Source: Ignavibacteriales bacterium
Lineage (GTDB): Bacteria > Bacteroidota > Ignavibacteria > UBA10030
Length of the DNA stretch: 49,456 nt
NCBI GenBank assembly: GCA_026390595.1
Contig: JAPLFQ010000013.1
Span: 1-49,456, forward strand
Reading direction: 5' to 3'
Shown piece after piece: positions 1 through 49,456 of this stretch (position 1 is the first letter of the stretch; every line of letters starts with the position of its first letter). The notes under the pieces were generated by a model. The model saw only the letters and a program-made list of their open reading frames with translations. It ran no database searches and was not told the origin of the DNA. The translations under genes were made by a program, and so were the position numbers.

Positions 1-728
1 TCGAGTTCACCTAACCCATGGACCCAACGCTCCTCGCCGTTGTCATGTCGAACTATCTTGTATTCCTTGTCGAAAAGTGAACATTTCGCAATTACTTCCC
101 TGGCAAAATACTCCAGCATCATGTCACGACAATCCGGATGAATGAGTGAACCCCATCCTTCAACTGAACGAACATAATTTTCATCAATGCCGAAGATCCC
201 GTCCAGCACTACCGAACTTGTCCAGGTTCCCTTCGGAATTTCAAGGACATAGGTCCCCAGGCCCGCGATCACCTGAGATTCCATAAGCAGGTGTTGGCTG
301 TCCCGCAGATCGACAGCTTGCCGTTCAAGCTCTTCGCGCAAACGACCTATTTCAATATGGGTATGGACGCGTGCCAGAACTTCTTCTGCGTGGAACGGCT
401 TGGTGATGTAGTCGACGCCACCCGCCTTGAAACCCTGGAGTTTGTCCTTGGTTTCGTCCATCACACTCAGGAACACTATGGGCAAATCACTGGTCGCTGA
501 ATCCGCCTTCAACCGGGCACACACTTCATAACCGCTCAGATCCGGAAGCTTGATGTCGAGCAATAGCAGGTCCGGCTTCGCGGCCTGAATGGACGCCAGT
601 GCTTCCAGTCCGGACTTCGCGGCACGAACAGAGTAGCCACGCTCAGTTAACATGTGTGAAAGGAGGCGCAGATTGTCGAGCGTGTCATCGACAATCAGGA
701 TGCTTCCACCAGGCGTGTTATGTCTCAT
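1..728 (-). CDS. response regulator with PAS domain, 3' end outside window
   Basis: The gene runs off the left edge, so only the first 242 codons are seen. The N-terminal receiver domain (about residues 8-122) has the acidic pair in ILIVDD, the phosphoacceptor aspartate in LLLLDIKLPD and the conserved lysine in ITKPFH. A short helix follows, then the start of a PAS fold (from about residue 150, FGIDENYV...HPDCRDMM). Many such REC-PAS proteins continue into a kinase, but the output domain is not visible here. The start is the ATG at 726-728, with GGGAG 9 bases upstream. Its receiver is a close duplicate of the one in the gene at 972-1694, so the two are a tandem duplication separated by a repeat block. 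The membrane-free N-terminus suggests a cytoplasmic protein. Confidence 0.85.
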   Translation of the reverse strand, partial: MRHNTPGGSILIVDDTLDNLRLLSHMLTERGYSVRAAKSGLEALASIQAAKPDLLLLDIKLPDLSGYEVCARLKADSATSDLPIVFLSVMDETKDKLQGFKAGGVDYITKPFHAEEVLARVHTHIEIGRLREELERQAVDLRDSQHLLMESQVIAGLGTYVLEIPKGTWTSSVVLDGIFGIDENYVRSVEGWGSLIHPDCRDMMLEYFAREVIAKCSLFDKEYKIVRHDNGEERWVHGLGEL

Positions 729-854
729 GGCATTTCTCCCGAATGTGGCTTACCGCAGTGCACACTTCAGATAATTTCGTGGTCAATCGAATTGCGACCA
801 CGTGGGTAACAATCACCTTCCCGAGCTCGATTAAGTGACCGGCACACCGCGCCG

Positions 855-965
855 TGTAAGAAGTCCGATTCGATGTAGAAGTCCGTCTTGGTGTAGAAGC
901 CCGTCTTCTGACTATGGTTTCTCTCTGTGAAAAGACGGACTTCTTACTTTGGTAACGGACTTCTG
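855..965. repeat. intergenic palindromic repeat block 1 (AGAAGTCCG family)
   Basis: Three direct copies of a unit like GTAGAAGTCCGTCTT (starting near 857, 875 and 893) are followed by two inverted copies, AAGACGGACTTCTTAC (932-947) and AACGGACTTCT (954-964). The direct and inverted units can pair into a long hairpin. The block fills most of the gap between the two duplicated response regulators, and the same words recur at 3510-3595, 5858-5945 and 10058-10164. No ORF worth calling is present in 729-971. Confidence 0.85.
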
Positions 966-971
966 CCATGG

Positions 972-1694
972 TTAAAGAGCACCCCCCGGCGAAGTCTTCT
1001 GAGCAATCCCTGGGAAGTACAGCTCCGCGCAGTCCGGGCAGATCCCATGCGTCAACTTCGCGTCGGTGTGTTCTACCAGGTATTTCTCAAGTTGATTCCA
1101 GAAGCCCTTATCGTCGCGAATTTTCTTGCAGGAAGAACAAATCGGAACCAATCCATCCAGAGTCCTGATATTTTCCAGTGCTGATTGCAGTTCCTCTATC
1201 AGCTTTTCGCGCTCTTGTTCCACCCGCCGGCGCTCGGCGATTTCAATGGTAAGCCGTTCGTTGGACAATTCCAGGTCTTCAGTGTGTCGCTTCAGCTCAG
1301 TGCGCAAATGGCTTAGATTAACTTGCGTTTGGACGCGCGCCAGGACTTCTTGCTCGTGGAACGGCTTAGTGACATAATCGATGCCTCCGACCTCGAATCC
1401 ATGGAGTTTGTCCTTGATTTCGTCCAATGAGCTGAGAAACATAATGGGCACATCACGCGTCGCCACATCCGCTTTTAGCAGGGTACAAACTTCATATCCG
1501 CTCAGATCCGGAAGCTTGATGTCGAGCAAAACCATGTCTGGCTTTGCGGCCTGAATGGACGCGAGCGCTTCCCGTCCGGATTTGGCTGCGCGGACAGAAT
1601 GGCCGCCAGCGGTTAACATTTGTGAGAGCAGGCGCAAATTATCAAGTGTGTCGTCGACAATCAGGATGTTTCCGCCGCGCTTGTCTCTATGCAT
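972..1694 (-). CDS. response regulator with coiled coil and C-terminal cysteine-rich domain
   Basis: This 240-residue protein has a receiver domain at about residues 8-122 (ILIVDD, phosphoacceptor in MVLLDIKLPD, lysine in VTKPFH). A charged coiled coil (about 130-180, rich in E, R and L) follows, then a compact C-terminal module with paired cysteines: ICSSCKKIRDDKG, then a stretch rich in W, Y and H, then GICPDC. The same module ends the PAS protein at 3578-5842. There is no kinase, DNA-binding or cyclase domain, so the cysteine module is the only candidate output; it could bind metal. The start at 1692-1694 overlaps the stop of the upstream hybrid kinase by 8 bases (ATGCATAG), indicating translational coupling and a shared pathway. 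An in-frame upstream extension exists but lies inside the kinase gene and is not needed. Confidence 0.85.
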   Translation of the reverse strand: MHRDKRGGNILIVDDTLDNLRLLSQMLTAGGHSVRAAKSGREALASIQAAKPDMVLLDIKLPDLSGYEVCTLLKADVATRDVPIMFLSSLDEIKDKLHGFEVGGIDYVTKPFHEQEVLARVQTQVNLSHLRTELKRHTEDLELSNERLTIEIAERRRVEQEREKLIEELQSALENIRTLDGLVPICSSCKKIRDDKGFWNQLEKYLVEHTDAKLTHGICPDCAELYFPGIAQKTSPGGAL

Positions 1695-3471
1695 GGATAT
1701 CCCCTTCAGTCGCGGCGCGGCAAAGCGCCGCCCGGATGGTATCGTAATCAAAATTCTTCGCGCATGTGCGTAACCTCGTCGCCGCGGCCGGGTTTTGCAC
1801 GCACAGGCGATCGGCAAGCTCGGTAATCTTTAGAGCATCAGTACTGGTCACCGCCCCGTCCAGTTCCGCCCGCATCTCAGGATCTATGGATCGCAGGTCC
1901 ATTTCGCCATCGGGCGGCAACGCCCCTCCTGCATCCTCCACCAGCTTTTCTTCATACACATACTGAAGCCCAACGTGCTTTGCCATGACCTCAAAAATCT
2001 CGTGTTCCCGGTACGGTTTTCCCACAAAGTCATCACAGCCCGCCGCGATGATATCTTCCCGCTCCTCTCCAAAAACATGAGCAGAAAGCGCAACCACTTT
2101 GGTGCGATTTCCTTTTTCAGTAGATTTGATTCGCCGCGTCGCCTCCAGTCCGTCCATCACCGGCATCCGGATGTCCATCCAAACAAAGTCAGGTTGCCAT
2201 TGTTCAACTACGTCCACGGCCTCGCGACCATTGGAGACTGCACGCACATCAAGACCCACCGATGTAAGCAGCTTGACGAGAAGAGTCCGATTTGCCTCCG
2301 TGTCCTCCGCTACAAGCACGCGTGGAACCTTTTGCCGGGGCTCCAGTCCAATAACCCGTCGCGCAAGGGGCCTTTCCACAAAGTCTCCCCCTTTCCCCTC
2401 AGCAATGGGTATCTCGAAACGGAAGATGCTTCCCTCTCCCACATGGCTTCTGACAGAGATTTCTCCTCCCATCATCCGAATATAATCCTGACTGATTGCC
2501 AGTCCCAATCCCGTGCCGCTTCTGGAGAGCTTGCCGCTTTCGGTTTGGATGAAATACTTGAAAAGCTTGTCTTTTTCACCTTCTGCGATTCCCGGTCCGG
2601 TGTCTTCCACTTCTACACAAAGAATCATCTCCTCAGGACCTTCCTTCCGATGAGAGAGGCGCATCGTGACATAACCGTTTTGTGTGAACTTGACCGCATT
2701 CCCCAGCAGGTTGATCAACACGACGCGAAGTTTTTTTTCATCCGCTACGACGTAGCGAGGCAGTTCATCGATTCCGTAGATTTCGAAGAGCAGCTCTTTA
2801 GAGTCCGTCCGGACTTGAAACATCTTCTTCAGGTCAAGGATCAGGGCATGGAGATCAAAGGCGAAAGGTTCCAGCGTGACACGATTCGACTCGATCTTGG
2901 CGATCTCGAGCACATCGTTGATCAGTTCCAGTAAATGCTCCCCACTGCGATTGATAATCTTCAAGTTGTCCTGATGTTCGCGTAATAGTGAAGCATCTCT
3001 CTGCATGAGTTGTGAGTACCCCAGGATGGCGTTCAGTGGTGTGCGAAGTTCGTGGCTCATGTTTGCGAGAAAAGCGCTCTTGGCATGGTTCGCCGCTTCT
3101 GCTTGTTTTTGTGCCTCGCTCGCCCGCTCATTTGCACGCCGCATGGCTTCGGCAACGGTTGATATCATCGTGCCTGTAAGAACGAAAACGGCCACGCCAA
3201 GCCAATCGGCAGGGTTTTTTACGAACGGTTGTGCCGCAATCACAAACCACAACGTTGTTGCGATGAGACAGCCAAGCAACGTCCCTAGTAATCCCGACCA
3301 GAAGCCTCCGTATATCGCAATGACCATAACGGCGGGATAGAACGTCAACCACGCGAGAGTTGAACCAAGTGAATGGAGTGGCCACACTCGCAACGCGGCA
3401 GCTACCGCGATGATTGCGACAGTGACAATGAGACGCTTGAATGTCAATGGGGTAATACGATTCAAGAACAT
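1687..3471 (-). CDS. membrane hybrid histidine kinase
   Basis: Predicted 594 residues. The first 110 or so residues hold four hydrophobic segments resembling the small membrane sensor region of KdpD-type kinases. A linker rich in A, E and K leads to the dimerisation/phosphoacceptor helix with its histidine in FLANMSHELRTPLNAILG. An ATPase domain follows with DTGPGIAEGE and GTGLGLAIS, then a receiver domain (VLVAEDTEAN, aspartate in FVWMDIRMPVMDG, lysine in VGKPYR). A C-terminal helical tail of about 75 residues resembles a decayed HPt domain but lacks an obvious phosphorylatable histidine motif. The start at 3469-3471 was chosen because the frame upstream only crosses repeat block 2. Its 3' end overlaps the next response regulator, so the two probably form a phosphorelay pair. 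Confidence 0.9.
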   Translation of the reverse strand: MFLNRITPLTFKRLIVTVAIIAVAAALRVWPLHSLGSTLAWLTFYPAVMVIAIYGGFWSGLLGTLLGCLIATTLWFVIAAQPFVKNPADWLGVAVFVLTGTMISTVAEAMRRANERASEAQKQAEAANHAKSAFLANMSHELRTPLNAILGYSQLMQRDASLLREHQDNLKIINRSGEHLLELINDVLEIAKIESNRVTLEPFAFDLHALILDLKKMFQVRTDSKELLFEIYGIDELPRYVVADEKKLRVVLINLLGNAVKFTQNGYVTMRLSHRKEGPEEMILCVEVEDTGPGIAEGEKDKLFKYFIQTESGKLSRSGTGLGLAISQDYIRMMGGEISVRSHVGEGSIFRFEIPIAEGKGGDFVERPLARRVIGLEPRQKVPRVLVAEDTEANRTLLVKLLTSVGLDVRAVSNGREAVDVVEQWQPDFVWMDIRMPVMDGLEATRRIKSTEKGNRTKVVALSAHVFGEEREDIIAAGCDDFVGKPYREHEIFEVMAKHVGLQYVYEEKLVEDAGGALPPDGEMDLRSIDPEMRAELDGAVTSTDALKITELADRLCVQNPAAATRLRTCAKNFDYDTIRAALCRAATEGDIHA

Positions 3472-3509
3472 AGTTGCTTTCTCATCTTCACGTGGGTGCC
3501 CGGCGCCAT

Positions 3510-3595
3510 GTGAGAAGTCCGTCGCCGTGTAGAAGTCGGACTTCTCAAGCAGGTTCTCGATGTAGAAGTCCGACTTCTCACCTGGACGGACTTCC
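3510..3595. repeat. intergenic palindromic repeat block 2 (AGAAGTCCG family)
   Basis: The block contains two perfect 7-bp-arm palindromes, AGAAGTCGGACTTCT (3531-3545) and AGAAGTCCGACTTCT (3564-3578), plus a direct GAAGTCCGTC (3513-3522) and an inverted GGACGGACTT (3584-3593). It is nearly identical over about 85 bases to block 3 at 5858-5945. The TGA stop of the upstream gene (3578-3580) lies inside the second palindrome. Confidence 0.9.
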
Positions 3596-5842
3596 CCCCG
3601 GCGAAGTCTTCGCAGCAAGCCCCGGGAAGTACAGCTCGGCACACTCCGGGCAGAGTCCATGCGTCAACTTCGCGTCCGTGTGGTCCACAATATATTTTTC
3701 CAGTTGGTTCCAGTAACCCTTGTCGTCGCGTATTTTTTTGCAGTGAGCGCAAATAGGGACCAAGCCATCCAAAGTCCTCACATTCTCGAGAGTGGTTTTC
3801 AATTCTTTGATGATCGATTCCCGCTCCTGCTCGGCCCGCTTGTGGGCGGTGATGTCGCGTGCAACTCCTACTGTCGCGATCACCTTTCCAGACTCATCTT
3901 TCACGACCGATGTCCAGAGCTCTATTGGAAAGTCAGTCCCATCTTTCCGGCGGTTGAAGATTTCACCATACCATCCCCCGGCAAGCGTTTCTTTCAGGAT
4001 TTTGCTCCCGATCTCCGGAGAAGTCTTCCCCGAACGGACAATTACAACCGGATGGCCAACCAACTCTTCACGAGTATATCCATACGTGTGCAAGAAGGCA
4101 TCGTTCACGAAGATGATATTGTCATCAAGATCTGTAACGGACACGCAGTCTTTCGTCGAGGAGAGGGTCTGCGCCAGCAATCTGATCTCGCGTTCCGCTT
4201 TCTTGCGTCCGCTGACGTCACGGATGATACCCGTGAACATCACAGAATCATCAACCTTCACCATCGCCAGGGAGAGTTCGATCGGGAATTCACTCCTGTC
4301 GCTCCTCAATCCGACTAACTCCACAGTTTTCCCAATGACCCTCGGCTTACCCGTTTCCAGCAGCCGATGCATTCCAATCCGGTGAGCGTCCCGATAACCT
4401 TCTGGAATGATCAGATTCAGTTGCATACCCAACGCCACATCGGACGAATAGCCAAAGATTCGCTCGGCCGCTTCGTTCCAGGAAAGGATGGCCCCTTCTT
4501 CTCCGACGGTCACGATGGCGTCTGTCGCTGTCCGCACGACGGCGCGCCATCGTTCTTCACTCCTTCGCATTTGCTCTTGAGCGAGCTTCAACTCCGTGAC
4601 ATCCTGGAGCGTGGTGCGAATTCCGGTGATGCGCCCGTCGGCATCCCGCAGAATCGTATCTTCGCTCACGACATCAATCGTCGTCATGTCTTTTCGACGG
4701 TAGACGCGCTCGACGCCTTTCGCCGGCGGTTTGGTGCCGGCCAATTTAGCAAGGACCGACTGCCTTGAGGCCTCCTGGTCGTCGAGAAATTCCCACACGA
4801 AGTGTCCCAGCATTTCTTCGAGGCGATAGCCGAGCGACCGGAGTTCGGTTTGGTTGACCCGAGAAATACGCCCTTCCAGGTCCAGTTCGTGATATGCTAC
4901 CGGGGCATCGTCGAACAGCTCCTTGAAGTATTTCTCGCTTTCGATCTGTTCCTTCTCCATGCGCTTGCGTTTCGCATCGAGTTTGTTGAGCGATCGGGCG
5001 GTTCTCCACGTCAGAACCAACGCAATGGCGATGTATGCAGCCGCTGCAATGACATCGCCAAACTGATTGCCATAGAGACCGTTCCTTTCACCCTCCGTAG
5101 TGATCCAGCCAATAAGGATCGGTATGCCCACTGCAGCAGGCAACAGGCGGCGGGCCATGAAACCACCGAACCCGTCGACAATAATTTCGCCGATGATTCC
5201 ATCGTCGGGATTGAGCGATAATACTCCGATAGAGAGAAGAATGAATGTCATCGCACCATGAGCAGCCATCCGCGTGTGCACGGCGTAGCCCAGGAATTCC
5301 GGCAAATTGGGGATGTAGCCGAGCAGACCAATCAACCCCAGAACGCCCACAATCGTCGCCAGGATCTGACTGAACACAATGCCGCGGCGACTTCTCGCTT
5401 CAAGCACAAAAAAAGCAATGCCAACGCAAACAAAGCTCACGGCAGCGCTGAAAGGCATTCGCCCCCCATGCAATGCACCAGCCGCTCCTGGTAAATCCTT
5501 AAACAGAAGTTGGTCTATTCCGGCATTCCAGCCAAACGTATACTCTATTGATGTGAGTAGCCCGATCAGGATGACGAACAACGCGAGAGCCTGTGAAACG
5601 CGTCTCAGCTTCATGCTTTGCGCTGACGAGTGTAGAAGCAACATGCATGTTCCAGCGAGCATAAATGCAAGCGCCGCGTTCGCTTTCATGGAAACCATGC
5701 TTGGGTGCAGGCTCTTCAAGAGTGGAATCTCAAACATCCAGCCGACAAGAACGATTGAACCGACGACAACCGCGGCGCCACCCGAGATACGCGGAAACGC
5801 GTTGATCCACATGTTGAGGGAATTGTTCGCTTGTTGGTTCAT
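3578..5842 (-). CDS. multi-TM PAS-domain sensor without kinase, cysteine-rich C-terminus
   Basis: The 754-residue protein opens with about eight hydrophobic helices (residues 15-290), a membrane sensor module. A short coiled coil and three PAS domains follow (about 310-430, 440-560 and 565-690), each closing with a DVTEL/DVSGRK/DITAHKRAE-type linker. The protein ends with the module ICAHCKKIRDDKG...GLCPEC that is also found in the response regulator at 972-1694. No histidine kinase, GGDEF, EAL or methyl-accepting domain is visible. The protein therefore probably senses a membrane or redox cue and signals through the cysteine module or by contact with the neighbouring kinase. The start is the ATG at 5840-5842; the last few codons lie in repeat block 2. 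The upstream gap holds repeat block 3. Confidence 0.88.
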   Translation of the reverse strand: MNQQANNSLNMWINAFPRISGGAAVVVGSIVLVGWMFEIPLLKSLHPSMVSMKANAALAFMLAGTCMLLLHSSAQSMKLRRVSQALALFVILIGLLTSIEYTFGWNAGIDQLLFKDLPGAAGALHGGRMPFSAAVSFVCVGIAFFVLEARSRRGIVFSQILATIVGVLGLIGLLGYIPNLPEFLGYAVHTRMAAHGAMTFILLSIGVLSLNPDDGIIGEIIVDGFGGFMARRLLPAAVGIPILIGWITTEGERNGLYGNQFGDVIAAAAYIAIALVLTWRTARSLNKLDAKRKRMEKEQIESEKYFKELFDDAPVAYHELDLEGRISRVNQTELRSLGYRLEEMLGHFVWEFLDDQEASRQSVLAKLAGTKPPAKGVERVYRRKDMTTIDVVSEDTILRDADGRITGIRTTLQDVTELKLAQEQMRRSEERWRAVVRTATDAIVTVGEEGAILSWNEAAERIFGYSSDVALGMQLNLIIPEGYRDAHRIGMHRLLETGKPRVIGKTVELVGLRSDRSEFPIELSLAMVKVDDSVMFTGIIRDVSGRKKAEREIRLLAQTLSSTKDCVSVTDLDDNIIFVNDAFLHTYGYTREELVGHPVVIVRSGKTSPEIGSKILKETLAGGWYGEIFNRRKDGTDFPIELWTSVVKDESGKVIATVGVARDITAHKRAEQERESIIKELKTTLENVRTLDGLVPICAHCKKIRDDKGYWNQLEKYIVDHTDAKLTHGLCPECAELYFPGLAAKTSPGGSPSR

Positions 5843-5857
5843 TATCTATCCATCCAA

Positions 5858-5945
5858 GTAAGAAGTCCGTCGCCTTGTAGAAGTCGGACTTCTCAGGCAG
5901 GTTCTCGACGTAGAAGTCCGACTTCTCACCTGGACGGACTTCTAC
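5858..5945. repeat. intergenic palindromic repeat block 3 (AGAAGTCCG family)
   Basis: Near-identical copy of block 2, with the palindromes AGAAGTCGGACTTCT (5879-5893) and AGAAGTCCGACTTCT (5912-5926), flanked by GAAGTCCGTCG (5862-5872) and GGACGGACTTCT (5932-5943). It lies between the pilB-like stop and the start of the PAS sensor. Confidence 0.9.
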
Positions 5946-5952
5946 CTTCTTC

Positions 5953-7653
5953 TTAAATCGTCTTCTTTGAAATCCGCCGCACCTCATCGAGTGTAGTGAT
6001 TCCCGCCAGGGCTTTTTGTACACCGTCGAAGTACATGTCACGGAAGCCGTTCGCGGCGGCAAGAGCCCGAAGTTTGCTCGTCGTTACCTGTCCATAAATC
6101 ATGTCGCGCATCTCCTCCGTTATCACAAAGACCTCATGGATGGCGACCCTCCCTTTGTATCCGCCTCCTCCACAGTAGGTGCAGCCGCGCCCGCGGAAAA
6201 ACGGTGTCCCCCGTGGAAGGAGAGCCAAACCGAGTTCATCGAGCGTATTGGCATCGGGAACATACTCTTCTTTGCAGCGCGCACAAATCTTGCGGACCAA
6301 TCGTTGCCCAAGGATCCCGATCACTGACGCACTGACCCAGAACGACTCGATCCCGAGATTGATCATACGTGAAATCGCTCCCACAGCGTCGTTGGTATGA
6401 AGTGTGCTCAAAACAAGATGCCCGGTCAACGCTGCTTCCGTTGCAATGGTCCCCGTTTCCGTATCCCGGATTTCCCCGAGAAGAATGACATTCGGATCCT
6501 GGCGAAGGATGGCGCGCAGTATCGAGGCAAACGTAAGTCCGCGGTCCGCGTTCACCTGGACCTGATTGACAAGTTCGAGCATGTACTCCACGGGATTTTC
6601 AACTGTCGTAATATTGCGATCCATGCTTCTGATCTCATTCAAGCCGGCGTAGAGCGTCGTGGTTTTTCCGCTGCCTGTCGGACCGGTAACCAGCACGATT
6701 CCGTTCGGCAGCCTGAGCAGCGAACGGAACAATGAGAGGTTCGCATCCGAGAAACCGAGATTGTCCAGATTGGCCATCATCGCGGTGGTGCTGAGGAGCC
6801 GCAACACCATCTTGTTCCCGAACAACAGAGGAAGTGAGCTGACCCGAACATCGATCTCGCGATCAGCGAATTTGAGAGACATTCTGCCATCCTGCGGAAT
6901 CAATTGCTCGAACATGTCCATTCCGGATTTCGCTTTCAGAATAGAAAGGATCCCCGGGTGATACGACATCGGCAGAGACACGATGCGCCGAAGATAACCA
7001 TCAACGCGGAACCGGATCAGGAGTTCGTGCTTCCCCGGCTCTATATGGATATCGCTGGCGCCCATCTTTGCCGCCCGGAGCAGGAGCTCCTCTGCAAGCC
7101 GGGCCATGGTTTCTTCCGCTTTCCCATCATCAGAGAATCCTTTGATTTTCCCCTCTCCCACCCGAATATCGAATTTGTCCAGATCAAACAACGATCCGAC
7201 CCTTTGTACTTTGTCAAGGGCACCCGAATACTTGCTCAGGGCAGACTCGAAATCAGAGACAGTCGAGATGACCGGGAGCACCCTGTAACCGCTGATTTTC
7301 TGCAACAGCACGCGGATTTGAGGAGTTGGTGGATCGACGAATGCAACGGTCAGTTCCAATCCCATCTGGAAAATCGGAAGCACCCGATAACCGACGATTT
7401 CTTCTTCCGCGAAGATGCCGGTGGGCGCCGTTGCCATTTCGCGGGCAACATGCATCTGCGGAAGGTTGAACGACTTCGCGATAGTCCCGGCGACATCGGT
7501 TTCGGCCACATTCAGGATTTTGACGAGGCTTTTTGCGATTCCCTCGCGCCCGACGGCGTCGTCGAATTGCGACCGCTTCCCCTTCAGCACCTCTCCGTCG
7601 ATTCTCCCTTCCTTGAGCAGGACGTCAATCAATTGCTGATATTCAGTGGTCAT
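5953..7653 (-). CDS. pilB: type IV pilus/type II secretion assembly ATPase (PilB/GspE family)
   Basis: 566 residues, the usual length for PilB/GspE. The N-terminal MshEN-like region (1-150) precedes the ATPase core. Walker A is GPTGSGKTTT (about residue 326), the Asp box lies near ENPVEYM, Walker B is VILLGEIRD and the His box is HLVLSTLHTND. Two CxxC pairs (CARC and CTYC, about residues 460-500) form the zinc-binding site typical of assembly rather than retraction ATPases. It hydrolyses ATP in the cytoplasm to drive pilin polymerisation. The start overlaps the stop of the zinc-ribbon gene by 4 bases (ATGA), so it is translated from the same message as that gene and the CheY. PilC, PilT and the secretin are not in this window. 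It could equally serve a secretion system. Confidence 0.92.
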   Translation of the reverse strand: MTTEYQQLIDVLLKEGRIDGEVLKGKRSQFDDAVGREGIAKSLVKILNVAETDVAGTIAKSFNLPQMHVAREMATAPTGIFAEEEIVGYRVLPIFQMGLELTVAFVDPPTPQIRVLLQKISGYRVLPVISTVSDFESALSKYSGALDKVQRVGSLFDLDKFDIRVGEGKIKGFSDDGKAEETMARLAEELLLRAAKMGASDIHIEPGKHELLIRFRVDGYLRRIVSLPMSYHPGILSILKAKSGMDMFEQLIPQDGRMSLKFADREIDVRVSSLPLLFGNKMVLRLLSTTAMMANLDNLGFSDANLSLFRSLLRLPNGIVLVTGPTGSGKTTTLYAGLNEIRSMDRNITTVENPVEYMLELVNQVQVNADRGLTFASILRAILRQDPNVILLGEIRDTETGTIATEAALTGHLVLSTLHTNDAVGAISRMINLGIESFWVSASVIGILGQRLVRKICARCKEEYVPDANTLDELGLALLPRGTPFFRGRGCTYCGGGGYKGRVAIHEVFVITEEMRDMIYGQVTTSKLRALAAANGFRDMYFDGVQKALAGITTLDEVRRISKKTI

Positions 7654-7988
7654 TTCGTCCTCCCGAACAGTTTGTCAATGTCGTCCTGACGGAGGCTTTC
7701 AAGGGAATCCTCTTCCTTCTTGAGCTTCGTCCGCAGGGAGAGAAGCTCTTTAATATCGCGGGCCGTGTACTGCCCTGGTCTGTCCGGCTGCGGCATTTCT
7801 AATGGGTCAGAAGGTGAAGACATCTCTTTGGGCATTTCCAGTAGCTTGAATCCGCACATGCCACAGTACGTATCGCCGAACGGGTTCACGATCTTGCAGC
7901 GATCACACATCACTCCGATCGCAATACCGCAGTCACGGCAGAACTTGCGGCCATCTTCGTTGTCAGCATCACAGTGTGTGCATTTCAT
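7650..7988 (-). CDS. double zinc-ribbon protein with C-terminal FliM-like CheY-binding motif
   Basis: 112 residues. The first 50 hold four CxxC knuckles (CTHC, CRDC, CDRC, CGMC), two tandem zinc ribbons. A proline-rich linker and a helical segment follow. The C-terminus reads LRQDDIDKLFG, which matches the L-x-Q-[DE]-[DE]-I-D-x-L-[LF] pattern by which the N-terminus of flagellar FliM binds phosphorylated CheY. The gene overlaps the CheY gene (start side) and the PilB gene (stop side) by 4 bases each, so it lies physically between regulator and motor. Inference: an adaptor linking the CheY-like protein to the pilus ATPase. The zinc ribbons and context are seen directly; the binding role is predicted from motif similarity only. 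Confidence 0.8.
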   Translation of the reverse strand: MKCTHCDADNEDGRKFCRDCGIAIGVMCDRCKIVNPFGDTYCGMCGFKLLEMPKEMSSPSDPLEMPQPDRPGQYTARDIKELLSLRTKLKKEEDSLESLRQDDIDKLFGRTK

Positions 7989-8383
7989 GAGGCACTCCCC
8001 GGTCTGCTCGCAAGAATCTCGATGGCTTGATTTATCACCTCCTCGAACCTCTCCCTGTCAAAAGGCTTGAGAATGTAGAAGTCTGCCCCCGCATTTTTAA
8101 ATGCCATCACCTTCGACTTGTCCGACAGGGACGAACAGATAACAACAACCGTGTTCGGACTCTCCTTCTTGATTTCCGGCAGCGCCTTTATCCCGTCCAG
8201 TTCGGGCATAATGCCGTCGAGGATAACAATGTCAGGCTTCGTCGATCTGGCTTTGTCCAGGCCGGCCCTCCCGTCTTCTGCAGTGTCGATAGTCTCAAAC
8301 CCGAGGTTCTTGAAGTACCGTGTGAGTATTATCCGGACTTCGCCGGAGTCATCAATGATCAGTGCCGAATATGTCTTGGCCAT
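7985..8383 (-). CDS. CheY-like single-domain response regulator
   Basis: 132 residues, a lone receiver domain with the acidic pair in LIIDDS, phosphoacceptor aspartate in VILDGIMPELDG, the serine/threonine switch in VICSS and lysine in ILKPFD. There is no output domain, so signalling must be by protein contact. The start at 8381-8383 was chosen because GGAAGGATC lies about 8 bases upstream and the longer frame adds a basic tail absent from the family. Its stop overlaps the zinc-ribbon start by 4 bases. Given the FliM-like motif in that protein and PilB beyond it, this CheY probably controls the pilus/secretion motor. Confidence 0.9.
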   Translation of the reverse strand: MAKTYSALIIDDSGEVRIILTRYFKNLGFETIDTAEDGRAGLDKARSTKPDIVILDGIMPELDGIKALPEIKKESPNTVVVICSSLSDKSKVMAFKNAGADFYILKPFDRERFEEVINQAIEILASRPGSAS

Positions 8384-8447
8384 GAAGGCGATCCTTCCTT
8401 TGTGATGACGCCTACTGTTCAACCCTCTGTCTCAACATTTTCTCATA

Positions 8448-8837
8448 TCAATTGCTGAAAATGGTCTTCGTAATTTTTCTGGTCGTGATCGTGGAGGTAA
8501 CTGTCACCGGGCTGGTGCCGTTATTTCCCTTCACGTTGCCAGTACCAATAATTGTCAGACCTGTCGTGCCAGACACGGTTGCCGTGAATGTCCCGGCTAC
8601 AGTTTGCGTGAAGCCTTTGGGCAATTTGAAATTCGTGTATGTCCCCGCACCCCCGGCCTGTCGTTGGGACTTTGTCGCGTACTGTTCGGCAACGGCGTAG
8701 ATTTGCTGCGCCTGCAACGCCAGCTGGTCTCTGTTTTGCTGCATGTTCTGGTCGTCAACCATTCGTAGTCCCACCCTGATCGAAATACCCACGACGATGG
8801 TGGCCAGAATCAATAAAAGCAATTGTTGTTGTCCCAT
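8448..8837 (-). CDS. pilin-like membrane-anchored protein
   Basis: 129 residues. The N-terminus is MGQQQLLLLILATIVVGISI, a single hydrophobic helix with almost no leader, followed by an amphipathic helix containing a QAQQIYAVAEQY stretch and then a small T/G/V-rich beta domain. The organisation (helix plus beta domain) is that of a type IV pilin or pseudopilin, but the usual prepilin cleavage site (G/FTLIE with a glutamate at +5) is missing. Cleavage after the glycine at position 2 would leave QQQ. Position two genes ahead of the CheY-zinc ribbon-PilB string supports a pilus role. No close family is recognised with certainty; an alternative is a simple membrane-anchored periplasmic protein. 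Confidence 0.75.
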   Translation of the reverse strand: MGQQQLLLLILATIVVGISIRVGLRMVDDQNMQQNRDQLALQAQQIYAVAEQYATKSQRQAGGAGTYTNFKLPKGFTQTVAGTFTATVSGTTGLTIIGTGNVKGNNGTSPVTVTSTITTRKITKTIFSN

Positions 8838-8877
8838 GGTTCTTCTCCAGGTTGTTTTGTGACCTCAGACGGTTGTT

Positions 8878-9318
8878 TTAATTGATTTTCATCCCAACGC
8901 TGTCGATGCCGCCAAGCAATGCGTGAGAGTTGTCTCCCCTGATCGAGATGACAGCCTGCGCCGCTCCGCTCTTCTCGGCACAATAGGAGCCCAGAAACGC
9001 TATGATCGTGGTCTTCTCATCATGCGATATTTCTTTCCAAACGGCCTCGTCGACCACGACCGTGGCAGAAGCGTTGTCGATCGACTTCACGAACCCATCA
9101 TGCTTCCACGCCGCTACAGTCCCTTCCTGATCGCGGAGATCCAACGGCAGACGGGCTCCCTTTTCGCGCGTAACCAAATCAACGGCAAAAACGATGAGTG
9201 CCAGGACTGTCACAATCCCGGCGATACGGAGAACCTTCTTGTTGCGAGTCTGGCTCACTTTTCCCCGCTCAGCCGTTTCCGCCATCTTCTGCTTCTGTTC
9301 TTCTTCTGACCAGCCCAT
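8878..9318 (-). CDS. single-TM periplasmic protein of unknown function in pilus cluster
   Basis: 146 residues. A charged cytoplasmic N-terminus (WSEEEQKQKMAETAERGK) is followed by one transmembrane helix (about residues 29-49, IAGIVTVLALIVFAVDLV) and a soluble C-terminal domain of about 95 residues with one cysteine. The start at 9316-9318 is preceded by AGGAGG 7 bases upstream, a strong ribosome-binding site and probably the first gene of the pilus-type operon that continues to 5953. The gap to the pilin-like gene is 40 bases. No family is recognised. Confidence 0.8.
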   Translation of the reverse strand: MGWSEEEQKQKMAETAERGKVSQTRNKKVLRIAGIVTVLALIVFAVDLVTREKGARLPLDLRDQEGTVAAWKHDGFVKSIDNASATVVVDEAVWKEISHDEKTTIIAFLGSYCAEKSGAAQAVISIRGDNSHALLGGIDSVGMKIN

Positions 9319-9438
9319 ACGCACCTCCTGTGTGTTGTAGAATAGTTAGCCTGCTTATGTGACGCATTCTCCCGTTATTATGATGAAGGTTCTCTTCTTG
9401 ATTGCAGTGTGTACCCTGTATTCATCCTTACCAAATCC

Positions 9439-9819
9439 TCACAGTCTGGAATGGGAAAAGGTCTCTGCCAGAGCCTCTATGACATCGATCGCTTTCTCAA
9501 ACTCCCTCGACTTATCAAAAAAATAGTCTGCCCCGAGCTTTTTGCATTCTTCACGATGCCTGCTTGTCGCATAGTTCGTCAGAACCATTACCAGTGGGTG
9601 CGATGCGAGCCCTTTGATGAGAGGCAGGACTTCGAAACCACTGGCGACCGGCATTTTCAAGTCGAGAATGACGAGATCGGGTTTTGATTCGGGGATACGA
9701 CGTAGCGCCTCTGCACCGTCGGCCGCTTCACCGACGACCTCAGCATTCTTCAATTCTGAGACCATTCGAACGATGCGTTCACGTATTGCCGAGGAATCAT
9801 CTGCTACAAACAGTTTCAT
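9439..9819 (-). CDS. CheY-like single-domain response regulator
   Basis: 126 residues of receiver domain only: FVADDS acidic pair, phosphoacceptor in VILDLKMPVASG, threonine in VLTNYA and lysine in FFDKSRE. It resembles the receivers of LytR/CheB-like proteins more than the CheY at 7985. It stands alone between the pilus operon (120-base gap downstream) and repeat block 4 upstream. Its partner cannot be told from sequence; the nearby PAS kinases are candidates. Confidence 0.88.
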   Translation of the reverse strand: MKLFVADDSSAIRERIVRMVSELKNAEVVGEAADGAEALRRIPESKPDLVILDLKMPVASGFEVLPLIKGLASHPLVMVLTNYATSRHREECKKLGADYFFDKSREFEKAIDVIEALAETFSHSRL

Positions 9820-10057
9820 TTTTCTTCACCAGGCCTCTCTGCCATTGTGCTGGCGGTGAAGGATACTCATGTCGCGTTCGATTCGGTATCGGACAATTCC
9901 TGATAAGTAGTAGGATTGTTTGCGATGTTCGTAACCGGGTCACTTTTGGGAAAGCTGCAGGAAGGCAATGGTGGCGGGACATCGGGGGATTTCAGCAAAG
10001 GAATATTCGATAATAAATGCGGGGAGTAGATTGGGCGAGGGGCGAGTTCGACTGAGT
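9820..10057. other. intergenic stretch, no gene seen
   Basis: These 238 bases lie upstream of the CheY-like gene and before repeat block 4. I see no ORF with coding character, no hairpin terminator and no convincing promoter. A promoter for the minus-strand gene at 9819 is expected here. Confidence 0.5.
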
Positions 10058-10164
10058 CAGAAGTCCGTCAACAAGTAAGAAGTCCATCGACAGGCAAGAA
10101 GTCCGTCTTCTCACCCAGTGTAGCGAAGTAAGAAGACGGACTTCTACACGTGACGGACTTCTAC
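10058..10164. repeat. intergenic palindromic repeat block 4 (AGAAGTCCG family)
   Basis: Three direct units (CAGAAGTCCGTC at 10058, AAGAAGTCCATC at 10077 and AAGAAGTCCGTCTTCT at 10096) are followed by two inverted ones (AGAAGACGGACTTCTAC at 10131 and GACGGACTTCTAC at 10152). The three-direct/two-inverted layout is the same as block 1. It lies 8 bases beyond the stop of the NarL-type regulator. Confidence 0.88.
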
Positions 10165-10172
10165 CAGAACCT

Positions 10173-10805
10173 TCACTCCACCAGCTTGTTCTCAATCGCG
10201 TACCGCATCAACTCGGCGTTCGTGTGCAAGTTCATCTTGTCCAGGATATGCGTCCTGTGTGTGTTCACAGTGCTGACACTCAGGTTCAATTGAGCCGCGA
10301 TATCCGATATTGCTTTCCCCGCTGCGATCAACTGGAGGATCTGGAACTCCCGATCTGAGAGCGCTTCGTGCATCATCAACGGCACTTTCCCACGCACTTT
10401 TTCAAGAAGATTTTCCGACAAATTCTGACTCACATACTTGTGTCCCCCTTTTATCTGGCGGATTGCAGTCGCGAGCTCTGTAGCAGCGCCTTCCTTCGAA
10501 AGGTACCCATCTGCCCCCGCTTTGACCGCCCTCAGCGCAAAGCGGTCTTCGGGATACATACTCAGAATGAGAACACAGAGGTGGGGAAGCATATTCTTGA
10601 CTTCTCTCAAAACCTCCATGCCCGGCCTGTCGGGCAGCCCCAGATCCAAAACAAGGATATCGCATTCGGACTCCGCAATCTTGGCGAGAATTTCCGCGGC
10701 AGTTCCCGCTTCTCCAACGACGCACAGGTCCGGTTCCTCTCGGAGGATTTTCTTGAACCCTTCCCGAATAAGGACATGATCATCAGCGATGAAAATTCTT
10801 ATCAT
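10173..10805 (-). CDS. NarL/LuxR-family response regulator
   Basis: 210 residues. The receiver domain (1-120) has IADDH, aspartate in LVLDLGLPDRPG, serine in LILSMYPE and lysine in YLSKEGA. The C-terminal helix-turn-helix of the LuxR/GerE type (about 145-205) carries LSDREFQILQLIAAGK and STVNTHRTHILDK. It binds DNA when phosphorylated. The start overlaps the stop of the ten-PAS kinase by 4 bases (ATGA), so the two are translated together and are almost certainly a two-component pair. Confidence 0.95.
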   Translation of the reverse strand: MIRIFIADDHVLIREGFKKILREEPDLCVVGEAGTAAEILAKIAESECDILVLDLGLPDRPGMEVLREVKNMLPHLCVLILSMYPEDRFALRAVKAGADGYLSKEGAATELATAIRQIKGGHKYVSQNLSENLLEKVRGKVPLMMHEALSDREFQILQLIAAGKAISDIAAQLNLSVSTVNTHRTHILDKMNLHTNAELMRYAIENKLVE

Positions 10806-13800
10806 AAAGCGACACTCCCATTGGTAAGCGATTGTTCGTACGGTATGCGGAGAAGGATTGTCGTCCCCTTCCCCTCAATCCCGCTAATCTCCAGAGTTCC
10901 ACCCAACAGAATCGCCCGCTCACGCATGCCGGTAAGTCCGAAAGACTGGATTCTTTGTTGGGCAGCGGATGAGATTCCTATTCCGTTGTCCACGATTGCG
11001 AGGACCAGACCCCCGCCTTCCTTTCGAAGCTCGACTTCGACACTCGTGGCCTTGGCATGCCGCGCCACGTTTGTGATGGCTTCCTGGAAGATCCTGTAGA
11101 CTGCGATCGCTTTCGTTGCTTCAAGTGCGATCGGGTCAACCGTCGAACTGAATGTGCATGCAATGCCGCTTTTCCGTTGGAATATCTCCGCTTCCCACTC
11201 CAACGTCGGGATAATTCCAAGTTGGTCCAGGAGCTCAGGCCTTAGCTCGGACAAGATTTCCCGTATGATCGCGATCGCTCTGTCGATCATATCTTGGGAC
11301 GACTCAATACCTTGAGCGATGACTGAACGTGACGGTACCTTGCTGGTGTCTGTGATTGCCCGGTTCAGCATCGATAAGTCCATTTTGATCGCAGTCAAAG
11401 CTTGCCCAAGCTGATCGTGGAACTCCTGCGCCAAATGCTTTCGCTCTTCTTCACGCACACTCTGCAAGTGTCCGGCGAGGAGGTGAAGCTGCTCTCGCGA
11501 TAGCTTCAGACGCTCCTCACCGAGCTTGCGATCGGTGATGTCGCTGAAGAACGCGGCAAATCTGTTGCCGCCCAGGGCGCTAGCGTATACATCAAACCAC
11601 CGATGGAGCGAAGCATTGTACTCCTCGAAGTGTATCGGCTCACGAGTTCGGACAAGCTTGCCATAGCGGTCCAGCCACGCCTGCTCAACGATTGGTAGTA
11701 TCTCCCTGATGCGTTTACCAACCACCTGTTCTCTGCGAAGGCCCGAGTGCTTCTCGTAGGCAGGATTCACATCGAGGATGATGTTGTCGACCGGACGGCC
11801 CTCCGCGTCGAAAACCATTTCGCAGAGCTGAATTCCCCCGCCCATCCATTCGAATAGACCGCGGAACTTGGCCTCACTTTCACGAAGGTTTTCTTCCGCC
11901 TGCTTGCGCTCAGTAATGTCGCGTGCCAAACCGCGAACTGTCGGCACCGTTACACCTACGGTGCGCAGCGTGTTGAAATATTCCCATATGCGTTTTTCCC
12001 CGCTTTTGGTGATCACCGGAAGCAGACCGCTGGCGCTGCCAGTGGCTCGCATTCGAGCCAGGTAACCCTTGAACATCCTCCGACCTTCAGGAGCCAGGAA
12101 TTTCAGCAAGTTCTTGCCCACCATCTCCTCTTCCGTGAATCCGCTAAGCCTGGTGGCAGCCGGATTTACCGAGAGCAGATTTCCTTCTAAGTCATGTATG
12201 CAAATGAGATCGAGGCTGTTTTCTACCAGGTCTCTGTAACGCTCTTCACTTTCACGCATAGCATCTGTCGCCAGCTTGCGCTCGGTGATATCCTGGGCCA
12301 GGATGGCGATATTTCCAGCCATCGGTACAACGACGATCCGGAATGAGGTCGGTGTTGGCATGCTTTCGCCAGAGTAGTCGGCCTCAAAGATGCGGGTCTC
12401 CCTTGATTCCGCGACCTGCTGATAGGTTCTCAGTATAGGCGTGCCGCGGTGGCCGGGGAACAGCTCCAGCAGTCGCTTGCCCACCACTGCTTGCGGATCC
12501 GTGCCGTTCAACCGCGCAACCGCAGCATTCTCATAAATCCAGGTGAAATCGACGACTCGCCCCTGGGCATCGAGTACTGGTTGAAGGATTGTGAACCCAT
12601 CGGGGGACATATCCTGCGCAATACGGAATTGCTCCTGGCTCGCCCGCAGCGCCACTTCGGCACGCTGGTGCTCGGTGATGTCGCGAAAAACACTCAGCAA
12701 CAATTCCGGATGACCGGGGATAGAGAGCACCGCGTTGGACATTTCCAGGAAGAGTTGATCGCCACTCCAGATCGTGACTTCCGCTTCCAGGAACGACGCG
12801 ATTGTGCGATCCCGGAACGCTTCACGATATTGCTCCACTATTTTTTCATTCAGTATTGGAAGGTACGTCTCCGCCAGCGAACGCCCGACCAGTTCTTCGC
12901 TCCCTTTCTTAAACAATTGGCAAAACGATTGATTCACCATCACGATGTTTCCCTCTGCGTCAGTGAGCCGCATGCCGTCGAGTGCATGCTCCCACACGGT
13001 TCTGAATCTCGCTTCCGATTGGCTGAGATTCTCCAGCACGCGGTGCAATTGTGTTATGTCCCTGTTCACAACAATCAACCCGAAGACGCGATCGTCACTA
13101 TCGCGCAGAGGCGTTTTCGTGGAGAGAAAGGCTCGCACGAGCTCACCGGTCGCTTCATCTCGCTTCAGTTCAGGTAAATCGTTGACGAGAGCTTCACCGC
13201 TCGTCAACACGCGAATGTCTTTCTCCCTCGCATCAGAGACAAAGCGTTCAGGAACGAGGTCTTCATCCCGCAGGCCTACCACCTCGTCCATCGTGTGCTT
13301 TCCCAATGCGAGCAAGCAGCCCTTATTGGCAAGGACGAATCTCCTCTCCAGGTCCTTAACCACGATCTCATCGGGAATAGCATCGATGATCGACCGCAAC
13401 AGGTTGCGTTCTTCTTCAATGAGCCGTTCCGCCTGCTTGCGCTCGGTGATATTTTGAACAGAGCCAAAGATTCTGAGCTTACCCGCAACCGAAGGGTCAG
13501 AAACACATTTCATCTTGTTGCTGATCCATAACACTCTGCCATCCTTCGCCACAATCCTGAATTCTTGATTAAGAGATTCTCCTTCGTGCAAGCCGTTGAA
13601 TTGATCAATAATGGTTTGGCGATCACCCTCGTGAGCTGTAAACAACCAACACTTCTGTTCTCTGAGTTCTTTTTCGTTATAACCGGTTATGGAGTAGAAT
13701 GCATCAGTGATCCAATCAACCCAATAGCTTTTTTCACCGGAGTGTACACAAGAATATGAAAAGTCAGAACTCAATTGTGATAATGTCTTGAAGCGGGCCT

Positions 13801-15898
13801 CTGAAACTCTCAATGCATCCTCCGTACGCCTGCGCTCGGTGATGTCGCGGGCTGAAGTGTGCATGTAGAGCTTTCCATCAATCGAAATACACTTGTTGCT
13901 AAACTCCGTGTCTATCTTTATTCCTTCAGTTCGCAGTATCTTCGCTCCGCTGACGATTTCTTCTCCGGCAAATATTCGTTGATGAAAAGTCTTGTATGCA
14001 TCCAGATCAGGATCTTCATGAAGATCGGCAATCCGCATGGTAAGCAATTGTTCACGCGAGTATCCCGTGAGGTCAGATGCAGCTTTGTTGACCGCAACAA
14101 ATCGGGAATCCTGATCTGAGATGAACACAGAGTCGCGTGAACCCTCAAAGATCGCATCCTGCCATTCGAGCGCTCGTTTGAGGTTGTCTTCCGTTCGCTT
14201 GCGCTCGGTAATATCCAGAGCGATCCCGACCATCCCTATGACATTCTCGTCGTTGTCTTTGACAACGGATGAGGAGAGGTAGACAGGGAATTCATTTCCG
14301 TCTTTTCGCCGGTTCATCAACTCGCCTTGCCATCCCCTGGCGAGCGTCGCTTCGTGGATGTCCGCGGCCGTTGGAGCTCCATCGGATGGACGCAAGAATT
14401 GAATGGTCTTTCCAAGAACCTCGCTTTCCTGATATCCATACGATTCGAGGAAGCTGTCATTTACAAAAATGAGCCGCCCCTCGGTGTCGGTGACCGTGAC
14501 GCACTCTGATACGCTCTTGATCGTGTGGGCCAAGAGGTGAATCTTTTCCTCAGCACGCTTTCGCTCTGTGATGTCGCGGGCAACCGCAAAAAGAACACCA
14601 TCATCAGCTGGAGCCGCATGCCACTCCAGCACCTTGTAAGTACCGTCCTTGCACCGATAGCGATTTTCAAAATTGACAGTCGATTGTCCGGCAAGTTGCC
14701 TCTCCACTTCAACCATCGTTGATTCCCGATCATCCGGATGCATCAAATCGACATATGAGGTTGCCAGTAGCTGCTCCTGGGAAAACCCCAGGGTCTTTAC
14801 AAAAGCTCGGTTCACATTTAGGAAATGGCCATCAGGACTTGCTGTGCAAATCATGTCAGGGACGAGGTCAAGTGTACGCTTGAGTTCATCTGTTGTTTTG
14901 GCAAGCGCCCCTTCCACCCGCTTGCGCTCGGTGATGTCTTTATCCACGCCGCGGTAACCTTTGAGATTTCCATCTATGTCCACTATGGGCACACCATTGG
15001 TCACGAGACAGATTCTTTCGCCCTTCGTCCCGACATTCCAATTCTCAAGGTCCTTTATGGGCGCCTTGTGTGCCGCGATGTCAGAAAATATTGACGCTAC
15101 TCTCTTCGCTTCATCCGGTGGCATGAAATCGAATAGTGTCTTTCCGATAACATTTTCACGGGAGGGCCCAAATAGGTCAAAGCCCTTTTGCGAACTGTAG
15201 GTATAGACGCCGTTCTGATCCACCTCCCACACCCAATCAGCCGAGCTGAATATAATATCCCTCAGTCGCTCTTCGCTGATGCGGAGTTCTGCTTCTGCTT
15301 TCTTACGTTCTTCAAGTTCCCGCGCGACGCGCCCGGCAGACGTGTCAATGCGGTTGACGGCGATTCCGGTAAACGCTGCGGTGATTGAAAGGTAAATTGA
15401 GAAATCGGCGAAGACGTTTACTTGTGAATATGTCACCGCAGGTGCGGGCAGCAGATTATGCAACGAAAGATACACTATGAGTCCGCCTGCGAGGAGACTG
15501 CTAACCGTCACGGTGATGGCGCCCCGTAAGCCAAGCACCAGGCCGGCGAAAACGACGAGCGCTACATTCCCGGCGAAGGAACCCGACGTGATTCCTCCTT
15601 CTGTGAAGGTTCCTACTGTAAAGATGAGCCAAAGAGTGGAAGCTGTCAGAATACTGGAGAGATTGAGATGGCCATGGCGGAGGAGAAACATCCCGATGAC
15701 GGTGCATAACATCGCTGAGGCGATGAATATATTCTGTCCGGCGATGATTGAAGCGGGCGCGACAAGATAGAAGAACACGGCAACAAATACGCAGAGAAAG
15801 CAAACGTGAAGTATTTCCGCGCGTCGTTGTTGTTGTTCGTTGTTCCACGTGCCGGGAGTCCTTAAAACCGTCCGTAGCTGTTCCCAAAGAGTCTTCAT
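10802..15898 (-). CDS. giant NarX/DesK-type histidine kinase with ten PAS domains
   Basis: 1698 residues. A hydrophobic N-terminal region of about six or seven helices (25-185) is followed by ten consecutive PAS repeats of about 120 residues each, from about 205 to 1475. Nine of the ten close with an ITER/ITEH/ITDR-type linker; the sixth closes with ITQLHR. The kinase core is of the HisKA_3 type: histidine in LAQEFHDQLGQALTAIK near residue 1495, then an ATPase domain with AIVDNGIGIS and GLTGMRERA. It autophosphorylates and passes phosphate to the coupled NarL-type regulator. The PAS array probably integrates several small-molecule or redox cues. The start overlaps the preceding small ORF by 4 bases. 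The domain count is by eye from the recurring linker motifs and could be off by one. Confidence 0.93.
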   Translation of the reverse strand: MKTLWEQLRTVLRTPGTWNNEQQQRRAEILHVCFLCVFVAVFFYLVAPASIIAGQNIFIASAMLCTVIGMFLLRHGHLNLSSILTASTLWLIFTVGTFTEGGITSGSFAGNVALVVFAGLVLGLRGAITVTVSSLLAGGLIVYLSLHNLLPAPAVTYSQVNVFADFSIYLSITAAFTGIAVNRIDTSAGRVARELEERKKAEAELRISEERLRDIIFSSADWVWEVDQNGVYTYSSQKGFDLFGPSRENVIGKTLFDFMPPDEAKRVASIFSDIAAHKAPIKDLENWNVGTKGERICLVTNGVPIVDIDGNLKGYRGVDKDITERKRVEGALAKTTDELKRTLDLVPDMICTASPDGHFLNVNRAFVKTLGFSQEQLLATSYVDLMHPDDRESTMVEVERQLAGQSTVNFENRYRCKDGTYKVLEWHAAPADDGVLFAVARDITERKRAEEKIHLLAHTIKSVSECVTVTDTEGRLIFVNDSFLESYGYQESEVLGKTIQFLRPSDGAPTAADIHEATLARGWQGELMNRRKDGNEFPVYLSSSVVKDNDENVIGMVGIALDITERKRTEDNLKRALEWQDAIFEGSRDSVFISDQDSRFVAVNKAASDLTGYSREQLLTMRIADLHEDPDLDAYKTFHQRIFAGEEIVSGAKILRTEGIKIDTEFSNKCISIDGKLYMHTSARDITERRRTEDALRVSEARFKTLSQLSSDFSYSCVHSGEKSYWVDWITDAFYSITGYNEKELREQKCWLFTAHEGDRQTIIDQFNGLHEGESLNQEFRIVAKDGRVLWISNKMKCVSDPSVAGKLRIFGSVQNITERKQAERLIEEERNLLRSIIDAIPDEIVVKDLERRFVLANKGCLLALGKHTMDEVVGLRDEDLVPERFVSDAREKDIRVLTSGEALVNDLPELKRDEATGELVRAFLSTKTPLRDSDDRVFGLIVVNRDITQLHRVLENLSQSEARFRTVWEHALDGMRLTDAEGNIVMVNQSFCQLFKKGSEELVGRSLAETYLPILNEKIVEQYREAFRDRTIASFLEAEVTIWSGDQLFLEMSNAVLSIPGHPELLLSVFRDITEHQRAEVALRASQEQFRIAQDMSPDGFTILQPVLDAQGRVVDFTWIYENAAVARLNGTDPQAVVGKRLLELFPGHRGTPILRTYQQVAESRETRIFEADYSGESMPTPTSFRIVVVPMAGNIAILAQDITERKLATDAMRESEERYRDLVENSLDLICIHDLEGNLLSVNPAATRLSGFTEEEMVGKNLLKFLAPEGRRMFKGYLARMRATGSASGLLPVITKSGEKRIWEYFNTLRTVGVTVPTVRGLARDITERKQAEENLRESEAKFRGLFEWMGGGIQLCEMVFDAEGRPVDNIILDVNPAYEKHSGLRREQVVGKRIREILPIVEQAWLDRYGKLVRTREPIHFEEYNASLHRWFDVYASALGGNRFAAFFSDITDRKLGEERLKLSREQLHLLAGHLQSVREEERKHLAQEFHDQLGQALTAIKMDLSMLNRAITDTSKVPSRSVIAQGIESSQDMIDRAIAIIREILSELRPELLDQLGIIPTLEWEAEIFQRKSGIACTFSSTVDPIALEATKAIAVYRIFQEAITNVARHAKATSVEVELRKEGGGLVLAIVDNGIGISSAAQQRIQSFGLTGMRERAILLGGTLEISGIEGKGTTILLRIPYEQSLTNGSVAL

Positions 15899-16359
15899 TT
15901 TATGCCTGTACGGGGATGACAGTGTGGAGAGGAGCTTGAGCCGTCCTGTGAAACAATCCTGGAATTGTCGGAGGTTAGGAGCCCGCCGGCATCCAGGATT
16001 GCGACTCCAACGGCATCGCGATCCGGCGAGACCAAATTAGCCTGTTCGGCAATACTGGTGACACCCTCCTCGGGGGTGGTAGACCCCAGCAGCTTTGCGA
16101 GAGCGGGGTTAACATCAAGAAATTTCATTTCAAAGGAGGAATGGAAGATGCCAGGAGAGGCATTGCAGTGAGAATCGCGATATTGGTACTGACTCTCACG
16201 CACGACAGCCGCTGCCTGTTTGCGTTCGGTGACGTCGCGGGAGATGATCTGCACACCACCGACGGTATCATCGTCTGACTGTTCAAGCCTTTTCAGCTCG
16301 GCCTTCAGAGTCCCGAGTTCACGGACTAATTGCGCCTTGGTCTTTCGCTCATCTTGCAT
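15895..16359 (-). CDS. degenerate PAS-domain leader protein
   Basis: 154 residues. The N-terminus (MQDERKTKAQLVRELGTLKA) is the coiled-coil opening typical of PAS sensor kinases. It is followed by a linker IISRDVTERKQAA and a shortened PAS-like stretch around LDVNPALAKLLGS. The C-terminal 50 residues lose PAS character and end in a low-complexity run (DGSSSSPHCHP). The gene looks like the decayed start of a sensor kinase whose reading frame now stops (TGA 15895-15897) in a 4-base overlap with the ten-PAS kinase. It may still act as a translational leader for that gene. It could be a pseudogene. Confidence 0.65.
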   Translation of the reverse strand: MQDERKTKAQLVRELGTLKAELKRLEQSDDDTVGGVQIISRDVTERKQAAAVVRESQYQYRDSHCNASPGIFHSSFEMKFLDVNPALAKLLGSTTPEEGVTSIAEQANLVSPDRDAVGVAILDAGGLLTSDNSRIVSQDGSSSSPHCHPRTGIK

Positions 16360-16778
16360 GAGACACCTTCCGGTTCTCGTTGAATCAATCAGAAATGAAA
16401 TAGTTTGATGCCCGCAGGTTCCATTTTGTCACGCTGGGGGCACCACAAACAAGAAAACCTCTTTCATCACATTCGTGAGTCCGGAGGTCCATCACAATTC
16501 CTCGTTTCTTGAAGCCATCCCCGGCTTCGATATGCGTTCATAGTAAGCCGATTCCAAGCGAGTGTCAAGGAGCCGAGATTTTCCTTCTCTTAACTCTCAA
16601 TTTTGGCCAGTTTCCATCCAACACGAACCATGGTCCTCACGACATAGGAAGCTCTTGGCGGGGTTTTGGAACAACGAAACAAGAGCGGCAGGAAATACAA
16701 GTCTCCACTGCTGTCATCAGGGGTTGTTTCACGTAATAGCACAATAGTCCAAGGCAAGAAAAAAGACCGCATCGCAAC
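16360..16778. other. intergenic region upstream of kinase operon
   Basis: About 420 bases without a credible gene. It contains the minus-strand promoter at 16540-16568, which would give an untranslated leader of about 170 bases before the ATG at 16359. The rest shows no repeat or structured element that I can support. Confidence 0.6.
16540..16568 (-). promoter_or_regulatory. sigma70-type promoter for the PAS kinase/NarL operon
   Basis: On the minus strand TTGACA (16563-16568) is separated by exactly 17 bases from TACTAT (16540-16545). This is a full consensus -35 with a good -10, pointing toward the gene at 16359. The predicted start of transcription is near 16533. Confidence 0.75.
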
Positions 16779-16803
16779 AAAAAAAAGGCGACCGATGGTC
16801 GCC
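16779..16803 (-). terminator. rho-independent terminator after sdhB
   Basis: The perfect hairpin GGCGACC-GAT-GGTCGCC (16787-16803) is followed on the minus strand by a run of eight T (16779-16786). It lies 27 bases past the sdhB stop and ends the sdhCAB message. Being symmetric, it could also work weakly in the other direction. Confidence 0.88.
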
Positions 16804-16830
16804 CTTTTGCTTTCTCTGATGAGAACAGTC

Positions 16831-17571
16831 TCAGGTAAGTTCTGCAAGCAGAAACTCTCTGTTCAAACGGGCGATGTGCGTGACCGAAATCTTCTTCGGA
16901 CACTCCGCTTCGCATGCATAGTTGTTTGAACAGTTTCCGAAACCTTCCTTGTCCATCTGCTCAATCATCTTGAGGACGCGCTCCTTGCGTTCGACCTTCC
17001 CTTGCGGCAACAATGCCAGGTGAGAGACCTTCGCCGCAACGAAGAGCATCGCAGAGGAATTCGGACAGGCCGCCACACACGCGCCGCAACCGATGCATGC
17101 CGCCGCATCCATCGCCTCTTCGGCATCAGGTCTCGGAATCTGTATCGAGTTTGCCTCGGGCACAGCCCCCGTCTTGGATGAAATATACCCGCCGGCCTGG
17201 ATAATCCTGTCGAGCGACGTGCGGTCGACAATCAGGTCCTTGAGGATCGGGAACGACTTGGAGCGCCATGGCTCGGCGACAATCGTCTCCCCGTCCTTGA
17301 ACCCGCGCATCCGCAACTCACAGGTCGCGATGCCCCGGCCCGGACCGTGGGAACGCCCGTTGATCACGAGGCCGCAACTCCCACAAATGCCTTCCCGGCA
17401 ATCGTGGTCGAATGCAACCGGCTCTTCCCCCTTCTTCACCAGGTCGATGTTGAGGATGTCGAGCACCTCCAGGAAAGACGCGTCGGGAAACACGTTCTTG
17501 ACTTCGTACTCAACAAACCTGCCCCGGTCGTCCCGATTCTTCTGGCGCCAAATCTTCAGTTTGAAATCCAT
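16831..17571 (-). CDS. sdhB: succinate dehydrogenase/fumarate reductase iron-sulfur subunit
   Basis: 246 residues. The N-terminal ferredoxin domain binds [2Fe-2S] through CREGICGSC plus a further cysteine in IATCEL. The C-terminal part has the [4Fe-4S] motif [12 protein letters not shown] and the [3Fe-4S]-type motif [12 protein letters not shown]. It passes electrons between the flavoprotein SdhA and the membrane cytochrome SdhC at the inner membrane. Start and sdhA stop overlap by one base (TAATG), so the genes are coupled. A terminator hairpin follows. Direction (succinate oxidation or fumarate reduction) cannot be decided from sequence. Confidence 0.96.
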
Positions 17572-19484
17572 TACTTGTAGCTCCTTTGTGACGGTTTCAC
17601 GTACTCGAACGTCAGTTGCTCTTTATTCAGGATCGGCTTCTTGCCAACGCCCGTAAACTCCCACGCTGCTACATAAGAGAATTTCTTGTCGTTCCGCTGG
17701 GCTTCCCCTTCTACCGTCTGGTGTTCCTCACGGAAATGACCGCCGCATGATTCCTCGCGATGCAGCGCATCGTAGGCAAGCAGCTCGCCAAGTTCAAGGA
17801 AATCGGCTACTCTTCCGGCCCGTTCCAGTTCTGCGTTCAGATCGTCCGATGCTCCAACGACTTTCACGTTCTTCCAGAACTCTTCGCGCACCGCAGGGAT
17901 CTCCTTGAGAGCCTTCTGAAGGCTGGTCTTGTTTCTTCCCATGCCCACGTTGTCCCACATGATCTTCCCCAATTCACGGTGAAACTCTTCCACGGTCTTC
18001 TTGCCATTGATCGACATCAGCTTCCTGATCAATTCATCGACATCCGCCTGCGTCTTCTTGAACGCGTCGTCATCTGTTTTCACCGGTTTGAATTTCGTGG
18101 AGGCCAGATAGTCCCCCATCGTGTACGGGATGATGAAATACCCGTCTGCAAGCCCCTGCATCAGCGCGCTCGCTCCGAGACGGTTCGCGCCGTGATCGGA
18201 GAAGTTCGCCTCGCCGAGCACGAACAAACCGGGGATCGAGCTCATCAGGTTATAGTCCACCCACAGCCCGCCCATCGTGTAGTGCACCGCGGGATAGATC
18301 CGCATGGGAGCCTGGTACGGATTTTCCGCCGTGATCTCATGATACATGTCGAACAGGTTCCCGTACCGCTCTTCAATCACGTGCTTTCCAAGTCGATTGA
18401 TGGATTCGGCAAAATCAAGATACACTGCAAGCTTGGTCGGGCCGACGCCAAATCCCTTGTCGCACATTTCTTTTGCCCGGCGGGACGCCACGTCGCGTGG
18501 CACGAGATTTCCAAACGACGGATACATCCGCTCGAGATAGTAGTCGCGTTCTTCTTCCGGAATATCCTGCGGCTTGCGCGTGTCGCCCTTCGCCTTCGGC
18601 ACCCAGATGCGTCCGTCGTTGCGAAGGCTCTCGCTCATCAGCGTGAGCTTCGACTGGTAATCGCCGCTCTGCGGGATGCACGTCGGATGGATTTGCGTGA
18701 AGCATGGATTTGCGAACGCAGCGCCCTTCTTGTGTGCGCGCCAGATCGCGGTCGCGTTGCTGGCTTTCGCCATCGTGGAAAGATAAAAGGTGTTTCCATA
18801 TCCGCCGGTTGCAAGTACCACCGCGTTGGCGGCATAGGTTTCGAGTTTTCCCGTCACAAGGTCGCGGACCACAATGCCGCGCGCCTGTCCGTCGACCAGA
18901 ACAAGATCGAGCATCTCGCGACGCGGGAAGAACTTCACCGTCCCGGCCTTGACCTGCCGGCTCATCGCAGAATACGCGCCGAGCAGAAGCTGCTGGCCCG
19001 TCTGACCCCGTGCATAGAACGTACGGGAAACCTGTGCGCCTCCGAACGACCGGTTGTCGAGGTAGCCCGAGTAGTCGCGGGCAAACGGGACACCCTGCCC
19101 AACACACTGATCGATGATGCTGCCGCTGACCTGCGCGAGGCGGTAGACGTTCGCTTCACGCGCGCGGTAGTCACCGCCTTTGACGGTATCATAGAACAGA
19201 CGCCAGATGCTGTCACCGTCGTTCGCGTAATTCTTCGGAGCATTGATTCCCCCCTGGGCAGCGATGCTGTGAGCCCGGCGGGGCGATTCGTGATAGGAAA
19301 AGGAGAGGACGTTGTATCCAAGTTCACCCAGGCTCGCAGCAGCCGAAGCACCGGCCAGACCCGTTCCAACCACGATGACCGAATACTTGCGCCTGTTGGA
19401 AGGATTGACCAGCTTCATTGCGAAGCGGTGATTGTCCCATTGCTTCTCTATCGGACCAGATGGTATCTTTGAGTCAAGCTTCAT
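17571..19484 (-). CDS. sdhA: succinate dehydrogenase/fumarate reductase flavoprotein subunit
   Basis: 637 residues, usual for the long SdhA found with single-cytochrome complexes. The FAD-binding Rossmann motif is [15 protein letters not shown] (about residue 37) and the covalent-FAD histidine lies in the [14 protein letters not shown] region. Substrate-binding residues are in QIHPTC and the catalytic region around [11 protein letters not shown], and a [16 protein letters not shown] motif lies near residue 430. It interconverts succinate and fumarate on the cytoplasmic face. It lies between sdhC (55-base gap) and sdhB (1-base overlap). Confidence 0.96.
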
Positions 19485-19539
19485 TGGTTGTAGCTCCCAT
19501 TGCGATGGTCAACATTCGGGCGACACGGCATCGACGCGT

Positions 19540-20202
19540 TTACTTGAACCAGAGGAAATATGCCGGCATAGCGGCAAATGCGAGCGGAATGAACAGCCAG
19601 AATATCACCGCCACGCTGTCAATGAGCCACTTGTAGCGCTTGTCGCTCAGGCCCAGGGTCTGAAATCCCGACTGGAATCCGTGCCTGAGATGGAAGGCGA
19701 GAAAAACCAGCGCGACAAGATAGAACAGGCCATAGACCGGATCGGCGAACGCGGCGGCCACGAGATCGTAGTTCGATTGCGGCGCAGCAGCCCAGAACCG
19801 GTTTGGCACCCAGAAGGTCTTCAGGTGCACGACGAGGAAGAAACCCACGAGGCTGGCACTCGCAGTCAGCATCGGGGTCCTGGAGGTAAACGTCGTATTG
19901 TCCTTCAGCTGGTACATCTCATATCCAACCGGACGGGACGCGCGGTTCTTCAGCCACACCACGACGCCGCTGATCACGTGAGCAATCAGACCGGCGAACA
20001 GCACGATCTCGATCACTCGAATGAACGGGTTCGTGGACATGAACTCCGAGTAGCGATTATATGTCTCTCCACCGTCATGCTTGAAGATGAACAGGTTGAT
20101 CACGAGGTGGACGACAAGGAAGGTGCAGAGGAAGAGCCCGCTCAGGCTCATGATGATCTTCTTGCCAACAGAAGACCGGTACAAGGCAGTGAATTTATTC
20201 AT
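19540..20202 (-). CDS. sdhC: succinate dehydrogenase cytochrome b subunit
   Basis: 220 residues with five hydrophobic helices and histidines in the membrane segments (for example LVVHLVINLFIFKHDGG and FLVVHLKTFW) that would bind two haems. This is the single-chain type-B cytochrome b558 anchor used by Bacteroidota-type succinate:quinone reductases, so no sdhD is expected. The start codon at 20200-20202 lies within the first of four 30-bp tandem repeats, so the ribosome-binding region is itself repeat sequence (GAAGAT just upstream, a weak match). Confidence 0.93.
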   Translation of the reverse strand: MNKFTALYRSSVGKKIIMSLSGLFLCTFLVVHLVINLFIFKHDGGETYNRYSEFMSTNPFIRVIEIVLFAGLIAHVISGVVVWLKNRASRPVGYEMYQLKDNTTFTSRTPMLTASASLVGFFLVVHLKTFWVPNRFWAAAPQSNYDLVAAAFADPVYGLFYLVALVFLAFHLRHGFQSGFQTLGLSDKRYKWLIDSVAVIFWLFIPLAFAAMPAYFLWFK

Positions 20203-20320
20203 AGATCTTCGATAATGTGATAAATCGAATATTGAGCTTCGGTAATGTGATAAATCGAATATTGAGCTTCGGTAATGTGATAAATCGAATATAGATCTTC
20301 GCTAATGTGATCATTCGGAT
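20201..20320. repeat. four tandem 30-bp repeats at the sdhC start
   Basis: Copies at 20201-20230, 20231-20260, 20261-20290 and 20291-20320. The two middle copies are identical (ATTGAGCTTCGGTAATGTGA plus TAAATCGAAT); the outer ones differ at a few bases. There are no spacers, so it is not a CRISPR array. The 30-bp period equals about three helical turns, fitting side-by-side binding of a regulator to the sdh promoter. It also keeps one reading frame open, which explains a spurious repetitive ORF. Confidence 0.92.
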
Positions 20321-20324
20321 GAAG

Positions 20325-20473
20325 TCACTCCCAGGTTTGTGCCGCGTATGTACCGAAGGTACCCGCGGTCGGCCAAACCGGGCAGGTGGTGTCAAAGAGT
20401 GGGTTCTGCTGGACCTTGATGTGCTCGATCAGCGTGTGGAGAGTGTAGAAAAGAATCCCTGAAAAAGCAATTC
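20325..20473 (-). pseudogene. coding-like 48-codon fragment without a start
   Basis: The minus-strand frame directly after the ftsX stop reads SGILFYTLHTLIEHIKVQQN and ends with AAQTWE before a TGA at 20325-20327. Third codon positions are strongly G/C like the neighbouring genes, so this looks like real coding sequence. No ATG, GTG or TTG start precedes it in frame except inside ftsX. I read it as the surviving 3' end of a lost gene, or a short peptide with an unusual start. The family is not recognised. Confidence 0.4.
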
Positions 20474-21361
20474 TCAATTCTTTTCGTGTACGACGCTTTC
20501 GGTGATAAAGCGGCGTATCGAAATGGCGCTTCCGACAAATCCAAGAATGCAGCCGACTACGACGACGATGCCGTAATACAGCGGTTTCACGCGCACGAAA
20601 TCCGCCAGTTCGGCGGAGATCCACCGCGCGAAGTATTCAAAAACGAGAAAAAGGATGGCCGCCGCAAGTGCGCCGCCGACAAAGCCCTGCACCAGCCCCT
20701 CGAGAATAAACGGCCCGCGGACGAACGATTTCGTCGCGCCGATGAGTTTCATCGTTTGAATGATCTTGCGTTTCGCATAAATGGCGAGTCGGATCGTATT
20801 GGCCACAAGAAAGACAGACGATATCGTTATAAAGAGGCCCATCCCAAACACGATCCAGAGAAACGTGGTGGCCCGGCGGTCGAGCATCTCCATGAGTGAC
20901 TTGCGGTAAATGACGTCTTCCACTCCCCTGATCTTCTTCGCAGCCTCATAGACTTCTTCAGCCCCTTTCGCAGTCCGATAGCCATCTTTCAAGAAGATCT
21001 TTACAGACGCCGGAAGCGGATTGAAATCGAGGACTTTATGAACATCTTCTCCAAACTCCTCTTTGAAGATTTTGGCCGCATCCTCCTTGGAAACGTATCT
21101 CACCTCACGGACGCCCGGGATCAGGGCGATGCTGTCACGCACGATCGATGTCTCGACCGGCGAGATGTAGTCAGCGAGGAACGCCTCCATCTCCACCTTC
21201 TCCCGCAGCGATTCGACGACAGTGTTGGCGTTGAGGACAAGAATGGCGAACGACCCGAGCAGGAGGAGCGAGGCGCAGATTGTCATAATGGCCGCGAACG
21301 TGGAGAGCTTCGCCCGACGGAATCCCGAAAATCCTTCACGAAATATGTAGCTCAGCTGCAT
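20474..21361 (-). CDS. ftsX: cell-division ABC transporter permease FtsX
   Basis: 295 residues with the FtsX plan: one N-terminal transmembrane helix, a periplasmic domain of about 110 residues (around REVRYVSKEDAAKIFKEEFG), then three more helices in an FtsX/MacB-type permease domain with ATKSFVRGPFILEG between them. FtsX works with the ATPase FtsE to activate cell-wall hydrolases at the division septum; ftsE is not in this window. The start is ATG 21359-21361. A TTG two codons upstream overlaps the pheA stop and is a possible alternative. Confidence 0.92.
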   Translation of the reverse strand: MQLSYIFREGFSGFRRAKLSTFAAIMTICASLLLLGSFAILVLNANTVVESLREKVEMEAFLADYISPVETSIVRDSIALIPGVREVRYVSKEDAAKIFKEEFGEDVHKVLDFNPLPASVKIFLKDGYRTAKGAEEVYEAAKKIRGVEDVIYRKSLMEMLDRRATTFLWIVFGMGLFITISSVFLVANTIRLAIYAKRKIIQTMKLIGATKSFVRGPFILEGLVQGFVGGALAAAILFLVFEYFARWISAELADFVRVKPLYYGIVVVVGCILGFVGSAISIRRFITESVVHEKN

Positions 21362-21363
21362 GG

Positions 21364-22194
21364 TCAACTCTTGATGGTTGATCCGAATGGATAGGCTCCG
21401 AGCACCCTCACGAATGTCGTGAGTTCATCGAGGTTCTTCAGCGCCTGACGCACCCTCGCCTCTGCGGGAGAGCCTTCGATATCGAGATAGAAGAGATACT
21501 CCCATGGTTTCCCCACGTGCGGGCGCGATTCGATCTTGAGCATGTTGATCTCTCTGAGCGCGAACACCGCAAGCGCTTTGAACAGAGCCCCCGGTGCGTC
21601 CTTCACCGCGAACACGAGGGATGTCTTCTCTTCGCTCTTCGCGGGGCCCTTCGCGGCGGAAAGGACAATAAACCGGGTAAAGTTGTGATGGTTGCTTTCG
21701 ACGTTCCGTTTGAGAATCGACAAACCGTACGTGCGGGCCGCGCGGGCACTCGCAAGCGCAGCCGCGTCCCTTCTCCCTTCATCGCGAATCATCTTGGCGG
21801 ATCCGGCGGTATCGTAGTAGGCAACGACGCTGACGGCCTTCAGGGAGCGGAGATACTCTTCACACTGCCCGAGCGCCTGCGAATGAGAGTACACAGAACG
21901 GATATCCTTCGCCTTCACTCCCGGCAGGACCATCATGTGGAGCTGAATCCGGAGTTTGAGCTCGCCGATAATGTGCAGCTTGTGGCGCAGGAGAAGATCG
22001 TAGTTCTGGTGGACGCTGCCAAAGACCGAATTCTCGATCGGAACGACGCCGAACCCTGACGGGTGTGCCGAAGCGAATTCGAAGACATCTTTGAAGCTCT
22101 GCTTGGGAAGCAGCTTCGCCCGGGGACCGAAGAAACTGCGCGCGGCTTCTTCGCTGAATGCGCCGGGTTCGCCCTGATATGCGACTTTCACCAT
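21364..22194 (-). CDS. pheA: prephenate dehydratase
   Basis: 276 residues, the size of the monofunctional enzyme. The catalytic domain (1-180) starts with VAYQGEPGAFSEEAA and contains the TRF motif in HHNFTRFIVLS. The regulatory ACT domain (about 195-270) has the ESRP motif that binds phenylalanine (KIESRPHVGKPWEYLFYLD). It converts prephenate to phenylpyruvate in phenylalanine synthesis. It is packed tightly between a lipoprotein gene (12-base gap) and ftsX. Confidence 0.96.
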   Translation of the reverse strand: MVKVAYQGEPGAFSEEAARSFFGPRAKLLPKQSFKDVFEFASAHPSGFGVVPIENSVFGSVHQNYDLLLRHKLHIIGELKLRIQLHMMVLPGVKAKDIRSVYSHSQALGQCEEYLRSLKAVSVVAYYDTAGSAKMIRDEGRRDAAALASARAARTYGLSILKRNVESNHHNFTRFIVLSAAKGPAKSEEKTSLVFAVKDAPGALFKALAVFALREINMLKIESRPHVGKPWEYLFYLDIEGSPAEARVRQALKNLDELTTFVRVLGAYPFGSTIKS

Positions 22195-22206
22195 GGTCGT
22201 GTTCGG

Positions 22207-22713
22207 TTAGAAATTTGATTCATCCCGCCAGCGAACGATTTGCCACGGCTTCGTCGGATTGGAACGGGCCAATGCGAGCGTGGCATACCCATCGATGCGG
22301 GGGTTGTCGCCAGGATTAAATGTGACCGTGAGATTGAAATTGCGGCTCACGCTTGCGTGCAGGTTCATGGAATCGCTGGAGACCGCGATGATGTTGTTCC
22401 ACACGAGATCGAGCCGCTGCACGTTCATGAACAGTCCGCGCGTCGTCTGCATTTCTTCATCTCTTCCCCACGTCATTTCGACGCCGCGGTCGTAGTCCGT
22501 GAAGACGAATGAAAACTCGGAACTCAGCAGCTGGCCGTAGATCGTCGTGTCACGAAACGTGTACGCATACTTCATGTTCTGAAACACTCCGTCGATCGTC
22601 GCCGGGTCGCCCAGGATGGAACTCCCCTCCTGCAGATTTTCGTCCAACCCCGGCGCGAAAGGATTGCAGGAGGTGAACAGGAACAGAATCAGAATACTGG
22701 CTACCAATCTCAT
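22207..22713 (-). CDS. lipoprotein of unknown function
   Basis: 168 residues. The lipoprotein signal ends in a lipobox LFTSC (residues 11-15). The mature part has an alpha helix then several beta strands ending in PWQIVRWRDE, suggesting a small NTF2-like fold. The gene at 22813-23412 shares this plan (lipobox, FSNM-type helix, strands, final W-x-I-W-R-W), so the two appear paralogous. Function is unknown; it lies in the run from ybaB/recR to pheA/ftsX. Confidence 0.8.
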   Translation of the reverse strand: MRLVASILILFLFTSCNPFAPGLDENLQEGSSILGDPATIDGVFQNMKYAYTFRDTTIYGQLLSSEFSFVFTDYDRGVEMTWGRDEEMQTTRGLFMNVQRLDLVWNNIIAVSSDSMNLHASVSRNFNLTVTFNPGDNPRIDGYATLALARSNPTKPWQIVRWRDESNF

Positions 22714-22739
22714 GAGACCCTGAACATCCGCTGATCGAG

Positions 22740-22812
22740 GTTAGGAATACAGAAGTCAGGAGTCAGAATCTTTGATTCTGTCTTCTGGATTCTGTTTTCT
22801 GGATTCTGCATT
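22740..22812. repeat. short tandem/palindromic ATTCTG-rich spacer
   Basis: Between the two lipoprotein genes the sequence contains the inverted repeat AGAATCTTTGATTCT (22767-22781) and three near copies of TCTTCTGGATTCTG. It has low complexity and no coding potential. Confidence 0.6.
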
Positions 22813-23412
22813 CTATTGCCCAAACTCGCCTTTTAGATCGCTCCACGTGAAGCTGCTTGTTCCGGTCGGCACATCGATCCATCGCCAGATGACCCAGTTT
22901 CTTGACCGGTCGGCGAGCAGGAGGAACTGCGCCTTCCCTGTCGCCTGCTTCGGGACGCTCGCCACGGAGTGCGAAGCGGTGAGCGTGTATGTCGCCTCGT
23001 ACTGGGCGGAATCCGATTGAATGCTCTGCACAGTCAGCGTCTGAAACACGAGCGATGCAGCCGATCCGCTGGGTATTTTCGAGCGGAGGTTTTCGAAATA
23101 CTGCTGCTCGGATTGCCTGTTCCAGAAGAGAAATGCGCCGCCATATTTGACTTTCGCCTGTGGTGTCGGCTCGAAACTGAAGCCCCGTCCAGCAGCCGAC
23201 GAATCGGCAAACGACTTGAGATAGTTGAGAGAATTCAGATCACGGAACGCATTCGACATGTTCGAGAACACGAGCGATGGCTCCGTTGCAGGTGTGTAAC
23301 TGGAGCTCGACTGCGTTGGCGGTTCAGGCGGCCTCGTCTCAAAGATGTTGCAGCTGAAGAACGTCGCTGCAATCCACAGGCCGAGCATCGGCAATCGGGT
23401 CTGCACATTCAC
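22813..23412 (-). CDS. lipoprotein of unknown function
   Basis: 199 residues with a signal peptide and probable lipobox TFFSC (residues 17-21), a proline/serine-rich tether (PPEPPTQSSSS), then a soluble domain that resembles the lipoprotein at 22207-22713 and ends near WVIWRWIDVPTG. It is probably attached to the outer membrane. It lies 31 bases after recR in the same direction. Confidence 0.8.
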   Translation of the reverse strand: MNVQTRLPMLGLWIAATFFSCNIFETRPPEPPTQSSSSYTPATEPSLVFSNMSNAFRDLNSLNYLKSFADSSAAGRGFSFEPTPQAKVKYGGAFLFWNRQSEQQYFENLRSKIPSGSAASLVFQTLTVQSIQSDSAQYEATYTLTASHSVASVPKQATGKAQFLLLADRSRNWVIWRWIDVPTGTSSFTWSDLKGEFGQ

Positions 23413-23443
23413 GTTCGTGTCCTGATGTGCGAGGGGTTCCGCT

Positions 23444-24043
23444 TCAAACAGCGACCCGCCCTTCCAGCGCCCGGCTCAGCGTCGCCTCATCGGCAAACTC
23501 GAGGTCCGTCCCGATCGGCAGGCCGCGCGCAATGCGGGTTATCTTCATCCCCAGAGGCTTGAGCAGTTTCGAGAGGTAGAGCGTTGTCGCTTCCCCCTCA
23601 ACATTCGGGTTCAAGGCCAGAATAATCTCTTCGACGCCCGCGTCGCTCACCCGGTGGAGGAGTTCCCTGATCCTGAGGTCTTCCGGGCCAATTCCATCAA
23701 GCGGAGAGAGCGCTCCCCCCAGAACATGATAGAGGCCTCTGAACTCGTTTGTTCGCTCAAGCGCCAGGACATCTGTCGGTTCTTCGACGACACATACGAG
23801 CGTCCGATCGCGTTTCGTGTTGGAACAGATCGGGCACGGGTCGGCTTCCGTGATGTTGGAACAGATCGTGCAGTATTTCACCTTGTCCTTCACATTGACA
23901 AGGGCGCGGGCGAGCGTGACGACTTCTTCCCTCTGCATCTTCACAATATAGAGGGCGAGCCGGTGCGCTGTCTTCCGGCCTATGCCGGGGAGCTGGGAAA
24001 ATTGCTCGGCGAGCTGTTCTACTGATTCAGCAGTGAATATCAA
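23444..24043 (-). CDS. recR: recombination mediator RecR
   Basis: 199 residues, the family length. A helix-hairpin-helix region ([15 protein letters not shown], about residue 18), a four-cysteine zinc finger (CTICSN...CPIC, about 57-72), and a Toprim domain ([14 protein letters not shown], then [12 protein letters not shown]) are all present. With RecO and RecF it loads RecA at gaps in damaged DNA. It follows ybaB, the usual ybaB-recR pairing in bacteria. Confidence 0.97.
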
Positions 24044-24083
24044 GCCTTTGATTCCTTGTTGTTCAATCGCGCAGTGTGGAAGA

Positions 24084-24174
24084 CGAACCGCTAAGGCCGC
24101 TAAGAGCGCAAAGCGCTGGAGTCTGCATGAACTCGGAATTCTTCAGTTATTTCTTGGCGTTCTTGGCGGTTTGA
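24084..24174. repeat. long inverted repeat between ybaB and recR
   Basis: The left arm GAACCGCTAAGGCCGCTAAG (from 24084) pairs with a right arm TTCTTGGCGTTCTTGGCGGTTT (24151-24172), with about 15 of 19 bases complementary and a central loop of about 38 bases. The CGCTAAG/CGCAAAG wording also occurs in the inverted repeat at 40513-40625, so these are probably members of one family of miniature elements. Confidence 0.75.
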
Positions 24175-24187
24175 TTCTAATCTTTAT

Positions 24188-24532
24188 CTAGAAGCCAGGG
24201 ATGTTGAGCCCGGGAATATTCGGCATCATGCCACCGGTCACTTTTTGCATCTCCTGCTGGGCCATCGCCCCCGCGCTCTCGAGCGCCTTGTTGGTGGCGG
24301 CGACGACGAGATCTTCGAGCATTTCCTTCTCTTCGGGGTTGACGACCTCTTTTTCGATTTCGATCTTGATGATCTGCTGTTTGCCGTTGGCGGTGACTTT
24401 CACCATTCCTCCCCCGGCTTCTGCAACCACGGTCTTGAGCTCAAGCTCAGCCTGGACCTGGGCCATTTTGTCCTGCATTTTCTGCAGCTGCTTCATCATC
24501 CCCTGCATGTTCGGCATGCCACCCTTCATCAT
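24188..24532 (-). CDS. ybaB: YbaB/EbfC nucleoid-associated protein
   Basis: 114 residues from the ATG at 24530-24532. A methionine-rich N-terminus ([20 protein letters not shown]) leads into the dimerising helix, followed by the beta sheet with [15 protein letters not shown] and a C-terminal helix. It binds DNA as a dimer. The start was chosen because GGGAG stands 7 bases upstream and because the promoter at 24576-24604 gives a leader of only about 37 bases; longer frames would start inside that promoter. Confidence 0.93.
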
Positions 24533-24575
24533 AGATGCTCCCATTCGAAAGAGAAAATTGATCCAATTTTGAAGC

Positions 24576-24604
24576 AATATAGTCTGAAATGCGAGGAATG
24601 TCAA
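24576..24604 (-). promoter_or_regulatory. sigma70-type promoter for ybaB-recR operon
   Basis: Minus strand TTGACA (24599-24604), a 17-base spacer, then TATATT (24576-24581), near-consensus in both boxes. It probably drives ybaB, recR and possibly the lipoproteins, pheA and ftsX downstream, all on the same strand with short gaps apart from the repeat at 24084-24174. Confidence 0.78.
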
Positions 24605-24616
24605 CGAGACAGGACA

Positions 24617-24661
24617 GGGGAAGGAGGATCATCCGGAATGAATCCCGGGTCCGCCTTCCCC
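24617..24661 (-). terminator. hairpin between hybrid kinase and ybaB promoter
   Basis: GGGGAAGGAGG (24617-24627) pairs with CCGCCTTCCCC (24651-24661) with a single mismatch. It lies 30 bases past the stop of the large kinase at 24694 and before the ybaB promoter. The T-run on the minus strand is poor, so termination may be partial. Confidence 0.55.
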
Positions 24662-24693
24662 TCGTGCAATATGAAGGGATTGGAAATGTAAAC

Positions 24694-27600
24694 TTACTCT
24701 TTCTGTGGAAGGAAATCGCGGATAAGTTCCCTCAGCTTGTCATACCGGTACGGTTTCTGGATAAAGCCTGTCAGTCCGAGCTCGCGAAGGTCATCCGACA
24801 CCTCCGTTTCGCTGTAGCCTGAAGAGAGGATCACCTTCACATCGGGATTCACACCTTTGAGCAGCCGGAACGTTTGCTTCCCGCCGATACCTGGCATCGA
24901 CAGATCGAGCAGGACGAGGTCTATTTCGCCGGGTTGAGACTCGTACGATCGCAGCCCCTCTTCGCCGTTCGCTGCCAGAAGTGTTTTGATGCCGGCATCT
25001 TCCAGCATGTCCTTGACAACATCGCGGACCGGCTCTTCGTCGTCGATGAGGAGTACGCAACCTTTGTAGCGCTGAAGCGCCGCCCGCTCGCTGCCGGAAA
25101 CCGGCACCGGACGTTGATCGGCGCTGACCGGAAAAATGATCTTGAATGAGGTCCCCCGGCCGGCTTCGCTTTCGACGCGGAGGCCGCCGTGGTGCCCTTT
25201 CACGATGCCGATCACAGCTGACAGACCCAGGCCGCGGCCCGTCACTTTCGTGGTAAAGAACGGGTCGAAGATCTTTCGCAGCGTCTCCGCTGCCATCCCG
25301 ACACCATCGTCCGACACTTCCAGAAGAACGAACTCTCCCGGCGTCAACGCGCCCGTGGCGCGGGTCCACTGATCGACGGCCCTCGGAATTATTGTTTCCA
25401 CCGACGTGCGCAGAAATATCTTCCCCGACCGGTCTCCCACCGCTTCCGACGCATTGATGATCAGGTTCATCACAACCTGTTGCAGTTGTCCCGCATCCGC
25501 ATCGATCAATGGCAGGTCCATTGCAAGATCCTCGTGCAGCGTCAGACCCTTGGGAATTGCCAGTTCCAGGAACCTGAGGTTCTCCTTGAGCAGCACATTC
25601 AAATCGAGCGGGCGGACATCGAACTTTCCTTTGCCCGAGTACGCGAGCAACTGCCGCGTCAGCTCCGCAGCGCGGTGAGCCGCGTGTTCGGCTTTTGAGA
25701 CATTGCCAAAAGCGGGACTGTCTTTGGGAATCCGGCTCATCGCTAACGACGTCTGGCCGAGCATCGCCTGCAGGAGGTTGTTGAAATCGTGCGCGATGCC
25801 GCCGGCCAGCACGCCCAGGCTCTCCGTCTTCTGCGAATGTCTGATCGCCTCTTCCGCCCTCTTTCTCTCTGTAATGTCCCGGTACATTCCCTGGATAGCG
25901 GGTCTCCCCTTCCACTCGAGGTAGGCAACTGAGACATCGAGGTCAACATACGAGCCGTCACGCCGCATGCCGCGCAATTCGTATCGCGAGGGTGCGGTTT
26001 CCCCGCTATGATACCGACGGAGTCGTTCCTCGACCACAATTCTGCTCTCGGGCGCAACGATCGAAAGCAGGCTAAAACCTTCGCTCAGCGCCTCCGCACT
26101 CGAATATCCGAAGAGCTCTTCCCATGCCCGGTTTACGAACATCAGGCGGTCGTTCTGCAACATATAGACCGGATCGGAAGATTGTTCGATGAGCGATTTG
26201 TACATCTTTTCCGATTCCTGCAGGGCCTCTTCAGCCCGCCTGCGCGCTGTGACATCCATCGCAACACCGATGGCACCCACGATTTCACCAGAACTGTTAT
26301 GAAGATGCGTGTAGTGCGTTTCGAACACAATGGGCCCGATCGAAACCACGCCAGCTACTGCTTCACCCGCCAACGCCCGACGAATCTGGTCAAGGGCTTC
26401 CGGAAATTCTCTGTATACATCATACACGGACTTTCCAACCACTTCCCCCGGCTTCAATCCCAGTGCACTCAATCCTCTTCCTTCTGACAGCGTGAACATG
26501 CCCTGCTGGTTGACTGAGAAAAGGACTACAGGCATGTGGGCAACGACCGTCCTCAGCCGCTGCTCGCTCTCCCGCAGGGCGATTTCCGCCAGGTACCGCT
26601 GCGTGACATCCCGGGAGGCGACATGGATCTCCATCGCCTCGCCCATCCCGCCATCCGCCACGAGCTGACTCGACGATTCGAACCAGATCCACGAACCGTC
26701 CTTCCTTACCACACGAAACAGAAACGGCGAGGATGCCTTCGTCTCGAGTTGGCGTCTGTGGTGGTCTTCCACAATCTGTTTGTCATCGGGGTGAACAAAA
26801 TCGTAGGCAGACCGGCCAACGACTTCCTCGGGTTCCCACCCGAGCAGTGTGCGGGACGAAGGTGACACATACAGATAGCGCCCTTCGAGATCGTGGCGGG
26901 AAATCATGTCTGTTGAGTGTTCGGCAAGGAGACGGAATTGTTTTTCGCGTTCACGCAGAATGTCTTCTGCCGTTCTCCGATGGGCGATCTCCGCCTCCAT
27001 CTCACGATGCAGACCCCTGAGGTTATCGGTCATCTCATTGAAAGTTTCTCCCAGCAGCGAGACCTCATCTTCCAGTTCTGCAGTATCGACGGTAGCGCTG
27101 AAATCCCCTTTTCCCACCTGTCGGGCCGCATGGGTGAGCTTGCTCATGGGTCGCCCCACGAGTATCCAGATAACAAGTCCGGCAACCGCGCAGATGAAGA
27201 GAATGCTGACACCGAGTCTTGCATAGATCCCCTCCTGCAGATCTATCAACGCGTGATCGACCATCTTCCGCCCCTGCACTGCGATCACGCGGTCGCGGGT
27301 GCCTTGAATGGGAACATAGCCGAAAGCAAACTGGCCCTGTGCATCGATACCCATGCCGGTCTTTCCATTCAGCATTTTTTCGACCTGCGTCGCAGTGAAA
27401 TCTTCGGCAACGTTCCTCCCGATTTTGCTCGAGTCTATATGGTCCCGGTAGGTTCCAATGCTGTCGATAACAAAAAGCGTTTGACTGGAGGATTTGCGAT
27501 GAAAGAGTTCCTGATGAGATTGCCGAAATCCATATCGATGGACTTCACTCGCTATGATGCGCGCTATTTCACGCTGTTTGCCCCCTTCCGCTCCCAGAAG

Positions 27601-28359
27601 CGCCGTCGACACACTGTCTCTCACAAACAGGCTGGCGACAACCATAGGAACAAGCGCGAGGAGGAAGAACCACGCCATCAACCGTACGCTGAGATGCCCT
27701 TTGGATTTTCGGAGAAACTTTTCGTCTCTCACCCCTTGATTCTGCCTTGCTTCCGGATTGTCGCGGAACGGTCGGCGCCATACCGGCACGCGATACCTCT
27801 CCGGCAGCATGAAAAAGATGGCTATGCTCACGATAAAGGTGAAAACAGACTCATAGACAAGGGCTTGAAGCACGTTGAAGACCCGTTCGTGTGCACTCAG
27901 TGACGATGCCGTGTCGACCATCAACGACGGGAACACCACCATCACCGCAAGAAGGACAGAAGTATAGACGAGGAAGTAGTAGGTACCGACGAGGCCAAAC
28001 CACGAAGAAATCACTCCGCGCATCGTGCGGCGGCGGTAAACGAATCGATAGTAGAACCACCCCGCCCAACTGCCGAGTATCACGTGCACGACGGTCGGAA
28101 GCCAGCGGATATGAGCTTCCATCCCTGAGAACAACCCAATCAGGGCACCCCCCCACGGTCCGGTCAGGCACGCACCGAGGATAAGGAGCACTTCGCGGAT
28201 ATCCAACTGCATGGCGGTCCCGGGAACTGCCACAGAGAATCCGAACCACAATGCCAGTCGGATGGCGGAACCGAAGAGAATGGCCAAGACAATCACCAGG
28301 ACGAAGCGTCGCACGCGCGCCCGGCGCTGATTGAAAACTTCACCGTCGGTATGTGTCAT
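24694..28359 (-). CDS. large membrane hybrid histidine kinase
   Basis: 1221 residues. About six N-terminal helices (15-200) form a membrane module. Another helix (about 228-248), a periplasmic ligand-binding region of about 130 residues, and a helix (about 385-405) lead to a HAMP linker (about 405-460). Three PAS domains follow (about 485-605, 610-725 and 730-850). The kinase core has its histidine in LAGGIAHDFNNLLQAML, an NtrB-like type, and an ATPase domain with DDGVGMA and GRGLGLSA. The C-terminal receiver (about 1100-1220) has LLIDDEEPV, the aspartate in LVLLDLSMPGIGG and lysine in IQKPYR. No separate regulator gene is next to it, so output may be through the attached receiver. A promoter lies at 28488-28516. 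Confidence 0.93.
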   Translation of the reverse strand: MTHTDGEVFNQRRARVRRFVLVIVLAILFGSAIRLALWFGFSVAVPGTAMQLDIREVLLILGACLTGPWGGALIGLFSGMEAHIRWLPTVVHVILGSWAGWFYYRFVYRRRTMRGVISSWFGLVGTYYFLVYTSVLLAVMVVFPSLMVDTASSLSAHERVFNVLQALVYESVFTFIVSIAIFFMLPERYRVPVWRRPFRDNPEARQNQGVRDEKFLRKSKGHLSVRLMAWFFLLALVPMVVASLFVRDSVSTALLGAEGGKQREIARIIASEVHRYGFRQSHQELFHRKSSSQTLFVIDSIGTYRDHIDSSKIGRNVAEDFTATQVEKMLNGKTGMGIDAQGQFAFGYVPIQGTRDRVIAVQGRKMVDHALIDLQEGIYARLGVSILFICAVAGLVIWILVGRPMSKLTHAARQVGKGDFSATVDTAELEDEVSLLGETFNEMTDNLRGLHREMEAEIAHRRTAEDILREREKQFRLLAEHSTDMISRHDLEGRYLYVSPSSRTLLGWEPEEVVGRSAYDFVHPDDKQIVEDHHRRQLETKASSPFLFRVVRKDGSWIWFESSSQLVADGGMGEAMEIHVASRDVTQRYLAEIALRESEQRLRTVVAHMPVVLFSVNQQGMFTLSEGRGLSALGLKPGEVVGKSVYDVYREFPEALDQIRRALAGEAVAGVVSIGPIVFETHYTHLHNSSGEIVGAIGVAMDVTARRRAEEALQESEKMYKSLIEQSSDPVYMLQNDRLMFVNRAWEELFGYSSAEALSEGFSLLSIVAPESRIVVEERLRRYHSGETAPSRYELRGMRRDGSYVDLDVSVAYLEWKGRPAIQGMYRDITERKRAEEAIRHSQKTESLGVLAGGIAHDFNNLLQAMLGQTSLAMSRIPKDSPAFGNVSKAEHAAHRAAELTRQLLAYSGKGKFDVRPLDLNVLLKENLRFLELAIPKGLTLHEDLAMDLPLIDADAGQLQQVVMNLIINASEAVGDRSGKIFLRTSVETIIPRAVDQWTRATGALTPGEFVLLEVSDDGVGMAAETLRKIFDPFFTTKVTGRGLGLSAVIGIVKGHHGGLRVESEAGRGTSFKIIFPVSADQRPVPVSGSERAALQRYKGCVLLIDDEEPVRDVVKDMLEDAGIKTLLAANGEEGLRSYESQPGEIDLVLLDLSMPGIGGKQTFRLLKGVNPDVKVILSSGYSETEVSDDLRELGLTGFIQKPYRYDKLRELIRDFLPQKE

Positions 28360-28487
28360 CCACCGTCCTCAATTGTTGGTAGAATCAAAAAGAAATGAAA
28401 CCCCCGCGCTCGGCCAGTGCAATTCCGGGATTGCCATGGAGAAAGGGAATTGAAGATAAAACCGAGAGTGATGGAATAATATCAGAA

Positions 28488-28516
28488 ATGATAGCACACT
28501 TCAGAGTGGGGGTCAA
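28488..28516 (-). promoter_or_regulatory. sigma70-type promoter for the hybrid kinase
   Basis: Minus strand TTGACC (28511-28516), a 17-base spacer, then TATCAT (28488-28493). It gives a leader of about 120 bases before the ATG at 28359. It is divergent from the tRNA promoter at 28585. Confidence 0.65.
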
Positions 28517-28584
28517 TACGTCATATCGTGTATTACGCGTTCTTGCAGAAGAGCTGAAAAACAGGCGGAAAGTTGCGCAATTTC

Positions 28585-28615
28585 TTGACTTTCCGTCAAA
28601 AGCTTGATATATTTG
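28585..28615 (+). promoter_or_regulatory. promoter of the intron-split tRNA-Asn gene
   Basis: TTGACT (28585-28590), 17 bases, TATATT (28608-28613). The -10 region also reads TATATTTG, a match to the TAnnTTTG element of Bacteroidota promoters, with TTG 20 bases ahead. It points at the tRNA, with a leader of about 70 bases. Confidence 0.75.
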
Positions 28616-28620
28616 ATGAA

Positions 28621-28685
28621 CCCGGACGTGCCATTCCGGGTTGTTCTTTCAGGTGCCACCAGCCAAGTGGCATCTTGTTCTTTCA
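28621..28685 (+). other. tRNA leader with two hairpins and repeated TTGTTCTTTCA
   Basis: The first hairpin, CCCGGA/TCCGGG (28621-28640), and the second, GTGCCAC/GTGGCAT (28653-28673), are each followed by the same 11-mer TTGTTCTTTCA (28641-28651 and 28675-28685). The second ends 3 bases before the tRNA. The arrangement could be an attenuator, a processing signal, or the scar of a duplicated spacer from a tRNA array. Confidence 0.5.
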
Positions 28686-28722
28686 AATTCCGCGATAGCT
28701 CAATGGTAGAGCATGCGGCTGT

Positions 28723-29279
28723 GAGGTACGCGTGAAGCGACAAGGAGAAGCGCACATACGCAGAAAGACGGACTTACCTTATTGCGGCGGTCACAAACCG
28801 CAGAAAGAGAGTTCGTCAAAAAGCGATAGACTACAAAGGCGGCGTGTGTCAGCTTTGTGGCTACGCTCGATGCAAGGAGGCGCTTGAGTTTCACCACCGT
28901 GATGGAGAATCGAAAGACTTCGGTGTTTCATCTAAAGGTTACACTCGAAGTTGGGAGAGAGTGAAACAAGAGCTCGACAAATGCATCCTCGTTTGTGCAA
29001 ATTGTCACCGAGAGCTTCATGCAGGATTAGCAGCTTTCCCGAGTAATCGGGATTGAAAAATTGGGTGAATTCAGGGAAGCCTTCCTTTCGACAATCGAGA
29101 GATGGTAATCCTGAGCGAAGCCCCGCAAAGAGAAAAGCAATCAGTAGCGGGGAACGTGCAGAGACTAGAGGATGAGGAATCTCGCCAATAAGCCTCGACA
29201 GCGCCCGACGTCCCACCTCAGAATTCGTGAGAGGACGATGAGATAGTCCGGGCCAGATCGAAAGATCTGGAGAGTACCG
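28723..29279 (+). ncRNA. group I self-splicing intron in tRNA-Asn
   Basis: 557 nt. Conserved core elements are all visible in order: P (GTGAATTCAGGGAAGCC, about 29065-29081), Q (AATCCTGAGC, 29107-29116), R (CAGAGACTAGA, 29159-29169) and S (AGATAGTCC, 29241-29249). P4 pairs TCAGG (29071) with CCTGA (29110); P7 pairs GACTA (29163-29167) with TAGTC (29244-29248); P9 is CCAGATC-GAAA-GATCTGG (29253-29270). The 5' exon ends in U and the intron ends in G (29279), as the mechanism requires. A possible P1 pairs exon CTGT with GCAG (28760-28763). It carries an HNH ORF between the 5' end and P. The subclass was not assigned. Confidence 0.9.
28844..29056 (+). CDS. intron-encoded HNH homing endonuclease
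   Basis: From the GTG at 28844 the product is 70 residues with the zinc pair CQLCGY, the HNH core LEFHHRDGESKDFG, and the second pair in ILVCANCHRELH. The protein would cut an intronless tRNA-Asn gene and so spread the intron. The same frame stays open back to 28736 and encodes conserved-looking residues there (RRTYLIAAV, RRKRVRQKAIDYKGG), but a TGA at 28733-28735 precedes it and no ATG, GTG or TTG occurs before 28844. Either an unusual start (ATT at 28781) is used or the original start has been lost and the protein is truncated. The ORF stops just before the P element. Confidence 0.8.
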   Translation: MCQLCGYARCKEALEFHHRDGESKDFGVSSKGYTRSWERVKQELDKCILVCANCHRELHAGLAAFPSNRD

Positions 29280-29319
29280 TAACCGCAGGGTTGTAGGTTC
29301 GAGTCCTACTCGCGGAGCC

Positions 29320-29418
29320 CTTCGACTCGCCCCGTTGCTTCGGCAATGGGGCGTTCTTATTTCGCAACGGGGCTCGCTCAGGGCTTTGCCCCTCTTGCGG
29401 AAGGAGAGCGAGTCGAAG
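29320..29418. repeat. inverted repeat CTTCGACTCGC/GCGAGTCGAAG
   Basis: The arms CTTCGACTCGC (29320-29330) and GCGAGTCGAAG (29408-29418) enclose the tRNA terminator hairpin and further CGGGG/CCCCT pairs. It is the first of a string of palindromes running from the tRNA to the GIY-YIG gene; 29419-29542 contains more fragments of CGAG, TCGAGGGA and GATCGAGTGA type but no gene. Confidence 0.65.
29328..29360 (+). terminator. rho-independent terminator after tRNA-Asn
   Basis: Hairpin CGCCCCGTTGC-TTCG-GCAATGGGGCG (29328-29353, one G-T pair, UUCG loop) followed by TTCTTAT. It lies 11 bases past the end of the tRNA. Confidence 0.78.
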
Positions 29419-29542
29419 AGTCCCGAGCGACGCCGAGTGAGTCACGCCATCGTTTGGCGGGACGAAACGAGGCGGAGTCGAGGGACCGAAATCCATGGGG
29501 TTCGCTCACCGCTACTTCGTAGCCCTGATCGAGTGAATCGAA

Positions 29543-29596
29543 CCCTTCGATGCCACTTCGTGGCCCTCAGGGTTCGACCCTGAGTTCATCGAAGGG
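29543..29596. repeat. cloverleaf-like palindrome upstream of the GIY-YIG gene
   Basis: Outer arms CCCTTCGATG (29543-29552) and CATCGAAGGG (29587-29596) enclose two further hairpins: GCCAC-TTC-GTGGC (29552-29564) and CTCAGGG-TTCGA-CCCTGAG (29566-29584). The structure ends 19 bases before the GIY-YIG start codon and would hold its ribosome-binding region close to a folded RNA or a cruciform. Confidence 0.8.
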
Positions 29597-29615
29597 TCGA
29601 AGGGCCCAAGAAATC

Positions 29616-29939
29616 ATGCAATCCTGGTTCTACATCCTCCGCCTCCAATCCACACACCTCTATTGTGGTTCCACCCGTTCTCTCGAGAAGAGACTCAAAG
29701 ATCATTTTGCAGGCCGGGCCTGTCGCACGACCAAGATCGATCCTCCAATCGTCCTGGTCTACTCAGAAGAATTCCCATCATACAAGGAAGCCTTTCGACA
29801 CGAACATCAGGTGAAACATTGGAGTCGTGCGAAAAAGGAGGCGCTCATTGCTGGCCAGTTGGATCAGTTGAAGAGACTCGCGAAGAAGAGAAGACGTGAG
29901 GACAAGCGGCAGATCCTCAATACAGCGACGCCCAAGTAA
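29616..29939 (+). CDS. small GIY-YIG endonuclease-domain protein
   Basis: 107 residues. The N-terminus WFYILRL...LYCGST is the GIY-YIG signature (Y-I then Y-C-G), followed by the catalytic arginine region SLEKRLKDHFAG and the conserved glutamate in AFRHEHQVKHW. The C-terminus is strongly basic (KKRRREDKR). The length matches the single-domain family often annotated as UvrC-like or UPF0213. The ATG at 29616 was chosen; a longer frame runs through the palindrome. The TAA lies in the loop of a 3' hairpin. The palindromes on both sides and a decayed second copy of its 3' end at 40453-40719 suggest that the gene moves, but a housekeeping role cannot be excluded. Confidence 0.87.
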   Translation: MQSWFYILRLQSTHLYCGSTRSLEKRLKDHFAGRACRTTKIDPPIVLVYSEEFPSYKEAFRHEHQVKHWSRAKKEALIAGQLDQLKRLAKKRRREDKRQILNTATPK

Positions 29940-29951
29940 TGAGCTTGGGCG
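29929..29951 (+). terminator. terminator hairpin overlapping the GIY-YIG stop
   Basis: CGCCCAAG-TAATGAG-CTTGGGCG, followed by TTCCTGTTTTC. The stop codon (29937-29939) is in the loop. The same hairpin, CGCCCAAG-TGATGAA-CTTGGGCG, occurs at 40693-40715 with the decayed copy. Confidence 0.75.
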
Positions 29952-30024
29952 TTCCTGTTTTCAGCAAGAACTCATCGAGCCTCAAAAACTGGGTAAACAT
30001 CCCAGCCCCTGATGCAGGGATAGA

Positions 30025-30351
30025 CTATGTTTGGGCATAGACGCGGACAGGGAGTACCATTGTATTGGTACCAAAGAACTGAAGTCGTCGCTGGAATTCA
30101 TTTGCAGTCTCATCGTACAGGAATCGCTGATACCACCGCTCTCGTTGGCAGACCAACTTCCCGGCAAAAAAGATCGATCGGCGGTATTTCGACGCGATCT
30201 CCTTGCATAATTTGTCGGCTTCATCCAATACCTCTGTCCCCACCGCGGTGCTATCCTTCGGACAGAATCCAAACTGCTTTGCAGGAGAAACGCATTTCTT
30301 TTGGTTTTCTTCCGTGAATGAGGCAGCGCGAGCGAGTTCTTCGGCGCCCTC
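30025..30351 (-). pseudogene. remnant of an APC-type permease C-terminus
   Basis: The minus-strand frame from just after a TAA (30352-30354) to the TAG at 30025 is open for 108 codons with no start. Its last 70 residues (KYRRSIFFAGKLVCQRERWY, then LQFFGTNTMVLPVRVYAQ) resemble the cytoplasmic tail of large amino-acid/potassium permeases of the APC superfamily; the membrane part is gone. It lies 41 bases downstream of kdpE, so it may once have been a K+ uptake gene of the same locus. The match is from memory of the family. Confidence 0.5.
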
Positions 30352-30391
30352 TTAATCCCCCTCGCAGCCAAACAATGGACCGGCGTGCGGA

Positions 30392-31081
30392 CTATTCATC
30401 CACCCCTAGCCGATAACCGATGCCGGACTCCGTAAGAATGATGTTGGGATTCGTCGGGTCATTTTCGATTTTTTTACGGAGCTGCCCTACGTAGACCCTG
30501 GTATACTGCGTTTCATCAGCGTGTGCCGGGCCCCATATCTCTTGAAGAATGAATCTATGTGTGAGCACTTTTCCGGCGTGGCGGATAAGGAGGGCCAACA
30601 GCGAATACTCCGTTGCCGTCAATTTAACTATGATTCCAAACTTCTTCACCGTACGTGCAGCCAGGTCGACTGACAAACCGTGACATTCGAACAGGTCTCC
30701 GATAGGCTGACCCGGGCGATGACGCAGAGCCGTGCGGACTCGAGCAAGCAGCTCGCCTGTCCGAAACGGCTTTACCAGATAGTCATCTGCTCCGGCATCG
30801 AGACACGCGACAATGTCAGACTCGGAGTCTCGCACCGACAGAATGAGCACGGGCATCGACGACCACTGTCGTATTTTCTTTAGCACATTCAGGCCATCCA
30901 TGTCGGGAAGGCCAAGGTCCAGAATCGTCAGTTCCGGACGATCCATCTCCGCTTGACGAACGCCCTCTTGTGCCGTGTCAGCAAGCAGCACCTTGTAGCC
31001 GTTCGATTTCAGCGTGAGCTCGAGCAGGCGGCGGATCTGTATTTCATCATCGATGACGAGCACGACAGGTTTGTCACTCAT
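30392..31081 (-). CDS. kdpE: potassium response regulator KdpE
   Basis: 229 residues. The receiver domain (1-120) has VIDDEIQIRR, the aspartate in LTILDLGLPDMDG and lysine in LVKPFR. The OmpR-type winged helix (about 130-228) has LTATEYSLLALL and YVGQLRKKIE. The start at 31079-31081 overlaps the kdpD stop by 8 bases (ATGAGTGA). It activates kdp transcription under K+ limitation. Confidence 0.96.
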   Translation of the reverse strand: MSDKPVVLVIDDEIQIRRLLELTLKSNGYKVLLADTAQEGVRQAEMDRPELTILDLGLPDMDGLNVLKKIRQWSSMPVLILSVRDSESDIVACLDAGADDYLVKPFRTGELLARVRTALRHRPGQPIGDLFECHGLSVDLAARTVKKFGIIVKLTATEYSLLALLIRHAGKVLTHRFILQEIWGPAHADETQYTRVYVGQLRKKIENDPTNPNIILTESGIGYRLGVDE

Positions 31082-33761
31082 CCGGGTACTCCGCATTCGG
31101 TTGCACGCCGGCTTCCAGGGGCAGGCGGATGGAGAATTTCGCTCCGCGTTCGGCGAGGTTTTCTACAGTGATTGTCCCTCCGTGCGCCAGAACGAACCCC
31201 TGAGCAATCGATAGACCAAGTCCGATTCCTCCGGTCTTTGATCCTGGTACGCGGTAAAACTTCTCGAAGATGTTCTTGAGTGAATCCGGCGGAAAACCCG
31301 GGCCGTTGTCTGCAATCGTCATGATACATTCTTTTCCCTCAGCCTGCGCAGTCACTGCAATGGACGAACCGGACTGAGTGTGCAGCGCAGCATTCCTCAT
31401 GAGATTGACAAGCACCTGTTCGAAGAGGGCGAAGTCAAGTTTGACCAAAGGAAGTGACGGAGGTATGTTGATCGACACGTGGTGACCCGCGAGTTCTTTC
31501 TTTAACTTTGCCTGGCATGAGTGCACAACGTCACGGAGATCTGTCCAATCCCGCCGGGGTTGAATGAGCCCTGACTCCAAGCGCGTCATGGCCAGGAGGT
31601 TTTGCACGATGTTGTCGAGACGTTCCGAGGCGGACTGAATTTCCTGGGCGAGTTCTCGTCGCACGTCAGGCTGCCCCCCGACTTTGTCGTTCAGGAGGCT
31701 TTCCGAAGCTCCTACGAGAGCCGTGATAGGCGTCCGCATCTCGTGGGAAATCGAATTGAACAATGTTGTATACAAGCGCTCGGACTCAACGAATGCAATG
31801 GATTGCTTTGTCATTTCATTGAGAAACTCGCGCTCAAGAACAGAAGAGACCTGGCTGAGAAAGTTCTCCAGCAGTGCCTCCTGGTCTATGGAAAGGCGGT
31901 CCCCTGCTCCCGTCTTGACACCAATAACGCCGAGCGGATAGCGGGGACTTGAAAGCGGGTAGTAGGTCGCCTCGGCGAACGGAAGCGTTTCAGTAAATCT
32001 CCCCGCCCTCTTTTCGTTCCAGTGGACCCATGCGGGCACACTGAGCTCCTTTTCCCCTGGCAGGTACGTGCTTGCCGGGTGCGCTTTATTAACAAGGTCA
32101 CCATCGAGATCGCTGACAAACACAGCGAGGTCCGCGTTGAAAAACTTCTTGAAGTTTGTCACAGCAGCCCGAACAACATCATCCTGGTTTTTCGCAAAGG
32201 AGAGGTCATTTGTCAGAGCATAGAGGGCAACCGCCCGTTCTTCACGGGAGCGAACGGCCTTTTCCCGCGCGCGCACTCTCACGGTCAGAACCCCGGTCAC
32301 TGCGGCGATGGCGAAATATGTAAACACCATGAGCAAATCCTGCTTCGTCGCAATTGCAAATGTGAATCGTGGAGGAATGAAGAAGTAGTCCCACGTAAGC
32401 ACACTGAGCAATGCAGCGAGGATGACGGGACCAACACCAAGCCGTAGAGGAAGCAGCACTACGATCAGAAGAAGTATGAGCGAGACGGTTTGGTAGCCCA
32501 GGAAATCGCAGAAGGGGTAACACACGGACGAAACAAAGAGAATAATCGCTGCGGCCGCAGCGTACTGCGTGAATCCTGAGTGTATTTCCGGGACGACAAA
32601 CCGCCACGTGGCACTTCTTTCAGAAGGCTCCTCCCCCGATGTCACATAGACGTCTATGTCCTTATCCAGGTCGAGCAATTGGTCGACGAGGCTTTTCTGC
32701 CAGAACCACCTCTTCCCGCCCCTCCCGACGATGATTTGGGTCGCATTCTGCTCGCGGGCGACTCGAAGCAGCGCTACCCCCACATCTTCGTCAGCGGTCG
32801 TAATAATCTCCGCTCCAAGCTCACGCGCGAGGGCGAGGTTCTTAGCGAGCTGATCCTTTTCGGCTTCATTGAGAGGTCTTGATCGCTCGACAAACACTGC
32901 TATCCAATTCGCCTGCATCGTGGAGGCAATGCGACGGGTCCAGCGGATCAGTTGCACTGCCTGCTGGCTCGCAGTGAGTCCCAAAATCAGCCGGTGGCCC
33001 GACTTCCAGGGCCCCCGTATATGCTCCGTCTGCATGTAGTCCCGCAACTGCCGATCGACCCGCTCAGCGCCCAATCGGAGCACCATTTCCCGCAAGGCAG
33101 TCAGGTTTCCGACACGGAAGAAGTTCTGGATCGCGCGCTGCGATCGCTCTGTCGCGTAGACCTTTCCCTCTGCGAGTCTCTTCAGAAGCTCATCGGGCGG
33201 CAGGTCGATGACCTCGACCTCGTCTGCCCGCTCGAATACGGAATCAGGGACAGTCTCCCGAACGATAGCACCGGTGATCTGCGCTACTGTGTCCGCACGG
33301 CTTTCGAGATGCTGGACGTTGAGAGTCGAATAGACATCGATCCCGTTGTCGAGCAACTCCATGACATCGAGGTAACGCTTGGTATGTCTGCTTCCGGGGG
33401 CGTTTGTGTGAGCGAACTCGTCGACGAGAACCAGACGCGGTTTGACTTCAAGGATCGCGTCGAGATCCATTTCTTCGAGCGAGACGCCACGGTAGTCGAT
33501 TTTTTTTCGCGGTATGATGGTGAGACCGCTTACAAGCGCCTCCGTTTCCGCTCGGCCGTGAGTTTCCACATAGCCGATGACAATATCGGTCCCTTTCTTC
33601 TCCGCTTCCTGGCCGGCCTGGAGCATCTCATACGTCTTTCCGACGCCGGCGCACATACCGAAGAAGATCTTCAGCTTCCCCCGCCCCTCCTTCTCTTCAG
33701 CGCGTTTGAGCGAACGGAGGAGTTGTTCTGGATCGAGTCGTGTTTCGTCGCGGGTTGCCAT
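31074..33761 (-). CDS. kdpD: potassium sensor histidine kinase KdpD
   Basis: 895 residues, full length. The N-terminal KdpD domain has Walker A GMCAGVGKTY and Walker B-like LVLVDEFAHTNAPGSRH, then a USP-like domain (about 250-370). Four transmembrane helices (about 395-500), a GAF domain, the phosphoacceptor in SISHEMRTPITAL and an ATPase domain with DNGPGFP and GIGLGLSI follow. It senses K+ limitation and phosphorylates KdpE. No clear Shine-Dalgarno is seen before the ATG at 33759-33761, and 95 bases separate it from the porin gene. Confidence 0.97.
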   Translation of the reverse strand: MATRDETRLDPEQLLRSLKRAEEKEGRGKLKIFFGMCAGVGKTYEMLQAGQEAEKKGTDIVIGYVETHGRAETEALVSGLTIIPRKKIDYRGVSLEEMDLDAILEVKPRLVLVDEFAHTNAPGSRHTKRYLDVMELLDNGIDVYSTLNVQHLESRADTVAQITGAIVRETVPDSVFERADEVEVIDLPPDELLKRLAEGKVYATERSQRAIQNFFRVGNLTALREMVLRLGAERVDRQLRDYMQTEHIRGPWKSGHRLILGLTASQQAVQLIRWTRRIASTMQANWIAVFVERSRPLNEAEKDQLAKNLALARELGAEIITTADEDVGVALLRVAREQNATQIIVGRGGKRWFWQKSLVDQLLDLDKDIDVYVTSGEEPSERSATWRFVVPEIHSGFTQYAAAAAIILFVSSVCYPFCDFLGYQTVSLILLLIVVLLPLRLGVGPVILAALLSVLTWDYFFIPPRFTFAIATKQDLLMVFTYFAIAAVTGVLTVRVRAREKAVRSREERAVALYALTNDLSFAKNQDDVVRAAVTNFKKFFNADLAVFVSDLDGDLVNKAHPASTYLPGEKELSVPAWVHWNEKRAGRFTETLPFAEATYYPLSSPRYPLGVIGVKTGAGDRLSIDQEALLENFLSQVSSVLEREFLNEMTKQSIAFVESERLYTTLFNSISHEMRTPITALVGASESLLNDKVGGQPDVRRELAQEIQSASERLDNIVQNLLAMTRLESGLIQPRRDWTDLRDVVHSCQAKLKKELAGHHVSINIPPSLPLVKLDFALFEQVLVNLMRNAALHTQSGSSIAVTAQAEGKECIMTIADNGPGFPPDSLKNIFEKFYRVPGSKTGGIGLGLSIAQGFVLAHGGTITVENLAERGAKFSIRLPLEAGVQPNAEYPDE

Positions 33762-33856
33762 ACGGTGCTAATATAAGGAAGAAGAGATGGAAAATCGCCC
33801 CATGAAATAAGCGAGCGAAGCCGCAATTTCATTCATGAATGGAGTGAAAGACCGGA

Positions 33857-35215
33857 CTAGAACCGAACAAGGAGTGCCCCAATGAAACGGGTTTCCGATC
33901 TGACGAGATCGGGCGCCCAGTTCGCCGGCAAAGAAGTATTGGAGTAACCGTCTGGCGAAGTCACACCCCCAGGTCCGGCAAAGTACGGTACGTCTGCTTC
34001 CCGGTGGACGAGCTCGATGCGGAAGGTCAAGAAGTCATTTGGCATCCAATCGAGCGTGGTCGAGCAGTCCCATCCATGGAATTGATCGCCTGGATTGGCT
34101 GTGAATGGATGCGTTCCGGTCAGTCCTGAATTGATGGCCGGTATCGGATTTGCGTCCCCGGTCGGGTAGAGCACAAGATAGCGTCCCGGGTTGTTGATGT
34201 ACCCTCCTCCGATCGTCCAGCCCATGTGGTCGTTCGCAAACCAGATACGATTATAGATCATCCCGCTCAGAAAATACTGCCTTGGTCCATCGTTTCCGCT
34301 GAACCCACTCACGCCTCCCCCATTTTCGAATCCTGCATCTTGCGTGAAAGAGAAAGCAGCGCGGTTGATGCCCGCTCCCGGGTTGTTCACGTAGCGAATC
34401 TCCAGGCTGTTATCGGTATGAAATCGGACGCGATCGGGATGATCCTGGGTATCTGTGCCATAGTAGTTGTTCGAGAGAACCGACAGGGCCTCGGCGGGCC
34501 TCCACAGAATCTGACACCCTGCTCCAGGACCGCTGTTGAACTTCGCGTATGATTGCCAGCCGTTCACAAGCCAGAATTCGAGCTTCAATCGATCCGTCGG
34601 AAACGCCTGGACCCGAATGCCATTGAAAAACCAGGGCGTGTTGTCGGAGGTGAACGATGGCTGATACGCCCAGTTCTCTGCATTGTAGTATGAGAACAGG
34701 CCGACATATGACATGAAAAGACCGGCGTCGACATTAATGCCATGCCAAACATCGAAATGATAGCCCGCGTTCGACTCGCTCAAATAGCGATATGCGTTTG
34801 CGAGATCGAACTGCCCATGAAGGACACTGAAATCGTTTCGGGGAACGACTGTCGCCCGAGTTCCTAACTGAAGCAGGACAGAAGCGCGCACGTTGTCATA
34901 ATGGAAATCACCTCCGATTGCGGCAACTGAAATCTGAAACGTGTTATCGCGTGCAAGAGCCGTCGAACCGACCACAGTCTGATCGATCGGGTGTTGATTG
35001 GAGGCCGTATAGTTCACATCAAGAAGAAACCTTCCGGTGAAGTACTTGGAATCAAGCAGTTGGGTGTGCCGGCGGTCGTTCCCGTTGAGCCATGTAAAGT
35101 CTCCCCAGGCGAACGGTTCGCTGGCAACCTGTTCTGGAGAAGTTGTCTTTGCAGAATCGGTTTGGCCGAAACAAAGCGACGACATTGAGATCAAAGCAAG
35201 AACTAACCTTGTCAT
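33857..35215 (-). CDS. outer-membrane beta-barrel porin of the kdp locus
   Basis: 452 residues with a cleavable signal peptide (LVLALISMSSLCFGQ, residues 4-18). The mature protein is rich in aromatic residues with alternating strands (for example FLLDVNYTASNQHP, FHYDNVRASVLLQL, TIGGGYINNPGRYLV) and ends in a typical barrel-assembly signal, FIGALLVRF. It fits the beta-barrel porin-2 (OmpL-like) family, which is often found beside kdp genes. It probably lets K+ or small solutes cross the outer membrane. It lies between kdpB/orf64 and kdpD. Confidence 0.82.
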   Translation of the reverse strand: MTRLVLALISMSSLCFGQTDSAKTTSPEQVASEPFAWGDFTWLNGNDRRHTQLLDSKYFTGRFLLDVNYTASNQHPIDQTVVGSTALARDNTFQISVAAIGGDFHYDNVRASVLLQLGTRATVVPRNDFSVLHGQFDLANAYRYLSESNAGYHFDVWHGINVDAGLFMSYVGLFSYYNAENWAYQPSFTSDNTPWFFNGIRVQAFPTDRLKLEFWLVNGWQSYAKFNSGPGAGCQILWRPAEALSVLSNNYYGTDTQDHPDRVRFHTDNSLEIRYVNNPGAGINRAAFSFTQDAGFENGGGVSGFSGNDGPRQYFLSGMIYNRIWFANDHMGWTIGGGYINNPGRYLVLYPTGDANPIPAINSGLTGTHPFTANPGDQFHGWDCSTTLDWMPNDFLTFRIELVHREADVPYFAGPGGVTSPDGYSNTSLPANWAPDLVRSETRFIGALLVRF

Positions 35216-35342
35216 ATTCCCTTTCTGTGTGATTTTCTAGATGAAGGCATATGCCTATTCTCTGGTTCATTGGATCACATCTGAGCATTGTCAAATACCA
35301 TGACAAGAACACATTCGCCTTGGTATGGCACCGAAACGTCTC

Positions 35343-35537
35343 TCAGTGCCCCGCCTTCACGGTCCCTGTGTTCGCTGGATTTCCATACGGGGATGACTTC
35401 CATACAGGTAGATTGTCGGAGATTGTCTTGTGACTCAGCAACCCGAGGATGATCAGGACAATAATCAGAACGGCAAGCCAGGCAACCCTCGTTTTAAACC
35501 GCCGGAGAGGGTACGTTTCAATTTCAAGGGGGATCAT
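35343..35537 (-). CDS. small single-TM protein coupled to kdpB
   Basis: 64 residues with one hydrophobic helix ([17 protein letters not shown], about residues 19-35) flanked by basic residues and a short polar tail. Its start overlaps the kdpB stop by 4 bases (ATGA), so it is made with the pump. Family not recognised; it may be an accessory subunit in the KdpF style or a regulator of KdpB. The next 127 bases to the porin start hold nothing else. Confidence 0.65.
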
Positions 35538-37669
35538 GATAGATTGATTCCTTTCAGTACCATATCGATCAGCTTGATACCGAGAAATGGCGCGACAATG
35601 CCTCCGACTCCGTAAATGAGGAGATGCGTACGCAGCAGTTGCACGGCACTGACAGCCCGGTACTTCACCCCCTTGAGCGCGAGAGGAATCAGGGCCACAA
35701 TGACCAATGCATTAAAAATGACTGCGGAGAGAATTGCGCTTTGCGGGGTTGCGAGCCCCATGATATTGAGTGCATTCAGTGCTGGATAGGTCGTGGCGAA
35801 GGCCGCAGGAATGATCGCGAAGTACTTGGCAACGTCGTTTGCGATACTGAACGTCGTCAGTGTTCCGCGCGTCATCAGGAGCTGCTTGCCGATTTCAACG
35901 ATCTCAAGAAGTTTGGTCGGATTGCTGTCGAGGTCGATCATATTCGCGGCTTCGCGTGCGGACTGAGTTCCGGTGTTCATCGCGACAGCGACGTCGGCCT
36001 GAGCAAGGGCTGGCGCGTCGTTCGTTCCATCGCCGGTCATCGCGACAAGCCTACCCCCCATCTGGTAGTCACGGATGAGCTTCAGCTTGTCTTCCGGCGT
36101 GGCTTCGGCCAGAAAATCGTCAACCCCAGCTTCGGCAGCTATTGCTGTCGCGGTGAGCCTGTTGTCTCCGGTGATCATCACCGTCTTGATCCCCATTCTG
36201 CGCAGGTGCGCAAATCGCTCTTTGATACCACCTTTGACAATATCCTTCAAATGGATCACCCCCAGCACGTCTGTGTTCTCGACGACGACGAGAGGCGTTG
36301 CGCCCAATCGGCTTATTTCCTGTACGGCCTGTTGCACGGCGGGAGGAAACGCTCCTCCCTGTGCTTCGATGTACGCCTTGATCGCCTCTGCCGCCCCTTT
36401 CCGGATGATACGTCGCCCGTTCTTGCCTTCCGGTTGAAGATCGACGCCGCTCATGCGGGATTGGGCCGTGAACGGGACAAAATGTGCCGCAATATCGTGA
36501 ACCTCCCGGCCCCGCAAGCCGTACTTCTCTTTTGCGAGGATGACAATCGATCTCCCTTCCGGAGTCTCATCCGCCAGTGACGCCAGTTGCGCCGCGTCAG
36601 CCAGACGCTCCTTCGTGATTCCGGGTGCGGGAGTAAACTCGGTTGCCATACGATTGCCGAGCGTCACGGTTCCTGTCTTGTCAAGGAGAAGGACGTCGAC
36701 ATCACCCGCGGCTTCGATTGCGCGGCCGGACGTGGCAATCACGTTGTGACGGATCAATCGATCCATTCCAGCGATGCCGATTGCAGAGAGGAGCCCACCG
36801 ATGGTTGTTGGTATCAGGCAGACCAGGAGTGCGACTAAGACCGTCAACGAGACAGGGACACCTTGACCGACTGCGTGAACGCTGTAAATCGAGAACGGCA
36901 GGAGTGTTATGCACACGACCAGAAAGATGATTGTGAACGCTGCAAGGAGAATGTTGAGTGCAATCTCATTCGGCGTTTTCTGTCGCTTTGCACCTTCGAT
37001 CATTTTGATCATTCTATCGAGGAAGCCCCCGCCCGGCTCCGCCGTCACGCGCACCACCAGCCAGTCGGACAGGACTTTCGTCCCACCGGTGACCGCGCTC
37101 CTGTCGCCCCCCGACTCGCGAATGACCGGCGCACTCTCACCAGTGATTGCGCTTTCATCCACGGAAGCTACCCCTTCGATCACTTCACCATCGGCCGCAA
37201 TGATGTCACCCGCCTCAACAAGCATCACATCATGTTGTTTCAACGACACAGACGAGACGAGAGAGAAATCAGATCCCCACTTGGGTTTGTGCAGCATTTT
37301 CGCCGTTGTGTCTTTGCGGGCACGTCGCAATGCTTCGGCCTGCGCCTTTCCACGCCCTTCCGCGAGAGCCTCTGAGAAATTGGCAAAGAGCACGGTAAAC
37401 CATAGCCAGAGCGAGACGCTGCCGATGTACCAGGCAGGAGCCTCCCCGCTTCCGGCCAGTGCCTGGATCCAGAGGACAGTGGTCAGCACACTTCCCACCT
37501 CGACGACGAACATCACGGGGTTTTTGGCCATCGATCGCGGATTGAGTTTCACAAAGGAATCAGTCAGGGCACGGCGGTACATCTCACCGGTCAGTCCTTC
37601 CGGCTTCTTGAGCTGCTGAATCCCCTGCGTTCCAAGGTTCACCTGATCATGTTTCGTTTGCGTCACCAT
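35534..37669 (-). CDS. kdpB: potassium-transporting ATPase ATP-binding subunit KdpB
   Basis: 711 residues. It is a P-type ATPase with the phosphorylation motif [10 protein letters not shown], the TGES actuator loop ([10 protein letters not shown]), hinge [15 protein letters not shown] and membrane segments around [19 protein letters not shown]. It powers high-affinity K+ uptake through KdpA. The ATG is one base after the kdpA stop; orf64 overlaps its end. Confidence 0.97.
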
Positions 37670-37670
37670 G

Positions 37671-39413
37671 TTATTGCACCATCATGAAATGTTCGACAAT
37701 TGGTCCCAACGCGAGTGCCGGGAGGAAATTCAGGGCTCCGACGATGAGGACGACAGCAATCAGCCAGAAAATGAACAGAGGTCCGTACGTGGGAAGTGTC
37801 CCCTCCGATGCAGGGATCATTTTTTTCCGAACCAGTGAGCCGGCAAGGGCAAGCGTGGGAACTGCGAGCCAGTACCGGCCGATAAGCATCGCAATGCCGC
37901 CCGTGAGATTATAGAAAGGGGTATTGGCTCCGATTCCGGCGAACGCACTTCCATTGTTGTTCCCCTGAGAGCTGAACAAGTAGAGTACTTCGCTGAAGCC
38001 GTGTGCCCCCGGATTGAAGATGGTGGCCTTGCCGGCATCCATCAGGAGTCCGAGCGCTGTCAACCCCAACACAGTCAGAGGCATGATCAGGATGAGGAGC
38101 GACGCCATCTTCATTTCGTATGCCTCGATCTTATGGCCCAGGTATTCCGGAGTACGTCCCACAAGCAGTCCGGCGACGAAGACAGCGACGATGACGAAGA
38201 TCAGCATTCCGTACAATCCAGACCCTACGCCACCAAAGACCACCTCGCCCAGTTGCATCATCACGAGCGTGACCATGCCTCCGAGAGGCATGTACGAGTC
38301 GTGCATCGAATTCACCGAGCCATTCGATGCCGCAGTCGTCGCGGTCGCCCAGATAGTCGAGTTCACGATACCGAAGCGGACCTCCTTCCCTTCCATGTTT
38401 CCGCCTGCCTGCAGCGCGCTTGCGTGCTGATCGACTCCGATTCTGGTAAACGCCGGATTTCCGCTCTGCTCAGCCCATGTTGCGAGCGCGAGAAATGCGA
38501 CCAGAATAATTGTCATTGCGGCGATAAATGCCCAGCCCTGACGAGTGTCTCCCACCATGACGCCGAACGTGTGGCAGAGGGCAGCGGCAATGAGAAGGAT
38601 CGAGAGCATCTCGAGGAAATTCGAGAGCGGTGTGGGGTTTTCAAACGGATGCGCCGAATTCACATTGAAGAAGCCTCCGCCATTCGTCCCCAGCTGCTTG
38701 ATCGCGACTTGCGAGGCCGCCGGACCCATCGCGATGACTTGCTCCGTCACGTTCGCACCGCTGGTATCTGCAGTCGGTTCGACTACTGAAACGGATGTGT
38801 ACGTCGAAAAATTCTGAATGACGCCCTGCGAAACGAGAATGAGGGCGAGGACGACAGAGAGAGGAAGGAGGATATAAACGACGCTTCGAGTCATATCCAC
38901 CCAAAAATTGCCCAGGGTCTTCATAGAGTGACGCGCAATCCCGCGGATAAAGAGTGCGAGCACGGCCATACCGGTTCCAGCCGATACAAAATTCTGCACG
39001 GTAAGCCCAAGCATCTGCGTGAGGTAGCTCATCGTCGTTTCACCGCCGTAACCCTGCCAGTTGGTGTTGGACGCAAAACTGACGGCGGTATTGAAGGAAG
39101 AATCGGGACTGACGGCACTAAGGCTTTGCGGGTTCCATGGCAGGTATTGCTGAAGGCGCTGCAGCGCGTAGACAACGAATAGCCCGACGATGTTACATAA
39201 TAGCATGGCAACGGTGTTGGCCTTCCAATCCATTTCTTCATCCGGATTGATCCTGGCGAGCCGGTACATGAAGCGCTCCACCGGACCCAGGATAGGATCT
39301 AGAAACGTGCGCTCGCGTTGGAAGACGCGGGCCATAAAAGCTCCGAGGGGTTTCGCAAGCGCCAGTAGCACCACTATAAAGAAGACGATTTGAAGAATTC
39401 CGTTGAATGTCAT
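37671..39413 (-). CDS. kdpA: potassium-transporting ATPase K+-channel subunit KdpA
   Basis: 580 residues with about ten transmembrane helices and the selectivity-filter-like loops typical of KdpA ([71 protein letters not shown]). It forms the K+ path in the inner membrane. The start overlaps the kdpF stop by 4 bases. Confidence 0.97.
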
Positions 39414-39502
39414 TCGAAGATCTCCGGCCTAAGCAGCGCAACAAAGAGATAGACCAGCAATCCAAGCGATATGATGCCGGCTATAAGATAGAACCAGTTC
39501 AT
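39410..39502 (-). CDS. kdpF: KdpF small subunit
   Basis: 30 residues, a single hydrophobic helix (from MNWFYLIAGIISLGLLVYLF to a short LRPEIFE tail), the size and pattern of KdpF, which stabilises the KdpABC complex. Both ends overlap neighbours by 4 bases (orf37 stop at 39499, kdpA start at 39413). Too short for most gene callers. Confidence 0.85.
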   Translation of the reverse strand: MNWFYLIAGIISLGLLVYLFVALLRPEIFE

Positions 39503-39612
39503 GAGTTACCCCCCGAGTTATCCCTTTGTAGAACTTCACACATCTTCATGAGACCCCACGTGAGCGCAAAGAACACTACGACGGCTCCGAGATAGACGAG
39601 ATCCATGATCAT
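39499..39612 (-). CDS. small membrane peptide between kdpC and kdpF
   Basis: 37 residues: a hydrophobic helix (LVYLGAVVVFFALTWGL) then a polar tail with one cysteine (KMCEVLQRDN). It is chained by 4-base overlaps to kdpC (stop 39609-39611) and kdpF (start 39502), so its translation is built into the operon. Similar tiny ORFs precede kdpF in other bacteria, from memory; no function is known to me. An internal ATG at 39604-39606 is an alternative start. Confidence 0.7.
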   Translation of the reverse strand: MIMDLVYLGAVVVFFALTWGLMKMCEVLQRDNSGGNS

Positions 39613-40202
39613 TGTGCCTCCGAGGTTGATTTCATTTCATCAAGCGCGACGTTCAGTTTGAGAACATTCACACGAGGTTCTCCGAGAATCCCCAATGTCC
39701 GGCCCTCGCTGTGTTGATTCACCAACGATTTGACCTCTCCTTCACTCACGCGCCGTGATCGTGCCACCCTCGGCACCTGATAGAGTGCTGCTGCGACAGA
39801 GATGTGAGGATCGAGGCCGCTGCCGGAGGCGGTCACGAGGTCGACGGGGACAGGTTCGGCATTCTGCGGATCGGCATCCCTCAGTTCTTTCACCCTCTTC
39901 CCGGTCGCATCGAGGAGAGCCGGATTGAGTGGACCGTAGTTCGATCCCGTCGAAGCCGCCGCGTTATATGCGTACGGCGACGTTGCCGATGGCCGGCTCC
40001 AGAAGTACTTCGGGCTGCTGAACGGCTGACCGATCAACTCGGAACCGATTGCCTTGCCTTCCTTCATGAGCATACTTCCATTCGCCTTGCGCGGAAACAT
40101 CAACTGGGCGAGACCGGTGACGATAAACGGATAGACCAAACCGGTGAGAACCGTGAACAACAGAATCACAATGACGGACGTTCGTACAGATTTCAGAAAC
40201 AT
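39609..40202 (-). CDS. kdpC: potassium-transporting ATPase subunit KdpC
   Basis: 197 residues. One N-terminal transmembrane helix (about 8-30, VIVILLFTVLTGLVYPF) and a periplasmic domain with SELIGQPFSSPKYFWSRPSA, DLVTASGSGLDPHIS and LNVALDEM near the end, all KdpC hallmarks. It assists ATP-dependent K+ transport by KdpB. Here it is the first gene of the operon, ahead of kdpF-kdpA-kdpB, instead of last. Confidence 0.96.
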   Translation of the reverse strand: MFLKSVRTSVIVILLFTVLTGLVYPFIVTGLAQLMFPRKANGSMLMKEGKAIGSELIGQPFSSPKYFWSRPSATSPYAYNAAASTGSNYGPLNPALLDATGKRVKELRDADPQNAEPVPVDLVTASGSGLDPHISVAAALYQVPRVARSRRVSEGEVKSLVNQHSEGRTLGILGEPRVNVLKLNVALDEMKSTSEAQ

Positions 40203-40452
40203 GCACTTGCCTCATGTAGGAGTAATTGACTTTCCATTTGCCTTTGTGCACAGATCAGTGAATCAGGAATGCTTCTTTTTCCTGAATTAAAAATGCAGGA
40301 TATGGCTCGTAACCACAATGAAGGAGGCGTAAAGAAGGGGGGAAAAGCTGTAAAGAAATTGTAAGAAGATGACGCTAACGATGGTCGAGCGACTGAATGT
40401 CGGATGAACGAGAGAAGTGATGCACTCTATGTGCGCTTTTCTCCGATCCTGG
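40203..40452. other. kdp upstream region, no gene
   Basis: 250 bases between kdpC and the decayed GIY-YIG copy. It should hold the kdp promoter. A direct repeat (40349-40364) is the only regulatory candidate; no near-consensus -35/-10 pair is evident, as expected for an activator-dependent promoter. Confidence 0.5.
40349..40364 (-). promoter_or_regulatory. candidate KdpE operator
   Basis: On the minus strand TTACAATTTCTTTACA contains two TTACA words with an 11-base period, the spacing used by OmpR-family regulators, in an A/T-rich setting similar to known KdpE sites. A third related word (TTTACG) follows about 20 bases downstream. The site is about 150 bases ahead of the kdpC start. Only pattern evidence. 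Confidence 0.4.
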
Positions 40453-40719
40453 GTTGGATCAGTTGAAGAGATTCGCGAAGAAGAAAAGACAGTATAAGCC
40501 AGCCAAAAAAATACTCACGCCCGCCTGCCTCTGGAATTGCCCGAGGCGGGCAGGCAAAGGCGCTAAGCCGCAAAGGATGAACACAACTATCGTTTCTTTT
40601 GGCGACTTTGCGGCTTGGCGTGAGTCTCTCTTTTCTTAAGAAGTGTTTTTGAGATAGGCTCTAGGACAAGCGGCAGACCCTCAAGACAGCAACGCCCAAG
40701 TGATGAACTTGGGCGTCTC
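40453..40719 (+). pseudogene. decayed 3' end of a GIY-YIG gene, split by an insertion
   Basis: 40453-40490 matches 29858-29895 of the intact GIY-YIG gene (GTTGGATCAGTTGAAGAG and on, three differences) and 40663-40719 matches 29899-29955, including the terminator hairpin (40693-40715). Between them 172 bases are inserted. Only the last 27 or so codons of the gene were ever present here or remain. Confidence 0.8.
40513..40625. repeat. miniature inverted-repeat insertion
   Basis: Outer arms ACTCACGCC (40513-40521) and GGCGTGAGT (40617-40625), and inner arms CGCTAAGCCGCAAAG (40561-40575) and CTTTGCGGCTTGGCG (40606-40620). The left half also has a GCCTGCC/GGCAGGC hairpin. It lies within the 172-base insert in the GIY-YIG remnant. 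The inner arm resembles the inverted repeat at 24084-24174. Confidence 0.75.
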
Positions 40720-40804
40720 GTTTACAGCGAAGCGCTATCGATTCGCCTGACATCGATGATCGTCAATGGCGTATGAGCCCCTGTTGTGCGTTTATTTCTT
40801 GTTT

Positions 40805-41737
40805 TTAAACGACCTTTATTGCCACTCCTCCCCTTTTATGTCCTTTGCCAACATACCTGTGAGCTTCGACAAGCTCTTCAAATGGATAGCATCTGTCAAT
40901 AACAGGTTTGATATGTCCAGCTTCAACCAACTCTTTGATCAAAGCAAGGCGTTTGGAGTCCAACAGGAGCGCTCCATCATCAATTGATGCGTATTTCCCT
41001 CCCGGAGCAAGAGCTTTTTTACACGCCTCTTTCAGTTTTGATGTTTTGCTTTTGCCAACGGCATCAAGTATAAAATCGTATTGTACCCCCGGGTTGAGCG
41101 TATCCACTCTGGTATAATCAATGACAGCGTCTGCTCCCAGAGATTTCACCAACTCCATATTTGCCGTGCTGCATACCGCTGTAATGCTGGCCCCCAAGTA
41201 CTTCGCATATTGAATTGCCGTTGTTCCAGTTGTTCCAGAAGCTCCATAGACAAGCACTTTTTGTCCACGTTGGATATTCCCCTTTTCCATAAATTGAAGT
41301 GCGAGAAGCCCACCATAACCAACCATGGTAGCCTCTTCATAGGAGATATTCGTCGGCTTCAACGCCAGGCACCCATGCGTTGAATCTGTCTCTTTCATGC
41401 ATTTGTACTCGGCATACGCACCAAGATCAAATCCGGTAAGCCCATAGACCTGGTCACCTGTTTTGAATCTCTTAGCGTCTTTCCCCGTTGACTCAATCTC
41501 TCCTGCCAACACCAATCCTATGATGGGCTTTCTCGGTCTCGTCAAACCCATCATGAGGCGAAATGGTATGAGAACTCGGATAGGGACTTGAGAACTTCGG
41601 ATGAAAATATCACTTGCCGTCACCGCTGTCGCAAGTATCTTTATGAGTACTTCATCATCCTTTGGCGCAGGTTTCTCTGCGTCTTTGAGCTGAAGAACTT
41701 CCGGCGGTCCGTATTTCGTGCAGACAATGGCTTTCAA
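40805..41737 (-). CDS. NAD(P)-dependent MDR-family oxidoreductase (quinone reductase-like)
   Basis: 310 residues. GroES-like N-terminal half starting with an IVCTKYGPPEVLQL stretch, then a nucleotide-binding fold with VLVYGASGTTGTTAIQYAKY. The zinc ligands of classical alcohol dehydrogenases are missing, so it belongs to the zinc-free quinone oxidoreductase branch. It ends in the signature HRYVGKGHKRGGVAIKV. The start is a TTG at 41735-41737 with GGAGA 6 bases upstream; the paralogs use ATG at the same place. It lies 23 bases after the S41 peptidase. Substrate unknown. It is one of three paralogs in this stretch. Confidence 0.88.
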   Translation of the reverse strand: MKAIVCTKYGPPEVLQLKDAEKPAPKDDEVLIKILATAVTASDIFIRSSQVPIRVLIPFRLMMGLTRPRKPIIGLVLAGEIESTGKDAKRFKTGDQVYGLTGFDLGAYAEYKCMKETDSTHGCLALKPTNISYEEATMVGYGGLLALQFMEKGNIQRGQKVLVYGASGTTGTTAIQYAKYLGASITAVCSTANMELVKSLGADAVIDYTRVDTLNPGVQYDFILDAVGKSKTSKLKEACKKALAPGGKYASIDDGALLLDSKRLALIKELVEAGHIKPVIDRCYPFEELVEAHRYVGKGHKRGGVAIKVV

Positions 41738-41760
41738 AGGAATCTCCGATATATCTGAGA

Positions 41761-42807
41761 CTATTGTGATTTCCTGATGATTTCAATCCCCTTTTCCAAT
41801 ATTCTGTCAATTCCGTTCGCTGAATCAGCGGCTGTTGTCAGTACAGGTATATCAGGAAACACACCGGCGCCTTCAATGATGCGACCTTGAGCGTCCGCTT
41901 CTATTTCTGTCGACAACCGGTACGTCCACCCGTTTGGTAATTCCCTGAATATGGGATTGCCAACGCCGCCACCCGTCGTATCGCCGGCGATGGTGACGTT
42001 TGGCAGAACCTGCATCGCCATGACAAACATTTCTGCAGAACTCGAAGTGGCGCGGCTCGTAAGAACGACGACGGGTTTAAGAAATTGATACGATCCTTTC
42101 GGTTCAATCGAAGAGCTTTTCCAGGAAGAATAATCGTCCTTCCCCGGTCCGTTCTTCTGGCGACGGTACGAATACACGCGCGATTGATCGGCAAAGCGGC
42201 CTGCTACCGTTTCTGCATTGATGCTGTTGCCGCCGCTATTCCCGCGAACATCGATGATGATACCCTTCTTATCCTTCCATTGCGAAAGTATGTCATCGAT
42301 CACGAGATAGCGCGAATCTGCCATCGTTAGTCCTTCTCCCTGCCCGCTGAATGTGGGAATGATCATATATCCGATGTCGGTATCCTGACATGTTCGATAT
42401 TCAATAAGAGAATTCTGTGGGGCTCCGCATTGGACATACTTGCAGACATTGATCATTCTCCTGCTGGGATAAGAAGCAGGGATCATGGTTTTCCAGTACA
42501 CATCACCCATAGGAGTGTACAACGTAACGTGCATATCGTTGATGCCGAGAACGATATTTGAGAGCATAGTAAAAAGCTGTCGATCGGGGGTGGATGGGGA
42601 TATCTGCGGGCGGTACAATGCATAGACCGAATCCCAGTTGATGTGTCGCAGAGAGAACTGTGCGTAGTACCTGTCAAAATCTTTCCAGAATATCTCGAAG
42701 TTCTTGTCCGGCACGTTTACCGGATCGGGTTCCAGGATCATTTTCTCGCACCCGTACAATGCGAAAAGCAGAACGAGAATACCGAAAGAGCGTATCATCC
42801 TGGTCAT
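41761..42807 (-). CDS. S41-family peptidase lipoprotein
   Basis: 348 residues. Signal peptide with lipobox LYGCEK (cysteine about residue 20). The C-terminal processing-protease fold shows GIIIDVRGNSGGNS and the catalytic serine region LTSRATSSSAEMFV, then GDTTGGGVGNP. No PDZ domain is obvious. It would cleave peptides or proteins in the periplasm or on the outer membrane. Its start overlaps the stop of the outer-membrane protein gene by 4 bases. Confidence 0.88.
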   Translation of the reverse strand: MTRMIRSFGILVLLFALYGCEKMILEPDPVNVPDKNFEIFWKDFDRYYAQFSLRHINWDSVYALYRPQISPSTPDRQLFTMLSNIVLGINDMHVTLYTPMGDVYWKTMIPASYPSRRMINVCKYVQCGAPQNSLIEYRTCQDTDIGYMIIPTFSGQGEGLTMADSRYLVIDDILSQWKDKKGIIIDVRGNSGGNSINAETVAGRFADQSRVYSYRRQKNGPGKDDYSSWKSSSIEPKGSYQFLKPVVVLTSRATSSSAEMFVMAMQVLPNVTIAGDTTGGGVGNPIFRELPNGWTYRLSTEIEADAQGRIIEGAGVFPDIPVLTTAADSANGIDRILEKGIEIIRKSQ

Positions 42808-43661
42808 AGTTTCACCGTCAGGCCAAGGAGGACTTGATTGTTCAGAACCCGCGCACGGAACAAATCCTGATACTGTGCAAAGGAATAGTACAACAGGCGA
42901 TACTGCAGGTCAAAGGCGATATGATTACTTACAAAGAATATGTATGAAACATCTGCCTGCACCTCAAAGAATCTGTTGAAGGTGACAAAGTCTCCTTTTG
43001 TAAATAGTTGCCATAGAAGGCTTTGCTCGAAATCAACATTGTCAAATTTCTCGCTCACATTGGCGTTGTAGCGATCGGTAAGAAGAACATAGGAGACGCA
43101 GGGAATATTTATCCCTACTCTCAGGAGATTGTTTGATTCTTTCTCAAGAGAAGTCTCTGTGAGAAGGTGGATTCCAAGTCCAGTCATTTGTTCTGCTGAC
43201 ATGTGGTTTTTGTCCTGCAGGACATAGTGGTTTCTCAGATTAAGAATGCTGGACAACCTGAGGCCAAGAAAGCCAGTGGTGTTATAATCATCAAGCGCTG
43301 TAACTTTCTTTTCAAACGAGTATTCAACATTCAGATTCAGGTTTTTGATGTAGTGCGATACCGCCACATCATTAGTGACTTTGGTGATTGAAGAATTCAA
43401 TTCGGTGTTGTCATAGGAGAATAAGACGGTATGCCGGTTTTCTAAACCACGGAAACGATACGTGAACGCTAATGGAATCTGTGTACCTCGATACATAAGG
43501 GGCGACATCATTTCGTCACGCACAGTGCGGGAACTGAGACCGGAAGAAAGCGTCAACCAATGTTGAGGTGCAATCGGTATCATGGGGGTGGATTCCTGCG
43601 AAAAGGACGTGCGCATGGAAATGAGCGCCAACGATATTACGAGGATTGACCTGTAACTCAT
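42804..43661 (-). CDS. predicted outer-membrane beta-barrel protein
   Basis: 285 residues with a signal peptide (ILVISLALISMRTSFSQ) and about ten to twelve alternating strands rich in Y, F, L and N (for example HTVLFSYDNTELNSS, LNLNVEYSFEKK, LLRVGINIPCVSYVLL), ending NNQVLLGLTVKL. No family is recognised. Coupled to the S41 peptidase by a 4-base overlap, so the two may act together at the outer membrane. Confidence 0.72.
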   Translation of the reverse strand: MSYRSILVISLALISMRTSFSQESTPMIPIAPQHWLTLSSGLSSRTVRDEMMSPLMYRGTQIPLAFTYRFRGLENRHTVLFSYDNTELNSSITKVTNDVAVSHYIKNLNLNVEYSFEKKVTALDDYNTTGFLGLRLSSILNLRNHYVLQDKNHMSAEQMTGLGIHLLTETSLEKESNNLLRVGINIPCVSYVLLTDRYNANVSEKFDNVDFEQSLLWQLFTKGDFVTFNRFFEVQADVSYIFFVSNHIAFDLQYRLLYYSFAQYQDLFRARVLNNQVLLGLTVKL

Positions 43662-43724
43662 AGAGTGTCCTCAGTTTGTCCGACAAAGCAACAGAAGAAT
43701 ATTCATTCGATGCTTGCGTTGCTT

Positions 43725-43775
43725 GCCTAACGATCGTTTCAGCTGCGTCGCGGAGCAAAGCGGAAACTACTGCAG
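43725..43775 (-). other. conserved element downstream of MDR gene 2
   Basis: On the minus strand GCTCCGC, then eight bases, then TGAAAC and ATCGTTAGGC. A related string (GCTCCGC, eight bases, TGAAAC, CAATCGCTAG) follows the third MDR gene at about 44841-44875. The CGTTAGGC end recalls integron attC cores, but no complete attC fold is visible. Confidence 0.35.
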
Positions 43776-43788
43776 ATGCACATCGGTG

Positions 43789-44799
43789 TCAGGTTGTGCT
43801 GTCTTGTTCCAACGTGATGACAACATTTCCCCTTTTATGCCCTTGCTCGACATACCGGTGAGCCTCGGCAGCCTCTTCCAACGGATAGCGCCTATCGATG
43901 ATCGATTTGATTTTCCCCGCCTCGACAAGGTCTTTGACGGAAATCAAGTCTTCGACACTTCCTGGTGCAATCGAACAGACGACTTTCCTGGTGCCTGCCA
44001 TTGAAGTCCAGAGCATTTGAAAAAGTTGTTTCATCTTAAAACTGGCGAAAAGAAGAGTCCCATTTGGTTTGAGCGAGCTTTGACACAGTGAGAACGAACT
44101 TTTGCCTAAGATGTCAAAAATCAGATCATAGGTTTCACCGTTTTTAGTAAAGTCATCTCCAGTGTAATCAATGACCTTGTCCGCTCCCAGAGATTTTACG
44201 AACTCCAATCTCGGCGTACCACAGACCGCGGTGACTTCTGCCCCGAAGTGTTTGGCAATCTGCACCGCGGCCGAGCCTATCCCGCCGCTGGCGCCATTGA
44301 TCAGAACCCTTTGCCCAGGCTGGATATTCATTTTGCGCAACAGATGCAAAGCCATAATCGCACCGTAGGGAACAACGGCGGCTTCCTCATAGGTCATATT
44401 GGCCGGTCTTATGGTCAGCACGCCATCTTCAGGCATACAGAGATACTCTGCATACGCGCCAAAGCTCTGACCGGGATATCCAAAAACCTGGTCACCCTTC
44501 TTGAAGCGTTCTACGTCCCTGCCGACCGCTTCAATGTCCCCGGCAAATTCGCTCCCCAGGATGGTTATCTTCGGTTCTCTGAGGCCAAGAGATATTTTCG
44601 CCAGTAGCCAGAAGAGAAAAGTCATGTTGAACTCGCGAGGAGTGATTGCTTTGAAATTGCGCGCTATCATATCCCCGAAATTTACCGATGTCGCACAGAC
44701 TCGGATCAGAACTTCGTTGTCCTTGGGGACAGGCTTTTCGACCTCTCTGAGCTGAAGGACCTCCGGTGGTCCGTATTTCGTGCAAACAATAGCTTTCAT
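43789..44799 (-). CDS. NAD(P)-dependent MDR-family oxidoreductase
   Basis: 336 residues. Zinc-free medium-chain dehydrogenase/reductase with an IVCTKYGPPEVLQL start, nucleotide fold VLINGASGGIGSAAVQIAKH and end signature HRYVEQGHKRGNVVI. The start ATG 44797-44799 has GGGAG upstream. Close relative of the genes at 40805 and 44897. Probably reduces quinones or alpha,beta-unsaturated carbonyls; substrate not predictable. Confidence 0.9.
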   Translation of the reverse strand: MKAIVCTKYGPPEVLQLREVEKPVPKDNEVLIRVCATSVNFGDMIARNFKAITPREFNMTFLFWLLAKISLGLREPKITILGSEFAGDIEAVGRDVERFKKGDQVFGYPGQSFGAYAEYLCMPEDGVLTIRPANMTYEEAAVVPYGAIMALHLLRKMNIQPGQRVLINGASGGIGSAAVQIAKHFGAEVTAVCGTPRLEFVKSLGADKVIDYTGDDFTKNGETYDLIFDILGKSSFSLCQSSLKPNGTLLFASFKMKQLFQMLWTSMAGTRKVVCSIAPGSVEDLISVKDLVEAGKIKSIIDRRYPLEEAAEAHRYVEQGHKRGNVVITLEQDSTT

Positions 44800-44896
44800 A
44801 AGAATCTCCCACGCATTCCAAATGTAATGTTTTCATAACGCAATCTAGCGATTGGTTTCAATCGCGCAGCGGAGCGACGTCGGCTCCCAACCGGTC

Positions 44897-45886
44897 CTAG
44901 GTTTTGCTACTATGCTCCATGGTGATGACTATTTTTCCCCGGGCGTGTCCCTCTCCGAGATACCGGAGAGCGTCAGCCGTTTCACTCAACGGGTAACGTC
45001 TATCGATGACCGGTACGACTCTGCCGGCTTCCAGAAGGCCTTTCATAAAAACCAGGTCCTCCTGCTTTGGTCTTCCCGTTACGCCTCCCATTTTCTTGCC
45101 GCCGGTTTTGGACATCCACGGTCCCAGGAGGATGGCCTGGAAGATCTGGGCCCCCGTACCTCCGGCCATGACATAGATGCCCTGGGGAGTCAGGGCGCGT
45201 TTATAATCAGAGAGCGGATGATATCCGTTCACAGCAAGAATCAGGTCGTACTGCTGCCCGCTTCTAGTGAAATCTTCCTTCGTGTAGTCGATGACATGGT
45301 CTGCCCCAAGCGAGCGTGCCTGCTCGAGATTCCTGGTGCTGCACACAGCTGTGACTTCAGCACCGAACGATTTGGCAATCTGCACTGCAAACGTCCCCAC
45401 CCCGCCGGATGCCCCTTGAATCAATACCTTTTGCCCTTGCTGAATTTGCCCGTAATCGCGCAGACCCTGCAGAGCAGTGTTGGCCGCCATAGGTACTGCA
45501 GCTGCTTCCGCAAATGTCAGGTTGGTCGGCTTAAGCGCCAACGAGCTTTCGGGAACAGCTACATACTCGCCAAAACCGCCATCACCACATGCAGAAATAT
45601 CCCCGAACACTTCATCACCTGGCCGAAACTGCTTGACGTTACTTCCAGCCGCTTCAATCCGCCCGGCGATGTCTGCGCCTGGTATCGGATGTTTTGGTCT
45701 GAGCAGTCCCCCGCCCATGAGGCGGACAACGAATATGTCAGCTGTCAGTAGATGCCAGTCATACATATTTACAGATGCCGCGTGAATTCTAACAAGGACT
45801 TCATCGTCCTTGGGAGTAGGTTTTTCGACTTCTTTAAACTGGAGAACATCCGGTGACCCGTACTTAGTGCATATCATTGCTTTCAT
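44897..45886 (-). CDS. NAD(P)-dependent MDR-family oxidoreductase
   Basis: 329 residues from the ATG at 45884-45886, which aligns with the paralogs and has GGAAAC upstream; an ATG three codons earlier is possible. Zinc-free MDR enzyme with MICTKYGSPDVLQF, the nucleotide fold VLIQGASGGVGTFAVQIAKS and end signature LRYLGEGHARGKIVI. It is followed after 97 bases by the second MDR gene and is probably co-transcribed with it. Confidence 0.9.
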   Translation of the reverse strand: MKAMICTKYGSPDVLQFKEVEKPTPKDDEVLVRIHAASVNMYDWHLLTADIFVVRLMGGGLLRPKHPIPGADIAGRIEAAGSNVKQFRPGDEVFGDISACGDGGFGEYVAVPESSLALKPTNLTFAEAAAVPMAANTALQGLRDYGQIQQGQKVLIQGASGGVGTFAVQIAKSFGAEVTAVCSTRNLEQARSLGADHVIDYTKEDFTRSGQQYDLILAVNGYHPLSDYKRALTPQGIYVMAGGTGAQIFQAILLGPWMSKTGGKKMGGVTGRPKQEDLVFMKGLLEAGRVVPVIDRRYPLSETADALRYLGEGHARGKIVITMEHSSKT

Positions 45887-46010
45887 TGTTTCCATACTAT
45901 CTCATGTATACGTTTGATGGCCTGTTTACAATGACGCCTGACGATTAGCCGGATTTATCCGACATGGTTCATCTTGTGTCGGGTGGAAAAGCTGGACATA
46001 CGTTTTTAGA

Positions 46011-46736
46011 TCAATTATTTGCTACTAATTTTATCCCATATGGTATGCATGCAATCGCTATTAAAACCGCAGCTGCTAAATTGATGATCTCAACACCGTC
46101 AGGAGTTCCAATAAAAAGAACTCCTATCAAGAAACACATGCTTTGCCATGTTGCCAGAATCCTGGACTTGAGTAACCCTACTGCCTGAATAACAAAACCA
46201 ATAGGCAACAGAACCATTCCCCAGATCAGAATTAACCAACCTTCTTTCCCAAACATAGCGAGCAAGCCGGGCATCATCGCTGAAAACTTGTCTTCAGGTA
46301 TAGTATCGAGAGCACTCATTGTCAGGCACAAAGCACCTTTGTCAGCTGCCAGCATTAATGCTCCAAAGATTGCTATCACGCCACCGGAAAGACCAAACCA
46401 TTCAGCCTTTGTGTTCTTTAACCTATTCATAAAGTGCATTGCAACAACAACCAGCAGGCCTGTACACAGCGTAACCAATGCATGGCCGAAATGCAGAAGT
46501 ATCTGATTATGTGCTCTCTGAATGAGTTCCGCCGATCCTAAGAAATGAGGATTGAGAAGATTGGGATGACCAGCAAAAGCAAAGACAAAAATCAGGGGGA
46601 ATGCAATGAATGATAAACCAACACCTATGCGTTTAGTATTATTTATCCTGCTGTTTTGACTATTCATATGTCTGCCTTCAGAAGGCTGAAGTTTCCCATT
46701 ATCATCTCCGCTCATTTCTTGTTTTGTGCTTTCCAT
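46011..46736 (-). CDS. hypothetical polytopic membrane protein, AT-rich
   Basis: 241 residues with about six or seven hydrophobic helices. A polar N-terminus (about 35 residues) may be untranslated; a second ATG with an upstream GAAGG-like sequence gives a start at codon 24. Conserved-looking loops include AELIQRAHNQILLHFGHALV, ADKGALCLTMSALDT and FIGTPDGVEIINLAA. Family has no function known to me. Base composition is clearly more AT-rich than the rest of the window, suggesting recent transfer. Confidence 0.75.
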   Translation of the reverse strand: MESTKQEMSGDDNGKLQPSEGRHMNSQNSRINNTKRIGVGLSFIAFPLIFVFAFAGHPNLLNPHFLGSAELIQRAHNQILLHFGHALVTLCTGLLVVVAMHFMNRLKNTKAEWFGLSGGVIAIFGALMLAADKGALCLTMSALDTIPEDKFSAMMPGLLAMFGKEGWLILIWGMVLLPIGFVIQAVGLLKSRILATWQSMCFLIGVLFIGTPDGVEIINLAAAVLIAIACIPYGIKLVANN

Positions 46737-46942
46737 TCCCCCATAGCAGGAATGTCACGTTGCATCCCAGAATAGGAGTCGATTCTGCCTTCTGAATTCG
46801 AGGACCTTTACCTACCCCCTGCGATGACACCAGGGTCGGCGAGCAATAGCGCGCCCGCCTGCCCCGATCTCTTTCGGGGTCCGCCGTGATTCACCGTTTG
46901 GCGGAAGCACTTGGTGTTTCTCATTGATTCCATGAATTTCGC
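46737..46942. other. intergenic, repeat fragments
   Basis: Contains CGATGACACCAGGGTCGGCGA (46822 on), which reappears in altered form at 47739 (CGATGACACCAAGTTTGGCGA), and CCCGCCTGCCCCGATCT-type GC-rich repeat sequence with the small palindrome CCCCGATCTCTTTCGGGG (46862-46879). No gene. Confidence 0.5.
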
Positions 46943-47281
46943 TCACTGCAGATATCGTACCGCAACCCCTTGGGCACCCCCGCCTTCCTCTGCCATATTG
47001 AGTTTAAATCCAATGATGGCATTGGCTCCATATTTTGCAGCTTGAGCCCTTAGATTATTCTTTAATTGATCCCCTGCATGATTGGCGTCACTTGTATAGG
47101 TCGACACATATCCAACAACTTCAAATTTGACCGAAGGATACACGCTTGAATAGATCTCAATGGATTTCGGATCCGTCACGGTGTAAGTTTTCGAATCTCT
47201 TAGATAGACCGCGTTTCCTGTACAACTCGACAAAAAGAACGATGCCAATACTACCAGCATGAAAACATTGAAGTTCTTCAT
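46943..47281 (-). CDS. small lipoprotein
   Basis: 112 residues. Signal with lipobox FLSSC (residues 16-20), then a small domain containing FEVVGYVSTYTSD and GANAIIGFKLN, ending GVAVRYLQ. The pattern of a beta strand, a helix rich in A and K, and a GANAI strand is like that of YbjQ/heavy-metal-binding-type proteins. AAAGGAC precedes the ATG. It shares its plan with the next gene upstream (47299-47661), 17 bases away, so they are tandem paralogs in one operon. Function unknown. Confidence 0.78.
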   Translation of the reverse strand: MKNFNVFMLVVLASFFLSSCTGNAVYLRDSKTYTVTDPKSIEIYSSVYPSVKFEVVGYVSTYTSDANHAGDQLKNNLRAQAAKYGANAIIGFKLNMAEEGGGAQGVAVRYLQ

Positions 47282-47298
47282 TTTAGAAGTCCTTTGTA

Positions 47299-47661
47299 TT
47301 ATTTGGCAATTTTGATTGCTGTGCCAGAAACGAAATATGAGTGGATCGGGATTGGGATAATGAGGATGAACACTACCCGAGTTTGAACCTTTATTTCCAC
47401 GTTTATGACGCCGTCAGCTCCCATTTCCGCCGCTTTTTTCTGTAATAACTCAATGCCTTTTGTTTCGGATTTTTCAGCCACGACGATGTGTCCAACCTCT
47501 GTGGCTGTCGGAGTTGTTTCGCCTTGAAGAAATATTTGTACTTTCTCCGGAACTGTCGCCGGGTATGAACGCTCCTCATTTGTCAACGTCGCTTGGTATG
47601 GCGTACATCCTGTAAGCCATACTCCGAAAACGAGTACGAGTAGATGCATCGATCTTTTCAT
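47299..47661 (-). CDS. small lipoprotein
   Basis: 120 residues. Lipobox WLTGC (residues 15-19); the mature part has VPEKVQIFLQ, TEVGHIVVAEKSE, then a helix and GADGVINVEIKVQ. A strong AGGAGG stands 7 bases before the ATG at 47659-47661. A C-terminal hydrophobic strand (VVFILIIPIPIHSYFVSG) is unusual. Same fold class as the gene at 46943. Outer-membrane location is expected; role unknown. Confidence 0.78.
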   Translation of the reverse strand: MKRSMHLLVLVFGVWLTGCTPYQATLTNEERSYPATVPEKVQIFLQGETTPTATEVGHIVVAEKSETKGIELLQKKAAEMGADGVINVEIKVQTRVVFILIIPIPIHSYFVSGTAIKIAK

Positions 47662-47767
47662 TGGTACCTCCTTGTTAGATTCTCGATGTATTGTTTCCAG
47701 ATAGTTTTGATAGATATGGAATTAATCAGCCCACCCATACGATGACACCAAGTTTGGCGAATCACAT

Positions 47768-48691
47768 TTACCTGAGTTTCTCGATCGCCGAAGACGCCAC
47801 CCAATAGATGCTGTTCCCGGTGAAAGAGTGACGAGTGAAAAACAGGTATTTCCCGTCAGAAGACAGGTGCGCACCATACTCATCGTCGGAACTATTGAAT
47901 TTGTCTCCAAGATTGATGGGTACCCCCCATCCCCCTTTCGCATCACGGAAGCTCACATAGAGATCCGAGCTTTTCCCGTCTCCCGCAGAATAGAAGATGA
48001 GGTAATGCCCATCCGGCGCGATGCATGGATCACCCTCGAAGGATTTCATGTTGATGGGAGGGCCCACCAGTTCGACAGCCAGATTCTGAGACGCATCCTT
48101 GTATCCTTTGTACACCTGCATCATTCCTGATCGTGATGAGCCAAAGTACATGGTTCCATCCGCCATACTGCTGCCGCGGTACTCCTTGGCGCCACTGTTG
48201 ATTGGAGAGGGCATCGCGACGGGTGTGTCCCATCCCTGAGCCGCCAATCTCACGGTCCAGAGGTCCAACGTCCCGGTCCCCTTTTTCCCGGTGAACGTGA
48301 GGATGGTTCCATCTGCTGAAAACACGGGTTCGTGCGAAAAAGTGAAACCGGAAATGAAGGGCGGCTCCGAAAATGGCGTCCACACATTGTTCACGCGCTT
48401 CGAACAGTAGAGTTTCGCGCTTGAATACGTTGAGTCACCCACCGCCAGAAAGAAGAGAGACCCGTCCGGAGAGAACGCTGTGGCTTCTACCCACGCACTT
48501 ACCGATCGAAGAACCTCAGGAGCAAAATGGACGGGGGTCTCGCCAGGTAATGTCTGGCCAAAGTAGATCCCTCTGATCGGATCGGTCTTGATAACCGTTT
48601 GGCTAAAGGAGGTGATCGCCATCGCGAAGAACAGAGTTGAAAAGAGTATGAACCGACGAAGAGCGATCAGTTCCGAAATCGAGAGATGCAT
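47768..48691 (-). CDS. secreted WD40-like (PD40) beta-propeller protein
   Basis: 307 residues. Signal peptide (ILFSTLFFAMAITSFSQ, about residues 15-31) followed by repeated PD40 motifs: FSPDGSLFF, FSADGTILTF, IAPDGHYLIFYS and LSSDGKYLFFTRH. The repeats form an incomplete beta-propeller that usually binds proteins or glycans in the periplasm. GGAGG lies 5 bases before the ATG at 48691. Confidence 0.87.
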   Translation of the reverse strand: MHLSISELIALRRFILFSTLFFAMAITSFSQTVIKTDPIRGIYFGQTLPGETPVHFAPEVLRSVSAWVEATAFSPDGSLFFLAVGDSTYSSAKLYCSKRVNNVWTPFSEPPFISGFTFSHEPVFSADGTILTFTGKKGTGTLDLWTVRLAAQGWDTPVAMPSPINSGAKEYRGSSMADGTMYFGSSRSGMMQVYKGYKDASQNLAVELVGPPINMKSFEGDPCIAPDGHYLIFYSAGDGKSSDLYVSFRDAKGGWGVPINLGDKFNSSDDEYGAHLSSDGKYLFFTRHSFTGNSIYWVASSAIEKLR

Positions 48692-48970
48692 TGTGCCTCC
48701 ACTTTCCTGTTTTTGTTATCGGTTCCCGAAGGAAGAAGGCATAGCAATGCAACGGCGACAATCTTGTTCATCGAGCATTACCCCTTTTGAGAATTGGAAG
48801 GACGGTACGTCACGGTGCGGATGGTTCACAGTCTATACGCCGACAACTCTCCAAGGTTGCAATCATTAGCTCATTTGAGGCGTCCGATTCCAGACAGTCG
48901 AAGCAATGAACACAGTGATGCGCGCTTCCTGGCCTCCGTTGATCCGCAGGGGTTTCGAATGTTCGGATAG
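48692..48970. other. intergenic region, no gene supported
   Basis: About 280 bases between the propeller gene and the LytTR gene. A weak minus-strand promoter (TTGCAA, 19-base spacer, TATAGA at about 48831-48836) and a short out-of-frame signal-peptide-like ORF starting at 48771 overlap the propeller start; neither is convincing. Confidence 0.4.
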
Positions 48971-49422
48971 TCACCAGATAAGATGTTTGATCTTGGCTCC
49001 ATATGTCCTGCTCACCCGCACCCGAGCACCGTTTCGCAGCATCGCCTCGTACCCCCCTTCGCCGTCACTTGTCATATGTGTGATGGCGGCAGCTGAGACG
49101 ATGAACGATCGATGGACCCGGGTGAACTTAACAGGATCCAACCTCGCCTCCAGTTCGCCGAGACTCAGATTGCTGAGATACGAATTGTCGTCCGTGTGAA
49201 GGTCGCAGTAGTCGCCATTCGCTTCAATCCAAAGGATGTCGGCTGTTCGTACTGCAGTGATTCTCTTTCCTGATCGGACGAAGACTGATTCGAATTTCGC
49301 ATTCGGTGAACGCACCTCCTGCAGCACCTTTACAAGGCGATCAAATTCATCCGTCTCGGAGCGATGGACCTCCAGGACTTTTTGTATCGCTCTGGCGAAT
49401 CGCTTCCGATCGTACGGTTTCA
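48971..49422 (-). CDS. LytTR-family response regulator, N-terminus missing
   Basis: 150 codons remain. The first visible residues, LKPYDRKRFARAIQKV, are the end of a receiver domain (conserved lysine in LKPYD). A linker and a LytTR DNA-binding domain follow (about 45-148), with ILWIEANGDYCDLHT, FTRVHRSFIVSAAAI and RVSRTYGAKIKHL. The receiver start lies beyond the contig end. The apparent TTG start at 49423 is an artefact of adapter sequence. It probably pairs with a LytS/YehU-type kinase outside the window. Confidence 0.92.
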
Positions 49423-49456
49423 AGATCGGAAGAGCACACGTCTAGGGAAAGAGTGT
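49423..49456. other. sequencing-adapter contamination at contig end
   Basis: 49423-49443 is the 21-base start of the Illumina TruSeq read-1 adapter (AGATCGGAAGAG onwards), and 49444-49456 (AGGGAAAGAGTGT) is the reverse complement of the start of the universal adapter. These bases are not genomic. Confidence 0.97.

Follow-up and report, generated by a model that had tools for sequence, protein, structure and literature searches.

A split tRNA-Asn gene and its ribozyme core

The window, by which we mean the whole 49,456-nt stretch of DNA analysed here, carries on its forward strand a tRNA-Asn(GUU) gene (28689-29317) that is interrupted between U35 and U36, inside the anticodon, by a 557-nt group I intron. 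The features of the locus are these:

28689-28722, + strand: tRNA-Asn 5' exon, from the acceptor to U35, ending GGCUGU; equal to the intronless tRNA-Asn of the congeners G001 and G002, with alignments stopping at 28722
28723-29279, + strand: group I intron of 557 nt, its last base a G at 29279; RF00028 match of 87.3 bits; lacking at the syntenic loci in G001 and G002
28732-28734, + strand: GTG from which the HNH starts in frame in two congeners, but out of frame here (comparison with L050 and L051)
28736-29056, + strand: open HNH endonuclease frame within the P1 loop, lacking its start, stop at 29054-29056 (phrog_2255, E 2.7e-30; translation)
29030-29035, + strand: internal guide GCAGCU, pairing with the 5' exon GGCUGU at 28717-28722 (P1) and coding Ala-Ala of the HNH tail
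29037-29052, + strand: P2 hairpin, overlapping the HNH C-terminal codons (fold; compensatory changes in 37 sequences)
29061-29067 with 29202-29208 (span 29061-29208), + strand: P3, enclosing P4-P6 (Rfam alignment, single-strand fold)
29071-29076 with 29109-29114, + strand: P4 (Rfam alignment, single-strand fold, covariation)
29079-29081 with 29104-29106, + strand: P5 (Rfam alignment, single-strand fold, covariation)
29115-29117 with 29157-29159, extended by 29121-29126 with 29147-29152, + strand: P6 (Rfam alignment, single-strand fold, covariation)
29163-29167 with 29244-29248 (span 29163-29248), + strand: P7, the guanosine-binding helix (Rfam, fold; nearly invariant in 37 sequences)
29209-29237, + strand: P8 hairpin (Rfam alignment, fold)
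29253-29270, + strand: P9 hairpin with a GAAA loop (Rfam alignment, fold, covariation)
29280-29317, + strand: tRNA-Asn 3' exon, from U36 to the discriminator G; identical in G001 and G002

Direct comparison with the two congeners fixes the ends of the intron. Both carry an intronless tRNA-Asn gene in which the joined exons of the window are present letter for letter. Alignment with G001 pairs 28584-28722 with 4903-5041 and 29280-29441 with 5042-5198, and alignment with G002 pairs 28687-28722 with 4966-5001 and 29280-29318 with 5002-5040, in each case with zero bases between the two blocks; the genes preceding the tRNA also align collinearly between the window and both genomes. Because the intronless gene of the congeners equals the joined exons, the limits 28723-29279 are exact and the product is tRNA-Asn(GUU); at the level of DNA comparison, exact rejoining of the exons reproduces the intronless alleles. 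The joined exons fold into a cloverleaf with the loop CU-GUU-AA, a U precedes the 5' splice site, and the final intron base is a G. The initial annotation had described exons that rebuild a tRNA-Asn split in its anticodon, and a 557-nt insert with a U before the 5' site and a terminal G, and the intronless alleles bear out both descriptions.

Run without its intron option, ARAGORN reported zero tRNA in the whole window; with introns allowed it reported one split gene (28688-29320, 557-nt intron) under the label Thr(CGT). We rejected this label, the junction having been placed one base off, and the labels Thr, His and Asp given to members of the wider family likewise reflect wrong junctions: read at CUGU/UAA, these genes are tRNA-Asn.

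A group I core had also been read in the insert by the initial annotation, which named a covariance-model search with the Rfam group I intron as a check. That search gave a full-length match (RF00028 at 29008-29270, 87.3 bits against a cut-off of 50, E 5.3e-21, model positions 1-253 of 253), the sole one at E <=0.001 in the 4.77-Mb genome to which the window belongs, and with the fold it places P4, P7 and the GAAA-capped P9. The group I identity thus stands, but the Rfam match itself starts too late for the real 5' strand of P1. A plain fold of the core recovers P2, P3, P4, P5, P6, P8 and P9; P7 is a pseudoknot and lies beyond such a fold. Among 37 cores picked from the family within a length limit, double changes preserving pairing were seen at 27 of 34 predicted pairs, and the full-length match together with this covariation excludes a chance match or another kind of intron.

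The guide at 29030-29035 pairs with the GGCUGU that closes the 5' exon, with a G opposite U35, and this puts the HNH frame inside the P1 loop. A candidate guide at 28760 within the reading frame was dropped, as mini-introns of the family and the intron of another congener, G003, put the guide at 29030. The P1 pairs to C32-U33-G34-U35 are invariant across the family (75 introns), and at nucleotides 30 and 31 no covariation was found, nucleotide 31 being paired in 39 of 75 introns against a shuffled mean of 38.7. P1 is therefore without covariation support, four of its pairs being invariant and pairing at nucleotide 31 no more frequent than in shuffles. The guide may read only the loop common to these tRNA-Asn genes, which would let the intron fit hosts with differing anticodon stems.

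Directly after the tRNA lies a repeat-rich stretch with a GIY-YIG domain gene (29550-29939; PF01541, E 1.7e-14), and similar DNA follows tRNA-Asn in G001, G003 and G004, with or without an intron. In G002 (L239, reverse strand, 4621-5040) a broken second copy of tRNA-Asn, its 5' half intact, is found about 345 nt upstream of the intact gene, with a GIY-YIG-like reading, seen by eye, between the two copies.

The HNH frame, alleles within the genus and tRNA-Asn copy number

The HNH frame is open over 28736-29053, and its match to phrog_2255, a phage HNH family, covers residues 3-99. The Pfam HNH model gave 16.6 bits, below its 21.4 cut-off, and an NCBIfam search with the protein matched zero models. 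Of the HNH ORF that the initial annotation had placed in the intron, the frame itself is present and conserved, but its start, in frame in two congeners (G004 and G005, taken as loci L050 and L051), is out of frame here. A one-base length difference from these two loci within the first five codons displaces the GTG at 28732, and no ATG, GTG or TTG stands in frame until the GTG at 28844, which lies downstream of the conserved N-terminal region. With the last 12 codons excluded, dN/dS came to 0.028/0.323 and 0.024/0.274 (about 0.09) against the two congeners, and to 0.005/0.086 between the congeners. The low ratios to the congeners suggest that the protein was under selection until recently, and therefore that the loss of frame is recent or a sequencing artefact; it could reflect a sequencing error or be bypassed.

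Such a bypass, through a non-standard start or frameshifting, would mean that the HNH protein is still made and the intron still mobile. In favour of this, the rest of the frame runs uninterrupted to its usual stop, its dN/dS is low, and a single base difference is a possible assembly error; against this, no ATG, GTG or TTG start is found before 28844, two congeners have an in-frame GTG at the same place, and G003 is without the HNH entirely. We therefore regard continued production of the protein as unlikely and prefer a recent loss of frame.

Comparison of six genomes of the genus showed occupied, degenerate and empty alleles of the site, the pattern by which a mobile intron would be recognised. 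G004 and G005 have the intron with an in-frame HNH, the window's own genome (G000) has it with the HNH out of frame, G003 has an intron from which the HNH is deleted, and G001 and G002 have an empty site. In a comparison aimed at recent horizontal transfer within the genus, divergence of the intron could not be cleanly separated from that of its flanks between congeners, and several flank alignments with distant congeners failed and were left unused.

The initial annotation had added that, if this were the only Asn gene, viability would depend on splicing. Within the assembly (95.67% complete, 36 contigs) it is the only one found: the genome gave 43 tRNA matches, ARAGORN on these 30 loci and 13 further stretches named none of them Asn, and a tRNA-Asn pattern allowing <=2 mismatches found no further CTGTTAA loop. 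All isotypes other than Asn were found. Cys, the only other isotype missing from the 43 matches, was found by pattern only, a first pattern having come up empty and a second giving a Cys-type loop at a contig end. A second copy of tRNA-Asn in this genome is thus unlikely.

In 61 genomes (the window's own and 60 relatives) the intron was found in tRNA-Asn in 12, by a search with stricter filters that loses weak matches; the 11 introns besides that of the window were checked as lying in tRNA-Asn, for three solely with ARAGORN. None of the 12 intron-bearing genomes has an exact match to an intact tRNA-Asn, versus 38 of the 49 others (Fisher p 7.8e-7). The 11 intron-free relatives that also gave no exact match include 4 that are <90% complete, and the pattern may be too strict for the remaining 7. 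Of the other RF00028 matches in relatives (L221-L229), three (L221, L222 and L226, in G045, G043 and G014) are group I introns in 23S rRNA genes.

These counts bear on whether the split gene might be a dead copy, the cell being served by another tRNA-Asn missing from the assembly. The assembly, at 95.7% complete and in 36 contigs, leaves some room for this. However, both exons equal intact congener genes over the whole tRNA, and the ribozyme core is likewise intact; the assembly contains every other isotype (Cys by pattern only), and 12 of the 12 intron-bearing genomes among the 61 are without an exact intact gene, so that we consider a dead copy highly improbable. A functional split gene is the reading we follow: as no other tRNA-Asn was found, the intron must still splice, and decoding of asparagine codons in this cell seems to rely on a ribozyme within its sole tRNA-Asn.

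Related loci in bacteria and viruses

Bacterial and archaeal genomes gave 143 HNH relatives; of the 80 best-scoring, 79 were located at tRNA-Asn. The view that an Asn case with an HNH ORF is uncommon is not borne out by these best-scoring loci. In 65 of the 80 a complete split tRNA-Asn encloses the HNH, and four have the 5' exon and HNH with no whole 3' part; three of these (L057, L107, L114) end at a contig end, and in L113 the 5' exon and HNH are kept while the 3' part of the intron is disrupted. At ten the HNH adjoins the tRNA rather than lying inside the intron: nine stand beside a tRNA-Asn with a mini-intron of 210-257 nt (seven upstream, L121 downstream, L087 on the other strand), and one, L067, lies directly upstream of an intact tRNA-Asn. 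L109 has an HNH and core remnants with no tRNA exon in view. The relatives come from many CPR (Patescibacteria) lineages, Omnitrophota, Ignavibacteriales/Ignavibacteriota, Bacteroidetes/Bacteroidota and a deltaproteobacterium.

All 75 complete split genes, the window included, read CUGU/UAA with a terminal G, a uniformity partly built in by a motif search that required CTGT and GTAA; only L057, L067, L107, L109, L113 and L114 failed that search. The expected guide position is occupied by GCAG in 73 of the 75, L072 and L082 being the exceptions. In 64 of 64 introns with an internal HNH and a located guide, again including the window, the HNH stop lies past the guide, and so the HNH tail and the guide share letters. 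A duplication of exon sequence at the HNH borders was considered and set aside: TAAC comes before the guide in 17 of 73 introns and TTAC in 14 of 73, which may reflect P10 pairing or codon context. RF00028, run on 20 of the 80 loci, matched 16 and missed L057, L061, L064 and L067.

How rare the split gene is depends on where one looks. With a strict pattern, a split tRNA of this form was found in 47 of 286 genomes from one small-genome phylum (that of G062; genome sizes mostly 0.5-1.5 Mb) and in 4 of 395 genomes of the window's own phylum, three of them plausible and the fourth (G215) unlike tRNA-Asn. The pattern consists of an intron end and a tRNA 3' half with U36-A-A, so that these counts leave the isotype unproven and miss variants. 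By this pattern, then, the split gene is rare in the window's own phylum.

The viral relatives were sampled in the same way. Among 50,697 phage records, 412 contain an HNH relative. Of 278 viral relatives, the 80 best-scoring loci gave 57 distinct HNH proteins, 39 with a tRNA <=150 nt downstream and 18 without. Of the 39, 23 precede tRNA-Asn (one on the other strand) and 16 precede other tRNAs. Asn makes up 71 of the 537 tRNAs in the 80 loci, which gives a binomial p of 3e-11 for the enrichment, a value that overstates independence since the proteins and loci are related. Within L131-L209, viral HNH genes of the family are seen immediately ahead of tRNAs in tRNA arrays, with Asn the commonest neighbour and Ile, Gln, Asp, Phe, Lys, Pro, Met, Arg, Gly and Cys the others.

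The single viral contig found with a split tRNA-Asn, L130 (/L243), was rejected as a phage tRNA intron: dnaX and recR adjoin the split gene, followed by a large serine recombinase, terminase and portal, and it is likely a bacterial locus with a prophage alongside. Group I look-alikes recognised by motif only in viral contigs L149 and L171 were likewise rejected, as they gave no RF00028 match. A further viral contig (L185:408-444) has a borderline abiF RNA match (37.5 bits against a cut-off of 37).

The association of the HNH with tRNA-Asn, almost constant in the bacterial loci examined, could suggest that the protein is retained as a splicing helper (maturase) and not for homing, and the sole solved-structure sequence match up to E 0.1, a weak one at E 0.015, is to a maturase reverse transcriptase. 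At the same site, however, there are introns with no internal HNH, namely the nine mini-introns with an outside HNH and the intron of G003, and the HNH adjoins intact tRNA-Asn in viral contigs and in L067. We consider a maturase role improbable and favour a homing endonuclease.

In a tree built from 81 HNH proteins, that of the window among them (incomplete loci scored as inside; 95 columns, few supported branches), the outside state needs 10 changes against a shuffled mean of 9.6, with at least two changes forced by well-supported branches. The family has two core types distinguished by a motif after P7, 64 introns being type A and 11 type B under a strict motif, which places the B-like L101 in type A; on the same tree, core type needs 9 changes against a shuffled mean of 10.5, with at least two forced. 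These patterns agree, weakly, with exchange between HNH genes and introns.

Proposed mechanism and comparison with known systems

In the precursor, the 5' exon end GGCUGU would pair with the guide GCAGCU; guanosine would attack after U35, and the freed U35 would then attack after the terminal G, so that splicing would rebuild the anticodon GUU. As DNA, the intron would spread when the HNH protein cuts intronless tRNA-Asn genes and repair copies the intron in. With the HNH out of frame, the copy in the window is probably stuck. We infer splicing in the cell, cleavage by the HNH protein and homing from sequence, and place a probability of roughly 0.88 on the reading that this is a group I intron spliced from the only tRNA-Asn, formerly spread by homing of its HNH gene into tRNA-Asn and recently left with that gene out of frame. 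Our best reading of the locus is accordingly a putative mobile group I intron, site-specific and now in the decay phase of its homing cycle, with an HNH lineage that appears to target tRNA-Asn and may enter and leave introns.

A broader proposal, on which we are evenly divided, is that one HNH endonuclease lineage is dedicated to tRNA-Asn: free-standing in phages and some bacteria, it would repeatedly have entered or left ORF-less introns that converged on U35/U36, lodging in the P1 loop, where its last codons serve as guide and P2. If true, the family would hold stages of mobile intron assembly and loss at one site in many bacterial lineages. HNH genes inside introns, beside mini-introns, beside an intact target and in phages are natural alleles with which to test how endonuclease genes join introns, and the long-standing question of invasion, collaborative homing or turnover becomes testable here at one site. 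They also make up a widespread site-specific intron family whose members a standard tRNA finder misses or misnames.

Much of the background to this locus is in place. As far as the available parts of these sources go, tRNA introns, endonuclease invasion and collaborative homing have been described (Hausner 2014, PMC3984707), turnover of homing endonuclease genes (HEGs) is an alternative origin of such loci (PMC10448857), and a group I intron database exists (PMC11835236). The parts available likewise name fMet and Ile2 introns (PMC8450103) and cyanobacterial introns in tRNA-Leu, -fMet, -Arg, -Gly and -Lys (PMC5733544). The bacterial cases described there (cyanobacterial tRNA-Leu; tRNA-fMet of Synechocystis and Gloeobacter; tRNA-Ile2 of Acidovorax and Burkholderia) resemble the present one in having a ribozyme in the anticodon loop and a sporadic distribution (PMC8450103, PMC5733544). 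Here, by contrast, the host is tRNA-Asn(GUU), the site is U35/U36 and an HNH gene sits in the P1 loop. The endonuclease of the tRNA-fMet intron probably belongs to a different family from this HNH.

Group I introns are also on record from lineages where our family is found. Lui et al. 2021 (PMC8172020) mention them in the tRNAs of circularised genomes, most of them CPR, the available portion of that paper giving no isotype, site, tRNA-intron endonuclease or family. They are common in CPR rRNA genes as well (PMC11270868), but there the hosts are rRNAs and the enzymes LAGLIDADG, and a term search of the text available found no tRNA and no HNH.

A further parallel may be collaborative homing in phages, in which a free-standing endonuclease targets the insertion site of an intron and where, in the portions of the sources at hand, a free-standing HNH beside a target gene is likewise combined with an ORF-less intron at the same target (PMC3984707, PMC10448857); the present loci differ in lying on bacterial chromosomes at a tRNA gene, and in combining inside and outside states within one HNH family. 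Among the titles and abstract openings listed from the open-licence literature, with subscription journals mostly outside it, none describes a group I intron in a bacterial tRNA-Asn. The proposed mechanism is an ordinary one, well supported, at a site we did not find described; what is new is how broad the family is and that its HNH genes occur both inside and outside introns.
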